Positions 1 through 64,000 of a stretch of DNA of 64,000 bases are shown here, piece after piece. The notes beneath the pieces are model-generated. The model was not told the origin of the DNA. It saw only the letters and a list, made by a program, of their open reading frames with translations, and did no database searches. Position numbers and translations under genes: made by a program. Origin of the DNA: an uncultured Coriobacteriaceae bacterium. Lineage in GTDB: Bacteria; Actinomycetota; Coriobacteriia; Coriobacteriales; Coriobacteriaceae. The stretch covers positions 62,001-126,000 of the forward strand of contig CALULH010000001.1 in NCBI GenBank assembly GCA_944321435.1, read 5' to 3'. The first letter of the stretch is position 1; each line of letters opens with the position of its first letter.

Positions 1-1
1 G

Positions 2-784
2 GCGCGCACCATGCTGGGGCTCACCCACAAGGTGCTCAAGCTCCAAACCGAGTTCACCGTGCGCCGCTCCGTGCTGCACAAGGCGCGCAACTACCTCATC
101 GTCCTGCCCGACCAGCCTCAGCTTGACAAGGCGCTCGTGCTCCTGGGCGTGCTCGACCGCTCCTTCGCACTCGTGCCGGGCCTGCCGCGGCACCTCCTGC
201 GCCGGGCCTGCTGCCGGCGCTCCTACGTGCGTGGCGCGCTTATCGCCGGCGGCTTCATAGCCGACCCCAAGGGGGACTTCCACCTGGAGATCGCCGTTTC
301 GGGCGAGCAATACGCCCACGAGCTCGCCGAGTTGGTGTCCGAGCTCGGGGTGCGCGCCCGCGTGAACCGCCGCCGCGGGGCCTACGCCGTCTACGTCAAG
401 AGCGCCGACGACATAAAGCGCCTGCTCGAGGTGCTGGGCGCGCGCCGCTCCATCGACGAGATCGATGCCGCGCGGGCCGTGAAGTCGGTGAAGAACGACG
501 TCAACCGCCGCATCAACGCCGAGATGGCCAACCAGGTGCGCACGTCGGCGGCGGCCCAGGGGCAGCTCGACCTCATCGACAAGATCGAGCGCCAGGGTCT
601 CTACGACGGCCTTTCGCCCGCGCTCAAGAGCTTCTGCGCGCTGCGCCGCGCCTACCCCGAGCTCAGCCTGCGCGAGCTGGGCGACCAAGCCACGCCAAAG
701 CTCTCCAAATCGGCCCTCTACCACCGCGTCCAGCGCCTTGAGAAAATCGTTGCGGAAGCGGGGCAAGAGGCGGGGGAGAGCTGA
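2..784 (+). CDS. whiA: WhiA-family DNA-binding regulator, 5' end cut by window edge
   Basis: Sporulation/cell-division regulator of the WhiA family. The frame is open from base 2, and the first visible ATG (11) lies inside the family's N-terminal region. About 260 residues are visible against a usual 300-320, so roughly 50 are missing. Seen: the LAGLIDADG-like domain with the motif CCRRSYVRGALIAGG near visible residue 70, then a conserved VNRR-N-E-AN stretch, then a C-terminal helix-turn-helix region with LSLRELGD and SKSALYHRVQRLE. In Actinobacteria whiA is commonly followed by gap-pgk-tpi-secG, which matches the genes downstream. The rapZ and yvcK genes that usually precede it would lie outside the window. 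Identification is secure; the regulon cannot be inferred. Confidence 0.93.
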   Translation, partial: ARTMLGLTHKVLKLQTEFTVRRSVLHKARNYLIVLPDQPQLDKALVLLGVLDRSFALVPGLPRHLLRRACCRRSYVRGALIAGGFIADPKGDFHLEIAVSGEQYAHELAELVSELGVRARVNRRRGAYAVYVKSADDIKRLLEVLGARRSIDEIDAARAVKSVKNDVNRRINAEMANQVRTSAAAQGQLDLIDKIERQGLYDGLSPALKSFCALRRAYPELSLRELGDQATPKLSKSALYHRVQRLEKIVAEAGQEAGES

Positions 785-1073
785 GCCCCGGGAAGGGCGA
801 GGGGTTCTAACGAGCGCGTCGGTGCGCGAGAGAAGCGACATACCCGGCCCTTATGCCGACGGGACCGGGCGTCCAAGAGCAGCGGGAAGGCAGTCCGAAC
901 TTCTCGCAGGATTAAGCGCTTTACCAAACGCTTGCACCGCACGCCGAAGATATTCTCACTTTTGAAGACATGATGCTGAAAAAAGGGGTACACTCGTTCA
1001 CGTGTGGTTAACTGAGGCCTCGAAGCGGGTTGAGGATGATCCGCAGCGTCGTGGTCTCGCGAAAGGAGACACA
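785..1073 (+). promoter_or_regulatory. Upstream region of gap with LacI/cre-like palindrome
   Basis: This 289-nt non-coding stretch precedes gap. It contains the 8-bp palindrome AAGCGCTT (914-921) followed by TACCAAACGCTT, which resembles a LacI/CcpA-type operator core. A TACACT -10-like hexamer lies at 989-994, but no convincing -35 was found at the right spacing. The operator call is tentative; catabolite control of gap would be an inference. Confidence 0.3.
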
Positions 1074-2099
1074 ATGGCAGTAAAGGTTGCTATTAACGGC
1101 TTCGGCCGCATCGGCCGTCTGGCGTTCCGTCAGATGTTCGGTCATGAGGGCTCCGAGATCGTTGCCATCAACGACCTCACCTCGCCGGACATGCTCGCGT
1201 ACCTTCTGAAGTATGACTCCACGCAGGGCAACTACGCTCGCGATCACGAGATCACCTCTGACGAGGACTCCATCACCGTTGACGGCAAGAAGATCACCAT
1301 CTACAAGGAGGCCGACGCCAAGAACCTCCCGTGGGGCGAGCTCGGCGTTGACGTCGTCCTCGAGTGCACCGGCTTCTACACCTCCAAGGCCAAGGCCCAG
1401 GCCCACATCGACGCTGGCGCCAAGAAGGTCGTCATCTCCGCTCCGGCCGGCAACGACCTGCCCACTATCGTCTACAACGTCAACCATGAGACGCTGACCG
1501 CCGATGACAACATCATCTCCGCGGCTTCCTGCACCACCAACTGCCTCGCGCCGATGGCCAAGGGTCTGAACGACTTCGCCCCCATCGTGTCCGGCATCAT
1601 GACCACCATCCACGCCTGGACCGGCGACCAGATGCCGCTCGACGGCCCGCAGCGCAAGGGCAACAAGCGTCGCAGCCGCGCCTGCGCCGTCAACATCGTC
1701 CCCAACTCCACCGGTGCCGCCAAGGCCATCGGCCTGGTGCTCCCCGAGCTCAACGGCAAGCTTATCGGTGCCGCCCAGCGCGTTCCCACCCCCACCGGCT
1801 CGCTGACCAACCTCTACGCCGTCGTTGACAAGAAGGTCACCGTCGACGAGGTCAACGCCGCTATGAAGGCTTACGCCGAGTCCATCCCGGATACCTTCGC
1901 CTACAACGAGGACGACATCGTCTCCACCGACATCATCGGCGAGACCCACGGCTCGATCTTCGACGCCACCCAGACCATGTGCAACGATCTCGGCAACGGT
2001 CAGACTCTCGTTCAGGTCGTCTCCTGGTACGACAACGAGAACTCCTACACCTCCCAGATGGTCCGCACCATCAAGTACTTCGAGAAGTTCGTGGCGTAA
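1074..2099 (+). CDS. gap: Glyceraldehyde-3-phosphate dehydrogenase (type I, phosphorylating)
   Basis: Cytoplasmic glycolytic enzyme converting glyceraldehyde 3-phosphate, NAD+ and phosphate to 1,3-bisphosphoglycerate. The 341-residue length is usual. Seen: N-terminal Rossmann motif INGFGRIGR (residues 8-16), catalytic Cys153 in [10 protein letters not shown], and the C-terminal SWYDNENSY-type signature near residue 316. The ATG at 1074 is chosen because GAAAGGAG lies just upstream and homologues start [14 protein letters not shown]; the frame stays open further upstream, but that extension has no family counterpart. First gene of the glycolytic cluster, with 155 nt of structured DNA before pgk. 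Confidence 0.98.
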
Positions 2100-2140
2100 G
2101 TGCCCGTGGTTCTCGCAGAGCTGAGATAAGCGTCTGATTG

Positions 2141-2183
2141 AGGGCGCGGCCCCATGGCGTGCACGCACGCAGGGCCGCGCCCT
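2141..2183 (+). terminator. Hairpin between gap and pgk, probably leaky terminator or attenuator
   Basis: Perfect 12-bp stem AGGGCGCGGCCC / GGGCCGCGCCCT around a 19-nt loop, followed by only two T residues. The weak T tract suggests partial termination or RNA processing rather than a full stop, which could set gap transcript above pgk. A second GC hairpin (about 2195-2212) and a CATGAG...CTCATG pairing follow in the pgk leader. Confidence 0.45.
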
Positions 2184-2254
2184 TGTCATGAGGGAGGGCG
2201 GGGCCGCCCCGCGCTTCCAAACGTAAGGTCCCTCTCATGTGAAAGGAAGGTCCC

Positions 2255-3445
2255 ATGGCTTTCACCAAGAAGACCGTCCGCGACATCGATGTCGACGGCA
2301 AGCGCGTTCTCATGCGCGTCGACTTCAACGTGCCGCTGAAGGACGGCGTCGTGACCGACGACACCCGCGTCAAGGCCGCGATCCCCACCATCAAGTACCT
2401 CAAGGAGCACAACGCCAAGGTCATCCTCATGAGCCACCTCGGCCGCCCGAAGGGCGACGGCCCGGAGCCGGCGCTGTCCCTCAAGCCCGCCGCCGACAAG
2501 CTCGCCGAGCTGACCGGCTACGAGGTCAAGTTCGTTGACGACACCTACGGCGAGAAGGCCGCCGAGGCCGTGGCTGCCCTCGAGCCCGGCGACATCCTGG
2601 TGCTCGAGAACGTCCGCTTCGACAAGCGCGAGAAGAAGAACGACCCCGAGATCGCCAAGACCCTGGCCTCCTACGGCGACGTCTTCGTGCTCGACGCCTT
2701 CGGCACCGCGCACCGCGCCCAGGGCTCCGTGGTCGGCCCCGCCGCCTACCTGCCCGCCGTGGCCGGCTTCCTGCTCGAGAAGGAGGTCGACACGCTGACC
2801 GGCATCTTCGCCGAGCCCGAGCGCCCCTTCGTGGCCATCGTGGGCGGCTCCAAGGTGTCCTCCAAGATCGGCGTGCTTGACCACCTGATCGACTCCGCCG
2901 ACACCCTCATCATCGGCGGCGGCATGGCCTACACGTTCTTCCTGGCCAAGGGTTACTCCGTGGGCACCTCCCTCAAGGAGGAGGACTGGGTCGAGCGCGC
3001 CGGCGAGATGCTCAAGAAGGCCGAGGAGAAGGGCGTCAAGATCCTGCTCCCGATCGACAACATCGTGGCCGATCACTTCGGCGAGGACGCCATCGGCGAG
3101 GTCGTCGATTCCGACAAGATCCCGGACGACCGCATGGGCATGGACATCGGCCCCAAGACCGAGGAGCTCTACGCCGAGGCCATCAAGGGCGCCAAGACCG
3201 TCTTCTGGAACGGCCCCATGGGCGTCTTCGAGATGGATCAGTTCGCCCACGGCACCGAGGCTGTCGCCCGCGCGGTGGCCGAGTCCGAGTGCACGTCCAT
3301 CATCGGCGGCGGCGATTCCGTCGCGGCTATCAACAAGTTCGGCCTGGCCGACAAGATGAGCTGGATCTCCACCGGCGGTGGCGCTTCCATGGAGCTCGTC
3401 GAGGGCAAGGCCCTTCCCGGAGTGGAGGCGCTTCTCGATGCCTAA
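2255..3445 (+). CDS. pgk: Phosphoglycerate kinase
   Basis: Transfers phosphate from 1,3-bisphosphoglycerate to ADP, giving ATP and 3-phosphoglycerate. The 396-residue, full-length protein shows the signature VLMRVDFNVPL near residue 16, the SHLGRPKG loop near 63, GGSKVSSKIGVLDHL near 198, and the C-terminal nucleotide-binding GGGDSVAA near 352. ATG 2255 has a good upstream AAGGAAGG. Its last 8 nt overlap the start of tpiA (3438), so translation is probably coupled. The long, long-known opposite-strand open frames here have no protein-family features and are shadows. Confidence 0.98.
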   Translation: MAFTKKTVRDIDVDGKRVLMRVDFNVPLKDGVVTDDTRVKAAIPTIKYLKEHNAKVILMSHLGRPKGDGPEPALSLKPAADKLAELTGYEVKFVDDTYGEKAAEAVAALEPGDILVLENVRFDKREKKNDPEIAKTLASYGDVFVLDAFGTAHRAQGSVVGPAAYLPAVAGFLLEKEVDTLTGIFAEPERPFVAIVGGSKVSSKIGVLDHLIDSADTLIIGGGMAYTFFLAKGYSVGTSLKEEDWVERAGEMLKKAEEKGVKILLPIDNIVADHFGEDAIGEVVDSDKIPDDRMGMDIGPKTEELYAEAIKGAKTVFWNGPMGVFEMDQFAHGTEAVARAVAESECTSIIGGGDSVAAINKFGLADKMSWISTGGGASMELVEGKALPGVEALLDA

Positions 3446-4202
3446 TCGCACCCGCATGATCGCCGGCAACTGGAAGATGAACAACGACGTCCCGGCCGCC
3501 AAGAAGCTGGCCGAGGAGCTGGTTGCCGCTGTCCCGACCTCTGACGCCGTCGAGGTCGTTGTCTGCCCGCCCACCATCGACCTGGCCTGCACCAGCCACA
3601 AGCTGGCCGGCAGCGCCATCAAGCTCGGCGGCCAGAACGTCTACTGGGAGGAGAAGGGCGCCTACACCGGCGAGACCTCCACGGGCATGCTCAAGAGCGT
3701 GAACGCCGAGTACTGCATCATCGGCCACTCCGAGCGCCGCGACTACTTCCATGAGACCGACGAGGACGTCAACAAGAAGGCCAGGGCCCTCATGGCCGCT
3801 GGCATCACGCCCATCAGCTGCTGCGGCGAGTCCCTCGAGGTCCGCGAGGCCGGCAAGCACGTCGAGTTCGTGGTCGACCAGATCAAGAAGGACACCGAGG
3901 GCCTCGAGATCACCGATCCATCCAAGTACGTGATCGCCTACGAGCCCATCTGGGCCATCGGCACCGGCAAGACCGCCACGGCTGACGACGCCCAGGAGGT
4001 CTGCGGCGCCATCCGCAAGACCCTCGTTGAGATCTTCGGCCAGGAGACGGCCGACGGCATCCGCGTGCTCTACGGCGGCTCCGCCAAGCCCGAGAACATC
4101 GCCGGCTTCCTCGAGAAGGAGGACGTCGACGGCGCGCTCGTGGGCGGCGCCTCGCTCGTGGCCGAGAGCTTCGCGGCCATGGTCGAGAAGGCGGCTGAGT
4201 AA
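3438..4202 (+). CDS. tpiA: Triose-phosphate isomerase
   Basis: Interconverts dihydroxyacetone phosphate and glyceraldehyde 3-phosphate. 254 residues, normal for the family. Seen: substrate-binding NWKMN (11-15), catalytic His97 in GHSERR, catalytic Glu169 in YEPIWAIGTG, and the phosphate-binding YGGSAKPEN loop near 213. ATG 3438 sits inside the pgk 3' end (8-nt overlap) and gives the conserved RTRMIAGNWKMN start; a longer in-frame extension inside pgk is not family-like. The next gene starts on the base after the stop. Confidence 0.98.
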   Translation: MPNRTRMIAGNWKMNNDVPAAKKLAEELVAAVPTSDAVEVVVCPPTIDLACTSHKLAGSAIKLGGQNVYWEEKGAYTGETSTGMLKSVNAEYCIIGHSERRDYFHETDEDVNKKARALMAAGITPISCCGESLEVREAGKHVEFVVDQIKKDTEGLEITDPSKYVIAYEPIWAIGTGKTATADDAQEVCGAIRKTLVEIFGQETADGIRVLYGGSAKPENIAGFLEKEDVDGALVGGASLVAESFAAMVEKAAE

Positions 4203-5768
4203 ATGGCTGAGAACAAGCGTCATCTCCCGGCGCTCCTGGTCATCATGGACGGCTTCGGCCTGGCTCCGGCCGGCGACAACAATGCCGTCTTCAAGGCTGA
4301 CAAGCCCTATCTGGACAAGCTCTGGAACGAGTACCCGCACACCACGCTCGGTGCCTCCGGTGAGGACGTGGGCCTGCCCGACGGTCAGATGGGCAACTCC
4401 GAGGTGGGTCACCTCAACATCGGCGCCGGCCGCATCGTGTTCCAGGAGCTCAGCCGCATCAACAACTCCATCATCGACGGCTCCATCGAGGAGAACCCCA
4501 CCTTGGTCTCCGCTATGGACGACGTCGCCAAGAGCGGCAAGACCCTGCACCTGCTGGGCCTCGTCTCACCGGGCGGCGTGCACTCCATGCAGCGCCATGG
4601 TGAGAACCTCGCCGCCATCGCCGCCATTCACGGCGTGAAGCACATCCGCTTCCACTGCTTCATGGACGGTCGCGACGTTGACCCGCACTCCGGCGCGGGC
4701 TACGTGGAGACGCTGAAGCAGAACCTCGAGGCGCTCTCCACCTACGCCGAGGTCGATGCCCGCATCGCCACCGTCTCGGGCCGTTACTGGGCCATGGACC
4801 GCGACAACCGCTGGGAGCGCGTCGAGCGCGCCTACGACGTGGTCACCCTGCCCGCCGAGACCGAGACCGATCCGGTCGAGGGCGTCAAGGCCTACTACGA
4901 GAAGGACCCGCGCGGCGACGAGTTCATCGAGCCCTTCGCCTGCCATAACGAGGGCGTGGCCGACGGCGACGCCATGGTGTTCTTCAACTTCCGTCCGGAT
5001 CGCGCCCGCGAGATGACCCGCGCGTTCACCGAGGTCGATTTCGACGGCTTCGAGCGCAAGGTCGCGCCCAAGCTCAGCCACTTCGTTACCATGACGGAGT
5101 ACGACGAGACGTTCAAGAACGTCGAGGTTGCCTTCCCCAAGACCTTCCCCGAGAACGTCCTGGCCGATGTTATCGCCCAGAACGGCCTGAAGCAGCTGCA
5201 CACCGCCGAGACCGAGAAGTATGCCCACGTGACGTTCTTCCTGAACGGCGGCGTAGAGGAGCCCAAGGAGGGCGAGGAGCGCGTGCTCGTTCCCTCGCCG
5301 AAGGTCGCCACCTACGACCTGCAGCCCGAGATGTCCGAGCCCGAGGTCACCGAGAAGCTCGTCGAGGCCATCAACGAGGACCGCGCCGACTTCTACATCG
5401 TGAACTACGCGAACTGCGACATGGTGGGCCACACCGGCGTCTTCGACGCCGCGGTCAAGGCCGTCCAGGCGGTTGACGACGGCCTGTCCAAGGTCATCCC
5501 GGCCATCCTCGCCAAGGGCGGTTTCGCGCTCATCACGGCCGACCACGGCAACGCCGACCATATGTACGACGTGGACGATGCGGGCGAGAAGCACCCCTTC
5601 ACCGCCCACACCACCAACCGCGTCCCGTTCATCGTGGTTGACGACAAGGCCAAGCTCACCGGTATCGAGGACGGGCGCCTGTCGGATATCGCTCCGACCA
5701 TGCTCAGCCTCGCCGGCATCGAGCCCAGCAAGGAGATGACCGGTCGCATCCTCGCCGTCGAGGAGTAA
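4203..5768 (+). CDS. gpmI: Phosphoglycerate mutase, cofactor-independent (2,3-BPG-independent)
   Basis: Converts 3-phosphoglycerate to 2-phosphoglycerate using two metal ions and a phosphoserine intermediate (alkaline-phosphatase superfamily). 521 residues, typical. Seen: N-terminal VIMDGFG (metal-binding Asp), active-site Ser66 in GQMGNSEVGH, and the C-terminal metal ligands in NYANCDMVGHTG and ITADHGNAD followed by AHTTNRVPF. ATG 4203 directly abuts the tpiA stop, so pgk-tpiA-gpmI form one translationally linked unit. A strong terminator follows. Confidence 0.98.
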   Translation: MAENKRHLPALLVIMDGFGLAPAGDNNAVFKADKPYLDKLWNEYPHTTLGASGEDVGLPDGQMGNSEVGHLNIGAGRIVFQELSRINNSIIDGSIEENPTLVSAMDDVAKSGKTLHLLGLVSPGGVHSMQRHGENLAAIAAIHGVKHIRFHCFMDGRDVDPHSGAGYVETLKQNLEALSTYAEVDARIATVSGRYWAMDRDNRWERVERAYDVVTLPAETETDPVEGVKAYYEKDPRGDEFIEPFACHNEGVADGDAMVFFNFRPDRAREMTRAFTEVDFDGFERKVAPKLSHFVTMTEYDETFKNVEVAFPKTFPENVLADVIAQNGLKQLHTAETEKYAHVTFFLNGGVEEPKEGEERVLVPSPKVATYDLQPEMSEPEVTEKLVEAINEDRADFYIVNYANCDMVGHTGVFDAAVKAVQAVDDGLSKVIPAILAKGGFALITADHGNADHMYDVDDAGEKHPFTAHTTNRVPFIVVDDKAKLTGIEDGRLSDIAPTMLSLAGIEPSKEMTGRILAVEE

Positions 5769-5794
5769 TCGCTCTGCTCTCGCTTGAGCTTAAG

Positions 5795-5824
5795 GAGCCC
5801 CCGGATCCCCGGGGGCTCTTTTTT
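5795..5824 (+). terminator. Intrinsic terminator after gpmI
   Basis: Perfect 10-bp stem GAGCCCCCGG / CCGGGGGCTC with ATCC loop, followed by six T. Ends the glycolytic operon before the transposase element. Confidence 0.92.
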
Positions 5825-5840
5825 ATGGAACCGGCTCATT

Positions 5841-5914
5841 GTGCCATTGGGGACGGGTACATTTGACAGTTCCGTATGCCATTGGGTGCCATTGGGGACG
5901 GGTACATTTGACAG
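5841..5914 (+). repeat. Two direct copies of the transposase-associated repeat (left side)
   Basis: Two identical 29-nt copies (5841-5869 and 5886-5914) share the core CCATTGGGGACGGGTAC followed by ATTTGACAG, spaced 45 nt apart. The same unit occurs twice in inverted orientation on the far side of the transposase gene, and its core recurs beside nrdD. Confidence 0.85.
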
Positions 5915-6195
5915 CTCCGCGGCTGCCCTGAGGGTCGTTCCATCGCATTTGCGCCGTCTCGCCCTAACACGGATCTATCCTCGTTCTATCACAGATCTAA
6001 CACTCAAAAAGGGCGTATGAGCTGCGGAAACAACGGGTATGAACATCCTCATCACGATAGGGGTCGTGTCTAAGGAGCGAAGGCCGTGGGGAGCGGTTGG
6101 GACGTCTGCCGCAATGCTTGGGTCACGCACGACGCCCTGTGATGCGCTTCCGTTCCCCATGACGTACGCCCCTTTAGAACGGGGACGGTGGGAGC
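5915..6195. other. Non-coding stretch before the transposase gene
   Basis: About 280 nt with no convincing gene. It contains a degenerate piece of the repeat core (ACGGGGACGGTG) just before the transposase ATG. Otherwise I see no recognisable signal. Confidence 0.4.
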
Positions 6196-6939
6196 ATGGT
6201 CCGAAGAGCGCGCGCTAGGGCGGAATCCGGGTTCTACCACGTAGTGTTACGTGGCAATGGCAGGCAGATCATCTTCAATGACGATGCCGACAGACGGGAG
6301 TTTCTCCGCTTGCTCAAACGGGCGGGGGATGCCGAATCAGTAGGTATCATCGCCTGGTGTCTCATGGACAACCATGTCCATCTCCTGCTTAACGACGAGT
6401 CAGGCCACCTGTCTCCGATGGTGCATCGTTTTGCCAGCATGTACGCGCGGTACTTCAACGAGAAAGCAGGTCATGTGGGGTCTCTGTTTGAGGGCAGGTT
6501 TAAAAGCAAAGCCATTGAATCGGAGGCGTATTTGTTGCAGGCTGTTCGCTACATTCACGATAACCCGCTTGCTCTGGGATATACCCGTGATTCGTATCCG
6601 TGGAGCAGTTATCGCGAGTATATGGGTGCGGCGACGCTCTCGGACACGGCGTTGCTGACGGGCATGCTGGGCGGAAAAGAGGGGTTTGCGCGGTTCAGTG
6701 CTGAGGGAGCTGCCGACTGCTATGCATTCGAGGGTGGGCCAAGGCGAGGGGACAGGGGCGTCGTCGAGGCGCAGCATGTTTTGCGGGGCGTCGAACCTGC
6801 CAAAGTGAAGGGGCTGCCCCAGCATGAGTGCGATCGGTGCCTGCGTGCGCTCCGCACGGCGGGGTTCTCGATACGGGCGATTGAGCGTCTGACTGGCATA
6901 GGCCGGTATCACATTAACAAGGTAACAAGCGCAATGTGA
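6196..6939 (+). CDS. REP-associated tyrosine transposase (Y1/HUH, IS200-like)
   Basis: Single-strand-specific Y1 transposase of the RAYT type, a domesticated IS200/IS605 relative. 247 residues. Seen: the metal-binding HUH motif His60-Val-His62 in DNHVHLLL, a candidate nucleophilic tyrosine at 119 in RYIHDNP, the SLFEGRFKSK loop near 96, and a C-terminal helix-turn-helix (LRTAGFSIRAIERLTG) of the kind that binds DNA in this group. Flanked by inverted copies of one repeat (5841-5914 and 6981-7046), the arrangement known for RAYT genes and their REP sequences. It separates gpmI from secG, which are adjacent in many relatives, so insertion here is likely. The frame is intact, so it may be active. 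Confidence 0.9.
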   Translation: MVRRARARAESGFYHVVLRGNGRQIIFNDDADRREFLRLLKRAGDAESVGIIAWCLMDNHVHLLLNDESGHLSPMVHRFASMYARYFNEKAGHVGSLFEGRFKSKAIESEAYLLQAVRYIHDNPLALGYTRDSYPWSSYREYMGAATLSDTALLTGMLGGKEGFARFSAEGAADCYAFEGGPRRGDRGVVEAQHVLRGVEPAKVKGLPQHECDRCLRALRTAGFSIRAIERLTGIGRYHINKVTSAM

Positions 6940-6980
6940 CCCGCAACAGCCTCTTCGCCTCCAGCATCCCAGGGTCTTGT

Positions 6981-7046
6981 GTCAAATGTACCCGTCCCCA
7001 ATGGCGCGTCCCCAAAGGCGCGCCAAATGTACCCGTCCCCAATGGC
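6981..7046 (-). repeat. Two inverted copies of the transposase-associated repeat (right side)
   Basis: Copies at 6981-7005 and 7024-7046 are the reverse complement of the left-side repeats, sharing 25 and 23 nt exactly. Between them lies a truncated copy (7006-7023) that also forms a TGGCGCG/CGCGCCA palindrome. Confidence 0.85.
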
Positions 7047-7093
7047 GGCAATGGCGTGCCTTTCCGGTTGTAGGGGCGTGGGGCTTTGCATTG

Positions 7094-7102
7094 TGCTACT
7101 AT
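7094..7102 (+). promoter_or_regulatory. Extended -10 promoter of secG
   Basis: TGC followed by TACTAT, 10 nt before the ribosome-binding site of secG. No good -35 at 17 nt; an extended -10 can do without one. Confidence 0.4.
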
Positions 7103-7111
7103 ACGGAGGTT

Positions 7112-7408
7112 ATGGTACTCGAAGGCATTGTCTTCAATGGTAAGGAGCACGTTTTGGGTCCGTTGCAGATCGCTATTTTCGTTGTCTGGGCAATCTCCGC
7201 CCTTGCGCTTATCGCGCTCATCCTCATGCACTCCGGCAAGGGTACCGGCGTGTCTGACATGATCGCCAGCTCGCTGTACACGTCCAATTCCGCCAGCGGC
7301 GTGATGGAGAAGAACCTCGACCGCCTCACCGTTATCGCGGGTGTCGTTTTTGCCGTGTGCGTGGTGCTGGCCATGTTCTTCTTCCCGCAGGGCATCGTGG
7401 GCATCTAA
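7112..7408 (+). CDS. secG: Protein translocase subunit SecG
   Basis: Small membrane subunit of the SecYEG channel, stimulating protein export. 98 residues with two hydrophobic segments (about 15-36 and 72-93) joined by the family's short polar loop with LMHSGKGTG and a Ser/Gly-rich stretch. ATG 7112 follows ACGGAGGT at ideal spacing; the longer frame upstream reads through the transposon repeats and is rejected. secG next to whiA-gap-pgk-tpi is the standard actinobacterial order, here interrupted by the transposase gene. Confidence 0.93.
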   Translation: MVLEGIVFNGKEHVLGPLQIAIFVVWAISALALIALILMHSGKGTGVSDMIASSLYTSNSASGVMEKNLDRLTVIAGVVFAVCVVLAMFFFPQGIVGI

Positions 7409-7450
7409 CGCACCAGAGAGAATGCCCTCCTCTTGCGGAGGGTGTGAAAC

Positions 7451-7483
7451 GGGCGTTCCTCTGGTGGGGGAGCGCCCTTTTTT
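7451..7483 (+). terminator. Probable intrinsic terminator after secG
   Basis: GGGCG...CGCCC stem with an imperfect upper part, followed by TTTTTT. A second small stem CCCTCC/GGAGGG precedes it. Confidence 0.65.
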
Positions 7484-7711
7484 GTCGAACAGGGCGGCTC
7501 CAAGCGGACGAGTGCGTTTCTCAGGGGGTGAACGTCAACCCTTCTGCCAGCCGCCCTCGGTTCAGGGCCGTTTGGGGAATCTCGGTATAAAGAGAGATGA
7601 AATGAGGTATTGTAAAGAAACTGTGTCCCGGCGGTAAGCATGCCGTATGGGTGCATGGGGGACGGCGCGGAGATCCCGCACCGCCCGTTCGACCTGTTAA
7701 GGAGGATTTGC

Positions 7712-9370
7712 ATGGCAGACATCAAGAACAGTGCGTTGAGCCGCCGCCAGTTCGTGGGAGGCGCGCTTGCCGCAAGCGCTCTCGCCGCGCTGGCCGGTTG
7801 CTCCAACAACGACGGCGGTACTGCGGGCAGCGGCGCCACCACCGCTTCCGGTGAGAACGTGTTCCGCTTCTACCTGAGCGAGCCGGCTTACATCGACCCG
7901 TACAACGCGCAGGAGAACCAGGGCACCGCTGTTGTGCGCGCCACGTTCGACACCCTGCTGACCTGGGACTGGGACAAGAACGAGGTCACCCCGCTCGCCG
8001 CGGCCGATCTCCCCACGGTCTCCGAGGATGGCCTCACCTACACCTTCACCCTGCGCGAGGGCATGAAGTTCCATAACGGCGACGCCGTGGACGCCGCCTC
8101 CTTCAAGCGCGGTTGGGAGCGCCTGGCCGACGGCACCATGGCCTCTCCCTCCGAGATCGGCTACCACCTGGCGCCCGTGGCCGGTTACGCTGAGATGGCC
8201 GCCGGCGAGGCTGACGAGATCTCCGGCCTGGTCGCCGTTGACGACCTCACCTTCCAGGTGACGCTGACCGCCCCCATGGCCGACTTCACCGCTGTCTGCT
8301 GCCACCCGGGCCTGGCCCCCGTGCCGCAGGCCGCCCTGGATGATCCGGCCGCCTTCCTTGAGCAGCCCATCGGCAACGGCCCCTTCAAGCTGGACGAGCC
8401 CTGGCAGCACAACCAGTACATCACCGCTTCCCGCTTCGAGGATTACTACGGCGAGGCCCCCAAGATCGACGGCGTGTACTTCAACATCCAGTCCACGCCT
8501 GACACGGCCTTCACCGAGTTCGAGGGCGGCAACCTGGACTTCGCCATGATCCCCACGGGCCGCATCCAGGAGACCATCGACAAGTACGGCGAGTCCGAGG
8601 ACGGCTTCACGGTGACCCCGGGTGCCCAGACGCTCATCGGCACCGAGCTCTCCACCTACTACTTGATCTGCAACATGGACAATCCGTCGCTCGCCGACGT
8701 CAACGTGCGCCGCGCCATCAGCCTGGCCATCAACCGCCAGAACATCGTGGACACCCTGTACGAGGGCACCCGCGAGCCCGCCAACTCCATCATGCCGCTC
8801 GTCATCGACGACAACGAGGAGAACGTCTGGGAGTACTGCGCCTACGATCCCGATCGCGCCAAGCAGATCCTCTCGGACGCCGGCATCGATCCGTCGACCA
8901 TCTCGGTCACGCTCGACTACAACGGCGACGGCGGCCACGAGGACATCATGTCCTCCATCCAGGCCGACCTGCAGGCCATCGGCATCACGGTGACCCAGAA
9001 CACCACCGAGTGGGCTACCTACCTCAACAACCTGTCCGCCGGTAACTACGGCCTGGCCCGCCTTGGCTGGACCGCCGACTATCCCACGCAGGACAACTTC
9101 CTGTACCCGAACTTCTACAGCACAGCTGACAACAACTACAACCACTACAACAACCCTGAGGTTGACGCCGCGCTGGACGCCGCCCGTCAGATCGCTGACG
9201 AGGAGGAGCGCAAGGCTGCGTACCGCACCATCTGCCACACCATCGGCGAGGACATGCCGGTCATCCCGATCATGTTCTATGCCCACAGCTACGTGGGCTC
9301 CGAGCGCTGCGTTTCCTTCAACTACGACGCGCAGACCATCCCGCACTTCGAGACGGCCGAGCTCGCCTAA
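7712..9370 (+). CDS. oppA: Oligopeptide ABC transporter, substrate-binding lipoprotein
   Basis: Family 5 extracellular solute-binding protein that captures peptides outside the membrane for the OppBCDF importer. 552 residues. The N-terminus carries a twin-arginine motif SRRQFVG (10-16), then a hydrophobic stretch and a lipobox LAGC with Cys30, so export as a Tat-type lipoprotein is likely. The mature part shows the family pattern YIDPYNAQEN near 70 and YTFTLREGMKFHNGD near 110. ATG 7712 is preferred over longer starts because TTAAGGAGG precedes it and the signal peptide begins there. The terminator after oppA fits the usual excess of binding protein over permease. Confidence 0.95.
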   Translation: MADIKNSALSRRQFVGGALAASALAALAGCSNNDGGTAGSGATTASGENVFRFYLSEPAYIDPYNAQENQGTAVVRATFDTLLTWDWDKNEVTPLAAADLPTVSEDGLTYTFTLREGMKFHNGDAVDAASFKRGWERLADGTMASPSEIGYHLAPVAGYAEMAAGEADEISGLVAVDDLTFQVTLTAPMADFTAVCCHPGLAPVPQAALDDPAAFLEQPIGNGPFKLDEPWQHNQYITASRFEDYYGEAPKIDGVYFNIQSTPDTAFTEFEGGNLDFAMIPTGRIQETIDKYGESEDGFTVTPGAQTLIGTELSTYYLICNMDNPSLADVNVRRAISLAINRQNIVDTLYEGTREPANSIMPLVIDDNEENVWEYCAYDPDRAKQILSDAGIDPSTISVTLDYNGDGGHEDIMSSIQADLQAIGITVTQNTTEWATYLNNLSAGNYGLARLGWTADYPTQDNFLYPNFYSTADNNYNHYNNPEVDAALDAARQIADEEERKAAYRTICHTIGEDMPVIPIMFYAHSYVGSERCVSFNYDAQTIPHFETAELA

Positions 9371-9406
9371 GCGCTCCTGCGCGATAAGCGCCGGAATTTG
9401 CTCGAC

Positions 9407-9440
9407 GCGGGGCACCCTCACGCGGTGCCCCGCTTTTTTT
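9407..9440 (+). terminator. Intrinsic terminator between oppA and oppB
   Basis: Perfect stem GCGGGGCACC / GGTGCCCCGC, 7-nt loop, then seven T. Separates oppA from the promoter of oppBCDF. Confidence 0.92.
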
Positions 9441-9517
9441 GCATAAAAATCGGGAATCTTGATGCATCTTGAACAAAGAAGCGCCACGTTTTATACATAC
9501 CTACCGCAAAGGTACCG

Positions 9518-9523
9518 TATAAT
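9518..9523 (+). promoter_or_regulatory. -10 element upstream of oppB
   Basis: Consensus TATAAT with no good -35 at 16-18 nt. It lies between the oppA terminator and oppB and would give the permease/ATPase genes their own promoter. Confidence 0.5.
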
Positions 9524-9591
9524 GGTTCCCTATGCGACGCACCGGCTCGGAGCGCCGCGGTATCTGTCCATTCATTTTGGGAGGGGAGCGC

Positions 9592-10608
9592 ATGGGCAAG
9601 TACATTGTCAAGCGCGTGCTGCAGTTCATCCCCGTCTTCCTGGGCGTCACGATCATTCTGTTTGCCATGCAGAATATTGTTCCCGGCGACCCCATCAAGC
9701 TGATTGCCGGCGAGCGTCAGCTTGACCCGGTCACCGAGCGCAACATCCGCGCCACGCACGGGCTTATCGAGACGGACGAGAACGACAACATCATCTACGA
9801 CGAGAACGGCGACACCATCGAGACCCCGATGTGGAAGCGCTACGTCAACTATCTCGGCGACCTGCTTCACGGCGATCTGGGCACCTCGTATCAGCGCGGC
9901 ACGGCCGTGACCGACATCATTCTGCAGCGCTATCCCTATACGCTGCAGCTGGCGGTGGTCGGCATCATCATCGAGGCGATCGTGGGCATCGGAGCAGGCA
10001 TCATCTCGGCGGTCAAGCGATACTCGTTCTGGGACGTGCTCGTGACGCTTGCCACTTCGCTTCTGGTCGCCATGCCGGCCTTCTGGATCGGCATGCTCCT
10101 GCAGCTCATCTTCGGCGTGTGGCTGCACGTGCTTCCCATCTCCGGCGTTGCCGGGCCCATTGCGCAGTACCCGGCGTGGATGTACTACATCCTGCCGGCC
10201 ATCACGCTGGCTTCCGTGTCCACCGCCTACACCGCGCGCATCATGCGCTCGCAGCTGCTGGACGTTATGAACCAGGATTACATCCGCACGGCCAAGGCCA
10301 AGGGCCTCTCCAAGGGCGCTATCATCCGCAAGCACGCGCTTAAGAACGCACTCATACCCGTCGTCACCTACGTGGGCATGGACTTCGGCGCCATGCTGGC
10401 CGGCGCCATCCTCACCGAGACGGTCTTCAGCTGGCCCGGCATTGGTCGTGAGACCTACGTGGCCATCACCCAGCGTGACTGGCCCATCGTCATCGGCATG
10501 GTCACCTGCATCGTGCTGGTGGTCATGATCATCAACCTCATCGTCGACGTGAGCTACGCGTTCCTCGATCCGCGCATCAGGCTCGGCAGCTCCAAGAGCG
10601 AGAGCTAG
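9592..10608 (+). CDS. oppB: Oligopeptide ABC transporter permease OppB
   Basis: First membrane subunit of the peptide importer. 338 residues with an N-terminal membrane segment (about 10-30), a periplasm-equivalent extracellular loop of about 70 residues, and five further segments. Seen: the coupling EAA-type loop around LDVMNQDYIRTAKAKGLSKG (near residue 220) and the family ending SYAFLDPRIRL. ATG 9592 follows GGGAGGGGAGCGC; an upstream in-frame ATG is less likely because homologues begin MxKYIxKR. It pairs with OppC, which starts 11 nt after its stop. Confidence 0.95.
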   Translation: MGKYIVKRVLQFIPVFLGVTIILFAMQNIVPGDPIKLIAGERQLDPVTERNIRATHGLIETDENDNIIYDENGDTIETPMWKRYVNYLGDLLHGDLGTSYQRGTAVTDIILQRYPYTLQLAVVGIIIEAIVGIGAGIISAVKRYSFWDVLVTLATSLLVAMPAFWIGMLLQLIFGVWLHVLPISGVAGPIAQYPAWMYYILPAITLASVSTAYTARIMRSQLLDVMNQDYIRTAKAKGLSKGAIIRKHALKNALIPVVTYVGMDFGAMLAGAILTETVFSWPGIGRETYVAITQRDWPIVIGMVTCIVLVVMIINLIVDVSYAFLDPRIRLGSSKSES

Positions 10609-10619
10609 GAGGCACGCGC

Positions 10620-11579
10620 ATGATCTATCCTGTTCACCAGCAGCCCGGCGCCGCAGCCCATGCCGACGCCGTAGCCGCCGAGCACGGCGGAGCCGCCGTC
10701 GCGGGCGCCAAGTCGCGCACGCTTTGGGGCGACGCCTTCAACCGTTTGAAGAAGAACAAGCTCGCTATCGCGGCCGTCGTGTGGATCATCTTCGTGGTCA
10801 TCGTGGCCGCCACGGCGGATCTGTGGGTCCCGCAGACGCTCGGCGACCCCACGGCCACGGCCTCTGACAACATGGCGGGCATGTCGCGCCTGGCCCCGTC
10901 TCTCGAGCATCCCTTCGGCACCGACACCCTCGGCCGCGACGTCCTGTCCCGCGTCATCTACGGCGCGCGCATCTCGCTCGTGGTCGGCCTGGTCTCCACC
11001 GGTATCTCCACCCTTATCGGCCTCGTCATGGGCGCGCTCGCCGCGTATTACGGCGGTATCTGGGATACCATCATCATGCGCCTGGCCGATATGTTCCTGG
11101 CCTTCCCGTACACGCTCTTCGTCATCATGATGATCGCGGTTATCGGCAACGGCATCCAGAACGTCTTTATCGCCATCGGCATCCTGGGCTGGCCGCAGAT
11201 CGCCCGCGTGTTCCGCTCGGCGATCCTCTCGGTCAAGGAGAACGATTACGTGGACGCGGCGCGCGCCATGGGCGCCTCCGACGTCCGCATCATCACGCGC
11301 CACATCTTCCCCAACTCCGTTGCCTCCATCGTGGTCTACGCCACCATGAACATTGGCGGCGCCATCCTCACCGAGAGCGCCCTGTCGTACCTGGGCATGG
11401 GCGTGGTTCCGCCCGACCCCAGCTGGGGCACCCTCATTCAGGATGGTCAGCAGTACCTGCAGACCCAGCCCTGGCTCATGATTCTGCCCGGCCTCGCGAT
11501 CCTCTCCACCGTGTTGGCGTTCACGCTGCTCGGCGACGGCCTGCGCGATGCCCTCGACGTTAAGATGAAGGACGCATAA
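10620..11579 (+). CDS. oppC: Oligopeptide ABC transporter permease OppC
   Basis: Second membrane subunit. 319 residues. The cytoplasmic N-terminus includes an Ala-rich tail, LWGDAFNRLKKNKLA (typical of OppC), and a first membrane segment near 50-70. The HPFGTDTLGRDVLSRVIYGAR motif region (near 100) is diagnostic of DppC/OppC, and the EAA loop with YVDAARAMGASD is near 213. Its stop overlaps the ATG of oppD by one base (TAATG), giving coupled translation. Confidence 0.95.
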   Translation: MIYPVHQQPGAAAHADAVAAEHGGAAVAGAKSRTLWGDAFNRLKKNKLAIAAVVWIIFVVIVAATADLWVPQTLGDPTATASDNMAGMSRLAPSLEHPFGTDTLGRDVLSRVIYGARISLVVGLVSTGISTLIGLVMGALAAYYGGIWDTIIMRLADMFLAFPYTLFVIMMIAVIGNGIQNVFIAIGILGWPQIARVFRSAILSVKENDYVDAARAMGASDVRIITRHIFPNSVASIVVYATMNIGGAILTESALSYLGMGVVPPDPSWGTLIQDGQQYLQTQPWLMILPGLAILSTVLAFTLLGDGLRDALDVKMKDA

Positions 11580-12697
11580 TGGCGAAGCATACGCATGACT
11601 ACGTCGATCTGAAGGAGCAGCCCATTCCCGAGGGCTCGCATCTGCTCGAGGTCGACAACCTCAAAATGTACTTCCACACGCAGGACGGCATCGTGCATGC
11701 GGTCGACGGTGTTTCCTACACGCTCGACCGCGGCGAGACGCTCGGCGTGGTAGGCGAGTCCGGCTCCGGCAAGTCGGTGACGGCCATGACGCTCATGGGT
11801 CTTATCGACATGCCTCCCGGAAAGATCGAGGGCGGCGACGCGCGCTATCGCGGCAAGTCGCTGCTCAAGATGTCCGAGCAGGAGATGCAGCACATCCGCG
11901 GCAACGACATCGCCATGATCTTCCAGGACCCCATGACCTCGCTGAACCCGGTCTACAAGATCGGCCGCCAGGTGGGCGAGGGCCTGCGCCTGCACCGCGG
12001 GTACACCAAGAAGCAGGCGCTCGAGCGCGCCGTGGAGCTTCTCGACCTGGTGGGCATTCCCAACCCCGAGAAGCGCGTGAACGAGTACCCGCACCAGTTC
12101 TCCGGCGGCATGCGCCAGCGTGTCATGATCGCCATGGCTCTTGCCTGCGACCCGGACATCCTCATCGCCGACGAGCCCACCACAGCCCTCGACGTGACCA
12201 TCCAGGCGCAGATCATCGAGCTCATGCAGGAGATGCAGCAGAAGAACGGCAACGCCATCATCATGATCACCCACGACCTGGGCGTGGTGGCCGACATGGC
12301 CGATAAGATCATGGTCATGTACGCCGGCCGTCCCGTGGAGTTCGGCACTGCGGACGAGATCTTCTACGACAGCCGCCATCCTTACACCTGGGGTCTCATC
12401 AACTCCATTCCCAAGCAGGAGACGGACGAGAAGAAGCCGCTCACGCCCATTGCCGGCAACCCGCCGTCGCTGGTGAACCTGCCTGCCGGCTGCCCCTTTG
12501 CGCCGCGCTGCCCCTTTGCCGTGGACATCTGCCACGAGCAGCTGCCCGAGCACGTCACCACCGAGACGGGGCACTACTCGGCATGCCACTTTGCCGACGA
12601 TCCGGCGTTTTTGAAGAACGCTCCTGCGACCTCGCGCACGGCCGGCTCGCGCCGCGCCGCCGCCGAGGCCCTTGCCGACACCGCGAAGGAGGCATAA
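11579..12697 (+). CDS. oppD: Oligopeptide ABC transporter ATP-binding protein OppD
   Basis: Cytoplasmic ATPase driving peptide import. 372 residues. Seen: Walker A GESGSGKS (59-66), Q loop MIFQDPMTSLNP near 118, signature FSGGMRQR near 178, Walker B ILIADEPTTALD near 196, and the C-terminal OppD/DppD extension with a cluster of four cysteines (GCPFAPRCPFAVDIC) that binds an iron-sulfur cluster in some homologues. Ends with an Ala-rich tail and abuts oppF directly. Confidence 0.96.
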   Translation: MAKHTHDYVDLKEQPIPEGSHLLEVDNLKMYFHTQDGIVHAVDGVSYTLDRGETLGVVGESGSGKSVTAMTLMGLIDMPPGKIEGGDARYRGKSLLKMSEQEMQHIRGNDIAMIFQDPMTSLNPVYKIGRQVGEGLRLHRGYTKKQALERAVELLDLVGIPNPEKRVNEYPHQFSGGMRQRVMIAMALACDPDILIADEPTTALDVTIQAQIIELMQEMQQKNGNAIIMITHDLGVVADMADKIMVMYAGRPVEFGTADEIFYDSRHPYTWGLINSIPKQETDEKKPLTPIAGNPPSLVNLPAGCPFAPRCPFAVDICHEQLPEHVTTETGHYSACHFADDPAFLKNAPATSRTAGSRRAAAEALADTAKEA

Positions 12698-13714
12698 ATG
12701 GCGGAGAACACCCCGTTGCTCAAAGTTGAGCACCTCTCCAAGGACTTCCCCGCGGAATCCGGTTTTCTGGCGAGCCGTCTTGCCAAAAAGGTTTCGGCGG
12801 TCAACGACGTCAGCTTCGAGATCCATGCCGGGGAGACCTTCGGCTTGGTAGGCGAGTCCGGATGCGGCAAGTCCACCACCGGCCGCACCATCATGCGGCT
12901 CACGCAGCCTACGGGCGGCCACGTGTACTTCGAGGGCAAGGACGTGGCGGCCATGAGCAAGCGCGAGCTCAAGGAGATGCGCCGCAACATGCAGTTCATC
13001 TTCCAGGATCCCTACGCGAGCCTGAACCCGCGCATGACCATCGGCGAGATCGTCTCCGAGCCTATGACCATCCATGGCGTGGGCACCAAGGAGGAGCGCA
13101 TGGAGACCGTGCGCGAGCTGCTCGACGTGGTCGGCCTCAACCCGGAGCACATCAACCGCTATCCGCATGAGTTCTCTGGCGGTCAGCGTCAGCGCGTCGG
13201 CATCGCCCGCGCCTTCGCCCTGAAACCCAAGCTCATCATCTGCGACGAGCCGGTCTCGGCGCTCGACGTGTCCATCCAGGCGCAGGTGCTCAACCTGCTC
13301 AAGGACCTGCAGCAGCGCTACGGCACGGCGTACCTGTTCATCGCGCATGACCTCTCGGTCGTTCAGCACATTTCCGACCGCGTGGCGGTGATGTACCTCG
13401 GCAAGATGGTCGAGGTCTCCGACTGGAAGACCCTCTACGCCGAGCCGCACCATCCCTACACGCAGTCTTTGCTGTCGGCTGTTCCCGTGCCCGACCCGGA
13501 TATCCAGAAGTCGCGCAAGCGCATCATCCTGGCCGGAGACCCGCCGAGCCCCATTGACCCGCCGACCGGGTGCCGTTTCCACACGCGCTGCCCCATCGCG
13601 CAGGCCAAGTGCTCCTCCGACGTGCCCGAGTTCCGCGAGGTTAAGCCGGGCCATTTCTGCGCCTGCCACTTTGCGGAGCCGTTCCCCATCAAGGAGAGCT
13701 CCATCGAGCTGTAA
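12698..13714 (+). CDS. oppF: Oligopeptide ABC transporter ATP-binding protein OppF
   Basis: Second ATPase of the importer. 338 residues. Seen: Walker A GESGCGKS (52-59), Q loop [12 protein letters not shown] near 103, signature FSGGQRQR near 161, Walker [13 protein letters not shown], and the C-terminal Cys motif [14 protein letters not shown] near 290 typical of OppF. Starts on the base after the oppD stop. Last gene of the operon. Confidence 0.96.
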
Positions 13715-13756
13715 CAGCATCTGATGCGTTAGCGACAGCTCATGCTTTGCGCGCGT

Positions 13757-13788
13757 AAGGGCCGCCCCCACCCGGGGTGGCCCTTTTT
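13757..13788 (+). terminator. Intrinsic terminator after oppF
   Basis: AAGGGCCGCCCC / GGGGTGGCCCTT stem with a short loop and five T. Ends the opp operon. Confidence 0.85.
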
Positions 13789-13805
13789 GCTGCGCAACCT
13801 GCTAC

Positions 13806-13972
13806 GTGCGAGAAACACCCGTGTGGGTCTGCGGAGGCGGGACATATCATCCTGTGCTCAAACAGCTTCGCCGAGACGGAAGCGCCGAAAACGGCGCTTC
13901 CTTCCGCTGCAGAACTGCGCCAGGACGATATACCCCGCCTCCGCAAACCGGGGACGTCGTGTCTTCTCGCAC
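13806..13972. repeat. 167-nt near-perfect palindrome (foldback element)
   Basis: The stretch begins GTGCGAGAA and ends TTCTCGCAC. Inside, GCGGAGGCGGG (13830-13840) pairs with CCCGCCTCCGC, ATATCATCCTG pairs with CAGGACGATAT (one mismatch), and the centre is a perfect GGAAGCGCCG-AAAA-CGGCGCTTCC hairpin at 13878-13901. All arms share one centre near 13889, so this is one structure and not chance neighbours. It has no T tract and no gene. It could be a miniature foldback element or a structured RNA. Confidence 0.8.
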
Positions 13973-14026
13973 AGAGCGTGGCTGGGGAAGGTGATAGGGC
14001 AGTCGAAAAAAGTTTCAAAAAGAGGC

Positions 14027-14054
14027 TTGCGCGTGGCGAGAAAATCGGTATTAT
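14027..14054 (+). promoter_or_regulatory. Promoter of tRNA-Leu
   Basis: TTGCGC (14027-14032), 16-nt spacer, TATTAT (14049-14054), about 20 nt before the tRNA. An A-rich tract GTTTCAAAAAG lies just upstream, as at the other tRNA promoters here. Confidence 0.6.
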
Positions 14055-14073
14055 ATTCCTTGCTGCAACCCAC

Positions 14074-14163
14074 GTCGGAGTGGCGGAATTGGCAGACGCG
14101 CTAGCTTGAGGTGCTAGTGATCATTTTTCGATCATGCGGGTTCAAGTCCCGCCTCCGACACCA
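14074..14163 (+). tRNA. tRNA-Leu (GAG)
   Basis: 90-nt class II tRNA with encoded CCA. Acceptor GTCGGAG/CTCCGAC, anticodon stem CTAGC/GCTAG with loop TTGAGGT (anticodon GAG), a long variable arm TGATCATTTTTCGATCA, and T-arm GCGGGTTCAAGTCCCGC. Reads CUC/CUU leucine codons. Confidence 0.96.
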
Positions 14164-14171
14164 CGAATTCT

Positions 14172-14197
14172 CAGAGCCTCTTCGGAGGCTTTTTTCA
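14172..14197 (+). terminator. Terminator of tRNA-Leu
   Basis: AGAGCCTC TTC GGAGGCTTTTTT: 8-bp-class stem with a T6 run directly after the tRNA. Confidence 0.85.
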
Positions 14198-14246
14198 TAT
14201 CCAGCGCAGCATGGTGCAGCACGTGCGTGTGGGGCAGGGGGCTGCC

Positions 14247-16925
14247 ATGGACAACGCCACGGTATCGGTTGCGGACGTCGAGCAGGTGTTCAACCTCACC
14301 TCGGACGCCATCCTCTCCTGCGGCGCCGACGGCAGCATCCTGCGCGTGAATCGGCGCCTTTGCCAGCTCGAGCGCGCCAAGGCATCCGATCTCATCGGCC
14401 GCGATGTCAAGGACCTGCTGTTCTCGCCCTCCTTTGAGCGCGCGAGCCATATGCTGCCGCTTGCCGCCGACGGCCGCGACGCCTCGCTTATGCTGAAGCT
14501 CACCGACGGCTCCTTTATTCCCGTAGTGGCCCGTGCGGTGGAGCTCAGGCGCGACGACGCCCCTGTCACCGTTATCGCCTTCCACAGCGTGGAGGAGCGC
14601 CATGCGCACCAGCGCGAGCGCGAGAAGCTGCTCGACGAGCTCAGCAGCGCCAATCGCCGGCTGTCGGGCACGCTGTCCATAATCCTGTCCAGCATGGGGT
14701 CGCAGAACCTCCCGGATCTGCTCTCCTCGGTGTTGAACGAGCTCTCGGGCACGCTCGACGCGCGCGGCGCCGTGGTCTACTTTGCCGAGAGCGGCGGCTT
14801 CAAGCTGCGCGGCATTTCCGACGAGCTCTTGGGAGAGCGCGTGCCGGGCTTCACACCTTACGGCGCGGGCGTTCCCACGCTCGTGGTGCGCGAGGACCGC
14901 TCCGTGCGGTTCGCGCACCTCCCCACGCCGACCGCTCTGGGCGAGGCGTCCCCGCGCTCGGGCCTCTACCTTGACTTGGACTCGCGCATGCGGCACCGTT
15001 TCCGCTTGCAGGACATGCCGCCGTTCCAGACCCTCATAGCCGTGCCGTTGCACTTCGGCACGCGCGTGCTCGGCATCATAGAGGTGGGTTGGACGCGGCC
15101 GTACACCCCGCGCACCACCGACGTGCAGGTGATCGAGGCGGTTTGCGAGTACCTCTCCATCGAGCTCATGGACATCATCGCCTCGCTGAGGTCGCAGCGC
15201 CGCGCGGATCTTGCCCGGTCGCTTTCCCGTGTGCGCGACGCGCTCTTCTCGGACTCGGCAAACCTGGAGCGGATTCAGCAGTTCGTGTTGTCCGAGATCA
15301 CCACGAACCTGGGCTGCCGCGTCAAGGAGATCGAGCGCGATCCGCGCACCGGCGAGGATTACTTTGATTTCGGCACCTTCGGCAAGCTGCTGCTGCCGCG
15401 CAACATCACGCCGCTGTTCTTCTCGTCCACCGCGCCGGCGGTTCGCATGAGCTCGGCACGCGACTCCTTCGTATCCGAGGTGGACGCGGCTGCCGGCATG
15501 GGGGGCTTTTCCGACGACGCCGAGGAGCGTTTGGAGACGGTGCGCCTGGTGCGCATCGACCCGGGGTCGCCGGTGGGGGAGTGGCTCATTGCCCACGGCC
15601 TGCCGTCGAGCGGCGTTTTCGTGGACCTGGGGATAGACGACGAGCGCCGCCGCGGCATGCTGCTCATGCGCCTGGCCGACCAGGAGCCCTTCGACGATAT
15701 GGAGTACGACTACCTGGCGCACATGCTGCATGACTACGAGCTCAGCCGCAACGGCCTTACGGCCAAGCGCGAGGAGCGCCGCATCGCGCAGGCGCTCCAG
15801 CGCGGCATGGAGAGCCGCCTGCGGGACGTGCCGGGCATCACGAGCGACTCGCTGTACTCGTCGGCAACGCAGCAGGCCCTTGTGGGAGGCGACTTCTTCG
15901 AGCTGATCCGCCTGCCCGACGACCGCGCCGTCATGATCCTGGGGGACGTGTCGGGCAAGGGCGTGGAGGTCGCGTCCATGTCGGCGCTTGTCAAGACGGC
16001 GCTCTCGGCGTACGCCTGGGAGGGCATGAGCCCCGCGCGCATGGTGCGCGCCCTGAACGGCATGCTGCTCTCCTTCTCGCGCGTGGAGACTTTCGCCACC
16101 ATGTTCGTGGCGCGCATCGACTTGCGCGCCGGTCGCGCCGTGTACTGCTCCGCCGGCCATCCGCCGGCCATGGTCTACCGCGCCGCAGCCGGAGAGGTGG
16201 AGCTGCTCTCGCGCCAATCGGGCGTGGTGGGCGCCTTCCCGACCATGACCTACCACGAGGGGCGCTTCAGCTTCGACGTGGGCGACATGCTCTTCCTCTA
16301 CACCGATGGAGCCATCGAGGCGCGTGACGCCGGGGGTGCGTTCTTTGGCGAGGAGCGCCTGCGCAGCCTGGTTCTCACGGTGGCGCCGCAGGGCGTGCAC
16401 GGGTTCTGCAACCGCGTGCTCTACGAGCTGGACCGCTTCACGGACTCCCAGCTGAACGATGACATAGCCTTGGTGATGCTGCGCTTTGACCGCGGGCGCG
16501 ACACGGCGGAGCGGGAGGGGGCGTCCACGTCCCCGCGCCGCAAGCGCTCCGAGCGTCGCTCACATGCCTCGGAGGCCCCCTCGGGCGCTCGGGAGGCCTT
16601 TGGGGCCGCTCCTGAGGGCGCTGCCGCCAAAGATGCCGACGAGGCCCCAGAGCCCGTCGAGGCGCCCCTGGATGCGCGTGCGGGCGGCGGGCGCACCGAC
16701 GCGGGGGCGGATGAGGAAGCGGGCAAGCGCCGGCGCAAGGGCAAGGCGGACGCTAAGGCGGGCCGCAAGCGCAAGGGCAAGGCCGCGGGGGCCGATAAGG
16801 CCGTGCGCAAGCGCCGCGACGCCTCCGCGAGCTCCATCGTGTCCGATCTCACCAACGGACCCGTCGACCTGGGCAAGCGCGTCCTGCGCCATTGGATGAA
16901 GGACCGTTCCGACGACGAGGCGTAA
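14247..16925 (+). CDS. PAS/GAF-containing SpoIIE (PP2C-type) phosphatase, RsbU-like
   Basis: Serine phosphatase of the sigma-factor partner-switching type, expected to dephosphorylate STAS anti-sigma-antagonists. 892 residues. Seen in order: PAS domain (about 8-110, with LTSDAILSCGADGSILRVNR), a coiled linker, GAF-like sensor (about 150-320), a further unassigned region (330-500), SpoIIE phosphatase (about 508-748) with the metal-binding GGDFFE (547) and GDVSGKG (565) motifs, then a low-complexity Ala/Lys/Arg tail to the end. ATG 14247 is chosen because GGGG precedes it; ATG 14211 lies on the tRNA terminator tail and lacks a ribosome site. It converges on a STAS-kinase gene 15 nt away, its likely partner. 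Confidence 0.9.
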   Translation: MDNATVSVADVEQVFNLTSDAILSCGADGSILRVNRRLCQLERAKASDLIGRDVKDLLFSPSFERASHMLPLAADGRDASLMLKLTDGSFIPVVARAVELRRDDAPVTVIAFHSVEERHAHQREREKLLDELSSANRRLSGTLSIILSSMGSQNLPDLLSSVLNELSGTLDARGAVVYFAESGGFKLRGISDELLGERVPGFTPYGAGVPTLVVREDRSVRFAHLPTPTALGEASPRSGLYLDLDSRMRHRFRLQDMPPFQTLIAVPLHFGTRVLGIIEVGWTRPYTPRTTDVQVIEAVCEYLSIELMDIIASLRSQRRADLARSLSRVRDALFSDSANLERIQQFVLSEITTNLGCRVKEIERDPRTGEDYFDFGTFGKLLLPRNITPLFFSSTAPAVRMSSARDSFVSEVDAAAGMGGFSDDAEERLETVRLVRIDPGSPVGEWLIAHGLPSSGVFVDLGIDDERRRGMLLMRLADQEPFDDMEYDYLAHMLHDYELSRNGLTAKREERRIAQALQRGMESRLRDVPGITSDSLYSSATQQALVGGDFFELIRLPDDRAVMILGDVSGKGVEVASMSALVKTALSAYAWEGMSPARMVRALNGMLLSFSRVETFATMFVARIDLRAGRAVYCSAGHPPAMVYRAAAGEVELLSRQSGVVGAFPTMTYHEGRFSFDVGDMLFLYTDGAIEARDAGGAFFGEERLRSLVLTVAPQGVHGFCNRVLYELDRFTDSQLNDDIALVMLRFDRGRDTAEREGASTSPRRKRSERRSHASEAPSGAREAFGAAPEGAAAKDADEAPEPVEAPLDARAGGGRTDAGADEEAGKRRRKGKADAKAGRKRKGKAAGADKAVRKRRDASASSIVSDLTNGPVDLGKRVLRHWMKDRSDDEA

Positions 16926-16940
16926 AGCCCGCGCCGCGGC

Positions 16941-17687
16941 CTAGGAAACCGCTTGGGAGCTGGCCAGCAGCTTGGTCAGGCGCACTTGCGTGCCGGGGGC
17001 GCCTGCGCGGCGCTGCACGTCCACGCGGTCCACCAGCATGCGCATAAGACGGATGCCGCGGCCGCGCTCCTCGGTGGGAGACTTGGTGTCCTCATGCAAT
17101 CCTAGCTCATAGCCGCAGCCGTCATCGGTGACCTCTATGATCACGCGGTCGCGGTACGCGTGCACGGCCAGGATGATGCTCTGCGCCTGAGCGTGGTCGT
17201 AGGCGTTGGAGAGCGCCTCGCCACCGGCTAGGGCCACGTCGAAGCGATCCTCGTCGCTCAGGTCGACGTGGGATAGCAGCTCGGCAATGCGGTGACGGTA
17301 CTGCGGCAAGTGCTCCACGCCAGGCGCCACGCGTATCATCTTGTCCCACAACGGCACTACGTCATGGCCCAGCTGCGGTACGTCCGGCTTGTTGGCGGCG
17401 GTTGCGTGCAGCGGCTCGACCAGCTGCGCGATCCGCAGGATGCGCAGCACGTTGTCCGACGCGTTCATCAGCGAAAGCAGCCCGTCGCGCGCGGACAGGG
17501 CCCGGGCGCGCGACAACAGGAACGCCAGTCCCGTGGAGTCGATGAATGTCACGAATTGGCAGTTGACGATGATGCGGCGAATGCCGGATGCCGTGCAGTC
17601 ATCGATCGACGTGCGCAGGCGTGGTACGCTTGCGATGTCGATGTCGCCCTCGGGCGTGATGACCGTTATGTTGCTCCATTCGCGCAT
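16941..17687 (-). CDS. STAS domain fused to RsbW-type HATPase (antagonist plus anti-sigma kinase)
   Basis: A single 248-residue protein with an N-terminal STAS domain (about 5-100) and a C-terminal GHKL ATPase (about 120-240). The STAS part has the phosphorylatable serine in FIDSTGLAF (Ser51). The ATPase has the N box Glu157/Asn161 (GGEALSNAYDHA), the G1 box DDGCGYEL (188-195) and the G2 box ERGRGIRL (207-214). In partner switching these are normally separate proteins, an anti-sigma kinase and its antagonist. The fusion could be self-phosphorylating and be reset by the convergent SpoIIE phosphatase. No sigma factor is nearby. Start ATG 17687 follows GGGG on its strand. Confidence 0.88.
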   Translation of the reverse strand: MREWSNITVITPEGDIDIASVPRLRTSIDDCTASGIRRIIVNCQFVTFIDSTGLAFLLSRARALSARDGLLSLMNASDNVLRILRIAQLVEPLHATAANKPDVPQLGHDVVPLWDKMIRVAPGVEHLPQYRHRIAELLSHVDLSDEDRFDVALAGGEALSNAYDHAQAQSIILAVHAYRDRVIIEVTDDGCGYELGLHEDTKSPTEERGRGIRLMRMLVDRVDVQRRAGAPGTQVRLTKLLASSQAVS

Positions 17688-17795
17688 GCTTGGATGATTC
17701 CCCGCCCGTTGGCGGGCTAAACCGCGAACGACGCGGTGTTTTCAGAACGGCAAACGACTGGGCGATAAGCGCACACGCGTCTTGGAGGGAGCTAC

Positions 17796-18734
17796 TCAGG
17801 CCTTGTCCTCGCTTGCGTAGCTCTTGGCTTCGTCTCCCGGCAACGTGAGGTTTTGGAAGGTCGCGGATATGAAGTCGTCGTCAAAGTGCCGGTCGACGTA
17901 CTCCTCGAAGCCGTTTGCCGGCGGAACGCCCTCGCGCCGGGCGTCGGCGCGGATGAAGCAGGCGAAGGTCATGAAGATGTCGAGCGTCATGAAAGCCGTG
18001 AGCAGGCTCACCGCGACCATCTGGCGGGTCGATGTGATCTCGCCGATACGGTAGATGAGCTCGGGCATGATGACCTTGCACCACACGAGGCCCAGCGCAC
18101 CCCACATGAAGAGGAACCGCACCGCCACCCACTGCGTGATGTGGTCGGGCAGGTGCAGGTAGCTCCAGGAGTGCGCCCCTACGAAGTACTCCATGGCCCA
18201 GCCGGCAAACTGCTCGAGGCAACCGCCGAGCACCATGGAGAGCGGGAAGATAAGGTACCACGGGCGCTTGCGCAGCGGCCACAGGGCTGCGGTGAGCAGG
18301 CACGCGCCGACGCCGTAGAGGGGCGAGAAGGGCCCCCAGACCAAGCCCACGCGGCTTTCCAGGACGCCGAACTGGATGAACATCCAGACTTCCTCGAGCA
18401 CGAGTCCCAGGACCGAGGCGATGAGGAAGATGATGATGTACTGGTAGAAGCCGGGGTTGTTGTCGTCGAGGAAGTCCTCGCGCATCTTGGCTTTGGCGCG
18501 CTTGATGGCCTGCTGCTGTTGCTTGGAGATCTTTGCGCGCAGGCGCTTGCGGCCGAAATGCTCGATCTCATCCCATTGAGCGCCCTCGTAGACCCCGGCA
18601 TCCAAGCGCCCTTGTTGAAGGGCCCGTTTGAAGCGCTTGCCCGATCCGCGCGCGTTGTGGTAGCGCGTAACCAGGTAGAGCGCGAGCCGGGCCACGAGGA
18701 AGACTGCAAATATGAAGAGGAATACCTGTAGCAC
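17796..18734 (-). CDS. CmpB-type multi-pass membrane protein ('putative ABC transporter permease' family)
   Basis: Integral membrane protein of the ABC_trans_CmpB-like family, whose transport role is not established. 312 residues from a GTG start at 18734, chosen because CAAGGGG lies just before it; the upstream extension reads through tRNA promoter DNA. Seen: an N-terminal membrane helix (about 3-25), a basic Lys/Gln-rich cytoplasmic linker (about 60-95), then about five membrane segments with the family pattern GVLESRVGLVWGPFSPLYGVG near 155 and GCLEQFAGWAMEYFVGAHSWSY near 205. Lies upstream of the STAS-kinase gene on the same strand with a 108-nt gap. Confidence 0.75.
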   Translation of the reverse strand: MLQVFLFIFAVFLVARLALYLVTRYHNARGSGKRFKRALQQGRLDAGVYEGAQWDEIEHFGRKRLRAKISKQQQQAIKRAKAKMREDFLDDNNPGFYQYIIIFLIASVLGLVLEEVWMFIQFGVLESRVGLVWGPFSPLYGVGACLLTAALWPLRKRPWYLIFPLSMVLGGCLEQFAGWAMEYFVGAHSWSYLHLPDHITQWVAVRFLFMWGALGLVWCKVIMPELIYRIGEITSTRQMVAVSLLTAFMTLDIFMTFACFIRADARREGVPPANGFEEYVDRHFDDDFISATFQNLTLPGDEAKSYASEDKA

Positions 18735-18840
18735 GATGACCCCTTGCAGGCACGTCGAGGCGGGAGAGCGGAAAACAAGGCACTGTACGGCGCCTGATCT
18801 CGATTCTACCCTAGGCGCAGAACTTTTTTCAAAAAAGTAC

Positions 18841-18869
18841 TTGCAAAGGGGAGGGGACTCGCGTATATT
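18841..18869 (+). promoter_or_regulatory. Promoter of the tRNA-Gly/Cys/Gly cluster
   Basis: TTGCAA (18841-18846), 17-nt spacer, TATATT (18864-18869). Immediately upstream is ACTTTTTT-C-AAAAAAGT, an A/T-rich palindrome that could act as an UP element. Confidence 0.75.
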
Positions 18870-18882
18870 ACTTTCTTGCCAA

Positions 18883-18958
18883 GCGGACATGGCTCAGTTG
18901 GTAGAGCACAACCTTGCCAAGGTTGGGGTCGCGGGTTCGAGCCCCGTTGTCCGCTCCA
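18883..18958 (+). tRNA. tRNA-Gly (GCC), copy 1
   Basis: 76 nt with encoded CCA. Acceptor GCGGACA/TGTCCGC, anticodon stem CAACC/GGTTG with loop TTGCCAA (GCC), T-loop GGGTTCGAGCCCC. Identical to the copy at 19106. Confidence 0.97.
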
Positions 18959-18969
18959 GCGTCAAATAT

Positions 18970-18994
18970 AGGCCGATTTCGATCGGCCTTTTTT
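18970..18994 (+). terminator. Terminator after first tRNA-Gly
   Basis: AGGCCGAT TTC GATCGGCCT followed by six T. It lies only one base before tRNA-Cys, so either read-through is substantial or tRNA-Cys has its own promoter; none is obvious. Confidence 0.75.
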
Positions 18995-18995
18995 A

Positions 18996-19069
18996 GGCGA
19001 CGTGGCCAAGTGGTAAGGCAGAGGCCTGCAAAGCCTTTACCCCCGGTTCGAATCCGGGCGTCGCCTCCA
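18996..19069 (+). tRNA. tRNA-Cys (GCA)
   Basis: 74 nt with encoded CCA. Acceptor GGCGACG/CGTCGCC, anticodon loop CTGCAAA (GCA), T-arm CCCGGTTCGAATCCGGG. Confidence 0.96.
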
Positions 19070-19105
19070 GCGTTACCCCCGGGCATCTTCGGGTGCCCCA
19101 CATAA

Positions 19106-19181
19106 GCGGACATGGCTCAGTTGGTAGAGCACAACCTTGCCAAGGTTGGGGTCGCGGGTTCGAGCCCCGTTGTCCGCTCCA
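19106..19181 (+). tRNA. tRNA-Gly (GCC), copy 2
   Basis: 76 nt, sequence identical to the copy at 18883, anticodon GCC, encoded CCA. Tandem duplication around tRNA-Cys. Confidence 0.97.
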
Positions 19182-19190
19182 GTAATTGAC

Positions 19191-19224
19191 CATCCCCGGT
19201 ACCCCAGCGGTACCGGGGATGTTT
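19191..19224 (+). terminator. Terminator of the tRNA cluster
   Basis: CATCCCCGGTACC / GGTACCGGGGATG, 13-bp perfect stem with a short loop and four T. Confidence 0.85.
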
Positions 19225-19284
19225 TCATATCACTCCTTGGCGTCAGGGCCTGGCGTCATCGTTCCGCGATTCTCGCCCTGCCGT

Positions 19285-19460
19285 CGAAACTCTGGACATG
19301 TCGAAACACTGGCCTCAGAGTTTCGCTCTTCTCGCCCATACAATGCATAAAAAAGACGATAAGAGCGTAACGTTTCTACAATACCTGCGATAAGGGCAAC
19401 TGCTGTGTATACGCTGATCGAAACTCTGGAACGGGCGAAACACTCGCTCCAGAGTTTCGA
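19285..19460. repeat. Two related inverted repeats CGAAACTCTG...CAGAGTTTCG
   Basis: First palindrome: CGAAACTCTG (19285-19294) with CAGAGTTTCG (19316-19325). Second: TCGAAACTCTGGA (19418-19430) with its perfect complement at 19448-19460. Both loops contain CGAAACACT. They fill the gap between the tRNA cluster and the convergent activase gene. No coding content seen. Confidence 0.75.
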
Positions 19461-19485
19461 CGGCCGCTCCGGGTAAGGCGCCTAT

Positions 19486-19515
19486 GAAAAAGGCCCCACC
19501 GGACGGCGGGGCCTT
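19486..19515 (-). terminator. Terminator of the activase gene
   Basis: Read on the minus strand: AAGGCCCCGCC, 4-nt loop, GGTGGGGCCTT followed by a T run. It lies 52 nt past the stop of the gene at 19567-24171. Confidence 0.8.
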
Positions 19516-19566
19516 GTCTGTGCGTAGCGCCGATGCGCCCTGCGGCGGATCGGTCGGAAGGACGCC

Positions 19567-22500
19567 TTATTTCTGCGCGTTCATAATGAGCATCTGCAGG
19601 CGGTTCTCGATATTGGCCATGCTCATGTCCGGGTCGTAGTCCAGGCTCAGGATCTGCGCGTTAGGGTAGAGCTCGCGCAGCTTCTTGACGATGCCGCGGC
19701 CCACTACATGGTTCGGCAGGCATCCGAACGGCTGCAAGATCAAAAACGCCCGGCACCCGTGCTCGGCATGGTGGAGGATCTCGGCGGGGATGAGCACGCC
19801 CTCGCCTGCGTCGAAGGTGTGGTGGATGATAGGGTCGCTCGCGCGGACCAGGTCTTCCATGCGCGTCGCCGGTTCGTAGAGCGGGTGGCGGCAGGCGATG
19901 CGGTCCGCAAGCGCGTGCGCCACGTCGAAGGCGTTGTCCGCCACGGCGTTCCAGGTGCGCGCCTTGAGCGGGCGTGTCACATGGTACTCGCGGTCCTGGG
20001 CATGCTGGTAGAAGTACGTCTTGCGGATAACGTCGGTCATCCGCGCCTCAATGACCTCCATGCCGTTTGCCTCGAGGTACGCCTCCACATGGCGGTTGGC
20101 GCCGGGGTGGAAGTTCAGCAGGTACTCTCCCACGATAAGCACGGTGGGGCGGGGGCGGCTGCGGTCGTAGCGCACGGCGCACATGAGGTCCATGGCGTGC
20201 TCAAAGCCCTTCAGGCTCCCGCGGATCCCTCGTGAGCGCATTCCCGCGCAAATGGCCTCGACGCCGGCTTCGAAAGCCGTCTCGGCGCTACCGGGCTCCA
20301 GCTCGTACGGGCGGATCTTGCGCAGCAGCTCCTCCAACGCGTCGATCATGGGCAGCGCCGCCGCAATGCAGAGCGACCCCTGGATCCCCAGTCGGTAGCC
20401 GGGGTGCATGTCGTGGTCGTCGGCGTCGTCGTTGGTAACGATGGGCACGTCCTCGAAGCCGGCGTCGTTGAGCGCCTTGCGCAGCAGCGCCGCGTAGTGC
20501 GTGAGGCGGCAGTCGCCCACGTACTTCGCCATCATGATGGCGGTCTTGCCCGGGTCGCGTTCCCCGTCGACCAGCGCCTCGAGCGCCTCGCCGATGACGA
20601 TCTGCGCCGGGAAGCAGATGTCGTTGTGCACGTACTTCTTCCCCAGCTCGGCCGCGCGCTCGCCGCCCACCGGCAGCGACTCGGTCCGCAGGCCCTCGCG
20701 TGCCAACGCCGCCGCCATGACCATGCTGAATGCGTGGGAGGTGTTGGGTACCAGCACCGTGCGCTGGGAGAAGTCGCGCTTCTCGAACTTCGCGGGATAG
20801 GGGTCGGGCAGCGCCCGCGCCGCCACGGCGCCCTCCGCCAACCGGCGCATGTTGACCGTCTCCACAAACGACCGCACGCGTATGCGCAGCGGGCCCTGCG
20901 CGTCGCTCTCGTCCACTTTCAGGATGAGCGGCGTCTTGTGCGAGGTGAGCCGCATGAGGCGCTTGATCTCGTCGGAGAGGTAGGCGTCGTGGCCGCAGCC
21001 GAAGCTCACCAGCTGCACGTACTCCATCGCGTCGCTCTCCGCGGCGAGAAGCGCGCTGCCCAGCATGCGGGCATGGAAGTTGTTGACTATGTCCAAGCGG
21101 CTTTTCGTCAGGTCCACGTCGTTCACGCCCGGCACCGCGTCCGGGGGCATCACGGGGATGCCCTGCGCGGCGAAGAGCTCCGGCAGACTGTGGTTCACCA
21201 GCGGGTCGGAATGGTACGGGCGGCTGGCGAGAACCACGGCGTAGGACCCGGCGGCCTCGGCATCGTCGATGACCTTCTCGCCCGCCTGCACCAGCTGGTC
21301 GCGGAACGCCTTCTGCGCGTCCTCTGCCTGGCGGATGGCGTCGTGCGCGTCTTTCTCGGCCACGCTGAAGGCGTCGCGCAGGTACGCGGTGAGCTGGCGC
21401 ACCTGGTCGCGGTCGGAAAGCCAGTGAAAGAGCGGCGCGTCGAAGGGGATGCCGAAGCGCTCCTCGGGGTTGTCGGAGTTCTTGATGACCAGCGGGTAGC
21501 CCTTCACCACGGCGCACATGCTCTCCGACGTCTTGGCCGTGTTCTCGGTGGGGACGGTGGTCACCACCGGCATGAAGATGCGGTCGACGCCCTTGCGCGC
21601 AAGCCACCGCAGGTGCCCGTGCACGAGCTTGGCCGGGAAGCACACGGTGTCCGACGGCACGGCGGAGAGCCCGTCCTCGTACATGTGGCGCGTGCTTTCG
21701 GGGGAGAGCAGCACGTCAAAGCCGAGCGCGCGCAAGAGCGTGGTCCAAAACGGGGCGTTGTCCCACAGCGCCAGCACGCGCGGCAGTCCCACGGTCTGCC
21801 CGCGCGGGGCGCATACGGGCCTTACCGGCCAGTCTTGGAACAGTAGCTTGCGGCGCAGCTCAAAGAGGTTCGGCGCCCCGTATGCGGCGTTCTCGGCGGC
21901 GCGCAGGCGCTCGCGGGTCTCTGCGTCGCGCGGGTCGCCCACCACCTGGCCCTTGGGGCAGCGGTTGCCGGTGACCCAGGTGGTGCCGTCCGAGAAGGTC
22001 ACGAGCGTGCGGCTGCAATGGTTGCCGCAGAAGGGGCAGCGCACGCCGGTCTGCTGGGTGTAGCTGAAATCGTCGAGCGCGTCCAGTCCGATGAACGCGG
22101 TGAGGTTGCGGTCCTTGGGCGCCGCCTCGAGCTTCTCCTGGGTGAGCAGCGCAATGCCGATGGCGCCCATGAGCCCGGGGTAGGGCGCGCGCGTAACCTC
22201 GCGGTCCAGGTACTGCTCAAGCGCGCGCAGCACGGCGTCGTTGCGGAAGGTGCCGCCCTGCACCACGATCTTGTCGCCCAGGCTCGAGGTGTTGGAGAGG
22301 CGGATGACCTTGGTGAAGACGTTCTCCACAATGGAGCGGGCGAGCCCCGCCATGATGTCGTCAGGGGTCTTGCCGTTGCGCTGCTCGTTCACCACGGAGC
22401 TGTTCATGAAGACGGTGCACCGGCTGCCGAGCACGGCGGGGTGGTCGGCGCGGAAGGCGGCCTCGGCGATGCCCGTGACCGGGATCCCGAGCGTGGAGGC

Positions 22501-24171
22501 GAAGTTCTCCAAGAAGCTGCCGCAGCCCGAGGAGCAGGCCTCGTTGACCTCGATGTCGGTGACGATGCCGTTTTCCAGCCAGATGCCCTTCATGTCCTGC
22601 CCGCCGATATCCAGCACAAAGCTGGCGTCGGGCACGTAGGCGCGCGCGGCGCGGGCATGGGCCACCGTCTCCACGGTGTGGTAGTCGGCATGGAACGCGC
22701 GGGCGAACATGGCCTCGCCGTAGCCGGTGGTGCCGCAGCCCAGCACGGTGAGCTTGACGCCCGCCGCGCGGAATCGGTCGCGGATGCCCGTGAGCGCCTT
22801 TTTAGCCACGGCAAGCGGGTCGCCCTCGTTGTTTGCGTAGAAGCTCGCGGCAACCTCGCCCTCGGGCGTCACGAACGCCAGCTTGGTAGTGGTGGAGCCG
22901 GAGTCAAGGCCCAGGTACGCCTTGACCTCGGTGACGCCCCGCGCGGCAAGTTCCTCGGGCGCGGGCGGCTCGGGCGCCAGGGCGTGGCGTTTCTCGAAGG
23001 CGCGACGCTCGTCCGGGCTCTCGAAGAAGGCCTCGCCCGAACGCGCCTCGGCGGCGGCCTCGCGCGAGGCCTGGGCGAGAAGCTCGTGGGCGTGCTGCGG
23101 CTCTACGTCGGCGGTCGCCTCGGCAAAGAGCCCGTCTAGCGCCAGCGCCGCGCCCTCGGCCACGATGACCTCGGGGTGGGCAGGAAGAATGGCGTCCTGC
23201 TCGTCCAGGTCTAAGCGCTCGCGGAAGGCGCGGATGAGGGTGGGGTTGAAGGTGAGCGGGCCGCCTTCGAAGATGACGGGGGCGGTGATGTCCAGGCCCT
23301 GGGCCAGGCCGCCTATGGACTGCTTGGCAATGGCGTGGCAGGCGGAGAGGGCCAGGTCCGCGCGGCTGACGCCGTTGTTGAGCAGCGGCTGGATGTCGGT
23401 TTTGGCAAAGACGCCGCAGCGGCCGGATATGTCGTAGACGGTGGTGCCCTGGGCGGCGAGCGGCTCGAACTCCTCCGGGGTGACCGAGAGCAGCTTGGCG
23501 ATCTCGTCCAGGAAGGCGCCGGTTCCGCCCGCGCAGCTGCCGTTCATGCGCATGTCGGCCACGTCCAGGTTGCCGGTCTTCTCGTTTTTGCGGAAGAAGA
23601 TCATCTTGGCATCCTGGCCGCCCAGCTCGATGGCGGTGCGCGCCGCGGGGTAGAGGCGCTGCACGGCAACGGCGTTGGCCACGACCTCTTGGATGAAGGG
23701 CACGCCCAGCGCGTCGGCTACGCCGCGTCCGCCCGACCCGCAGACCGCCATGCGGATGCGCGCCGCGGGAAAGCGCTCTTGGATCTCGTCGATGACCTGC
23801 TGGACGCTTTCGGCCTGACGGGCGCTATGGCGTTTGTAACGCGCGTAGAGCGGCTCGGTTGACCCGGGGGCGAGAACCACCGCCTTAGTGGTGGTCGAGC
23901 CCACGTCCACGCCCACGTGGATGAGAGCGGGGGAGGTTGCCGCGGGGCTCTTCTCGCCCGCGGGTGCGTTTTGCAGGGTTGCGGCGTCGCGCCGAGTCGT
24001 TGCGCCGCCGGCGTTGCCGGCGCCAGAGGCCGCGGTGTCCGTGCTGTCCGCGGTGCCCGTGCGGCGGGGCGCGGTGCCCGCGTCCTTCTCTGATGCGGCT
24101 GCGCGCACGACCGGGCGCGCAGATGGGTTGTCGGCGGCAGAGGACACGACATGGTTGTCGGTGATGTTCAA
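19567..24171 (-). CDS. Large 2-hydroxyacyl-CoA dehydratase-type activase (fused activator and CoA-enzyme activase domains)
   Basis: 1534-residue cytoplasmic iron-sulfur ATPase related to the activator of R-2-hydroxyglutaryl-CoA dehydratase, which uses ATP to inject a low-potential electron. Seen: an Ala/Thr-rich N-terminal extension (1-80), first ASKHA ATPase with HVGVDVGSTTTK (about 86) and cluster Cys in NGSCAGGTGAF (about 214), second ATPase with LGLDSGSTTTK (about 423) and EACSSGCGSF (about 545), a cysteine motif CPFCGNHC (about 712), then activase and HgdB-like regions to the end. TTG 24171 is chosen because TAGGAGG precedes it. This fused architecture occurs in many anaerobes; the substrate is unknown, and no dehydratase subunits lie beside it. 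Confidence 0.88.
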   Translation of the reverse strand: MNITDNHVVSSAADNPSARPVVRAAASEKDAGTAPRRTGTADSTDTAASGAGNAGGATTRRDAATLQNAPAGEKSPAATSPALIHVGVDVGSTTTKAVVLAPGSTEPLYARYKRHSARQAESVQQVIDEIQERFPAARIRMAVCGSGGRGVADALGVPFIQEVVANAVAVQRLYPAARTAIELGGQDAKMIFFRKNEKTGNLDVADMRMNGSCAGGTGAFLDEIAKLLSVTPEEFEPLAAQGTTVYDISGRCGVFAKTDIQPLLNNGVSRADLALSACHAIAKQSIGGLAQGLDITAPVIFEGGPLTFNPTLIRAFRERLDLDEQDAILPAHPEVIVAEGAALALDGLFAEATADVEPQHAHELLAQASREAAAEARSGEAFFESPDERRAFEKRHALAPEPPAPEELAARGVTEVKAYLGLDSGSTTTKLAFVTPEGEVAASFYANNEGDPLAVAKKALTGIRDRFRAAGVKLTVLGCGTTGYGEAMFARAFHADYHTVETVAHARAARAYVPDASFVLDIGGQDMKGIWLENGIVTDIEVNEACSSGCGSFLENFASTLGIPVTGIAEAAFRADHPAVLGSRCTVFMNSSVVNEQRNGKTPDDIMAGLARSIVENVFTKVIRLSNTSSLGDKIVVQGGTFRNDAVLRALEQYLDREVTRAPYPGLMGAIGIALLTQEKLEAAPKDRNLTAFIGLDALDDFSYTQQTGVRCPFCGNHCSRTLVTFSDGTTWVTGNRCPKGQVVGDPRDAETRERLRAAENAAYGAPNLFELRRKLLFQDWPVRPVCAPRGQTVGLPRVLALWDNAPFWTTLLRALGFDVLLSPESTRHMYEDGLSAVPSDTVCFPAKLVHGHLRWLARKGVDRIFMPVVTTVPTENTAKTSESMCAVVKGYPLVIKNSDNPEERFGIPFDAPLFHWLSDRDQVRQLTAYLRDAFSVAEKDAHDAIRQAEDAQKAFRDQLVQAGEKVIDDAEAAGSYAVVLASRPYHSDPLVNHSLPELFAAQGIPVMPPDAVPGVNDVDLTKSRLDIVNNFHARMLGSALLAAESDAMEYVQLVSFGCGHDAYLSDEIKRLMRLTSHKTPLILKVDESDAQGPLRIRVRSFVETVNMRRLAEGAVAARALPDPYPAKFEKRDFSQRTVLVPNTSHAFSMVMAAALAREGLRTESLPVGGERAAELGKKYVHNDICFPAQIVIGEALEALVDGERDPGKTAIMMAKYVGDCRLTHYAALLRKALNDAGFEDVPIVTNDDADDHDMHPGYRLGIQGSLCIAAALPMIDALEELLRKIRPYELEPGSAETAFEAGVEAICAGMRSRGIRGSLKGFEHAMDLMCAVRYDRSRPRPTVLIVGEYLLNFHPGANRHVEAYLEANGMEVIEARMTDVIRKTYFYQHAQDREYHVTRPLKARTWNAVADNAFDVAHALADRIACRHPLYEPATRMEDLVRASDPIIHHTFDAGEGVLIPAEILHHAEHGCRAFLILQPFGCLPNHVVGRGIVKKLRELYPNAQILSLDYDPDMSMANIENRLQMLIMNAQK

Positions 24172-24755
24172 AAAGGCCTCCTAGAGGCAAGTGTGCGCAG
24201 GCTGCGGTGCAGGGTACTGTTCTTGCGCCGTTCCTTACTTTTTTGTCACGTTTACTATAAAAGATACGTTGCGCAGCTCAAGAAGTCTTACACAAATATC
24301 ATACGGTACCTTATAAAAAATGAAGGCATGTTGGCAACATAAATGGGTGGGGGACAGTTGGAAAGCGGTGCTTTGGCGAATGAGGGAGCGGTGGCTTATC
24401 CGAACACGCGGGCCTTGGTTCCCGGTGTGTGCGTCGGCTTCGTCAAGCTTGTGGCACGAAGGTGCACTGAATACGAGATGTTGGGAGACCGTGGCAGCGG
24501 GTTGGCGGCGGCGTGAGGGAGTTTGGGGCGAGCATACGGTTCGTCAGGTGGGCTGTTTGCGATGTATCGTGCTTGCAGCGCATAGAATTGCGAGCAAACG
24601 CATTGTGCCCCGGCCTTTGCACGTGCTGGCGGCCCTCAGCTTCCTTTGATATCCGTTCCAGCTTCCCAGCATCTCGATTTTTCGCCACTTTTGGGTTGAA
24701 AAAGAAACGGACGGGCTGCTGATTTTCCCTAAGTTCAAAATTCTCAAAAAAGTTC
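24172..24755. other. Non-coding interval between the activase gene and tRNA-Val
   Basis: About 580 nt. Short open frames on both strands lack family features, ribosome sites or consistent third-position GC. Composition falls near 24230-24320 (AT-rich), where the activase promoter would lie. No repeat was recognised. Confidence 0.5.
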
Positions 24756-24784
24756 TTTACACCGACCGTACAGTCCGGTATATT
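24756..24784 (+). promoter_or_regulatory. Promoter of tRNA-Val
   Basis: TTTACA (24756-24761), 17-nt spacer, TATATT (24779-24784), with CTCAAAAAAGTTC immediately upstream as an A-tract. Confidence 0.75.
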
Positions 24785-24817
24785 CTCTCTTGCGCCAAGC
24801 GCGGCGCACACATACAA

Positions 24818-24893
24818 GGGCGTTTAGCTCAGGGGGATGAGCGCTTCCCTGACACGGAAGAGGTCACAAGTTCAAATCTTGTAACGCCCACCA
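24818..24893 (+). tRNA. tRNA-Val (GAC)
   Basis: 76 nt with encoded CCA. Acceptor GGGCGTT/AACGCCC, anticodon stem CTTCC/GGAAG with loop CTGACAC (GAC), T-arm ACAAGTTCAAATCTTGT. Confidence 0.96.
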
Positions 24894-24903
24894 GAAATTC
24901 GCA

Positions 24904-24940
24904 GGCCGGAAGGGTAAAAGCTTCCGGCCTTTTGCTTTTG
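24904..24940 (+). terminator. Terminator of tRNA-Val
   Basis: GGCCGGAAG / CTTCCGGCC stem, 8-nt loop, then TTTTGCTTTT. Confidence 0.85.
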
Positions 24941-25186
24941 ACTCAAGCTGTGCAAGCGAATGAGTTCGACAGCTGCGAGAAGGTCGGGCGCTTTCAGCTT
25001 AAGGCACGCATAATCGGCAGATTCGCTAAGGAGCGCGGCGTCGGGCATCTCCTCGATTGCCTTGAGCGCAACGAGTCGGCGGGGGTCGTCTACCATCGTT
25101 CCGGCGTTGTCGGCGACTACGATGATTTCGATAACCCTGACGAGCTCATGGCGTTTATCGAGAGCGGTGCCCGCCTTCGGCTCTAG
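24932..25186 (+). CDS. Possible small hypothetical protein or gene remnant after tRNA-Val
   Basis: An 84-residue open frame begins at a TTG within the tRNA terminator and has no ATG near its start and no ribosome site. Its codons show the purine-first, C/G-third pattern of local genes, and the C-terminal half is acidic (GDYDDFDNPDELMAFIESG), so it looks as if it once coded. It could be the 3' remnant of a longer gene cut at the tRNA, a common integration site. The opposite-strand frame (24872-25237) has a poorer codon pattern. No family recognised. Confidence 0.25.
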   Translation: MLLTQAVQANEFDSCEKVGRFQLKARIIGRFAKERGVGHLLDCLERNESAGVVYHRSGVVGDYDDFDNPDELMAFIESGARLRL

Positions 25187-25408
25187 GCACATAATGACAT
25201 ATCCTACACTTAAGAACTCCACGCATATCGGTATCAAAACGACGGGGTCTTTTGCCTGTGCTGACGTACAATTTCACTTGTTCGGACTTGTTGCAGATAA
25301 GGGAGGGTGGACGAGAAGCATGGCCTTAAAAGCGCGCTCCTGTCGTCCGCCTTTCCAGCGGCAGGTTTGCATTCCGTAATCAGCATGCACCAACGGAGGT
25401 GGTCCCGC
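25187..25408. other. Leader region of the GH13 gene
   Basis: About 220 nt without a gene. TACAAT (25268-25273) could be a -10 element, but no good -35 precedes it. A good ribosome site ACGGAGGT lies before ATG 25409. Confidence 0.4.
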
Positions 25409-27247
25409 ATGGCGGATATGATCGGCAAGCTGAGAGCAAGGGGAGCGGAGCAGGAGCCCGCCGCGGACTGGTGGAAGCAGGCCGTGGTATACCAGGTCTA
25501 CCCGCGCAGCTTCCGCGACGCCAACGGCGACGGCATCGGCGACCTGCCCGGCGTCATCGACCGCATGGGCTACCTGGCCGCGCTCGGCGTCAACGCCATC
25601 TGGCTGTCGCCGTTTTACCCCTCGGAGCTCGCCGACGGCGGCTATGACGTCATCGACTACCGCAACGTGGACCCGCGCCTGGGCACGCTGGCGGACTTTA
25701 ACCGGATGGTCGGCTCGGCGCACGCCCACGGCATCCGGATCATCGTGGACATCGTGCCTAACCACACCTCGGTCATGCATACGTGGTTCCAAGAAGCGCT
25801 GGCAAGCGCCCCCGGCTCGCCCGCGCGCGACCGCTACATCTTCCGCCCCGGCCGCGGGGCCGCGGGCGAGCTGCCACCCAACGGCTGGCAGTCGAGCTTT
25901 GGCGGCCCTGCGTGGGAACCCGTGGGGGACGGCACCTGGTACCTGCATCTTTTCGACGTGCGCCAAGCCGACCTCAACTGGGAGAACCCCGAGGTCCGCG
26001 CGGACTTTGAGCGCACGCTGCGGTTCTGGTCGGACCGCGGCGTGGACGGTTTCCGCATCGACGTGGCGCATATGCTGGTGAAGGACTTCTCGCGCGGGCC
26101 GCTCTCCGAGCTGGACCGGTGGCCTGTGACCGGCCCCTCTCCGGATCCGTCCGGGTACCATCCGCTCTACAACCGCCCCGGCGTTCATGACATCTACCGC
26201 AGTTGGCGCCGCGTCTTCAACGAGTACGATCCGCCGCGCTTCGCCGTGGCCGAGGCCTGGGTCGATCCGGGCGAGCAGTACGCTTACGCCCAGCCCGACG
26301 AGCTGGGGCAGGTCTTCAACTTCTCGTTCGCCAAGGCCGACTGGCTGGCTGAGGACTTCAGGCGGGCCATCGACGACGGCTTGGCCGCCGCCCGCCGCTC
26401 GGGATCCACCACCACCTGGGTGCTCTCCAACCACGACGTGCCGCGCCATGCCACGCGCTACGGCTTGCCGCAGGTCAAGGCCGCCGCGCACCACCAGCTG
26501 GTGAACGACTGGCTCCTGCGCGACGGCCGCACGTACCCGCTCGACCGCGCGCTGGGCACCCGCCGCGCGCGTGCCGCAGTGCTCATGGAGCTCGCCCTGC
26601 CCGGCTCGGTCTACCTTTACCAAGGTGAGGAGCTGGGGCTTTTCGAGGTGCCCGATATCCCGTGGGGCCGCCTGGAGGACCCGCAGGCGCGGCGCACCAA
26701 CCACGCCGGCGCCCTCAAGGGCCGCGACGGCTGCCGCGTGCCGCTGCCGTGGCGCGCCGGCGACGCGCCCGAGCCCGCTGACTGGGACCCTGCCTTCGGC
26801 AACGGCGCCACGGGCTCTTTCGGCTTCTCCGCCCCGCCCGCCCATGCGGTGGCAGCTCCGTCTCAGGACGCCGTGCAGGCATGCGCGGGCCCGCATCTGC
26901 CGCAGCCCCTTTGGTTCGCGGACTACGCCGCCGATACGCAGGAGGACGACCCGCGCTCCATGCTCGCGCTCTACCGCCGTGCCATCGCCCTGCGCGCGCG
27001 GCTCCTCGCGCCCACCGGCCGTGCGGACGACCTTGCCTGGTTGCCTGCTGATCAGCTGGGCCCCGACCCTGCGCAGGTCATCGCTTACACGCGTGTTGCA
27101 GCAGACGGCGGGCACCTCGCCAGCTTCACCAACTTCGGCTCGGATTCGGTCCCGCTGCCGGCCGGTCAGATCCTTCTCGCCTCCTGCGACCTTGCCGACG
27201 GCCGCCTGCTGCCGCAAGACGCCTCCGCCTGGGTCGTCCTGCCGTAA
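25409..27247 (+). CDS. GH13 alpha-glucosidase / oligo-1,6-glucosidase-like enzyme
   Basis: Glycoside hydrolase family 13 enzyme, probably intracellular (no signal peptide), releasing glucose from alpha-gluco-oligosaccharides. 612 residues. Seen: start of the barrel WWKQAVVYQVYPRSFRDANGD-type region (28-48), conserved IVDIVPNHTS near 113, nucleophile Asp in GFRIDVAHML near 214, acid/base Glu in VAEAW near 281, and transition-state Asp in SNHDVPR near 341. ATG 25409 is chosen for its GGAGGT; upstream in-frame ATGs give an unrelated tail. The exact substrate (maltose, isomaltose, sucrose or trehalose types) cannot be fixed by eye. No sugar transporter adjoins it. Confidence 0.9.
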   Translation: MADMIGKLRARGAEQEPAADWWKQAVVYQVYPRSFRDANGDGIGDLPGVIDRMGYLAALGVNAIWLSPFYPSELADGGYDVIDYRNVDPRLGTLADFNRMVGSAHAHGIRIIVDIVPNHTSVMHTWFQEALASAPGSPARDRYIFRPGRGAAGELPPNGWQSSFGGPAWEPVGDGTWYLHLFDVRQADLNWENPEVRADFERTLRFWSDRGVDGFRIDVAHMLVKDFSRGPLSELDRWPVTGPSPDPSGYHPLYNRPGVHDIYRSWRRVFNEYDPPRFAVAEAWVDPGEQYAYAQPDELGQVFNFSFAKADWLAEDFRRAIDDGLAAARRSGSTTTWVLSNHDVPRHATRYGLPQVKAAAHHQLVNDWLLRDGRTYPLDRALGTRRARAAVLMELALPGSVYLYQGEELGLFEVPDIPWGRLEDPQARRTNHAGALKGRDGCRVPLPWRAGDAPEPADWDPAFGNGATGSFGFSAPPAHAVAAPSQDAVQACAGPHLPQPLWFADYAADTQEDDPRSMLALYRRAIALRARLLAPTGRADDLAWLPADQLGPDPAQVIAYTRVAADGGHLASFTNFGSDSVPLPAGQILLASCDLADGRLLPQDASAWVVLP

Positions 27248-27720
27248 GGCGGGGCTCCGGTTCCGCCCTGGCCGCCGCACGTTGCATGCTTTCCTTATCG
27301 CCTAAGGGTTCCGCATGCATTTCTTTTCGCCAAGAGCCCAAAATCGGCTCGTTGGCGAAAAGAAATGCATGCGTAATAGGAAATGCATGCAGAACGCCGT
27401 TTGCCGGGCGGCGCGGACACCAGAAACGCCGCCGCGCCGCCTCAGCGCCTCCCACTTCGCTAACGCCGCCGCGCCTCTCGCTCCGCCAACGGTGCCGCCT
27501 CCGTGTTTCTCGCCCTGCCAGCGCCTCGTCCGACCGCGCCTCCCGTCCTGTCACCGCGCCGCGCTTATCGCACGCCGTAAATCCGTTTCTCAACCATACC
27601 TTTAAACGCTCTCCACAACTTTCAACCCCGCTTTTCGCAAAACCCCAGCTCGCGTCGAGATCCGACATTTCGGCGAGCGGCAGAGGAAAAAACCACAACT
27701 GAAATCTTGGTGCCAATCCT
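27248..27720. other. Non-coding interval after the glucosidase with one strong hairpin
   Basis: 470 nt. Apart from the hairpin at 27313-27372 it is pyrimidine-rich, low-complexity DNA (many CGCC/GCC runs, 27400-27560). A 196-codon minus-strand frame spans it but is Arg-rich and featureless. It may be a genus-specific intergenic repeat; not testable by eye. Confidence 0.4.
27313..27372. repeat. 60-nt hairpin with 26-bp arms
   Basis: GCATGCATTTCTTTTCGCCA (27313-27332) pairs with TGGCGAAAAGAAATGCATGC (27353-27372), and the stem continues inward as AGAGCC/GGCTCG around a CAAAATC-type loop. A further AAATGCATGC copy lies at 27381-27390. T-poor flanks argue against a simple terminator; foldback repeat more likely. 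Confidence 0.8.
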
Positions 27721-27782
27721 CAAGCTCTTGAGTGGCTTTGACCTGGGAAAACACTAAATGACGAGATTAGCAAATGATAATG

Positions 27783-27830
27783 GCACAAGATGTTGTGTTT
27801 TACGATTTGACGAATCTTATCGTATAGTGG
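27783..27830 (+). promoter_or_regulatory. nrdD promoter with two NrdR boxes
   Basis: Box 1 GCACAAGATGTTGTGT (27783-27798) is close to the NrdR consensus ACACWATATATWGTGT. Box 2 (27815-27830) matches the right half (TATAGTG). The centres are 32 bp apart, the three-turn spacing known for NrdR. A promoter TTTACG (27799-27804), 18-nt spacer, TATAGT (27823-27828) lies between and under them, so binding would block transcription. nrdR itself is not in the window. Confidence 0.6.
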
Positions 27831-27985
27831 ACCTCGCGCCTTGACGGGCCCGCACGGTCGCGGGGCCCCGGGGCTGCGCCCAGACCGGGCGGCGCGCACG
27901 TCGCGCCTCAGCAGGCATCGCGCGCACAAGTTCGCAAGCGCCCGACGGGCGCATTGACATACGACGGGGAGACGGGGCAAGCCAC

Positions 27986-30208
27986 ATGAAGATCATCAAG
28001 CGCAACGGTTCCGAGGTCCAGTTCGACATCGACAAGATCATCAACGCCATCACCGCCGCCAACGGGGACGTGCAGGAGAGCCAGCGCCTGACTCCGCGCG
28101 AGATCCGCTTTGCCGCCGAGAACGTGCGCGAGCAGTGCGAGAACGCCGGGCACACCGTCTCCGTCGAGGAGATCCAGGACATGGTCGAGGACCAGATCAT
28201 GGCCCTCGACAAGTACGAGGTGGCGCGCGGCTACATCATCTACCGCTACGTGCAGAGCCTGAAGCGCACCTCCAACACCACCGATGACAAGATCCTGTCC
28301 CTCATCGAGTGCAACAACGAGGAGGTCCTGCAGGAGAACTCCAACAAGAACCCCACCGTCAACTCGGTGCAGCGCGACTACATGGCCGGCGAGGTCTCCA
28401 AGGACCTGACCATGCGCATGCTGCTGCCCCAGGAGGTCGTGGACGCCCATAACGAGGGCATCATCCACTTCCACGACGCCGACTACTTTGCGCAGCACAT
28501 GCACAACTGCGACCTCGTGAACCTGGACGACATGCTGCAGAACGGCACCGTGATCTCGGGCACCCTCATCGAGAAGCCGCACAGCTTCTCCACCGCCTGC
28601 AACATCGCCACGCAGATCATCGCCCAAGTGGCCTCCAACCAGTACGGCGGCCAGTCCATCAGCCTCACGCACCTGGCGCCCTTCGTCGAGGTCAGCCGTC
28701 AGAAGATCCGCCGCGAGGTCCTCTCCGAGATCGAGACGCTCGGCGCCGAGGCCGATCCCGAGCGCGTGTCCGAGGTGGTGGAGAAGCGCCTGCGCGACGA
28801 GATCCGTCGCGGCGTTCAGACCATCCAGTACCAGGTCGTGACCCTTATGACCACCAACGGCCAGGCGCCGTTCGTGACGGTGTTCATGTACCTCAACGAG
28901 GCGCGCTCCGAGGAGGAGAAGCGCGACCTGGCCATGATCATCGAGGAGACCCTGCGCCAGCGCTACGAGGGCGTCAAGAACGAGGCGGGCGTCTGGATCA
29001 CGCCGGCGTTCCCCAAGCTCATCTACGTGCTCGAGGAGGACAACATCACTCCCGACACGCCGTACTACTACCTGACCAAGCTCGCGGCAAAGTGCACCGC
29101 CAAGCGCATGGTGCCCGACTACATCTCCGAGAAGAAGATGTTCGAGCTCAAGCTTTCAAAGGGCGAGAAGCCCGGCGAGGGCGATTGCTACACCTGCATG
29201 GGCTGCCGCAGCTTCCTCACCCCCGACCGCAGCGGCAACGGCTTCGACAACGTGGCCAACGCCGGCAACTACGAGCCCGGCAAACCCAAGTACTACGGTC
29301 GCTTCAACCAGGGCGTGGTGACCATCAACCTGGTCGACGTGGCGCTGTCCTCCCACCAGGACCAGGACAAGTTCTGGCAGATCTTCGACGAGCGCCTGGA
29401 GCTTTGCCACACCGCCCTCATGTGCCGCCACAACCGCCTGAAGGGCACGCTTTCCGACGCGGCGCCCATCCTCTGGCAGTACGGCGCGCTGGCCCGTCTC
29501 AAGAAGGGCGAGACCATCGACAAGCTGCTCTACGGCGGCTACTCCACCATCAGCCTGGGCTACGCCGGCCTCTACGAGTGCGTGAAGTACATGACGGGCC
29601 GCAGCCACACCGATCCGGAGGCCACGCCGTTTGCCATGCGGGTCATGCAGCACATGAACGATAAGTGCAATGAGTGGAAGGCCGAGTCCGACATCGACTT
29701 CTCCATCTACGGCACGCCGCTGGAGTCCACCACCTACAAGTTCGCCAAGTGCCTGCAGCGCCGCTTCGGCGTGATCCCGGGCATCACGGACAAGGGCTAT
29801 ATCACCAACAGCTACCACGTGCACGTGTCCGAGGAGATCGACGCCTTCACCAAGCTCAAGTTCGAGAGCGAGTTCCAGCGCCTCTCCCCGGGTGGCGCCA
29901 TCTCCTACGTGGAGGTGCCCAACATGCAGGACAACCTGCAGGCCGTCATGCGCGTGCTGCAGTACATCTACGACAACATCATGTACGCCGAACTCAACAC
30001 CAAGAGCGACTACTGCCAGAAGTGCGGCTACGACGGCGAGATCAAGATCGTGGAGGACGACGGCAAGCTGGTGTGGGAGTGCCCGCATTGCGGCAACCGC
30101 GACCAGCACACGCTTAACGTGGCGCGCCGTACCTGCGGCTACATCGGCACCCAGTTCTGGAACCAGGGCCGTACGGAGGAGATCCGCGACCGCGTGCTGC
30201 ATCTGTAA
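27986..30208 (+). CDS. nrdD: Anaerobic (class III) ribonucleoside-triphosphate reductase
   Basis: Glycyl-radical enzyme making dNTPs without oxygen. 740 residues. Seen: N-terminal ATP-cone (about 1-95, MKIIKRNGSEVQFD start), the catalytic barrel with NPTVNSVQRDYMAGE-type region near 115, the C-terminal zinc cysteines CQKCG (about 675) and CPHCG (about 699), and the radical site RTCGYIG near 715. ATG 27986 matches the family start. Activated by NrdG (31053), which is separated here by one gene. Promoter carries probable NrdR boxes. Confidence 0.97.
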   Translation: MKIIKRNGSEVQFDIDKIINAITAANGDVQESQRLTPREIRFAAENVREQCENAGHTVSVEEIQDMVEDQIMALDKYEVARGYIIYRYVQSLKRTSNTTDDKILSLIECNNEEVLQENSNKNPTVNSVQRDYMAGEVSKDLTMRMLLPQEVVDAHNEGIIHFHDADYFAQHMHNCDLVNLDDMLQNGTVISGTLIEKPHSFSTACNIATQIIAQVASNQYGGQSISLTHLAPFVEVSRQKIRREVLSEIETLGAEADPERVSEVVEKRLRDEIRRGVQTIQYQVVTLMTTNGQAPFVTVFMYLNEARSEEEKRDLAMIIEETLRQRYEGVKNEAGVWITPAFPKLIYVLEEDNITPDTPYYYLTKLAAKCTAKRMVPDYISEKKMFELKLSKGEKPGEGDCYTCMGCRSFLTPDRSGNGFDNVANAGNYEPGKPKYYGRFNQGVVTINLVDVALSSHQDQDKFWQIFDERLELCHTALMCRHNRLKGTLSDAAPILWQYGALARLKKGETIDKLLYGGYSTISLGYAGLYECVKYMTGRSHTDPEATPFAMRVMQHMNDKCNEWKAESDIDFSIYGTPLESTTYKFAKCLQRRFGVIPGITDKGYITNSYHVHVSEEIDAFTKLKFESEFQRLSPGGAISYVEVPNMQDNLQAVMRVLQYIYDNIMYAELNTKSDYCQKCGYDGEIKIVEDDGKLVWECPHCGNRDQHTLNVARRTCGYIGTQFWNQGRTEEIRDRVLHL

Positions 30209-30223
30209 CAGCTTGTTCGGCTG

Positions 30224-30292
30224 GGGCCGGCGGGCGATAAGAACCCGGTTTTTGCCGTTATCAAAATCCGGAACCTTATCACCCGTCGGCCC
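30224..30292. repeat. Compound hairpin downstream of nrdD
   Basis: Outer 18-bp stem GGGCCGGCGGGCGATAAG (30224-30241) with CTTATCACCCGTCGGCCC (30275-30292), one mismatch and one G-U. After a 3x3 internal loop comes an inner stem CCGGTTTTTG / CAAAATCCGG (one mismatch) with a 7-nt loop. It lies 15 nt past the nrdD stop and has no T tract. Confidence 0.8.
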
Positions 30293-30308
30293 TCGGCCAT
30301 CGGGGACC

Positions 30309-30372
30309 GGCCATTGGGGACGGGTACGAATGGCAGGCGGGCGTCTGCCATTCGTACCCGTCCCCAATGGCC
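30309..30372. repeat. Perfect 28-bp palindromic pair of the transposase-associated repeat
   Basis: The arms 30309-30336 and 30345-30372 are exact reverse complements around an 8-nt loop. Each contains the 17-nt core CCATTGGGGACGGGTAC found on both sides of the RAYT gene at 6196. Beyond the core the sequence differs (GAATGGCAG in place of ATTTGACAG). This is a BIME-like pair 23 kb from the transposase. Confidence 0.9.
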
Positions 30373-30484
30373 AATGGCCGTCAATGGTCAGCCCCCCAAG
30401 CTCGTTCGTTTTGCGCTTATCGACCGCTTGCCGGTGGGATATTATTGATGCGTTGCGTTGGTTGGTTTGAGAGGCTGGGATGGT

Positions 30485-30931
30485 ATGGGTACGTATGACG
30501 AGAAGATCGCCGAGGTGTGGGAGCAGCTGGGCGACCATATGAAGGCGGTGCTTGCCACGGGCGCGGAGGGCAGGGTCTCGGCGCGCACTATGAGCTTCGT
30601 GGTTATCGACCATGCGCTCTACTTCCAAACCGACCACACCTTCCGCAAGGCGCGCGACATCGCGGCCAATCCCAACGTGGCCGTGTGCGCCGACAACGTG
30701 CAGATCGAGGGCACGTGCCGCATGATCGGCGCGCCCGCGGACAACGAGGCTTTCTGCCGGGCCTTCAAGGAGGCTTACCCCAGCTCGTTCGAGGCGTATT
30801 CCGACCGCTCCGTGGAGCGCCTGTACGCGGTGGAGCCGGCGTTCATCCAGCGTTGGGTCTACCGTGGCGACGAGCCCGTGATCGAGCGTTACTACTGCGA
30901 CCGCCAGCGCTACACCGAGACCGCGTATTAG
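30485..30931 (+). CDS. Pyridoxamine 5'-phosphate oxidase-like FMN-binding protein
   Basis: 148-residue split-barrel flavoprotein of the PNPOx-like superfamily. Seen: MSFVVIDHALYFQTDHTFRK near 36-55 and the ANPNVAVCADN-IEGTCRMIG pattern (62-85), typical of small family members with unknown electron acceptors. It lacks features of true PdxH, so a role in B6 synthesis is not supported. The ATG at 30485 has GAGG 10 nt upstream; the earlier TTG gives a non-homologous tail. Lies between nrdD and nrdG. Confidence 0.75.
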   Translation: MGTYDEKIAEVWEQLGDHMKAVLATGAEGRVSARTMSFVVIDHALYFQTDHTFRKARDIAANPNVAVCADNVQIEGTCRMIGAPADNEAFCRAFKEAYPSSFEAYSDRSVERLYAVEPAFIQRWVYRGDEPVIERYYCDRQRYTETAY

Positions 30932-31052
30932 CCTCGGCGCCTCGCCGTCCGTCCGCGGACGCAATCCGCACATGGGGGGCCGCCGCCTGCCGCGGCGGCC
31001 CTAAGATTTACGGCGCGTCGGAGTCCCCGGCGCGTTTTGAAAGGACCGCCCC

Positions 31053-31727
31053 ATGCACTACTCCGAGATCAAGCACTGCGACATCGCCAACGGCGAGGGG
31101 GTGCGCACGTCGCTTTTCGTCTCGGGGTGCCGTCGGCACTGCAAGAACTGCTTCAACGCGGTGACTTGGGATTTCTGCCATGGGTCGGAGTTCACGAAGG
31201 ACGTTGAGGACGAGCTCCTTCAAAGCCTGGAGCCCTTCTACGTCGACGGCCTCACCGTGCTCGGCGGCGAGCCCATGGAGCCCGAGAACCAGCGCGCGTT
31301 GCTGCCCTTCCTGCGCCGCGTGCGCGAGCGCTTTCCGCAGAAGACCATCTGGTGCTTCACCGGCGACACGCTGGAGGCGCTGCTCAGCTGGCCCCTGCCG
31401 GACGGTGCCACCGCGGTGGGCCAGAAGCACGTGCCCGGCGTGACCGAGGAGCTCTTGGGCTGCGTCGACGTGCTGGTGGACGGCGCCTACGAGGAGGCGC
31501 TGCACGATATCACCCTGCGGTTCCGTGGCAGCTCCAACCAGCGCGTCATCGACATGCCGGCGACGCTTGACTCCGTCCGCGCCTACAGGGCGGGTGAGAA
31601 GGGCATCGCGCCGACAGCTACGGCCGTCGTCTCGGTTGACGCTGCCGCGCCGCAGCCCGTCGCCCTAGCCGAGCTTATCGTCCCGTGGACGGACGATCCC
31701 GTTTTTGCCACCCACACCATGGACTGA
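31053..31727 (+). CDS. nrdG: Anaerobic ribonucleotide reductase activating protein (radical SAM)
   Basis: Generates the glycyl radical on NrdD using S-adenosylmethionine and a 4Fe-4S cluster. Seen: cluster motif Cys26-x3-Cys30-x2-Cys33 (GCRRHCKNC), [12 protein letters not shown] near 70 (SAM-binding GGEP), and a C-terminal [12 protein letters not shown] typical of NrdG near 155. 224 residues, longer than the usual 155-180: the last 45 or so form an Ala/Val-rich tail of unknown role. ATG 31053 follows GAAAGGA. Confidence 0.94.
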
Positions 31728-31786
31728 CGGCGGTCCTTCACGCATCTGTTACGCGGCCGTGCGCCGGGGGAGCTCGCGCGCCGGCG

Positions 31787-31795
31787 TGCTATAGT
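31787..31795 (+). promoter_or_regulatory. Extended -10 promoter of the folate operon
   Basis: TGC plus TATAGT, about 64 nt before folE. No clear -35. Confidence 0.5.
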
Positions 31796-31858
31796 GGGTT
31801 AGCTGCGCGCCGCCTATCCGGGCGGCGCCCCACATCTGAGCGCCTCTGGGGGAGTGCC

Positions 31859-32413
31859 ATGGTTGACCAGGAAAAAGTTCGCGAGGCCACGCGCCTGCTG
31901 CTCGAGGGCATCGGCGAGGATCCCTCGCGGCCCGGGCTCGTTGAGACGCCGGACCGCGTGGCGCGCATGTACGCCGAGCTCATGGCGGGAACCGACTCCG
32001 ATGCCTCGGAGCATCTGGCCAAGACCTTCGAGGTGGCCTCTGATGACCTGGTGATCGAGCGCGACATCCCGTTCTACTCGCTCTGCGAGCATCACCTGCT
32101 GCCGTTTTACGGCCACGCGCACATCGGCTACGTCCCCAACGGCCGCGTTGCCGGGCTTTCTAAGCTCGCCCGCACCGTTGAGACCTTCGCGCGCCGCCTG
32201 CAGCTGCAGGAGCAGCTGACCGACCAGGTGGCTGACGCGCTCATGGATCACCTGGGGTGCAAGGGCGTCATCGTGGTGATTGAGGCGGAGCACATGTGCA
32301 TGACCATGCGCGGCGTCTCGAAGCCCGGCACCAAGACGGTCACCTGCGCCCGTCGCGGCGTTGCCCAGGACCCCGCGTTCGAGCAGCGCTTCTTCCGCAT
32401 GCTGGGGCGGTAG
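31859..32413 (+). CDS. folE: GTP cyclohydrolase I
   Basis: Converts GTP to 7,8-dihydroneopterin triphosphate and formate, the first step of folate synthesis. 184 residues. Seen: zinc ligands Cys76 and His79 ([10 protein letters not shown]) and Cys147 (EHMCMTMRG), plus the [23 protein letters not shown] region (99-121) typical of FolE type IA. ATG 31859 has GGGGGAG upstream; the longer frame reads back into nrdG. HD-domain gene starts two bases after the stop, folB follows. Confidence 0.97.
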
Positions 32414-32415
32414 CC

Positions 32416-33519
32416 GTGGGGGAGAGCGAGGTCACGCGCCGTTCCGGCGCTCATGAGCCCGGCGAGCCCGGCGACGTCCCGGTGCCCGTTGCGCAGCGGG
32501 CGCTGGAGCCCGCGCCCGGCTCCGGCGATGCGGCCGAAAGCCAAGCCCGCGCTGTTGCCGCAGGTGACGGCAACGGCACTGCTGCCGATGATACGGCGGC
32601 TGGGCGCACGGTTGCCGCGCTGTTCGGCGAGGGCTTGCGGGAGGCGGATCCCGCGGATTTGCCGGATGACGACATGGACGACACCATGCTGGACGCGCTC
32701 TTCTCGGAGAGCGCTGCTGCGGACAGCGTCTCGCTGCTCCTCGGCGACCCGGTCTCGGCTTACGGGGCGTCGCCCGATCGCTGCGTGCCCGACCGCGCCC
32801 TCCTCTCCGACGCGGAGGCGGCCCTGTACGGGCAGGCGGCTGCGCCCGTGGACTCCGACATCACCACCGTGCTGCCGCGCCTTACCGACGACATGCTCCA
32901 AGCGGCGGCCGCCCGCGCGCGGTCAGCCGGCGCTGCGGGCGATCGCACCGTGATGATTCCGACCGTACCGGCCCAGGCGGCGCCCGCCGGCCCTTCCCCC
33001 GCACCGGCCGAGTGCAGGCCCGCCCTGCTGCCGCGCGTCGACGCCATCTGGAACCATGCGCTCTTTCAGCGCCACTACCAGGCGCTGGCCGGCCTGGAGC
33101 GCGACCGCCCGTTCTGCCGTCACGGCATCGCGCATCTGTTGGACGTGGCGCGCTTGGCCTGGATCGACAACCTGGAGCAGGGCCTGGGCTTTGATCGCGA
33201 GCTCGTGTACGCGGCCGCGTTGCTGCACGACGTGGGCAAGGCCGTTCAGTACACCAACGGCACTCCGCATGAGGTGGCGGGCGAGAAGATCGCCTCCAGC
33301 ATCCTCGCCACGTTGCCTGAGGAAGCTTCGTTCACCACGGTGCAGGTGCGCCAGATCCTCACGGCGGTGCGCGGCCATCGGCACCTGCGCGCGGACGCCA
33401 CGCCTTTGGAGCGGCTTATCTATACGGCGGATAAGCGCTCACGGTCGTGCTTCGCCTGCGCGGCGGCCGATCGCTGCAACTGGGCGCCCGAGCGCCGCAA
33501 CAACGTGCTTGACTGGTAG
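32416..33519 (+). CDS. HD-domain phosphohydrolase in the folate operon, long disordered N-terminus
   Basis: Metal-dependent HD-superfamily hydrolase, 367 residues. The C-terminal domain (about 214-360) has HGIAHLLDVARLAW, the HD pair in LLHDVGKA (near 271) and a cysteine cluster CFACAAADRC near 345. The first 210 residues are Ala/Gly/Asp-rich and probably disordered. GTG 32416 lies two bases after the folE stop with GGGG upstream. Similar HD genes sit in folate clusters of other anaerobes, so it might remove phosphate from dihydroneopterin triphosphate, the step between FolE and FolB. That function is an inference; nucleotide or signalling hydrolases share the fold. Confidence 0.7.
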   Translation: MGESEVTRRSGAHEPGEPGDVPVPVAQRALEPAPGSGDAAESQARAVAAGDGNGTAADDTAAGRTVAALFGEGLREADPADLPDDDMDDTMLDALFSESAAADSVSLLLGDPVSAYGASPDRCVPDRALLSDAEAALYGQAAAPVDSDITTVLPRLTDDMLQAAAARARSAGAAGDRTVMIPTVPAQAAPAGPSPAPAECRPALLPRVDAIWNHALFQRHYQALAGLERDRPFCRHGIAHLLDVARLAWIDNLEQGLGFDRELVYAAALLHDVGKAVQYTNGTPHEVAGEKIASSILATLPEEASFTTVQVRQILTAVRGHRHLRADATPLERLIYTADKRSRSCFACAAADRCNWAPERRNNVLDW

Positions 33520-33532
33520 GGAGGGAGACCGC

Positions 33533-33916
33533 ATGGCCGCATCTGATGCGCGGGTGCATGACCGCATAATCGTGGACGGGCTCGAGGTGTTCGCCAACCA
33601 CGGCGTCTACCCCGAGGAGAACGCCCTGGGGCAGAAGTTCGTCGTATCGCTTTCCCTTTTCTGCGATACCCGTGCCGCCGGCGAGGCCGATGACCTCGAC
33701 CGCTCCGTCAACTACGGCGAGGTGTGCCAGTTTACCTGCGAATACCTGCAAAAGCACACCTTCAAGCTCATCGAGGCCGTGGCCGAGGGCCTGGCGGCGG
33801 CCCTGCTCGGCCGCTATCCGCTGGTCGCCGGGGTGCGCGTGAAGGTCGAGAAACCCTGGGCGCCCGTGGGCCTGCCCTTGCGCACCGTGGGCGTGGAGAT
33901 AGAGCGCTGGCGCTAG
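33533..33916 (+). CDS. folB: Dihydroneopterin aldolase
   Basis: Converts 7,8-dihydroneopterin to 6-hydroxymethyl-7,8-dihydropterin and glycolaldehyde. 127 residues. Seen: DGLEVFANHGVYPEE (15-29) with the conserved Asn/His/Gly and Glu of the family, DLDRSVNYGEV near 54, TFKLIEAVAEG near 75 with the substrate-binding Glu, and a Lys in KVEKPWAP (near 105). ATG 33533 is preceded by AGGGAGGGAG. Third gene of the folE operon; folP and folK are not in the window. Confidence 0.93.
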   Translation: MAASDARVHDRIIVDGLEVFANHGVYPEENALGQKFVVSLSLFCDTRAAGEADDLDRSVNYGEVCQFTCEYLQKHTFKLIEAVAEGLAAALLGRYPLVAGVRVKVEKPWAPVGLPLRTVGVEIERWR

Positions 33917-33956
33917 CGATCAGGTGAGTTAGCGACCAGGTAAAGGGGTCGCCCCA

Positions 33957-34868
33957 TCAGGGCGTCGGCACCTCGTCCGCCAGGGGCGGCTGGCGCAGGC
34001 GCTTGCGCGCCTTGACGGCGGCCGAGCAGCACCCGTTGAGCAACGCATGGAACCGGGCGTTGTGGCTTGCCTCCCGCAGGTGAACGAGCTCGTGCGCCAC
34101 TACGTAGCCCAGGCAGTAGGGCGGGTAGGCCGCCAGCTGCACGTTCAGGCGGATGCTCCGCGTCTTGGGCGTGCACGATCCCCAGCGTGTCTTCATGCGG
34201 CGCAGGCTCCATTTCTCGGCATGCACGCCGAGCGCCGACTCGTAGGCGCTGGCAACCTGCGGCAGCACGCGCTCGATCTCCGCGCGGTACACCTTGTCGA
34301 TGAGGGAGCGCGCCGTCTTTTCGCGCTCAGCTGCGTCAAGCGCGCTGGGCAAGGCGATCAGGATCACGGCAAACGGCTTCTCGGGGAGGGCGTCCCGCCA
34401 TCCGCCTTCGGTCATCCGGGCTGCCTGCGCCTCGGCACCCGAAAGCAGCCGCACGCTGCCGTACCGGCGGCTTTCGTCCGTGGTCACCTGCAGATGGGCG
34501 CGACGTCCCCACAGCGCGACAACGCCCGTTTCCAGCACGCTGCGCGCGGGCCGCTCCTTGTGCGCTTGGATGCGTGCCACGCGCTTCTCCACCCATGCGG
34601 CGTGGCGGTCCAGCATGTCCTGGGCCGCCTTCAGCGTCGCGCGCTGCGGCATGCTCATGTGCACCGAGCCGTCTGCGCGGACGCGCAGGTTGAAGTTGCG
34701 CACCTGCTTGCGCGTCACGGTAACGGGCGTGACGCCCCGGTCCGTTTTGAGGTACAGGGTGTTCGTGGAGGCACCTTCGCGCTCTTTTTTCGTGGTTGCT
34801 CCTCTGGTAAGGTAGGCCGTTAGTATCCCGGCGCCGAAAGCGCCCCATGGAAAGGTACACCATGTCAA
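33957..34868 (-). CDS. YgjP/DUF45-like metallopeptidase (M48-type zinc motif)
   Basis: Zinc metallopeptidase-like protein of the YgjP family, often linked to restriction or stress systems but with unknown substrate. Up to 303 residues. Seen: zinc motif HELVH (259-263) with a further His in REASHNARFH, preceded by RMKTRWGSCTPKTRSIRLN, the family signature. The start is uncertain: the longest frame begins at TTG 34868 and overlaps the divergent slyD start by 7 nt, with no ribosome site. GTG 34718 (253 residues) is the next canonical option, and homologues usually lack the first 35-40 residues. It converges on folB, about 40 nt away. Confidence 0.8.
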   Translation of the reverse strand: MTWCTFPWGAFGAGILTAYLTRGATTKKEREGASTNTLYLKTDRGVTPVTVTRKQVRNFNLRVRADGSVHMSMPQRATLKAAQDMLDRHAAWVEKRVARIQAHKERPARSVLETGVVALWGRRAHLQVTTDESRRYGSVRLLSGAEAQAARMTEGGWRDALPEKPFAVILIALPSALDAAEREKTARSLIDKVYRAEIERVLPQVASAYESALGVHAEKWSLRRMKTRWGSCTPKTRSIRLNVQLAAYPPYCLGYVVAHELVHLREASHNARFHALLNGCCSAAVKARKRLRQPPLADEVPTP

Positions 34869-35290
34869 ACAATGGCAAGAAGGTCAAGGCCCATTACCGC
34901 GGCACTCTGGAGGACGGCACGCAGTTCGACTGCTCCTACGATCGCGGCGAACCCATCGCGTTCACGTGCGGTGCCGGCCAGATGATCGCCGGCTTCGACG
35001 CGGCGGTGGCCGACATGCAGGTGGGCGAGAAGAAGACCGTGCATATTCCGGCCGACCAGGCTTACGGCGAGCGCCGTGACGACCTGGTGATCAGCTTCCC
35101 GCGCACGCAGGTTCCGAATGCCGATCAGATGCACGCGGGCGACAAGGTCATGCTCGCCGGCCCCATGGGCCAGCCCATCCCGGCGCTTATCGCCGAGGTG
35201 ACCGATGAGAGCGTGAAGGTCGACGCCAACCATGAGCTTGCGGGCAAGCCGCTCGTCTTTGAGATCGAGCTCGTCGAGGTCGAGGACTAG
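34862..35290 (+). CDS. FKBP-type peptidyl-prolyl isomerase, SlyD-like
   Basis: Cytoplasmic prolyl isomerase and chaperone. 142 residues. Seen: HYRGTLEDGTQFDCSYDRGEPIAF (10-33 region), AGQMIAGFDAAVADMQVGEKK, and the SlyD-type inserted flap domain (about 65-120) with RTQVPNADQMHAGDKV. It lacks the His-rich metal-binding tail of E. coli SlyD. ATG 34862 has GGAAAGG upstream. The overlap with the start proposed for the divergent peptidase suggests that one is too long. Confidence 0.92.
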   Translation: MSNNGKKVKAHYRGTLEDGTQFDCSYDRGEPIAFTCGAGQMIAGFDAAVADMQVGEKKTVHIPADQAYGERRDDLVISFPRTQVPNADQMHAGDKVMLAGPMGQPIPALIAEVTDESVKVDANHELAGKPLVFEIELVEVED

Positions 35291-35341
35291 GCGCTTCTCG
35301 CCTACGTTATCTATCGGCAAGGTTCCTTTTTCAAAGGGAAA

Positions 35342-35386
35342 CACGCCCTCCGCCCGGCTGTGTAAGACACGCGGGCGGAGGGCGTG
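35342..35386. terminator. 15-bp hairpin between slyD and the convergent kinase gene
   Basis: Perfect stem CACGCCCTCCGCCCG / CGGGCGGAGGGCGTG, 15-nt loop. No clean T tract on either strand; probably a bidirectional stop or a repeat. The remaining DNA to 35535 shows no gene. Confidence 0.5.
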
Positions 35387-35535
35387 CAGGCAAAAACCGG
35401 GCTGGGGCGGGCGCGCCATATACGCGAGATTGCGGGCCCTCGAGCGTTTCGTGGGGCTCGCGAGCGTCACGATGCGCCCCGTCCCAACCCGTCGCGTTGC
35501 AAAACGTTCATCCGCCCGCAGCGGTGAGGGAGCGG

Positions 35536-36468
35536 TTAGGCAGACGGCTTCAGCTTGGCAAAGTCGTCTACGATCAGGTTGAGCACCTGGGGCAGCACGC
35601 GGGCGCCGAAAACACCGGACGCGCTCGGGATGATCTCGCCGTCGAACTGCATGCCCAGCGAAGGTTGGCAGGTGATCTTGACCTCCTTGGTGCGCAGCAT
35701 CGTGAACTGCGGCCGTCCCAGGCCTTTGCCCACGGGATCGAGCACGCTGGCGAGAATCGTCGGAAGCAGCTGTACGGTGGCGGCGGGCTCTATAACGGCC
35801 ACGTCAAGGTAGCCGTCATCCATGCGGCAATCGGGGAAGAGGTTGATGTCGCCTTGGATCTGGGCGGTATTGGCCACCATGCAGGCGATGCCGTCGTGCT
35901 CCTCCACTACGCCGTCATGCTCGATGGTGAAGTGCGCCACTTGCGGGTTGGGGGTGTTAAGCGCCGCGGCAAAGTAGGCGAACTCGCCGAGGTCGGCCTT
36001 GCCCTCCTCGGCTTTCTCCATGATGGTGGCGTCGTAGCCCGACCCGGCTATGATGAGGAAGCCGTGGCGCTGCATAGCGTCGGCGTCCGGGTCCTTCCAA
36101 AACAGCTCGCCCATGTCCGCGCGCGCGGTTCGGCCCGCGCGGCAGGCGCGCGCAAGCGCCGCGGGTTCCGGCGCGTTGCCGATGTTGTTGAAAAAGAGGT
36201 TCGCGGTGCCTGACGGGAAGATGAGCAGCGGCGTGTCCGCGCCCGTCGCCACCAGCTCGGTCACCAGGTTGGATATGGTGCCGTCGCCGCCGGAGAGCAC
36301 CACGCGGTCAAAGGTGGCGGCGTCAGCCACGGCCTGCGCGGACTCCAGGCCGCTGCCCAGGTAGCGCAGGATGATCTCGTCGCCTGCCTGTGCGAACGCG
36401 TGTATGAACGCGTCGATCTCGTCTGATTTTGGGCCCGAGGCCGGGTTGTGAATGATGAGGCAACGCAT
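35536..36468 (-). CDS. Diacylglycerol/lipid kinase family protein (DAGK catalytic domain)
   Basis: YegS/DgkB-like lipid kinase, peripheral membrane. 310 residues. Seen: nucleotide-binding motif VVLSGGDGTISNLV (near 56-69), FPSGTANLFFNNIG (85-98), and the C-terminal substrate domain with CRMDDGYLDVAVI near 213 and MQFDGEII near 275. Begins MRCLIIHNPASG, the family start. Phosphorylates a lipid such as diacylglycerol or undecaprenol; the substrate is not decided by sequence. Divergent from rnd with 98 nt between. Confidence 0.88.
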   Translation of the reverse strand: MRCLIIHNPASGPKSDEIDAFIHAFAQAGDEIILRYLGSGLESAQAVADAATFDRVVLSGGDGTISNLVTELVATGADTPLLIFPSGTANLFFNNIGNAPEPAALARACRAGRTARADMGELFWKDPDADAMQRHGFLIIAGSGYDATIMEKAEEGKADLGEFAYFAAALNTPNPQVAHFTIEHDGVVEEHDGIACMVANTAQIQGDINLFPDCRMDDGYLDVAVIEPAATVQLLPTILASVLDPVGKGLGRPQFTMLRTKEVKITCQPSLGMQFDGEIIPSASGVFGARVLPQVLNLIVDDFAKLKPSA

Positions 36469-36522
36469 TTACGCACTTCCCATCCGCATGAAGCCTAGTA
36501 TCATAGATTGGAAACTGCACGA

Positions 36523-36528
36523 TATACT
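36523..36528 (+). promoter_or_regulatory. -10 element upstream of rnd
   Basis: TATACT, 39 nt before the start codon; weak -35. Lies in the short divergent region with the lipid kinase gene. Confidence 0.35.
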
Positions 36529-36566
36529 ACCCGCCGGGAGCGGGGTTACGCGTCGCTTAGGGGACT

Positions 36567-37700
36567 ATGTTCATTTCCACATATGCCGACCTTATCGCCT
36601 TTTGCGAGCGCGCTGCCACGCGCGATGCCATTGCCGTCGACACCGAGTTCTTGCGCGAGCGCACGTACCGCCCGCGCCTGTGCCTTGTTCAGATAGCGAC
36701 CGATGACGAGTGCGTGGCCATAGACCCGCTGGCCATTGACGATTTGGCGCCGCTTGTCGACCTCATGGCCAATCGTCGGGTTATGAAGGTGTTCCATGCC
36801 TGCTCCCAGGACATGGAGGTGCTCCTGCGCGCGTTGGGCGTGCTCCCCAAGCCTATTTTCGACACGCAGCTGGCGGCGGCGTTTCTCGGCTTGCGCATGC
36901 AGGTGGCTTACGGCGCCATCGTGCACGCGTACTGCGGGGTGGACCTTCCCAAGCAGGAATCGCTCACCGACTGGTCGCGTCGGCCGCTTACCTCGTCCCA
37001 GCTCCAGTACGCGCTCGACGACGTGCGCTACCTTATCCGCGCATACCGGGCCATGGCGCAGGAACTTGCCGACAAGGGCCGGCTGTCCTGGGTGCGCGAC
37101 GAGCTTTACCCGCTCACGCAGCTCGAGCACTACGAGGTGGATCGGCGCCAGGTGTACAAGCGCGTGAAGCGCGTGAGCTCGCTGACGCGCCGGCAGCTGG
37201 CAGTCGCCCGCGAGCTGGCCGAATGGCGCGAGCGCCGCGCGGAGTCGTCGGACGTGCCGCGCAAATGGGTCATGTCCGACGAGGTGCTGCTGGCGTTGTC
37301 CCGCCGCGCCCCCCGCAGCCCCGAGGACGTGCGCAGCGTGCGCGGAACCGAGCAGCTCACCACGGGGGATGTCGGCGCGGTGGTCCTGGCGGCGGGGCGC
37401 GGCCTTGCGTGCCCGCGCGATCGGCTGCCGGAGGCCGGGCATCCCCATCATGCGCCCAGCGCCGAGCTGGAAAGCGTGTCGGACCTCATGTACGCGCTCG
37501 TGCGCATTGTCTCCGAGCGGTCGGGCGTCGCCGTGGGCATGATCGCCACGCGTGACGACCTTATCGGCTACGTGCGCCATCGCGAGGGATCGCGCTTGGC
37601 GCATGGATGGCGCCACGAGCTGGTGGGGAGCCGTCTGGACGATCTGCTCGTGGGGAACATCGGCTTGACCGTGAAGGACAACCGCATCGAGATCATCTAG
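36567..37700 (+). CDS. rnd: Ribonuclease D
   Basis: 3'-5' exoribonuclease trimming tRNA precursors. 377 residues. Seen: DEDD catalytic residues Asp25/Glu27 (VDTEFLRERTY), Asp82 (HACSQDMEVL) and YALDD (Tyr148, Asp152), then an HRDC domain (about 205-285, with LTRRQLAVARELAEWRE) and a second C-terminal HRDC-like region. ATG 36567 matches the family start. Standalone gene with its own promoter. Confidence 0.93.
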   Translation: MFISTYADLIAFCERAATRDAIAVDTEFLRERTYRPRLCLVQIATDDECVAIDPLAIDDLAPLVDLMANRRVMKVFHACSQDMEVLLRALGVLPKPIFDTQLAAAFLGLRMQVAYGAIVHAYCGVDLPKQESLTDWSRRPLTSSQLQYALDDVRYLIRAYRAMAQELADKGRLSWVRDELYPLTQLEHYEVDRRQVYKRVKRVSSLTRRQLAVARELAEWRERRAESSDVPRKWVMSDEVLLALSRRAPRSPEDVRSVRGTEQLTTGDVGAVVLAAGRGLACPRDRLPEAGHPHHAPSAELESVSDLMYALVRIVSERSGVAVGMIATRDDLIGYVRHREGSRLAHGWRHELVGSRLDDLLVGNIGLTVKDNRIEII

Positions 37701-37874
37701 CGCCTCCGACCGGCGGGCGCGCCACAACCGCGCGGGCGACGCCCCTCCTTGACCAAAACCTTACGGCGGCCTTGAAAGGCGCGCCGCGCTCTGGGTATAT
37801 GGGGCGTATGCCCGCGATCGCCGCGGTTGCCGGCTTTGACCGCGATGCCGCGGCCCGCCTGATAGGAGGAGCGC

Positions 37875-38891
37875 ATGTACACGCTTGGCTTGCTCGTCGG
37901 TTCGCTCGTTCCCGTCCTTATCGTCCTGGTTTTGGTGGTCTGGCTGCTCACCCAGGCGCTTTTCATCGTGAAGCAGCAGCACGCCGTCATCATCGAGCGG
38001 CTTGGCAAGTTCAGCCGTATCGTGGGAGCGGGCTTTCACTTCAAGATCCCGTTCATCGAGCGCCGCGCGGCCACAGTGAGCTTGCGCACCATGAAAAACG
38101 GATTCAACGTGGATGTGAAGACCGAGGACAACGTCACCATCGACCTTGAGATCTCCGCACAGTACCACGTGGATTTTGCGCGCGGGGCGGTGCCGGCCGA
38201 GTCAGGTGTTTACAAGAGCTTCTACATGCTCCAGAACCCCGTCGAGCAGATGCGCGACTTCCTGACCGACGCCCTGCGGTCGGCCATCCCGGTGTACACG
38301 CTTGACGAGGTCTTCGCCAAGAAGGACGACATTGCGCGCGATGTCAACGAGACGGTGTCCGAGCAGATGGCGGCGTACGGGTTCGTGCTGGTGTCGACGC
38401 TGATCACGCGGATCGCGCTACCGCGCGAGGTCGAGGATTCCATGAACCAAATCAACGCGGCGCAGCGTACCAAGGCTGCGGCGCAGGACCTGGCAGAGGC
38501 GGACCGCATCAAGCGCGTGACCGAGGCGAAGGCCGAGGCCGAGGCAATGGAAGAGGCCGGTAAAGGCATTGCGAACCAGCGCAAGGCTATTGCGCTGGGC
38601 ATCAAGGACTCGCTGGAGATCATCCAGGAAACGGGCATTGGCAACGACGAGGCCAACCTTCTGTTCATGTTCACGCAGTGGTCGGAGATGATGACCGAGT
38701 ACGCTCGCACGGGCCGCAGCTCGACCGTAGTGCTGCCGAGCGACTTCCGTGAAAGCTCGAGCATGTTCGAGCAGATGATGGCCGCTGGCGCCGCCGGCTC
38801 GGCGAGCGCGCCTGGGGCCGCCATGCCTCAGGGTCCCAAGGGCTCGGTTCCCACTGCCTCGCCCGTATCTCCCACGAGGCCCACAGCTTAG
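37875..38891 (+). CDS. SPFH/stomatin-like membrane protein (HflK/QmcA type)
   Basis: Membrane scaffold protein of the stomatin/prohibitin group. 338 residues. Seen: one N-terminal membrane helix (about 5-30), then VKQQHAVIIERLGKFSRIVG leading into the SPFH domain (to about 200), an Ala/Glu-rich coiled coil with KAEAEAMEEAGKG (about 205-240), and a Ser/Ala/Pro-rich C-terminal tail. ATG 37875 has AGGAGG upstream. Often paired with an NfeD partner, which is absent here. Role likely in membrane microdomains or protease control; not determinable. Confidence 0.9.
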   Translation: MYTLGLLVGSLVPVLIVLVLVVWLLTQALFIVKQQHAVIIERLGKFSRIVGAGFHFKIPFIERRAATVSLRTMKNGFNVDVKTEDNVTIDLEISAQYHVDFARGAVPAESGVYKSFYMLQNPVEQMRDFLTDALRSAIPVYTLDEVFAKKDDIARDVNETVSEQMAAYGFVLVSTLITRIALPREVEDSMNQINAAQRTKAAAQDLAEADRIKRVTEAKAEAEAMEEAGKGIANQRKAIALGIKDSLEIIQETGIGNDEANLLFMFTQWSEMMTEYARTGRSSTVVLPSDFRESSSMFEQMMAAGAAGSASAPGAAMPQGPKGSVPTASPVSPTRPTA

Positions 38892-38953
38892 CCGCGCATC
38901 GGGTATCAGTCGAAGGTTGCGGTCGGAGGCATCGATCGACCCCATGACCAAGG

Positions 38954-38994
38954 ATCCCGGCCCGCCCCAAGGCGTGCGGGCCGGGATTGTATTG
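38954..38994 (+). terminator. Terminator after the SPFH gene
   Basis: ATCCCGGCCCGC / GCGGGCCGGGAT, 12-bp perfect stem, 10-nt loop, then TGTATTG. Confidence 0.7.
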
Positions 38995-39011
38995 TCCGCT
39001 GTCCGCAGGGT

Positions 39012-39290
39012 TGGACAAAACAGGGGGCTTTTCTAATTTGCCGAAAGCAATTGGATGGAATCGACCTTTTTTCTGATTTTGAAGCAGGCCGGAGGCGGCT
39101 TAGCGAGGTTCCGAAGGTGGGATGCAGATCGGTGCGTCTTCCTGACCAGGCGTTTTTGCTGCAATTCGCAAACCATGGCCCATATCGTGTCCATTTTGCA
39201 CCCTATGGCGGCGCGGAGAATCAGAAAAAAGGTCGATCTCGTCCACTGGGGAGAGCGAAATCAGAAAAGCCCTTCATTTCATCCCATACC
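39012..39290. repeat. Inverted repeat pair flanking about 140 nt (foldback element)
   Basis: ATCGACCTTTTTTCTGATT (39060-39078) is exactly complementary to 39219-39237. The outward flanks remain similar in inverted orientation, with AAATYAGAAAAGCCC on both sides, giving imperfect arms of about 45-60 nt. The centre is not palindromic and carries no gene. Looks like a small non-autonomous element. Confidence 0.65.
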
Positions 39291-39306
39291 GATAGGTGCG
39301 CTGGTA

Positions 39307-39342
39307 GATGAGGCCGCTGCGCTCCACCGCAGCGGCCTCATC
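39307..39342 (-). terminator. 15-bp hairpin after the DUF559-like gene
   Basis: GATGAGGCCGCTGCG / CGCAGCGGCCTCATC, loop of 6. Poor T tract; position fits termination of the minus-strand gene. Confidence 0.45.
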
Positions 39343-39378
39343 CCGTGCGGGTGGGGAGGCGCTTGCGCAATGGCTTGC

Positions 39379-40419
39379 TTACGCGCTTGCGCCGAACACG
39401 TGGCCGTCGTCTTCATCTGCGAGATCGTACTCAATTACGGGATCCGCGTCTTTCATCTGCGAGGAAGCTTCGTTCCTCCAGAAAGGAAACACTTCAGCGC
39501 GAACCTTCGCATGCTTCTCGTAAAACTCAGCGCTCTTTTTCCGCACCCTTTTGCCCAGGCGTTTGGCTATATATTCGGCAATGTCCTCAAACGCCTGTAC
39601 GGACTGCACCTCCGGTTTCGTTACCGTAATCAGCTCAATGCCTGCGGCCCGGGACATATTGCGTCGTTGCGAATCCTGCTCGAATTTGTGCTGCCCCACA
39701 TGCCACGTTCTGCTGTCGTACTCTATGCCTATGCGGGCGTCTGGCCAGAACAGGTCGATGAATATGGTGCGGTTCTCCAGATCCATCCGGAAGTTCAGCG
39801 CGGGAACCGGCAGGCCGAACCCTCCATAGCGCACGGGCAGGCAAATCACCGTCGAGGCGCCTGCCTCCATGGCGGATGCCGCGCCGTTTCCCACAAACGC
39901 CAGCGCCTTGAGCGCTTTGCGCGCGCCGCTGAAATCGGGGTGCGCTTCGGCAAACGATCGCAGCGCGTCCAACGTTGTCACGGCTTCAAGCCCTGAGCCC
40001 AACGTGCTGTTTTCGCCGCCCGCGTAGGTTCCGCAGAGCTCGTAAGCCAGCAATACGCTGCGCGCAAGCGGCGCGCCTCGCTGCAGCTGACAGTACAGCA
40101 CCGGGGCGCTGCACCCGTAGAGCGATCGGGAGAACCGCACAACGCTCCCATCCGGATACGGGCCGTTCCACCGATGCGCCGCCAGACGGATTTTCTGGTG
40201 CCTAAGCTTGGGGTCGGTGTATACGATGTCGTAAGGTTCCGTGCGTGCGCCCAGCGATCGCAGCCGCTCCACAAGCGGATCGCACCGTCCGCTCGGCACG
40301 CCGAATCCGCAGGGAAACCCTTCCAGACCCATTTGCGCGCCGTCTTTGAGCATCTGGCGTGCATGGCGGTTGTTGCGCAGCATCTCTAGTTCCGTGGTAT
40401 GTCCTGTCAAGATATCCAT
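39379..40419 (-). CDS. DUF559/Vsr-like nuclease-fold protein of unknown role
   Basis: 346-residue protein whose C-terminal part (about 200-300) has a PD-(D/E)xK nuclease-like pattern: FIDLFWPDARIGIEYDSRTWH, then NMSRAAGIELITVT, the DUF559/very-short-patch-repair style core. The N-terminal 190 residues resemble the AbiEi-like or 'hypothetical' region of actinobacterial DUF559 proteins, with RHQKIRLAAHRW near 73. ATG 40419 has no strong ribosome site. The function is unknown; a DNA-processing or toxin-like role is possible but not shown. Isolated gene flanked by a foldback repeat. Confidence 0.6.
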   Translation of the reverse strand: MDILTGHTTELEMLRNNRHARQMLKDGAQMGLEGFPCGFGVPSGRCDPLVERLRSLGARTEPYDIVYTDPKLRHQKIRLAAHRWNGPYPDGSVVRFSRSLYGCSAPVLYCQLQRGAPLARSVLLAYELCGTYAGGENSTLGSGLEAVTTLDALRSFAEAHPDFSGARKALKALAFVGNGAASAMEAGASTVICLPVRYGGFGLPVPALNFRMDLENRTIFIDLFWPDARIGIEYDSRTWHVGQHKFEQDSQRRNMSRAAGIELITVTKPEVQSVQAFEDIAEYIAKRLGKRVRKKSAEFYEKHAKVRAEVFPFWRNEASSQMKDADPVIEYDLADEDDGHVFGASA

Positions 40420-40646
40420 GCGTTAACGATAGGCCAAACGAGGCGCTTGTGGACGCATGCCGGTGCGGGAAAGAAAAACGAACCAGCTCGACCTAGCGGG
40501 GTTCTAGCCGGCGTCTATCTACGCGCAGCGTTTGCGGCCCGCGGCAGCGGGGCGCCCGCTACGGCGCCGCCCATGGCGTGAAGATCGCGTGGACTGGTAT
40601 GGTCGGGCAGGCGTTCCCGTGCGACCGACCGCACCCGATCTTTTTC
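40420..40646. other. Divergent intergenic region before the GntR gene
   Basis: About 230 nt without recognisable gene. It would carry the promoter of the minus-strand nuclease-like gene; none was identified. Confidence 0.4.
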
Positions 40647-40694
40647 TTGCCAACTGTGTATAGCGTGTATATACTGTATTTAGCTGATATACAC
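40647..40694 (+). promoter_or_regulatory. GntR promoter with overlapping palindromic operator
   Basis: TTGCCA (40647-40652), 17-nt spacer, TATACT (40670-40675). An inverted repeat GTGTATAT (40665-40672) / ATATACAC (40687-40694) covers the -10 and the start of transcription, as expected for autorepression by a YtrA-type GntR protein. Confidence 0.7.
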
Positions 40695-40781
40695 ACTATC
40701 AGCCGGCGGATACCGTCCCGACGTCAACGGATCCGTTGCCGGCCGAGGGACGCCCCGGCCGGGCGTAAGAAAGGACCGCAC

Positions 40782-41156
40782 TTGGAGATCATCATCTCAA
40801 ACTCCAGCGACAAGCCCATCTACGAGCAGATAACCTCGCAGATCAAGGGGCTTATCCTCTCCGGCGACCTGGTCGACGGCGAGCAGCTCCCCAGCATCCG
40901 CGCGCTCGCCAACAGCCTCCGCGTAAGCGCCATCACCACCAAGCGCGCCTACGCCGACCTCGAGGCCGCCGGCTTTATCGAAACGGTGCAGGGAAAGGGC
41001 AGCTTCGTGGCGGGCGGCAACAAGGAGCTCATCCGCGAGGAGCAGCTCCGCGGAGTGGAATCGCTGCTTGCCCAGGCGGTGGAGCGCGGCCGCGTTGCCG
41101 GTCTGACTCCCCAGGAGCTGCGCGAGATGCTCGACCTCGTCATGGAGGACGCGTAG
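40782..41156 (+). CDS. GntR-family regulator, YtrA subfamily
   Basis: 124-residue repressor: winged helix (about 8-78, PIYEQITSQIKGLILSGDL, then SIRALANSLRVSAITTKRAY recognition region) followed by a short C-terminal dimer helix, the YtrA architecture without a large ligand domain. TTG 40782 chosen because AGAAAGGA precedes it and homologues begin at M-I-I-SN; no ATG is available. First gene of a three-gene ABC operon, with a matching palindrome at its promoter. Confidence 0.9.
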   Translation: MEIIISNSSDKPIYEQITSQIKGLILSGDLVDGEQLPSIRALANSLRVSAITTKRAYADLEAAGFIETVQGKGSFVAGGNKELIREEQLRGVESLLAQAVERGRVAGLTPQELREMLDLVMEDA

Positions 41157-41218
41157 CCCCGGCATCGCCGGCTCGCGTCCCTGCGCCACGCATCGGATCT
41201 TTGACGGAAGGCACTACT

Positions 41219-42178
41219 ATGCAAGCGCTCGATCAGGATAAGAAGAACACTTCAAACGGCGCCGCCGGCACGTCCGGATCCCCGGCAGCCCCAGCGCCCC
41301 TCATAGAGGCCAGCGGCCTCACCAAGCATTACGGCGGATTCTCGCTCCAAGGCATCGATCTTTCCGTCGCCGAAGGCGAGATCGTGGGCTTCGTCGGCCA
41401 AAACGGCGCCGGCAAGTCGACCACCATCAAGGCGCTGCTCGGTCTCATCCCCGTTGATGGGGGAGCGGCGCAGGTGCTGGGCACTCGTTCGGCAGATCTC
41501 TCCCGCCCGGCCGGCGCGGCCACCAAGGAGCGCATCGGCGTGGTCTTCGACACCGTGTCCCTTCCCGGCCACCTTTCGGTTGCCGACGTCGGCTCCATCT
41601 TCGCGCGGGCTTACCGCGCCTGGGATCAGCGCCGCTTTACGCAGCTCGCCGGAACCTTCGGCCTCGACGCCGCCCGTCCGGTCAAGGAGCTTTCCCGCGG
41701 CATGGGCATGAAGCTCAGCCTTGCCTGCGCGCTCTCGCACGGCGCCCAGGTCCTCATCTTAGATGAGGCCACGGCCGGCCTCGACCCCATGGCCCGCGAC
41801 GAGGTGCTCGATCGCCTGCGCGCCTTCGTGGAGGGGCCCGGCCGCGCCGTCCTCATGTCCTCCCACATCACCACGGACCTGGAGCGCATCGCCGACCGCG
41901 TGGTCTGCATCGACGCCGGCTGCATCGTATTCGACCTGCCCAAGGACGTTATCACCGACCAAATGGGCATCGCCCGCTGCCGCGTGGCTGATTTCGAGCG
42001 CATTGCCGCCTCGGGCGTCATTCCCGAGCGGGGGCTGCGCTATCTGCGCCACGACTACGGCATCGACGTGCTCGTGCCCGACCGCTTTGCCTTTGCCGAG
42101 AGCTTCCCCCAGGTTCCCTGCGATCGCATGACCATCGACGACTACCTCGCCCTCACCCTGAAAGGCGGTGTGCGCTAA
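41219..42178 (+). CDS. ABC transporter ATP-binding protein (YtrB-like)
   Basis: ATPase of an ABC-2 type exporter. 319 residues with a 25-residue Gly/Ala/Ser-rich N-terminal extension. Seen: Walker A GQNGAGKST (60-68), signature-region LSRGMGMKLSLA near 160, Walker B VLILDEATAGLDP near 178, H-loop SSHITTDLERI. ATG 41219 preceded by GGAAGG. Follows its GntR regulator and abuts the permease, matching the ytrAB arrangement linked to cell-envelope stress in Gram-positives. Confidence 0.92.
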   Translation: MQALDQDKKNTSNGAAGTSGSPAAPAPLIEASGLTKHYGGFSLQGIDLSVAEGEIVGFVGQNGAGKSTTIKALLGLIPVDGGAAQVLGTRSADLSRPAGAATKERIGVVFDTVSLPGHLSVADVGSIFARAYRAWDQRRFTQLAGTFGLDAARPVKELSRGMGMKLSLACALSHGAQVLILDEATAGLDPMARDEVLDRLRAFVEGPGRAVLMSSHITTDLERIADRVVCIDAGCIVFDLPKDVITDQMGIARCRVADFERIAASGVIPERGLRYLRHDYGIDVLVPDRFAFAESFPQVPCDRMTIDDYLALTLKGGVR

Positions 42179-42916
42179 ATGAAACGCGCCTATCTGATCG
42201 AACTTGCCGTGCTCAAGAACTACGTGCGGCAGCTTATCGGCCTCGGGTTCTTCGTGGTCATCTGCGTGTCCCTCGGCATGCAGAGCATCGTTGCGGCCCC
42301 TGCCGTCCTCACCATGATGCTGCTCATGATGGCGGCCATGTCAGCCGCCGCCTATGACGAGCAGAGCAACTGGGGCCTCTTCCGCCTCACCATGCCCATT
42401 TCCCGGCGCGACGTGGTGTTGGCGCGCTACGGCGTCATCCTCACGCTGGGCCTCCTCGGCATGGCGGTGGGCTTCCTAGCCGTGGGCCTGCTCATGGCGG
42501 TCTCCTCCGTGGTCGAACTGCCGGCCGGTCTCTCCGCGCTGCTTGCCTACACGCCCGAAAACATGCTGGCCACCGTCTTCGCCACCATGTTCTGCCTGGT
42601 CATGGGATCGGTCATCGCCTCTATCGTGACCCCCATCTACTTCCGCCTGGGACAGACCAAGGCAACCCAGTACATCCCCCTGATCGTCGTGCTGATCTTC
42701 ATCGTGCCGTTTCTCATCATCAACGGCACCGGCGTGCTGGATGCAGGATCCATCCACCTGAGCTCGATCATGCGCGCGCTTTCCGACCCTCTCGCCTTCA
42801 TCGAGACCCCTGCCGGCGTCGGCGCGTTCTCGGCTGTTGCCCTGGTCCTCTCGCTGTCCGTTCTCGCCGCCTCCGCGGCGGTGTCGCTGAGGCTGTACGA
42901 GAAGCGCGAGCTTTAG
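42179..42916 (+). CDS. ABC-2 type membrane permease
   Basis: 245-residue membrane partner of the preceding ATPase, with about six hydrophobic segments (near 18-60, 82-110, 130-155, 160-182, 214-236). Seen: [23 protein letters not shown]-type region near 58, shared by small ABC-2 permeases that follow GntR-ATPase pairs. Starts on the base after the ATPase stop (TAA-ATG). Substrate unknown. Confidence 0.85.
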
Positions 42917-43035
42917 GCGGCCTTCTCTCCGCGGCATTCCCGGGCGTCGCGTTTCGTGCTGCCAGCTTTCCCGTTTTTATCGCGCGTCATCTCGTGAAGC
43001 AGCGCGTCATCGCCGCGGCGCCCGGCAGACGCGGC

Positions 43036-43041
43036 TATAAT
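43036..43041 (+). promoter_or_regulatory. -10 element upstream of xpt
   Basis: TATAAT within GGCTATAATAGCC, 70 nt before the ATG; no good -35. No purine riboswitch fold recognised in the leader. Confidence 0.45.
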
Positions 43042-43110
43042 AGCCCCCAATCAGTTTGCCGGCGGCGGGCGCAGGTCCGGCGCGACAGGCGCCAGCGAGA
43101 GGGGAGCCCC

Positions 43111-43689
43111 ATGAAAGAGCTTGAGGACCGTATTCGCCAGGACGGCGTCGTACGCGCGGGGGATGTGCTGAAAGTCGACAACTTCCTCAACCACCAATGC
43201 GACGTCGCGCTTTTCGACGCCATGGGAGCCGAGTGGGCGCGCCTGTTTGCGGGCAAGCGCGTGGACAAGATCTTGACCATCGAGGCGTCGGGTATCGGGA
43301 TCGCCTGCGTGGTCGCTCGCCATTTTGGCAACGTCCCGGTCGTCTTCGCCAAGAAGTACCAGTCCATCAACCTTGACGGCGACCAGTACTGCACCAATAT
43401 ATACAGCTTCACCAAGCAGAAGACCTACAGCGTCATCGTGGCCAAGAAGTTCCTCACGGCCGGCGAGCATGTCATCATCATCGACGACTTCCTGGCCAAG
43501 GGCAACGCGCTCAACGGCCTCATTGAGATCTGCGAGGCTGCCGGCGCCGTGGTGGAGGGTATCGGCATCGCGGTCGAGAAGGGCTTCCAAGACGGCGGCG
43601 ACAAGCTCCGCGCCCGGGGATACGACCTGCAGTCGCTCGCTATCGTTAAGGACATGGATCCCCAGACGGGGGACATCACCTTCGCGTAG
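43111..43689 (+). CDS. xpt: Xanthine phosphoribosyltransferase
   Basis: Salvages xanthine with PRPP to XMP. 192 residues. Seen: [10 protein letters not shown] near 25 (Xpt-specific start region), [11 protein letters not shown] near 92, and the PRPP motif [13 protein letters not shown] near 123. ATG 43111 has GAGGGGAG upstream; the longer in-frame start covers the promoter. Single gene. Confidence 0.94.
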
Positions 43690-43822
43690 CGGCGCTTAGG
43701 AGGCGCAGGCGCGCCGCCGGGCGCCGTTGCGCCGTCGGCGGAAATGGGTACAAGGACGGTTACGCGGGCGCCTCGCTGCGCCCGCTGTCTGCAACCGCTT
43801 TGCTACCGAAGGATGTGCGCAT

Positions 43823-44548
43823 ATGCCGCTTTACTACGGGTACGGCTACGGATTCGGATACGGGTTCGACCCCGCCTACCTAGCCTTGGTGCTTATCTCG
43901 CTCGTGTTGGGCATGGTCACCCAGGGCTATATCAACCGCACCTACAACACCTGGTCCAAGGTCCGCTCCGGCAGCGGCGGCACCGGCGCGGACATTGCGC
44001 GCCGCATGCTGGACGCCGAAGGCTGCGACGGCGTTGGGATCCGCTCATGCGCCGGTCGCCTGACCGACCATTACGACCCGCGCGACAACAACCTCTATCT
44101 ATCTGGCGACAACCTGCACGGTGGCTCGGTGGCCTCGGTTGCCGTTGCCTGCCACGAGGCGGGTCACGCCGTCCAGCGCGAGCGCGGCTACGCCTTCATG
44201 AAGGTGCGCCAGGCGCTCGTGCCGGTGGTGAACTTTGCCAGCCAGGCGTGGATGCTCATCTTCTTCATAGGGTTGTTTACCTCGCTCACGCAGCTTTACA
44301 CCGTGGCGATCGTGCTCTTTGCGTTCTCGGTGCTCTTCCAGCTGGTGACGCTGCCCGTCGAGTTCGACGCATCCCGCCGCGCCGTGGCTTACATCGAGCG
44401 CTCGGGCATGAGTCCCACCGACGTGCGCGGCGCCAAGAAGGTGCTGACTGCCGCCGCGCTCACCTACGTGGCCTCGGCCCTTACCTCGGTGCTGCAGCTT
44501 TTGTACCTGCTCAGCCGCACGCGCGGCAACAGCGGCAACGAGGAGTAG
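43823..44548 (+). CDS. YugP-like membrane zinc metallopeptidase
   Basis: Zn_peptidase_2 family (YugP). 241 residues. Begins with a Gly/Tyr-rich MPLYYGYGYGFGYGFD, then a membrane helix (about 16-34), the zinc motif HEAGH (110-114), and further membrane segments near 135-175 and 205-225. Family members carry the signature SVAVACHEAGHAVQ. ATG 43823 has GAAGGATG at good spacing. Substrate unknown; no partner gene nearby. Confidence 0.9.
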   Translation: MPLYYGYGYGFGYGFDPAYLALVLISLVLGMVTQGYINRTYNTWSKVRSGSGGTGADIARRMLDAEGCDGVGIRSCAGRLTDHYDPRDNNLYLSGDNLHGGSVASVAVACHEAGHAVQRERGYAFMKVRQALVPVVNFASQAWMLIFFIGLFTSLTQLYTVAIVLFAFSVLFQLVTLPVEFDASRRAVAYIERSGMSPTDVRGAKKVLTAAALTYVASALTSVLQLLYLLSRTRGNSGNEE

Positions 44549-44689
44549 GCAGCACGCTTCGTGGCGAGAAGACCCTGCGTTCATGCGGGGTCCGCCCTGG
44601 ACCGGCCCTACATGTGACGGTTCTGTGGAGGCGGTTGGCGCGTTTTGCGGCCGTTGGACGCCGCCACGGGATTTTATGTCCGCACGGCC

Positions 44690-44698
44690 TGCTAGGCT
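44690..44698 (+). promoter_or_regulatory. Possible extended -10 promoter of xseA
   Basis: TGC plus TAGGCT, about 120 nt before xseA in a 271-nt gap that otherwise holds no recognisable feature. Confidence 0.3.
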
Positions 44699-44819
44699 GG
44701 AACGTGACAAGTTGGAACGGGGACGAGAAGGAACCGCGGCTCGGGCACGCGCCCCGCGTCGCGCAGCGTCTTCGCGGGGCGCCCCGCGGGCGCGTTGACA
44801 CTGCAAAGGAGTTGATGCC

Positions 44820-46439
44820 ATGCCACCTCAGGGATGGAATCTCACCGGGGGAGCGCACGGAGGGGGTGCGTCCGGCGGCGCACGGCGCGGGCCTGCTGGC
44901 TCTGGCCAACAGCCGTTGCCGTGGAACACGCCGGAGGCCGCCAATCGCGCGCACCCTTCAAGCCGCATGGGGGGCGGCCGCGGTCGGGCGAGAAGCACCG
45001 CCCCTGCCGCGCAGGATCCCGCGACGGCGGCGGACCTGCCGGAGGGCGCCGTTACGGTATCCCAGGCCCTGGAGCTTGCCAGCGCGGCGCTGAACGGCAT
45101 TCCACTGCTCACCGTGCTCGGCGAGGTCTCGGGTTTCCGCGGGCCCAACGCGCGCAGCGGCCACTGCTACTTCCAGATCAAAGACGACGCGGCGGCCGTG
45201 GACTGCATCATTTGGCGCGGGACGTACTCAAAGCGCAGCTTTGACCTGCGGGACGGCATGCAGGTGCTCATGACCGGCGAGTTCAACCTCTACAAACCCA
45301 CCGGGCGCATGAGCTTTGTCGCAAAGAGCTTTACGCTGGCCGGCGAGGGCCTGCTGCGCCAGCAGGTTGCCGAGCTTGCCGAGAAGCTTCGCCGCGAGGG
45401 TCTCATGGACGAGGCGCGCAAGCGCCGCATCCCCGTGTTCTGCACGCGCGTCGCCGTGGTAACCTCGCTTTCCGGCGCGGTGATAGACGACGTCAAGCGT
45501 ACGCTGGCGCGCCGTAACCCGCTCGTGGAGATCCTCTGCGTGGGGGCCAAGGTGCAAGGGGAGGGGGCCCCCGAGGAGCTCATCCGTGCGCTCGGCCAGG
45601 CGGCGGAGCTCAATCCCGACTGCATCCTCTTGGTCCGCGGCGGCGGCTCGTTCGAGGACCTCATGACCTTCAACGACGAGTCCCTGGCGCGCGCCGTGGC
45701 TGCCTGCCCTGTCCCCGTGGTGACCGGAATCGGCCACGAGCCCGACACCTCCATCTGCGACATGGTGTCCGACCGGCGCGCATCTACGCCCACGGCGGCG
45801 GCTGAGAGCGTGGCGCCCGCCATGCAGGAGCTGGAAGACGTGCTGGAGCAGCGCGAGCAGCGCCTCTCCCATGCGTTCGCCGCGCAGGCGGACCGCGCAG
45901 CGACGGGCCTTCTGGCCACAGGGGAGCGGCTGGCGCGCGCCATGGATACCCGTCTGGCGCATCTGCGCCTTGAGCTCAACGCCGCGGCGGCGCGCCCGTG
46001 CCTCACCAATCCCGCCAACATCGTGGAGCGCCGGCGCATGGAGCTCGCCCAGACCGAGGACCGCCTTTCGCGCGCCGGAGGGGAAGCCATGGCGCGCTAC
46101 CGGGGCGTCCTGGACCAACTGGGCCCGCGGCTGGCGCAGAGCACGGTGGGCTTGTCCGCCAAGGACCATGACCTGCGCCTTGCCGCCACCCGGCTGCGTG
46201 GTGCGGGCTCGCGCCTTCTGGACGCCCCCGCCGCCGCGCTTGCGCAGGCGGCGGCCTCGCTCGACGCCCTCTCGCCGCTCAAGGTGCTTGGCCGAGGCTA
46301 CGCCATCGCTTACGGCCCCGAGGGCGTGCGCACCAGCGCTTCGTCCTTCTCGCCCGGCGACCGCATCCGCGTGCGCCTGGCGGACGGACAGGTGGCGGCC
46401 CAGGTAACCGAGGTCGCCGCAGATTCCCCGACCGCTTAA
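44820..46439 (+). CDS. xseA: Exodeoxyribonuclease VII large subunit
   Basis: Catalytic subunit of ExoVII, degrading single-stranded DNA in both directions. 539 residues, longer than the usual 400-450. The extra length is a Gly/Ala/Pro-rich N-terminus (about 1-75). Then OB-fold domain (about 78-175, LLTVLGEVSGFRG), catalytic domain with RIPVFCTRVAVVTSLSGAVIDD near 202 and LVRGGGSFEDLMTFNDE near 272, GIGHEPDTSICDMVSDRRASTPT near 305, and a long coiled coil. ATG 44820 follows AAAGGAG. Paired with xseB downstream. Confidence 0.95.
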   Translation: MPPQGWNLTGGAHGGGASGGARRGPAGSGQQPLPWNTPEAANRAHPSSRMGGGRGRARSTAPAAQDPATAADLPEGAVTVSQALELASAALNGIPLLTVLGEVSGFRGPNARSGHCYFQIKDDAAAVDCIIWRGTYSKRSFDLRDGMQVLMTGEFNLYKPTGRMSFVAKSFTLAGEGLLRQQVAELAEKLRREGLMDEARKRRIPVFCTRVAVVTSLSGAVIDDVKRTLARRNPLVEILCVGAKVQGEGAPEELIRALGQAAELNPDCILLVRGGGSFEDLMTFNDESLARAVAACPVPVVTGIGHEPDTSICDMVSDRRASTPTAAAESVAPAMQELEDVLEQREQRLSHAFAAQADRAATGLLATGERLARAMDTRLAHLRLELNAAAARPCLTNPANIVERRRMELAQTEDRLSRAGGEAMARYRGVLDQLGPRLAQSTVGLSAKDHDLRLAATRLRGAGSRLLDAPAAALAQAAASLDALSPLKVLGRGYAIAYGPEGVRTSASSFSPGDRIRVRLADGQVAAQVTEVAADSPTA

Positions 46440-46487
46440 CCCGTCTGAACCGTGGCAGCTGGCCTGCCCTGAAGAAAGGATGCCCTC

Positions 46488-46757
46488 ATGGCAGAAGAGA
46501 AGAAGCCCGTATCCGAGCTCACCTACAAAGAGGCCTCGACCGAGCTTGAGCAGATCATCCGTGCGCTGGAGTCCGGCGACATGGAGCTCGAGGCGTCGCT
46601 TGAGAGCTACACCCGCGGCGTCGAGCTGCTGAAGAGCCTGCGCGAGCGCCTGGCGACGGCCGAGCAGAAGGTCTCCGTGCTGTTGGCCGACGTTGACGGC
46701 ACCGTTCAGCTGGTTCCCGGCGATCCGGCCGACACCACCGACAACCTGGTGCTGTAA
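46488..46757 (+). CDS. xseB: Exodeoxyribonuclease VII small subunit
   Basis: Small helical subunit binding XseA. 89 residues with the family core LTYKEASTELEQIIRALESGDMELEASLESYTRG region (11-45) and LKSLRERLATAEQKV. ATG 46488 preceded by AAGAAAGGA. Forms an operon with xseA (48-nt gap). Confidence 0.95.
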   Translation: MAEEKKPVSELTYKEASTELEQIIRALESGDMELEASLESYTRGVELLKSLRERLATAEQKVSVLLADVDGTVQLVPGDPADTTDNLVL

Positions 46758-46892
46758 CATGCAGGGGCGATAACCGCCCCGTGCGCGGCGCCGCTCTGCT
46801 CATAGGGGAGTCGCCGGGCACTGCCGGCCGGCGTGCGCCGCGGGGATGCTACCTGCGTGCGCGCCCGATGACCCCGAGGAAAAGGAGAACCC

Positions 46893-47234
46893 ATGTCCGA
46901 CTGCATCTTCTGCAAGCTCGCCAATCACGAGATTCCTACCAACGTGGTGTACGAGAACGATCTGGCCTGCGCCTTCGAGGACGCCGAGCCCCAGGCGCCC
47001 GTGCACGTGCTCGTGGTTCCCAAGAAGCATTACGTCAACATGACCGACGACATCCCCGCTGAGACCCTCGCCGCCATGGCCGAGGCCGTGCGCGAGGTTG
47101 CCCGCATCAAGGATCTCGGCGACGGCTTCCGCCTGATCTCCAACGCGGGTGCGGCTGCCGGCCAGACCGTGATGCACCTCCACTGGCACATCATGGGCGG
47201 CAAGAACCTCGGCGAGGGCTTGCTGCCGGAGTAA
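46893..47234 (+). CDS. HIT-family nucleotide hydrolase (histidine triad protein)
   Basis: Small HINT-like nucleotide-binding hydrolase. 113 residues. Seen: N-terminal CIFCKLANHEIPTNVVYE (4-21), HVLVVPKKHYVNM, and the triad HLHWHIMGG near 96. ATG 46893 has AAAGGAG upstream. The Cys-x2-Cys pair and the Hxx positions suggest zinc as in HINT proteins. Precedes ackA with its own gap of 249 nt. Confidence 0.93.
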   Translation: MSDCIFCKLANHEIPTNVVYENDLACAFEDAEPQAPVHVLVVPKKHYVNMTDDIPAETLAAMAEAVREVARIKDLGDGFRLISNAGAAAGQTVMHLHWHIMGGKNLGEGLLPE

Positions 47235-47372
47235 CTCCTCATAAGCGGCTCTTTTGAGGGAGCGCGGTGCGGATGACGCATGCAGCCTCGCGTTCGCGCG
47301 CTTGGTCCACTCACTGCCGCTTGCATCGGGTTTCCCAGCGTATCCGCGCAAAACCTATAGAATCCTCCAATG

Positions 47373-47400
47373 ACGCCCCTGCGCAACGCCGCAGGGGCGT
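47373..47400 (+). promoter_or_regulatory. Leader hairpin upstream of ackA
   Basis: Perfect 11-bp stem ACGCCCCTGCG / CGCAGGGGCGT with a 6-nt loop, starting 12 nt after a TATAGA -10-like hexamer (47356-47361). No T tract, so a 5' UTR element is more likely than a terminator. Confidence 0.45.
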
Positions 47401-47483
47401 ATCATTACAGCCGATGTGTCCATACTGGGCCAGCGCGGAGTCCGTATCGCCCGGGCACGCGCCATCACGAGAATGGGAGAACA

Positions 47484-48656
47484 ATGAACGTACTGGTTGT
47501 GAACGCCGGCAGCTCCTCGCTCAAGTATCAGCTGCTCGACACCGAGACCCGCGAGGTCTTCGCCAAGGGCAACTGCGAGCGCATCGGCATCGACGGTTCC
47601 TTCATCGGCCACACCGAGAACGGCGAGAAGTCCACGCTCGAGGTTGCGCTTCCCGACCACCGCACCGCCATCAAGCACGTCTTCGACATCCTCAAGACGG
47701 TCGACCAGCCCATCGAGGGCATCGGCCACCGCGTGGTGCAGGGCGGCTGGTACTTCCCGGATTCCGCCATCGTGACCGACGAGACCCTCGCCCAGGTGCG
47801 CGAGGTCGCCCCGCTGGCGCCGCTGCACAACTACGCCGAGGCCGACGTCATCGAGATCTGCCGCGATATGTTCCCCGAGCTCACCAACGTCATCGTGCCG
47901 GACACCGCCTTCCACTACAACATGCCCGAGCACGCTTGGCGCTACGCCCTTCCGCGTGACGTGGTGGACAAGTACCATGTCCGCAAGTACGGCGCCCACG
48001 GCACCAGCCACCGCTTCATCTGGCGCACCGTCGACGAGTTCACCAACCATGAGACCCACAAGCTCGTGAGCTGCCACCTGGGCTCCGGTGCGAGCCTCTG
48101 CGCCATCCAGGACGGCCAGTGCATGGACACCACCATGGGTCTCACCCCGCTCGACGGCCTCATCATGGGCACCCGTACCGGCACCATCGACCCGGCCACC
48201 GTGTTCTACCTCAACCGCGTGGGCGGCTACTCGATCGACGAGATCGACACCATGATGAACAAGAAGTCCGGCATGCTCGCGCTTTCCGGCCGCAGTTCCG
48301 ATACGCGCGACATCGAGGAGGCCGCTTCCGCCGGCGACGAGCTGTGCTCCATGGCAATGGAGATGTTCTTCTACCGCACCGCGCAGCTCTTCGCCGAGAT
48401 GGCCGCCAGCATGGAGGGCGTTGACACCATGGCCTTCACTGCGGGTATCGGCGAGAACTCCGACACCTACCGTCAGGGCGTGGCCGATCGCTTGGCTTGG
48501 ATGGGCGTCAAGATCGACCCCGAGCTCAACAAGATCCGCTCGGACGATCCGCGTGTCATCTCCACGCCGGACTCCGCCATCAAGGTCCTCGTGGTTCCCA
48601 CCAACGAGGAGCTCATGATCGCGCTCGACGTGAAGCGCCTGGTCCAGGGCGCCTAA
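47484..48656 (+). CDS. ackA: Acetate kinase
   Basis: Makes ATP and acetate from acetyl phosphate. 390 residues. Seen: N-terminal phosphate-binding NAGSSSLKYQ (6-15), GHRVVQGG near 84 (arginine), GTSHRFIW near 172, and the adenosine motif LGSGASLCAIQDG near 200, then TMGLTPLDGLIMGTRTGTIDP near 216. ATG 47484 matches the MNVLVVNAGSSS family start; the longer frame has no homologous residues. pta is not in the window. Confidence 0.96.
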   Translation: MNVLVVNAGSSSLKYQLLDTETREVFAKGNCERIGIDGSFIGHTENGEKSTLEVALPDHRTAIKHVFDILKTVDQPIEGIGHRVVQGGWYFPDSAIVTDETLAQVREVAPLAPLHNYAEADVIEICRDMFPELTNVIVPDTAFHYNMPEHAWRYALPRDVVDKYHVRKYGAHGTSHRFIWRTVDEFTNHETHKLVSCHLGSGASLCAIQDGQCMDTTMGLTPLDGLIMGTRTGTIDPATVFYLNRVGGYSIDEIDTMMNKKSGMLALSGRSSDTRDIEEAASAGDELCSMAMEMFFYRTAQLFAEMAASMEGVDTMAFTAGIGENSDTYRQGVADRLAWMGVKIDPELNKIRSDDPRVISTPDSAIKVLVVPTNEELMIALDVKRLVQGA

Positions 48657-48670
48657 CGCAGACCCTTTCT

Positions 48671-48718
48671 CACATGCAGGCGGTGCGTCCACATACGGCG
48701 CGCCGCCTGTTTCATGTG
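48671..48718 (+). terminator. Possible terminator after ackA
   Basis: CACATG-CAGGCGG pairs with CCGCCTG-TTT-CATGTG (bulged 13-bp stem). No T run after it, so efficiency is unclear. Confidence 0.4.
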
Positions 48719-48835
48719 GGGATCAAGCGTAACCTTGAACGTTTGTGTTGCTTAGGTTAAGCTTTTGACGTTGTACGGGTCGGGTTCGAGAAGGGAAAAG
48801 CTGGTTGCGCGGGTGTCGTAGCTGGCACATTCGGT

Positions 48836-50161
48836 ATGTCTGAATCTGAAAACAACGCACACTATAACGATGCGCCCCGTGGGGGGCATTTTGCCCATTC
48901 CGCCAACTCCGGCGCATCCAGCCAACAGGGTGGCGCGCATATGCCCGCCAAGCGCACCGCAGGCTCTGCCGCAGGCGCGCAGGCGCCGCGTCCGGTTAGC
49001 CGGGGCGCGCAGGGGTCCGCTCGTCCGCAGTCCTCGTATTCGAGCATGGATGAGTTCGAGGCCGATCATCCGCACGAGCGCGAGGGCTACCGCCGCGTAA
49101 AGAAAAAGAAGCACAAGGCGCTCAAGCGCGTGGGCATTGTGCTCGGCGTCATCGTCGGGGTGCTCGTCTGCTGCGGCGTGGCCATGGCCGTATGGCTCAA
49201 CTCGCTCGGCGCCTCCATGAGCTTTGAGAACCCCGAGGAAGAGCAGGCCCTGCGCGAGGCGCTCCTGCCCCAGTCCGAGCTTGCGGACAACCAGGCGTTC
49301 TATATCCTCATTCTCGGCTCTGACGCCCGCACCGGAGACACCGCCAGCCGTTCGGACGTGACGATGCTGTGCCGTGTTGACCCGGCCAACGCGCAGGTTG
49401 ACCTCATCTCCATCCCGCGCGACACCATGGTGACGCTTAACGGCTCCACGCAGAAGATCAACGCCGCCTATGCCTACGGCGGGGCCGCGGGTGCAGTGCA
49501 GTGCGTGTCCGAGTTCGCCGGAGTCCAGATCTCCCACTACGCCGAGGTGCACTTCTCCGAGCTCGAGAGCGTTGTCGACCAGCTCGGCGGCATCTGGGTT
49601 GACATCCCCGAGAGCTTCAGCGCTGGTAACGGCGGGATGAGCTTCGAGGCGGGCAACCAGCTCCTGAACGGCGAGCAGGCCCTTGCCTACGCCCGCGAGC
49701 GCTACAACGTGTCCGGCGGCGACTTTGGCCGCGCCCAGGCGCAGCGCCAGATAGTGGAGGCAATTATCAAGCAGGTCATCGCCGCCCCCGCCACTGAGGT
49801 CCCCGGCCTTATCGGCAAGCTTGCCAGCAGCGTTACCACCGATTACTCCATCACCGACCTGGTGTCGCTGGCTCAGCAGTTCCTGGGCAAGGAGGCCACC
49901 ATTTACTCGGCGGCCTGCCCCAGCTACTCCTACAGCACCGGCGGCGTGAGCTACGTCTGCACCATGTTCGACGAGTGGCGCTCCATGATGCAGCGCGTTG
50001 ACGCCGGCCTGGACCCCAACGACGAGTCCGCCGCCATCCCCGAGGAGCAGCTCAACAACACCGCCCTCGGCGCGGCCACCAACTCGCCCGCTCCGCACGA
50101 CTACCAGTCCCTTGCAGCCAGCGCCGGTCTCACCACCGACGATGTAGCTACCGTTGAGTAA
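48836..50161 (+). CDS. LytR-CpsA-Psr (LCP) cell-wall glycopolymer ligase
   Basis: Membrane enzyme that transfers undecaprenyl-linked polymer to peptidoglycan. 441 residues: a Ser/Ala/Gly-rich cytoplasmic N-terminus (1-90), a Lys-rich patch, one membrane helix (about 95-118, VGIVLGVIVGVLVCCGVAMA), then the LCP domain (about 150-330) with LILGSDARTGDTASRSDVTM, SIPRDTMVTLNG and NAAYAYGGA motifs carrying the conserved Arg and Asp residues. Followed by wzz, BY-kinase and cpsB, so it is the ligase of this capsule locus. Confidence 0.93.
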   Translation: MSESENNAHYNDAPRGGHFAHSANSGASSQQGGAHMPAKRTAGSAAGAQAPRPVSRGAQGSARPQSSYSSMDEFEADHPHEREGYRRVKKKKHKALKRVGIVLGVIVGVLVCCGVAMAVWLNSLGASMSFENPEEEQALREALLPQSELADNQAFYILILGSDARTGDTASRSDVTMLCRVDPANAQVDLISIPRDTMVTLNGSTQKINAAYAYGGAAGAVQCVSEFAGVQISHYAEVHFSELESVVDQLGGIWVDIPESFSAGNGGMSFEAGNQLLNGEQALAYARERYNVSGGDFGRAQAQRQIVEAIIKQVIAAPATEVPGLIGKLASSVTTDYSITDLVSLAQQFLGKEATIYSAACPSYSYSTGGVSYVCTMFDEWRSMMQRVDAGLDPNDESAAIPEEQLNNTALGAATNSPAPHDYQSLAASAGLTTDDVATVE

Positions 50162-50191
50162 GCTCGTTTGATCTGAAAGGTAAAGCGACAC

Positions 50192-50854
50192 ATGACCCTG
50201 CTCGAACTACTGCAACTGCTTAAGAAGCACCTGACGCTCGTCGTCGCGCTTCCCGTGATCTGCGCCGTGGTTATGGCGCTCTTCAGCCTGGTGGGCATGC
50301 GCGACACCTACACCGCATCCACCAGCATGTACGTGCTGGCCACCAGCGCGGAGTCCAGCACTTCGGCGCTCTCCAGCGAGCTTTCTGCCTCGCAGATGCT
50401 CACCAACGACGTGGCCACTCTCATGCAGTCCGACCGCGTTCTGAACGACGCTGCCAATTCCCTGGGTCTTGAGAACCTCGACGACTACGACATCTCCGTC
50501 ACGAGCGAGACCACCACGCGTGTCATCACCCTGTCCGTGACCGGCACCGACGCCGAGGGTGCGGCCAACGTCGCCAACGCCCTTGCCGAGAGCGTGTCCG
50601 GCGTGGCACAGGAGGTCATGGACATCCAGTCCGTCAACGTCATTGACCAGGCTCCCACGCCCGAGGCTCCCAGCGGTCCCAACCGCCTGCTGTACGTGGC
50701 GGTTGCCTTTGTGGCCGGTCTCTTTGTGGCGGTTGCCATCGTGGTCCTCATGGACGTGCTCAACACGCGCGTTCGCGGGGCTGAGGAAGTTGAGCAGATG
50801 CTGGGCATCCCGGTTATCGGTCGCATCCCGGCTATGAGGGGAGGGAGCCGATAA
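50192..50854 (+). CDS. Wzz/CpsC-like polysaccharide chain-length and kinase-activating protein
   Basis: Membrane protein that sets polymer length and activates the BY-kinase. 220 residues: membrane helix about 15-36, extracellular Ser/Thr-rich coiled region, second helix about 166-188, then cytoplasmic tail RVRGAEEVEQMLGIPVIGRIP, which contacts the kinase in CpsC/CapA proteins. AAAGG precedes ATG. Stop overlaps the kinase ATG by one base. Confidence 0.92.
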   Translation: MTLLELLQLLKKHLTLVVALPVICAVVMALFSLVGMRDTYTASTSMYVLATSAESSTSALSSELSASQMLTNDVATLMQSDRVLNDAANSLGLENLDDYDISVTSETTTRVITLSVTGTDAEGAANVANALAESVSGVAQEVMDIQSVNVIDQAPTPEAPSGPNRLLYVAVAFVAGLFVAVAIVVLMDVLNTRVRGAEEVEQMLGIPVIGRIPAMRGGSR

Positions 50855-51552
50855 TGGCCCGCAAGACCCGTGGCGCCGACGCGCTCGTTGTACAGAACGC
50901 CGCCAAGACGCTCTTGGCTAACATCCGCTTTGCCAGCGTGGACGATCCCATCAAGTCCATCGTGCTGACGAGCTCCGTGCCCAACGAGGGCAAGTCCACC
51001 GTTGCCATCAACCTTGCGCAGGCCATGGCGACCAGCGGCAAGCGCGTGCTCCTGGTTGAGTGCGACATGCGTCGCCGTACCCTGGCCGACGTCATCAACG
51101 TCCGCGCCCGCAACGGCATCTACGCCGTTCTCTCCGAGCAGGCCACGCTGGACGAGGCCATCATGACCACCAGCACCAAGGGCATGTTCTTCTTGGACTC
51201 CGAGCCGCATATTCCCAACCCGGCTGACATCCTTGCCTCCAAGCGCTTCCGTCGCCTTATCAAGCTGCTGGAGCAGGAGTTTGACTACGTGATCTTCGAC
51301 ACGCCGCCGGTGGGCACGTTTGTCGACGCGGCGGTTATCTCCAGCCTGGTAGATGCCACTGCGCTGGTGGTGCGCGAGAACTTCACGCGCCGCGAGGAGG
51401 TCCAGGCCGCTTACGAGCAGCTCAAGAAGGCCGACGCCAACGTTATCGGCGTCATTATGAACTTCTGCGAGACTGAGACGAGCGAGTACTACTACGCCTA
51501 CTACACCAAGGACGGCAAGCGCGTTAAGGCCGATAAGCACCATCACAACTAA
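50854..51552 (+). CDS. BY-kinase (CpsD/CapB-like tyrosine autokinase)
   Basis: Bacterial tyrosine kinase regulating capsule assembly. 232 residues. Seen: Walker A SVPNEGKST (41-49), Walker A' LLVECDMRRR near 69, Walker B YVIFDTPPVG near 144, and a C-terminal tyrosine cluster EYYYAYY (about 212-217), the autophosphorylation site, followed by a His-rich end. The cognate phosphatase CpsB starts 69 nt on. Confidence 0.94.
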   Translation: MARKTRGADALVVQNAAKTLLANIRFASVDDPIKSIVLTSSVPNEGKSTVAINLAQAMATSGKRVLLVECDMRRRTLADVINVRARNGIYAVLSEQATLDEAIMTTSTKGMFFLDSEPHIPNPADILASKRFRRLIKLLEQEFDYVIFDTPPVGTFVDAAVISSLVDATALVVRENFTRREEVQAAYEQLKKADANVIGVIMNFCETETSEYYYAYYTKDGKRVKADKHHHN

Positions 51553-51621
51553 CGATATGCGCGCCGAGGCAACCGGCACCGGGTTGTCGCGGCGCTAGGC
51601 GTGAGGGGAGAGGAGGAGCTC

Positions 51622-52278
51622 ATGCGCGATATTCACTGCCATATTCTGCCGGGCGTTGACGATGGCGCTGCCGATCTCAACGAGAGCCTGGCAATGCTCG
51701 AGGCCGCTAAGGCCGCTGGCGTTACCAGCATTGTCTGTACGCCGCATTGCCGCGACCCGTATTTTGACTATGACAAAATGTGGGATGCCTTCGAGCTGCT
51801 CCGCGCCCATGCGGATGGGTTCCCCCTGCAGATGGGCTTTGAGGTCAACCACGCCAAGCTCATGGACCTGGGCATGGAGTGGGTTGACTATCTGCACTTT
51901 GACGGCACCAACGAGTTTCTGCTGGAGCTTTCCAGCCGCGCCACCAAGTACGACTTCGAGGAGTACGAGCGCACCATCTTTGACCTCCAGGGTATGGGGT
52001 ACGAGGTCATCATTGCGCACCCGGAGCGCTATAAGGCCATTCAAGAGGACATCTCCATTGCCAAGCGCCTCATGAAGATGGGCTGCAAGCTTCAAGCATC
52101 GGCTGACTTTGTCAAAGGCGGCCGGCTGGGCAAGGAGAAGAAGCCCGCCCAGAAAATGTTCGAGGAGAATATGTACTGCTACATCGCAAGCGATGCGCAT
52201 TACCCCGAGCATTACCAGCTACTGGCCGATGCTGTGAAGAAGTACCGTACACGCGGCGCGCACATGCGCGTTTCGTGA
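51622..52278 (+). CDS. CpsB/Wzb-type PHP-domain tyrosine phosphatase
   Basis: Manganese-dependent PHP phosphatase that dephosphorylates the BY-kinase. 218 residues. Seen: metal motif DIHCHILPGVDDG (3-15), CTPHCRDPYF near 39, IAHPERY near 136, and SDAHYPEHY near 193. ATG 51622 follows AGAGGAGGAG; a GTG 21 nt upstream is possible but less well placed. Last gene before the locus leader. Confidence 0.93.
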   Translation: MRDIHCHILPGVDDGAADLNESLAMLEAAKAAGVTSIVCTPHCRDPYFDYDKMWDAFELLRAHADGFPLQMGFEVNHAKLMDLGMEWVDYLHFDGTNEFLLELSSRATKYDFEEYERTIFDLQGMGYEVIIAHPERYKAIQEDISIAKRLMKMGCKLQASADFVKGGRLGKEKKPAQKMFEENMYCYIASDAHYPEHYQLLADAVKKYRTRGAHMRVS

Positions 52279-52774
52279 ATGGTGGTGTTGTCGTAACGAA
52301 TCCGCAAGCTTTTCCGTTTGGATGGCTTGGGTAAGGGAAGGGGTGCTATCCTTAAGAGATGAGCGCCCCTTCAGTAGGGTTCCAGTTTTTTGCGCTTGAC
52401 TTGAATCGAACGGTTCAGTTCAAGCGCAGAGAACTGTTGGGGTCGGGACAGATCTGTTGCGACGCGCAGTTTGATGCTGCGGTGCCCTAGGTGCCGCACA
52501 TACATATCTTGTAGGCAGTGGAATCGTCGCTGGGTGCGCGTTGCTTGTGGTCCTTCAAGAGAATGAATACGCCGTTCGTTTCTTCTTTTTTGCTGCCGGC
52601 AAATGAGAAGTGGCGAAGCTTGTTTGATTGCTCTTGCTACGGAGACAGATGTGCTTGGCGCTGTGTACTCCCAAGCACATCCGCGCTCTTTGGCATGGAT
52701 ATTCGTGACTCGATGTAGATAAGCTCTTCGCCTCCTCTCGCGCAGCGCGTTGCAAGAGGGGAGGTTGGCCGCTC
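52279..52774 (+). promoter_or_regulatory. Structured 496-nt leader of the loaP-capsule operon
   Basis: No gene is supported. A TGC-TATCCT extended -10 lies at 52344-52352. Hairpins: GAAGGGGTGC (52337-52346) / GCGCCCCTTC (52363-52372); TGCGCTTGACTTGAA (52391-52405) / TTCAGTTCAAGCGCA (52414-52428), just after TTTTTT (52386-52391); ATGTGCTTGG (52649-52658) / CCAAGCACAT (52671-52680); and CCTCCTCTC (52731-52739) against the loaP ribosome site GGGGAGG (52758-52764). Such leaders precede operons governed by specialised NusG paralogues; the functional element is not established. Confidence 0.6.
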
Positions 52775-53320
52775 ATGCTTCAAACCTACGTGGTGCAAGT
52801 GCTCACCGGGCGCGAAAAGCAGGTTAAGCATCTCATCGAAAAGATCGTTCACCGCGATCTGATAGAGGAGTGCTTCATACCCTACTTCAAGCTGAAGAAA
52901 CGCATGCAAGGGGAGTGGCAGCTCGTGGAAGAGCGGCTAACCCCTGGCTATCTTTACGTAACAACACGGGACATCGACAGCGTGCAGCAAGCGCTGTGGG
53001 GTGTCCCTTCTTTTACCAAATTGCTGGGAAACGACGGCGGATTCATTCCCTTGAGAAAAGACGAGATGCAATGGCTCGACAAGCTTACCGGTGCGGGGGA
53101 TCGAACGGTCGATATGAGCGAAGGCATCATCGAGGGCGACCAGATCCTCATAACCGCAGGTCCCCTGAAGGGCCTTGAAGCCCTGATTCGCAAAGTGGAT
53201 CGCCACAAGCGCCTTGCCTACATAGACATGCACATGTTTGGTCGAACAAAGACGATAAGGGTCGGTCTCGAAATTGTCAGCAAAAGAGATAAGCAAACAG
53301 TCGCTACGGGGTCAGGGTGA
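52775..53320 (+). CDS. loaP: LoaP-like NusG-paralogue transcription antiterminator
   Basis: Specialised NusG relative that keeps RNA polymerase reading long polysaccharide operons. 181 residues: NGN domain (about 3-105, YVVQVLTGREKQVKHLIEKI start; LTPGYLYVTTRDI near 57) and KOW domain (about 118-175, EGDQILITAGPLKGLEALIRKV). Located at the head of the capsule genes with a structured leader. ATG 52775 has GGGGAGG 10 nt upstream, possibly masked in a hairpin. Its 3' end overlaps the longest start of the next gene. The stop codon lies inside an 11-bp perfect hairpin. Confidence 0.9.
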   Translation: MLQTYVVQVLTGREKQVKHLIEKIVHRDLIEECFIPYFKLKKRMQGEWQLVEERLTPGYLYVTTRDIDSVQQALWGVPSFTKLLGNDGGFIPLRKDEMQWLDKLTGAGDRTVDMSEGIIEGDQILITAGPLKGLEALIRKVDRHKRLAYIDMHMFGRTKTIRVGLEIVSKRDKQTVATGSG

Positions 53321-54155
53321 CCCCGTAGGTGGTACGGGCGCTCCGAGCCCCGTCGTCCCGCCGGCGGAGAACAGACCTTCTCCCTCCGATACCTTGGATC
53401 TTACGGGGATTGGTGCCGTAGACGCTGCACTTTCCATGGGGATAACGACTGAGTCATCCGACTACGCCTTCGTGGAGCCCGGAAGCGAGCGGGGCCCGAG
53501 GGTGGTGGCAGCGGCTCCGGAGCCGCTTCTGGACAGGCATCTCTACCGCGCCGCCAAGCGCCTCTTCGACATCGCCTTCTCCGGGGCGGTGGTGGCGGTG
53601 GGCCTTATCCCGGGGGCGCTCCTGTGCCTCGCGATCCGCCTGGAGTCTCCGGGATGCCCCATCTACGTGCAGCAGCGGGTGGGCAGGATAACCAGGAGGG
53701 GGGAGGTGAGGACCTTCCCCATGCTCAAGTTCCGGAGCATGTACGCCGACGCCGACGAGCGCCTGGAGGAGCTCAGGGCCAAAAACGAGGCCGACGGGCC
53801 CCTCTTCAAGATAAAGGACGACCCCAGGGTGACGAGGATAGGCAAGTTCATACGCAAGCACTCCATAGACGAGTTCCCGCAGTTCCTGAACGTGCTCGCC
53901 GGCCAGCTCTCCGTGGTGGGCCCGAGACCGGCACTTCCCAGGGAGGTGCGCGAGTACGGCCCCCGCGCTATGAGGCGCCTCTCGGTCAAGCCCGGCCTCA
54001 CCTGCTACTGGCAGACCCGGGGCCGCTCCGACACCACCTTCGACGAGATGGTGGATCTCGACCTTCAGTACATAGCGGAGCGCGGGCCACTCACGGATCT
54101 AAGGTGCATCGCAGATACGGTTAAGGTAGTCATATCAGGGGACGGTGCGTGCTGA
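53274..54155 (+). CDS. Polyprenyl-phosphate sugar-1-phosphate transferase (WbaP/PglC-type priming enzyme)
   Basis: Starts the repeat unit by moving a sugar phosphate onto undecaprenyl phosphate. Up to 293 residues: a Pro/Ser-rich N-terminus, a membrane segment near 100-120 (KRLFDIAFSGAVVAVGLIPG), and the catalytic core with VQQRVG, FPMLKFRSM, IDEFPQFLNVLAGQL and SVVGPRP. The start is uncertain: TTG 53274 overlaps loaP by 47 nt, while TTG 53394 and ATG 53436 are alternatives; none has a good ribosome site. Codon use is unlike the housekeeping genes (many AGG and ATA codons), suggesting transfer. It ends TGATG, coupling to the next gene. Confidence 0.9.
   Translation: MSAKEISKQSLRGQGDPVGGTGAPSPVVPPAENRPSPSDTLDLTGIGAVDAALSMGITTESSDYAFVEPGSERGPRVVAAAPEPLLDRHLYRAAKRLFDIAFSGAVVAVGLIPGALLCLAIRLESPGCPIYVQQRVGRITRRGEVRTFPMLKFRSMYADADERLEELRAKNEADGPLFKIKDDPRVTRIGKFIRKHSIDEFPQFLNVLAGQLSVVGPRPALPREVREYGPRAMRRLSVKPGLTCYWQTRGRSDTTFDEMVDLDLQYIAERGPLTDLRCIADTVKVVISGDGAC
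53304..53328 (+). promoter_or_regulatory. Perfect 11-bp hairpin over the loaP stop codon
   Basis: CTACGGGGTCA (53304-53314), GGG loop, TGACCCCGTAG (53318-53328). The stop TGA (53318-53320) is the first triplet of the second arm. It has no T tract. It marks the exact boundary between host-like and foreign-looking sequence. Confidence 0.7.
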
Positions 54156-55315
54156 TGCAACATGTGTTCATTATTGGCTGCAAGGGCATTCCCGCAGCCT
54201 ATGGCGGCTTTGAGACGTTTGTTGAGAAACTGACCGAGTATCAGAAGTCTAAAACCCTTAAATATCACGTTGCCTGTGCGGTTGATGAGATGCCGTCTGA
54301 GCGTGAGTTTGAATATAACGGTGCCCATTGTTTCTGTATTCAATGGAAAAAGCTCGGCCCTGCGCGCGCTATTTTCTATGATGTCGAAGCTCTCAATTGG
54401 GCGATTGCTTACGTGCAGCGTAACAATATCGAACATCCGATCTTTTATGTGCTTGCATGCCGCATCGGGCCGTGGGCTGCTCATTTTGCAAAACGTATTC
54501 ATGCCCTTGGCGGGAAACTTTACGTGAATCCAGATGGCCACGAATGGTTGCGTGCTAAGTGGCCCTATCCAGTGCGCAAATACTGGAAGTTTTCCGAGCG
54601 TCTGATGGTTAAAAACGCTGATTTACTCATCTGTGATTCTCAAACCATTGAGCATTACATCCATGAGGAGTATGCGAAATACAGCCCGAGCACCACGTAC
54701 ATTGCTTATGGCGCTGATGTAGCTCGTTCCAAGCTTGCTGACGATGACTCTCAGTGGCTTGCTTGGCTAGTCGAACATGATCTTAAGCCTTTCGGTTACT
54801 ACCTGGTTGTAGGGCGGTTTGTTCCTGAGAACAACTATGAGACCATGATCCGTGAGTTCACGGCGTCTGACTCCAAGCGTGATTTTGCTTTGGTGACCAA
54901 GGTTGATGACAAGTTTTTGGCAGAGCTCGAAAAGCGCACGCATTTTAAAAGCGATCCGAGAATCAAGTTTGTTGGCACTGTCTACGATCAAGAGCTGTTA
55001 AAGAAGATACGCGAGAATGCCTACGCCTATCTCCATGGTCATGAGGTCGGTGGCACTAACCCAAGTTTGCTCGAGGCGCTTGCATCTACGCAGTTAAACC
55101 TGTTACTAGATGTTGGATTCAACCGTGAGGTTGCGGATGATGCGGCATTGTATTGGGCAAAGGATGATGGAGGATTGGCGTCTCTTATAAATAAGGCAGA
55201 TAAATTTGACACAAAGCAATTGGACGATGCGGATGAAGCGTCTACGCTTCGTATAATGTCCAATTTCTCTTGGTCCTATATTGTGCAGCAATACGAGAAA
55301 GTATTTGTAAAGTGA
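54155..55315 (+). CDS. GT4 glycosyltransferase with DUF1972 (rhamnosyltransferase-like, Cps2T type)
   Basis: Cytoplasmic glycosyltransferase adding a sugar to the lipid-linked unit. 386 residues. Seen: the DUF1972 start HVFIIGCKGIPAAYGGFETFVEKL (3-26 region), PDGHEWLRAKWPYPVRKYWKFSE-type region near 130, and the GT4 C-terminal donor site with VVGRFVPENNYE near 215 and GGTNPSLLEAL near 300. ATG 54155 overlaps the previous stop by one base. From here to about 60.6 kb the sequence is AT-richer with many A/T-ending codons, unlike the flanks. Confidence 0.88.
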   Translation: MQHVFIIGCKGIPAAYGGFETFVEKLTEYQKSKTLKYHVACAVDEMPSEREFEYNGAHCFCIQWKKLGPARAIFYDVEALNWAIAYVQRNNIEHPIFYVLACRIGPWAAHFAKRIHALGGKLYVNPDGHEWLRAKWPYPVRKYWKFSERLMVKNADLLICDSQTIEHYIHEEYAKYSPSTTYIAYGADVARSKLADDDSQWLAWLVEHDLKPFGYYLVVGRFVPENNYETMIREFTASDSKRDFALVTKVDDKFLAELEKRTHFKSDPRIKFVGTVYDQELLKKIRENAYAYLHGHEVGGTNPSLLEALASTQLNLLLDVGFNREVADDAALYWAKDDGGLASLINKADKFDTKQLDDADEASTLRIMSNFSWSYIVQQYEKVFVK

Positions 55316-56631
55316 ACATCTTGCATTACTCACTCGGACTTCCTCCATTTCGAACAGGTGGAATGACCAAATTTTGCGTTGACTTGATGGAGGCGCAGCT
55401 ACATAGAGGAGGCACCGTTTCTCTTCTTTGGCCGGGCCGCATAGTTGGCAGAAAAACCAGAATCAAAAAGCGCGCAACACAAAATAATATCAACTGCTAT
55501 GAGATCGTTAATCCATGTCCAGTTCCTTATGACGAAGGAATAACTGAGTTTGGTCCATTTTTGAACGATGGAGACATTGAGGTATATATACATTACCTAA
55601 GTCTTGTTAAGCCAGATATAATACATATACACACCTTCATTGGCTTACATGCATCCTTGGTTTATGCAGCTAAACAGTTGAATATTAGAACTATATATTC
55701 AACACATGATTTTTTCCCGATTTGTGCACGACTGACCATGTTTAGAGGCTCAAAGCCATGTAAAACAGTGGAAACCTGTAATGAATGCCCTGCGTGTAAT
55801 GCCGGTGCCCTGTCAATGACAAAGATGAAGATACTTCAATCGCCTCTATACGAACGGTATAAGGACGCCGTAATACTCAAGAAACTTCGTGCTAAACACA
55901 GAGATCAAGCGTTATCTGGAACGCCGGTTAAACTAGTGCATGTCACTACAGAGCCATCTGATTACTTGGCTCTTCGCAGTCACTACTCTAAAATATTACA
56001 TAATATATCATATATACACTTTAACAGTACGCTTACACAGTCGACATACGAGCAATACTTTGGAAAATTGCCGGGTGAAGTTATTCCAATCACTCATTCA
56101 GAAATATCGGACAACCGTAAGCGTCACAAATACAGAGAAGGAGAAGTTAATCTTTTATATATGGGTCAGGTCAGTGCATCTAAAGGTTTCTATCTACTGA
56201 AGGATGCTCTAGATAAGTTGAATTGTTATTCGATTCGCTTTAGACTTCATATATTTGTTAACTCACATGTTGATCTTCCCTATGCAATCAATCACGGACG
56301 TTATTCTTATGAGCAACTGTCGACTATTATGGAAAAAGCGGACGCTGTAATAGTGCCAAGCTTACTAAGTGAAACATTTGGATATACAGCCTTAGAGGCA
56401 ATGAGCTACGCAGTGCCAGTTATCTTAAGCAGTACGATCGGTGCAAAAGACATTGTTCCAAAAGGTGGTTGCATTCTTTTTGAAAGCGGTAACCTTAACT
56501 CATTGATCAATTCGCTCGATTCTTTATCTGCGGAGAAATTAAGCTCCATGAATAAAGTCCTATTGGATAATTTCCATGTTCCATTAATGCGTGATGAAGA
56601 AGAACAGATCCGCTTGCGCTGTTATCTTTAA
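55312..56631 (+). CDS. GT4-family glycosyltransferase
   Basis: Second glycosyltransferase of the unit, 439 residues. Seen: N-terminal LGLPPFRTGGMTKFCVDLMEAQ (acceptor half), HIHTFIGLHASLVYAA near 104, and the donor half with LLYMGQVSASKGFYLL near 283 and PSLLSETFGYTALEAMSYAVPVI near 357. A cysteine group CNECPACNAG near 157 is a common insertion in this branch. GTG 55312 overlaps the preceding stop by 4 nt (GTGA). Sugar specificity is unknown. AT-rich. Confidence 0.87.
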   Translation: MNILHYSLGLPPFRTGGMTKFCVDLMEAQLHRGGTVSLLWPGRIVGRKTRIKKRATQNNINCYEIVNPCPVPYDEGITEFGPFLNDGDIEVYIHYLSLVKPDIIHIHTFIGLHASLVYAAKQLNIRTIYSTHDFFPICARLTMFRGSKPCKTVETCNECPACNAGALSMTKMKILQSPLYERYKDAVILKKLRAKHRDQALSGTPVKLVHVTTEPSDYLALRSHYSKILHNISYIHFNSTLTQSTYEQYFGKLPGEVIPITHSEISDNRKRHKYREGEVNLLYMGQVSASKGFYLLKDALDKLNCYSIRFRLHIFVNSHVDLPYAINHGRYSYEQLSTIMEKADAVIVPSLLSETFGYTALEAMSYAVPVILSSTIGAKDIVPKGGCILFESGNLNSLINSLDSLSAEKLSSMNKVLLDNFHVPLMRDEEEQIRLRCYL

Positions 56632-56655
56632 TAGTAGTATGAAGGAGAACTAGTA

Positions 56656-57960
56656 ATGTTATTTTCCCCTTCGTTTGATTTTAGTTCAGATAATTCTTTG
56701 CAATCTGCATCCAACTCATTAAAGAAAATACATTTTGATGAGCTGATCTTTTTCGTTATTTTAGCGAAAGAGTTTCTTTTGGATTTTGCTGGATTATCTG
56801 GAATCTTAAATGCATTTCTATGCACGGCTATAGTTTTTATACTACTTAATCCGAGATGGAAAATCCCGGGGTTTATTTACTGTTTTGTCGCCGCATTGCC
56901 TTTTGTGCTATTTACAGTTCCGTTTATGGGGGGCAACATTGAAATTGCTGTCGTTAATTTATTGAGAATAGTGCAGGTAAGTTTATATGGCTTGTTTTTT
57001 GTTCATGAGGCAGTTGTTCATGATGATTTTTATAAATGGATTGTAAATAAGGCACGTCCTCTTTTTTCCACTATTCTATTAATCAACATATTAATCATGG
57101 CTATCCAATATAGTCGTCCAGGAACTCTTATTGCTGCTTCGGATGGCGTTGCGATATCTCGCGAGGATATGATTTCCGGACTGTTTGGTTATGGCTCAAC
57201 ACATGCTGTTGCGCTTTTTACTGTATTTGTTGTTTTGATAAATCTTGATGCGGCAAAACAGAAGAAACGCTGTTATTTAATCGCGATAGCGCTTGCATTC
57301 GCATCTCTATTTATCGCCACCCTTAATGACAACAAAGCGTTGTTCTTTTTTCTTCCGATTGGATTGTTTATCAGGTATTTAATCTACTATGTACATAATT
57401 ATAAAAAAACAACTATAAAGCTAACAATACTATTGCCAATATTATTTATAGTCATATATATACTGGTAATTAGCATCCCAAGCTTGTCTCAATTTATTGA
57501 TGAACATGTTGTGAGTTCCATCGATATAGCATTTCGTGCACTTGACAAAAACTCATATGTAAACGGCAGTGATGAGCGTTTTAAGATGATCGCACTTGTC
57601 TTTTCTCTTCCAGGTGCATGGGCTTTTGGAGATGGTATTGGAAAGGTTAATTTATATGAAGAAGGGTATAGGAATTTTAATCACTTCGGTTTAAGCGACT
57701 TCGGTTCCATCGCGATTTTATGCGGTCTGTGGATATTTACAGCACTTTGTTATTTTTATGCAAAGTGTTTTTCCTTCAATTCGCATGTAAATAAGCAACA
57801 TCATCAATGGCTGCTGACATTGATTTTGTTTGCCTTTTTTGTGCTGTCATCAGTTTATACACAGCCTTTTACACAAGTGAGAATTGCCATTCCAACATTT
57901 CTTGTTGCTATCGAGTTGGCGGTTTTTTGGAATACATGCTTAACACACAGTTCGGATTAG
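56656..57960 (+). CDS. Wzy-like O-antigen/capsule polymerase
   Basis: Polytopic membrane protein of 434 residues with about ten or more hydrophobic segments and a large polar loop (about 265-330) containing DKNSYVNGSDERFKM. Sequences of Wzy proteins are poorly conserved; the assignment rests on topology, on the SDERFKM-type loop seen in WaaL/Wzy proteins, and on location between glycosyltransferases and flippase. Ribosome site AAGGAG. AT-rich. Confidence 0.75.
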   Translation: MLFSPSFDFSSDNSLQSASNSLKKIHFDELIFFVILAKEFLLDFAGLSGILNAFLCTAIVFILLNPRWKIPGFIYCFVAALPFVLFTVPFMGGNIEIAVVNLLRIVQVSLYGLFFVHEAVVHDDFYKWIVNKARPLFSTILLINILIMAIQYSRPGTLIAASDGVAISREDMISGLFGYGSTHAVALFTVFVVLINLDAAKQKKRCYLIAIALAFASLFIATLNDNKALFFFLPIGLFIRYLIYYVHNYKKTTIKLTILLPILFIVIYILVISIPSLSQFIDEHVVSSIDIAFRALDKNSYVNGSDERFKMIALVFSLPGAWAFGDGIGKVNLYEEGYRNFNHFGLSDFGSIAILCGLWIFTALCYFYAKCFSFNSHVNKQHHQWLLTLILFAFFVLSSVYTQPFTQVRIAIPTFLVAIELAVFWNTCLTHSSD

Positions 57961-57982
57961 ATTCTGTGGGATGGGGGATGAA

Positions 57983-59059
57983 ATGAAAGCAGGGATCATA
58001 ACTCTGTATGGCAACTATAATTACGGAAATCGATTGCAAAATCAAGCAGTTTCTACTTTGTTGGCTCGCCGTGGAATATCAAGTACGACGTTGATTGTTC
58101 GTTATGGAAATTCAATTGTAAATAATATCTGGAAGTATAGAAATATTTGTCGTGAAAAAATTAATGTTACTCATTCAGGAGCAGAGAGAGCTAAGAACTT
58201 TAAAAAATACTCCGAGTCTCTTCCTCATGAGTATATTTTGAGTCAGCAGGATAGAGTGCGGGCTGCTGAAAAATATGACCTGATCGTTATTGGAAGCGAC
58301 CAGATATGGCATCCTGATATATATAGGCATTTTGGAGAGCAATTCGCTTCCTTTTTTCCCTCGAAGCGCGTTATGTGTCTTTCGCCAAGTTTTGGGGTTT
58401 CTCAATTGCCTGTTGATGTGCTTGATGAATACCGCATAGGGTTAGAGCGGTTACCTCGCTTGTCAGTAAGGGAAGAGGCTGGTTCGAAAATCATTAGAGA
58501 ACTTACTGGGAAAGATGCCAAGGTGCTATGTGACCCTACAATGGGTATCGATTCTGCGAAATGGCTTGATGTTTCCTCTAGAAATGCTTGCCCCAACTTC
58601 CGTTACGCCTTTGCCTACTTTCTAGGTGGGCTCAATGGCGAAGACGAGCATCACCTTCGCCAATGTTCAGAATCGCTTGGTTTGAAATATTTGAATGTTT
58701 TAGACAAGGGGAATACACAGCAATACTCCGCTGACCCCAACGCTTTCGTTGGGTTGATTGCTCAATCAAGCGTAGTGTTTACTGATTCATTTCATGCAAC
58801 GGTTTTTTCAATTCTATTGGGTCGTCCCGTTGTTATTTTCAGTAGGAGAGAAGGGGTTTCGACGTTCTCAAGATTGGAGACACTCGCTCAAAAGTTTGGT
58901 TTGGCAGGGCATATTCTTTCGTCACCTAGCAATTTGAATCCTTCTCTACTAGAACATTTGATGGATTCACACTCTTCTCGAACAGAGGAAGTGATTGCGG
59001 AAAATGCGCAATCCATAAATCGGTTTATAGACTCAGAGTTGGATAGAATTAATAGCTAG
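57983..59059 (+). CDS. Polysaccharide pyruvyl transferase family protein
   Basis: Probably adds a pyruvate ketal (from PEP) to a sugar of the repeat unit. 358 residues. Seen: GIITLYGNYNYGNRLQNQAV (4-23), VIGSDQIWHPDI near 96, and the C-terminal TDSFHATVFSILLGRPVVIF near 266, typical of the family (PF04230). ATG 57983 has a GGGGG just ahead; ATG 57971 is also in frame. Membership is clear, while the chemistry could be a different ketal or none. Confidence 0.9.
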   Translation: MKAGIITLYGNYNYGNRLQNQAVSTLLARRGISSTTLIVRYGNSIVNNIWKYRNICREKINVTHSGAERAKNFKKYSESLPHEYILSQQDRVRAAEKYDLIVIGSDQIWHPDIYRHFGEQFASFFPSKRVMCLSPSFGVSQLPVDVLDEYRIGLERLPRLSVREEAGSKIIRELTGKDAKVLCDPTMGIDSAKWLDVSSRNACPNFRYAFAYFLGGLNGEDEHHLRQCSESLGLKYLNVLDKGNTQQYSADPNAFVGLIAQSSVVFTDSFHATVFSILLGRPVVIFSRREGVSTFSRLETLAQKFGLAGHILSSPSNLNPSLLEHLMDSHSSRTEEVIAENAQSINRFIDSELDRINS

Positions 59060-59074
59060 TCGGTTAGGATTTAC

Positions 59075-60604
59075 ATGGTTTCTGAACGGCGCGCAGGCGC
59101 AGTACTTTCATATGTCTCGCTTGCTGTCAACGCAATAACTTCTTTTGTATATGTTCCAGTTCTTATTGGCGCGCTTACCCAATCTGAGTATGGTGTATAT
59201 CAGCTGATTGGATCAATCATTTCATATCTTTCAGTAATGGATATGGGACTTTCAACGACGTTGAATCGCTTCTATGTGCGGAGCGAGGCTCAAGGTGGCG
59301 GGATAAAAACAGAAAATCTTCTCGCTATGGCTGCTTTTGTTTATGGGGCCATTACCTTGTTTGCTCTTGCTGCATGCTGGGTGCTTAATTCTTGTCTGGA
59401 TTCGTTGCTTGGCGGTTCATTTACAAATGCCGAACTTGCTTTGGCACATCGGATGATGCTGCTTGTTGCAGTCAACTGTCTTATCGTTTTGCCAGGAAAC
59501 TGGTTTCTTGCGCTTATTAATGCTAATGAGCGGTTTGTATTTGCACGCTCACTTTCCTGCGTAAAATATTTGCTGCAGTGCGTATGTACAATTGTAATTA
59601 TGAGCTATGCACCTGGAGCTGAGGCGGCGCTTATTGTACAGGTGACCATAAATTTGATTGTTGTCGTTGGGTATGTACTGTACTGTAAAGGGAGGCTCCA
59701 CGTAAGGGCGCGTTTTCATAATTGGGATTGGGGACTCACCGCGTCGCTTTTCTCCTTTTCATTTTTTGTGCTGCTCAACATGGTGTTTGACCAGATCTTC
59801 TGGAAGACGGGGCAGTTTGTCTTAGGGGCGGTTGTTGGGGCAGGTGCTACTGCTGTTTACGGTGTAGCCTGTCAGCTTATTACATCCGGTTATATGCAGG
59901 TTGCCAGTGGGATCTCTGGAGTTTTTCTTCCCAAGCTGACGGCAATTGCTGCGAAGACTGATGAGATGTCTGAGATCAACGAAATATTCAACCGAGTGGG
60001 TCGCATCCAGGCAATTCTCGTTTGGGGCGTTCTTGCGGCGTTTACGGTGCTTGGTAGGGAGTTCGTATGGTTATGGGCCGGTCCAGATTATGGTGATGTT
60101 TACTTGGCAGATCTCGTTTTGATGATTGGCCTTTCGATTTCGCTTATACAGAACGTAGGAATTTCTGTTCTCCAGGCGAAGAACATGCAGGGATTTCGCT
60201 CTATTGTTTACATTGTGATTGCCGTGTTAGATCTCTTGGTTTCCATTCCAATGTCGGCTGCATTTGGGGTCGTTGGTTGTGCCGTAACTGCGGCTTTTTT
60301 TCTTCTTGTGGGCACAGGTCCTGTTATCAATTGGTACTACTGGAAGTGTGTTGGCATAGACATACCATCGTTCTTCATGCAAATTGCACCTTTGATAGCA
60401 CCTATCGTTGCTTCTGCACTAATCACTTTGTTGGTGGAGTTTTTCTTGCCATGGGGCTATAGCTGGGGACGGTTTCTTCTGCTTTGCGCAATTTTCTGTA
60501 TGTCTTATGCAATGTTGCTTTGGCGACTCGGCTTGAACGGTTACGAGAAAGGTCTTGTGCGCGGTCTGGTTGGAAAAATGAAAGAGGTTTCGAGTCATGA
60601 GTAA
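59075..60604 (+). CDS. Wzx-like polysaccharide flippase (MOP superfamily)
   Basis: Flips lipid-linked repeat units across the membrane. 509 residues with about 12-14 hydrophobic segments. Seen: N-terminal LAVNAITSFVYVPVLIGALTQSEYGVYQLIGSI-type region (17-48), MDMGLSTTLNRFYV near 57, and NRVGRIQAILVWG near 300. No ribosome site is obvious before ATG 59075. The final 8 nt overlap the next gene (CATGAGTAA). AT-rich like its neighbours. Confidence 0.88.
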   Translation: MVSERRAGAVLSYVSLAVNAITSFVYVPVLIGALTQSEYGVYQLIGSIISYLSVMDMGLSTTLNRFYVRSEAQGGGIKTENLLAMAAFVYGAITLFALAACWVLNSCLDSLLGGSFTNAELALAHRMMLLVAVNCLIVLPGNWFLALINANERFVFARSLSCVKYLLQCVCTIVIMSYAPGAEAALIVQVTINLIVVVGYVLYCKGRLHVRARFHNWDWGLTASLFSFSFFVLLNMVFDQIFWKTGQFVLGAVVGAGATAVYGVACQLITSGYMQVASGISGVFLPKLTAIAAKTDEMSEINEIFNRVGRIQAILVWGVLAAFTVLGREFVWLWAGPDYGDVYLADLVLMIGLSISLIQNVGISVLQAKNMQGFRSIVYIVIAVLDLLVSIPMSAAFGVVGCAVTAAFFLLVGTGPVINWYYWKCVGIDIPSFFMQIAPLIAPIVASALITLLVEFFLPWGYSWGRFLLLCAIFCMSYAMLLWRLGLNGYEKGLVRGLVGKMKEVSSHE

Positions 60605-61799
60605 CAAGCTTCTCCCCCAGATTGCTTTTCTAAATGGCGCCTGCTGCGGCTGCGGCGCCTGCGCCGCGGCCTGCCCGAAGGGGTGCGTGGCCATGGAGCC
60701 CGACGCCTGGGGGTTCCCGCGCCCCTCCGTGGACGCCGGGGCCTGCGTGGGCTGCGGGGCGTGCGAACGCGCGTGCCCGGCGCTGGGGGAGAGGGCCGCG
60801 GACGGCCTCGAGCGCGTCCTGTGGGCGCGCTCGAGGGACGAGGGGGAGCTGGTTCGCTCGTCCTCCGGCGGCGTCTTCGGCCTGCTGGCCCGCCGGGCGC
60901 TCGCGGAGGGCGGCCTCGTCGCCGGCGCCGCGTGGGCGGACGGCTGCGGGTCAGTCAGGCACGTCGTCGTGGAGGAGGAGTCGGGCCTCGACTCCGTCAT
61001 GCGCTCCAAGTACGTCCAGAGCTCGGTCGGCCCCGAGGTCTACCGTGCGGTGCAGGACGCGCTCCGCTCCGGCAGGAGGGTCCTCTTCTCCGGCACCGCC
61101 TGCCAGGTCGCGGGGATGCGCGGCTACCTCGGGAGGCTGGCCGGCTCCGAGCTTTTCCTCGCCGTCGACGTCATCTGCCACGGGGTCCCCTCTCCCGAGC
61201 TCTGGCGCCGCTGGGTGGAGCACGTGGGCGCCCGGGAGGGCGGGGCGGTCACGAGCGTGAACATGCGGGGCAAGGAGGCGGGCTGGCTGTCGTTCTCCGA
61301 GCGGTACGAGTGCGCCGCAGGGGAGGGCGGCGACGGTCACACCTGCTCGACCGTCTTCAACGAGGACTGGTACATGAGGGCCTTCCTCGCCAACGTGTCG
61401 CTGCGCCCCTCCTGCTTCTCCTGCCCGGCCAAGCGCTCGAGCGGGAGCGACGTCACCCTCGGGGACTTCTGGGGCGTGCAGGCGCAGCAGCCCGAGGCGT
61501 TCGACGACCGGGGCGTCTCTGCCGTCCTCGCCAACACCCCCAAGGGGGCGGCGGCCCTCGAGGCGGTCCTGCCGGGGTTCGAGTGGGGCGAGAGCTCGCT
61601 CGAGAGGGTGCTCCCGGGCAACCCGTGCCTGACGGGGTCCGTGCGGCCCTACAGGGACCGCGAGGCCTTCATGGCGGCGCTCGCCGGCGGCGCTTCCATA
61701 CCCGACATGATGCGGCGCTGGAGCTTCGAGCCCGGCCTCAGGCAGAGGGTCGTCTCGAAGGCCAAGGGCGTCGCCAAGCGCCTGCTGCGGAGGGCGTGA
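60597..61799 (+). CDS. FrhB/FdhB-like (coenzyme F420 hydrogenase beta subunit family) iron-sulfur protein
   Basis: 400-residue protein with an N-terminal double 4Fe-4S ferredoxin motif (CCGCGACAAACP at 16-27 and CVGCGACERACP at 49-60) and the FrhB/FdhB catalytic domain (about 85-330, SSSGGVFGLLARRAL; FSGTACQVAG near 163; CHGVPSPELW). In this branch, found in many polysaccharide clusters beside pyruvyl transferases, cofactor and substrate are unknown. Base composition jumps to extremely GC-rich within the first 40 nt of the gene. Starts inside the flippase stop (8-nt overlap). Confidence 0.9.
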   Translation: MSNKLLPQIAFLNGACCGCGACAAACPKGCVAMEPDAWGFPRPSVDAGACVGCGACERACPALGERAADGLERVLWARSRDEGELVRSSSGGVFGLLARRALAEGGLVAGAAWADGCGSVRHVVVEEESGLDSVMRSKYVQSSVGPEVYRAVQDALRSGRRVLFSGTACQVAGMRGYLGRLAGSELFLAVDVICHGVPSPELWRRWVEHVGAREGGAVTSVNMRGKEAGWLSFSERYECAAGEGGDGHTCSTVFNEDWYMRAFLANVSLRPSCFSCPAKRSSGSDVTLGDFWGVQAQQPEAFDDRGVSAVLANTPKGAAALEAVLPGFEWGESSLERVLPGNPCLTGSVRPYRDREAFMAALAGGASIPDMMRRWSFEPGLRQRVVSKAKGVAKRLLRRA

Positions 61800-61801
61800 C
61801 C

Positions 61802-62788
61802 ATGGCGTCTGGGAAGGACCTCTACCTCCAGGCGGTGCGCGGGCTCGCCATCTCCGCCGTCGTGCTCATCCACTGCCTGCCGCAGGCGGCGGCCTCGGTC
61901 GCCCTGCGGCCGCTCCTCAACTTCGCGGTTGCCTCGTTCGTGTTTTTGTCCGGCTACCTCACGCCGAGGGGGAGGGCGGCCGACGCACGATCCTTCCTGC
62001 GCCGGCGCGTCGGCAAGATAGCGGCGCCCTACGCTGTGTGGACTACGCTGTACCTCGTCGCGAGACGCGCGCTCGCCCCGTTAACGGTGCTGGCCGCTTT
62101 CGTGGTCGGGGGGGGGTCGGCGCAGCTCTACTACCTGGTCGTGTACCTTCAGCTGACGCTCCTGACGCCGTGGCTGTTCCGCCTGCTCGACCGGCCCGCG
62201 GCCCGTGCGGCGCTCTACGCCGTCACCCCGCTCACGCTCTGCGCGCGCTATGCGCTCGCCGTCGCGGGGGTCTCGCTGCCCATCCAGGCGTTCTGCGGGT
62301 CGTGGCTCCTCTTCTACCTGCTGGGGCTCGAGTGGCGCGGCCGCGTCGCGCCGTGGCTCGGCCGCCGCGGGGCGGGCGCGCGCCAGGCTTTTCTCGCTCT
62401 GGTTGCCTGCCTCGCGTTACAGGAGCTTGAGGGCTTTTCGTGGTTCATCAGCGGCAATTACGACCTCGCCACCACGCAGCTCAAGGTGACGAGCGTGTTC
62501 TCCTCGGCGTGCGTCTGCGCCCTCGTCGCTCTCGCCGCGGACCCCGCCCGCCGGCGCCTTTCCGCCTGCGTGCCCCTCGTCCGCCTGGGCGATCTGTCCT
62601 TCGGCGTCTACCTCTGCCACATGGCGGTGCTCGCGGTCTTCCAAAAGGCTTTCGCCCTCGTCGGCCTCGCCGGCTTCCTCGCGTCGCTCATCCTCTGGCT
62701 GGCGGTGCTGGCCGCGTCGGCGGGCCTCGTCGCCGTTTGCCGGCGGGTGCTGCCGAGAGGTGTCCTGGCGGCCATCGGCTTTGCGTAG
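61802..62788 (+). CDS. Acyltransferase family 3 membrane protein
   Basis: Membrane acyltransferase likely to O-acetylate the polymer. 328 residues with about ten hydrophobic segments. Seen: N-terminal YLQAVRGLAISAVVLIHCLP (conserved Arg and catalytic His of family 3), FVFLSGYLTPRGR, and RLGDLSFGVYLCHMAVL near 258, the C-terminal family signature. ATG 61802 lies two bases after the previous stop; longer in-frame extensions lie inside the preceding gene. GC above 70 percent, as its neighbour. Confidence 0.87.
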   Translation: MASGKDLYLQAVRGLAISAVVLIHCLPQAAASVALRPLLNFAVASFVFLSGYLTPRGRAADARSFLRRRVGKIAAPYAVWTTLYLVARRALAPLTVLAAFVVGGGSAQLYYLVVYLQLTLLTPWLFRLLDRPAARAALYAVTPLTLCARYALAVAGVSLPIQAFCGSWLLFYLLGLEWRGRVAPWLGRRGAGARQAFLALVACLALQELEGFSWFISGNYDLATTQLKVTSVFSSACVCALVALAADPARRRLSACVPLVRLGDLSFGVYLCHMAVLAVFQKAFALVGLAGFLASLILWLAVLAASAGLVAVCRRVLPRGVLAAIGFA

Positions 62789-63052
62789 AGTTTCTAATTT
62801 TCAGAGTTTGCTTTCAGGTATTCAGCGAGTACAACACGTTCGGGCTTGTGTTATTGCGGACGACTGCGAGCGACGCGTTTGTCGAAGACACTATGTATCA
62901 CCGGAATCATGGAGTTCAATCTCAGAAGTTCATGAGAGTGCTGCATCGAGGGTGTATGTCGGTGCTATTGCGGGTGAAAGGTGGTGTTTAGAGTTGTGAT
63001 TTCCTTGCGTGATTAAGTGCGTGTATTCTTCGTATGTTTGGAGGGGTCGGAG
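62789..63052. other. Non-coding gap before the secreted-protein gene
   Basis: About 260 nt of moderate GC with no supported gene or terminator. Possible -35/-10 fragments (TTGCGT 63005, TATTCT 63024) are too close together to count. A GGAGGGG ribosome site precedes ATG 63053. Confidence 0.4.
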
Positions 63053-64000
63053 ATGAACGACAAAGTAAGAACCGTCACGAAGATTTCGCTTTCGGCCGCG
63101 GCTGCGGCTGCCATAGCGCTTTGCAACCCGGTTGCCGGATTTGCCGGGGAGACAGACGATGTGGTGGTTGAGGCTTCAGATAGCGTAAACCCGCGTGCCG
63201 CCGAGTTTGAGAAAGCCGGTGAGCGGGAGAGCGAGCATGTGCCGAGGGTGGAGGCGGCTGATGGCGTTGACAAAGCTGCCGAAGAGACCGATGCGGATGA
63301 TCCCACTCTTCCACCGAAGGACCAAGCTGGGACGGAAAACGGGAAAGCTGATTCAGATCCTACGTGTGCCGAGCCTGAAGTAGAAGAAGGCAATTCGGAA
63401 ACGTCGTCTTCTCAGCAACAAACTCCTTCCGAGGGGGAGATTGCGAATGAAAACAGCGATATAGAGCTCGGAGTTGACCGAGGAACAGGCGGGACATCCG
63501 AAAATCCTGCCGGGTCGTCTGATGCGGAAGACGCTCCGGCTGACATGGAAGCTCAGCTGGACGGGGAGGGCCTTGACGAGGTGGCCAGCCCTCTTGCTGC
63601 GAACCAGACGATGGGGAGCGCTGCGTATCTCGCCATGGGTGGGACCGCCTCGGGATTCTTCGACGATGAAAGCGAGAGCGGCTGGTGGAAGTTCACCATG
63701 CCGGCGACGGGCCGCGTCGACTTCAGCGGTAGGTGTGGCTGCGACGTCAGCTTTCTCCTGTACGATTCGTCCGGAAACAAACTTGAGGGCTGGAACTGCT
63801 CGTACGACGACGTTGTGGGGAGCGCCCTAATCGACCATTCCAGCTGGGTCACCAAGGGAACTTACTACGTTTGCGCGAAACGAACCTACTCGTGGAAAAC
63901 CGGATCGTTTAGCTTCGGCATTTCGTACGAGAACGCCAACGTGAGCTTTTCGGCGGAGCATGGCTCCCTTACCAATTACAATACGATATACGTCGGGAAC
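63053..64000 (+). CDS. Secreted surface protein with acidic linker and PPC-like domain, cut by window end
   Basis: Open from ATG 63053 to the last base (316 codons, no stop). Seen: signal peptide (about 1-31, SAAAAAAIALCNPVAGFA), then an acidic Glu/Asp/Ser-rich linker to about 180, then a beta-rich region (about 195-300) beginning ANQTMGSAAYLAMGGTASGFF and with WWKFTMPATGRVDFSG, YDSSGNKLEGW and KGTYYVCAKR, resembling pre-peptidase C-terminal domains of secreted enzymes. What follows is outside the window; a sortase signal or catalytic domain may lie beyond. Codon use is intermediate. Function unknown. Confidence 0.6.
   Translation, partial: MNDKVRTVTKISLSAAAAAAIALCNPVAGFAGETDDVVVEASDSVNPRAAEFEKAGERESEHVPRVEAADGVDKAAEETDADDPTLPPKDQAGTENGKADSDPTCAEPEVEEGNSETSSSQQQTPSEGEIANENSDIELGVDRGTGGTSENPAGSSDAEDAPADMEAQLDGEGLDEVASPLAANQTMGSAAYLAMGGTASGFFDDESESGWWKFTMPATGRVDFSGRCGCDVSFLLYDSSGNKLEGWNCSYDDVVGSALIDHSSWVTKGTYYVCAKRTYSWKTGSFSFGISYENANVSFSAEHGSLTNYNTIYVGN

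Follow-up and report, generated by a model that had tools for sequence, protein, structure and literature searches.

A probable REPIN-RAYT system at a conserved gpmI-secG address in Coriobacteriaceae

Related transposases and their repeats

RAYTs are regarded as domesticated transposases with no known use. In Pseudomonas and E. coli, a single stable RAYT gene is flanked by its own REP sequences (PMC3116915; structure 4ER8), and REPs are found in intergenic DNA as head-to-head hairpins, denoted REPINs, the arms of which carry compensatory changes (Bertels & Rainey 2011, PMC3116915). TIRYT genes, according to Di Nocera 2013 (PMC3733652), encode Y1 transposases, and are flanked by terminal inverted repeats fitting the consensus GGGGWSAS; such repeats are also found away from the genes, where they occur singly, as dimers or in clusters. 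TnpA-REP subclass 2.1 is equated with RAYT group 1 in Quentin 2018 (PMC6006769; Bertels 2017 as cited there). Its members feature a Y---NP signature, the HUH motif, an extra C-terminal HTH-like domain and low copy number, and the survey found no REP-like sequences near the genes (PMC6006769).

The locus described here was found in a stretch of 64,000 nucleotides, hereafter the window. It is very probably a REPIN-RAYT system in a Coriobacteriaceae bacterium, of the kind named subclass 2.1, RAYT group 1 or TIRYT, in which the gene would stay in place and the hairpins would be moved or copied in trans. The putative assignment to this kind is based on architecture and repeat core. The locus shares with the Pseudomonas and E. 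coli systems the single stable RAYT flanked by its REP, the intergenic head-to-head hairpins and the compensatory changes in their arms, but the GTAG foot is missing, GGGGAC is located inside the loop of the REP itself, and close species have different RAYT alleles at a single site. As in TIRYT elements, a Y1 gene lies between inverted repeats with a GGGG-rich core that also occur elsewhere in the genome; here, in contrast, the dispersed repeats are mainly near-perfect head-to-head hairpins, and the address of the gene is conserved between genera. The core GGGGACGG fits the GGGGWS part of the TIRYT consensus, the next letter being G and not A, and the core GGGGACAG of some relatives fits GGGGWSAS in full. 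Coriobacteria and Actinobacteria were not found in a term search of Di Nocera 2013 (PMC3733652). The locus has the protein features and low copy number of subclass 2.1, but flanking and genome-wide repeats are present. A RAYT group with an extra C-terminal domain, for which REPs had been reported as not found, has clear REPIN families in these bacteria. REPIN-RAYT is a known kind of system, but here the gene keeps one address while RAYT and matching repeat change together between species.

The RAYT gene and its product

The gene (positions 6196 to 6939, plus strand) is an intact ORF for a RAYT or TnpA-REP-like HUH-Y1 nuclease of 247 amino acids. Its conserved neighbours, both on the plus strand and outside the element, are gpmI on the left (4203 to 5768) and secG on the right (7112 to 7408). 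The HUH motif corresponds to H60-V61-H62, and the catalytic tyrosine Y119 is part of Y119-I-H-D-N123-P124, which has the Y---NP signature. Among 45 relatives, H62 and N123, along with further residues, do not vary, and H60 and Y119 are conserved in at least 90%. The protein matches Y1_Tnp (Pfam, E 1e-12) and REP_Tyr_transpos (NCBIfam, E 7e-18); the latter score, 64.9 bits, is below the NCBI equivalog cut-off of 80 bits, which counts against the preferred assignment. The closest named relative is the RAYT of Collinsella sp. An2 (70%).

Since a sequence search of the PDB with the RAYT gave no match, a fold search was run with a structure model (pLDDT 88.7). The best PDB match is 4ER8 (E 2.4e-7, TM 0.75 on target), a complex of the E. 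coli RAYT with a REP hairpin; the IS200, IS608 and ISDra2 transposases follow at about 1e-4. The modelled fold is nearer to TnpA-REP than to IS200 transposases. The model also features a helical, HTH-like C-terminal domain at residues ~209-244. HTH_23 and HTH_28 were matched at the C-terminus of some relatives, HTH_7 was also matched among relatives, and a profile search up to E 0.1 found no HTH family on the RAYT of the window.

GGGGAC, the REP core, is also found where ribosomes presumably bind ahead of the gene (6181 to 6195, GGGGACGGTGGGAGC-ATG), and directly 5' of the RAYT start codon at loci L027, L144, L169 and L198. Self-regulation and chance are both possible explanations. At locus L019 (genome G015) the first HUH histidine is replaced by tyrosine (SNYIHLL). 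This gpmI-site RAYT may be inactive, and the near-identical one at L018 (genome G026) may share the change.

Repeats flanking the gene

Two direct REP copies precede the gene on the plus strand. The first, GTGCCATTGGGGACGGGTACATTTGACAGTTCCG, spans 5841 to 5874, and the second (5886 to 5919) is identical to it at 33/34 positions. Inverted copies follow the gene on the minus strand: one of 26 nt (6980 to 7005), 100% complementary to both upstream copies, and one of 23 nt (7024 to 7046), also 100% complementary. A partial copy (7007 to 7019, minus strand) with 12/13 matching nucleotides (92%) lies between them. The association of repeats and transposase gene described in the original prediction is confirmed, as is the layout of a direct pair before and inverted copies after the gene. 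The 29-nt unit proposed there is slightly longer in the upstream copies, 34 nt; among the two or three downstream copies counted, two stand and the third is the 13-nt partial one. The window holds 6 copies of the 17-nt core. In shuffled windows it was found, allowing up to 3 mismatches, 0.22 times on average and 2 times at most.

A genome-wide family of hairpins

The genome hosting the window (G000; 2.30 Mb, 26 contigs) was searched for the core, as had been proposed. With up to 2 mismatches, 60 copies were found, 28 on the plus and 32 on the minus strand, and none with a mirrored control pattern. A hairpin pattern identified 24 head-to-head pairs, again with no hit for the mirrored control. 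Pairs are organized as GCCAnnGGGGACGGGTRCnnnTGGC...loop... followed by the reverse complement, and the arms begin with GCCAnnGGGGAC. The 5' foot of this REP hairpin lacks the GT[AG]G tetranucleotide typical of canonical GTAG families. All the two-REP places (25/25) and 2 single REPs examined in this genome are located outside genes predicted by our own codon-usage method, and 19/25 two-REP places lie between genes of the same direction, mostly at no more than ~115 nt from the stop codon of the upstream gene. These dispersed intergenic doublets are REPINs. One of the same family is found in the window itself at 30310 to 30371; it is a near-perfect palindrome, similarly set between same-direction genes. 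Two REPINs folded as examples form stems of 28-29 bp, with about -38 kcal/mol as DNA, and z scores of REPIN hairpin stability range from -12 to -17. Single REP hairpins fold weakly in this genome, an observation counted against the preferred reading. Besides the usual hairpins, single REPs clustered in one orientation, with additional fragments containing GTCCCC, were seen at L040 (G000:C7:400-1100) and L034 (G000:C2:94800-95500).

A general REP form was derived from one repeat for each of 32 RAYT lineages, anchored on GGGGAC; the invariance of this motif is accordingly built in by construction, GGGGAC being the search anchor. The sequences flanking it pair within each repeat with a mean stem of 5.8 nt, compared to 3.2 nt after halves of different lineages were swapped (at most 4.0 in 5000 draws). 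As judged from this pairing, the REP is a stem with GGGGAC in the loop, and the stem is lineage-specific. No GGGGAC repeat was found near the gpmI-site RAYTs of G005 and G008, which also counts against the preferred reading.

RAYT homologues were identified in 119/298 genomes of the class, mostly in one to three copies, and hairpins of the pattern searched for occur mainly in Coriobacteriaceae. Within the family, at least two hairpins were found in 17/28 genomes with a RAYT homologue and in 0/9 without (Fisher p 0.0014). The G019 genome, which has five RAYT homologues, hosts a family of more than 15 identical 48-nt hairpins, each at its own place, and a second family, and these look like the product of recent spread or amplification. 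Along a collinear 144-kb stretch, G000 and G002 have one REPIN in common and two private to each, suggesting gain or loss of REPINs between the two species. No alignment with clean empty sites was obtained at REPINs of these two genomes, because their intergenic DNA is too diverged.

A conserved address downstream of gpmI

A RAYT gene is located directly 3' of gpmI in 17 Coriobacteriaceae genomes, that of the window included, and downstream of gpmI also in one Collinsella aerofaciens record (L146). The RAYT is followed by secG, in five genomes after an additional ~800 nt. Comparison of the gpmI-secG gap in relatives, as had been suggested, did reveal a short RAYT-free gap in some (G001, G003, G011, G014, G020, G031, G033 and G036). 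In G007 the gap lacks a RAYT and holds one perfect REPIN, of the type flanking the RAYTs of G013 and G002; it looks like the trace of a lost RAYT. When gpmI-site occupancy is mapped on a tree of 88 RAYTs, 4 changes are counted, against a mean of 16.7 after shuffling. The AU test does not reject a single origin of the RAYT at this site (p 0.4).

Given the conserved address and the few changes of site, the RAYT gene does not act like a unit that moves. The original prediction saw the gene as interrupting a conserved gpmI-secG neighbourhood and possibly moving as a whole. This part is not supported, as presence of the RAYT at this site is the common state in the family (the 17 genomes above), the site changes are few, and the gene is single-copy in G000. 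Gene and repeats could alternatively be an autonomous insertion sequence that transposes as a unit, the hairpins being derivatives by internal deletion (MITEs). The perfect 23-26 bp inverted repeats bounding the gene speak for it, as do related RAYTs at other places in other genomes and the codon usage of the gene, whose GC3 is 0.66 compared to ~0.9 in most neighbour genes. Nevertheless this origin is highly improbable. Copy number and shared address argue against it, each side of the gene carries paired copies in the same orientation instead of one terminal repeat, no match to the RAYT was found on plasmids, and the only phage match is weak (26% identity). IS200/IS605 elements transpose as whole units and occur in near-identical multiple copies; here there is one copy, at the same site. 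Mobility of the whole unit was rejected because of the conserved address, and carriage by plasmids or phages because of the missing and weak matches, respectively. In G000 the RAYT gene is stable, is present once on the chromosome, and lies between copies of the REP that is also dispersed in this genome; what appears to be mobile in the REPIN-RAYT system is the small hairpin rather than the gene.

The REPIN-RAYT reading is preferred because of the abundance of the core relative to its control, the 24 intergenic hairpins, the conserved catalytic residues, the match to 4ER8, the HTH matches in some relatives, the signs of gain, loss and spread of hairpins and the perfectly matched arms in G000, and because REP distance follows RAYT distance (see below) and all genomes of the family with at least two hairpins have a RAYT homologue. 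In the proposed mechanism, the RAYT would recognise single-stranded REP by its GGGGAC core together with the stem around it, and would cut it with Y119 and HUH chemistry. The hairpin would then be copied or moved in trans at a low rate, as comparative evidence suggests. The gene itself would stay put, and other alleles would take its place; homologous recombination via gpmI and secG is the probable route.

Turnover of RAYT alleles and repeats

At the shared site, gpmI proteins are 88-95% identical and the adjacent RAYTs 44-70%. RAYTs of G000 and G002, which belong to the same genus, are 49% identical, whereas those of G002 and G013, from different genera, are 84% identical. Similarly, the RAYT of G012 is 73% identical to that of G034 and 61% to that of G019, its gpmI sister. 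In 14 genomes REP distance correlates with RAYT distance (r 0.84), also when gpmI is allowed for (partial Mantel, r 0.82, p 0.0001). Repeat type goes with RAYT lineage and not with host. That the RAYT has its own REP family, as originally predicted, is supported by this correspondence as well as by the genome-wide hairpins and the fold match.

Because divergent RAYTs lie beside a conserved gpmI and the REP follows the RAYT, alleles seem to replace one another in a fixed slot, and such exchange would account for the pattern of RAYT, REP and gpmI. The gpmI tree is poorly resolved around G000, G002, G004, G009 and G013 and was rejected as a host tree, so the case for exchange is based on distances and on one well-supported conflict, G012 grouping with G034/G010 versus G019. 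Rapid divergence of the RAYT in place fits the tree less well, and the deviating codon usage noted above is compatible with both processes. Two genomes count against the preferred reading. G002 hosts 18 hairpins of the G000 type, and the only RAYT found there is of another lineage. G007 has three hairpin families, two of which, the 48-nt GGGGACGGGTGCGTTTTTCTCA... and the GTGTTCC families, have no matching RAYT among those found. A broader scheme is advanced tentatively, and is rated possible, a little short of probable: the gpmI-secG gap would be an allelic slot, in which divergent RAYT alleles with their own REP codes swap by interspecies recombination, orphan the resident hairpins and found a new hairpin family each time, RAYT and REP co-diversifying under specificity pressure.

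The many natural RAYT-REP pairs found at one address in gut Coriobacteria provide a set for deriving recognition rules, i.e. which residues read the REP stem. The same set bears on why the gene persists, and on how hairpin arms stay symmetrical.

Symmetry of hairpin arms

The 24 REPINs of G000 feature 12 different 19-nt arms, and arms are perfectly matched in 24/24. No mismatch was observed, compared to 1.97 per element upon random re-pairing (minimum 1.17 in 5000 draws). The hairpins could mainly be functional RNA, either terminators or stabilisers of mRNA 3' ends, kept by selection, the RAYT being incidental to their present role. Their position near stop codons between same-direction genes and their high stability suit such a role, and one REPIN is identical over 57 nt in two species, with flanks differing by ~10-15%. 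Yet in the core, GGGGACGGGT(A/G)C, the sequence itself is fixed and not just the pairing, and G-T wobble, which selection on RNA would permit, is absent from the variable arm pairs of the 24 elements. Repeat type follows the RAYT instead of the host, and the presence of hairpins varies between close species. A search of the RAYT locus gave no Rfam family at its gathering score, so a known RNA family was rejected there. A mainly RNA-level function is thus considered unlikely, if slightly less so than the insertion sequence.

Within the REPIN-RAYT reading, symmetry is probably maintained by template switching within the hairpin at replication, not by selection on RNA. Template switching homogenises the arms of inverted repeats, according to PMC8604942, PMC8794818 and PMC7202029, and probably acts on the REPIN arms of G000. 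Symmetry is lower in other genomes (perfect arms in 7/14 hairpins of G004 and 3/11 of G034), which counts against the preferred reading; arm symmetry is therefore no simple readout of RAYT activity. Decay of orphan hairpins after loss of the matching RAYT was also considered and is not supported: orphans are perfect in 12/18 cases in G002 but in 12/13 in G007, and G004, whose RAYT matches its hairpins, has the low proportion just given.

At loci L029-L055, extra GCCATT or GCCATTGGG pieces often flank the hairpin at either end, an arrangement that recalls a stacking of repeats through nested insertion or slippage. One difference of this kind in an outer piece was observed between G000 and G002.
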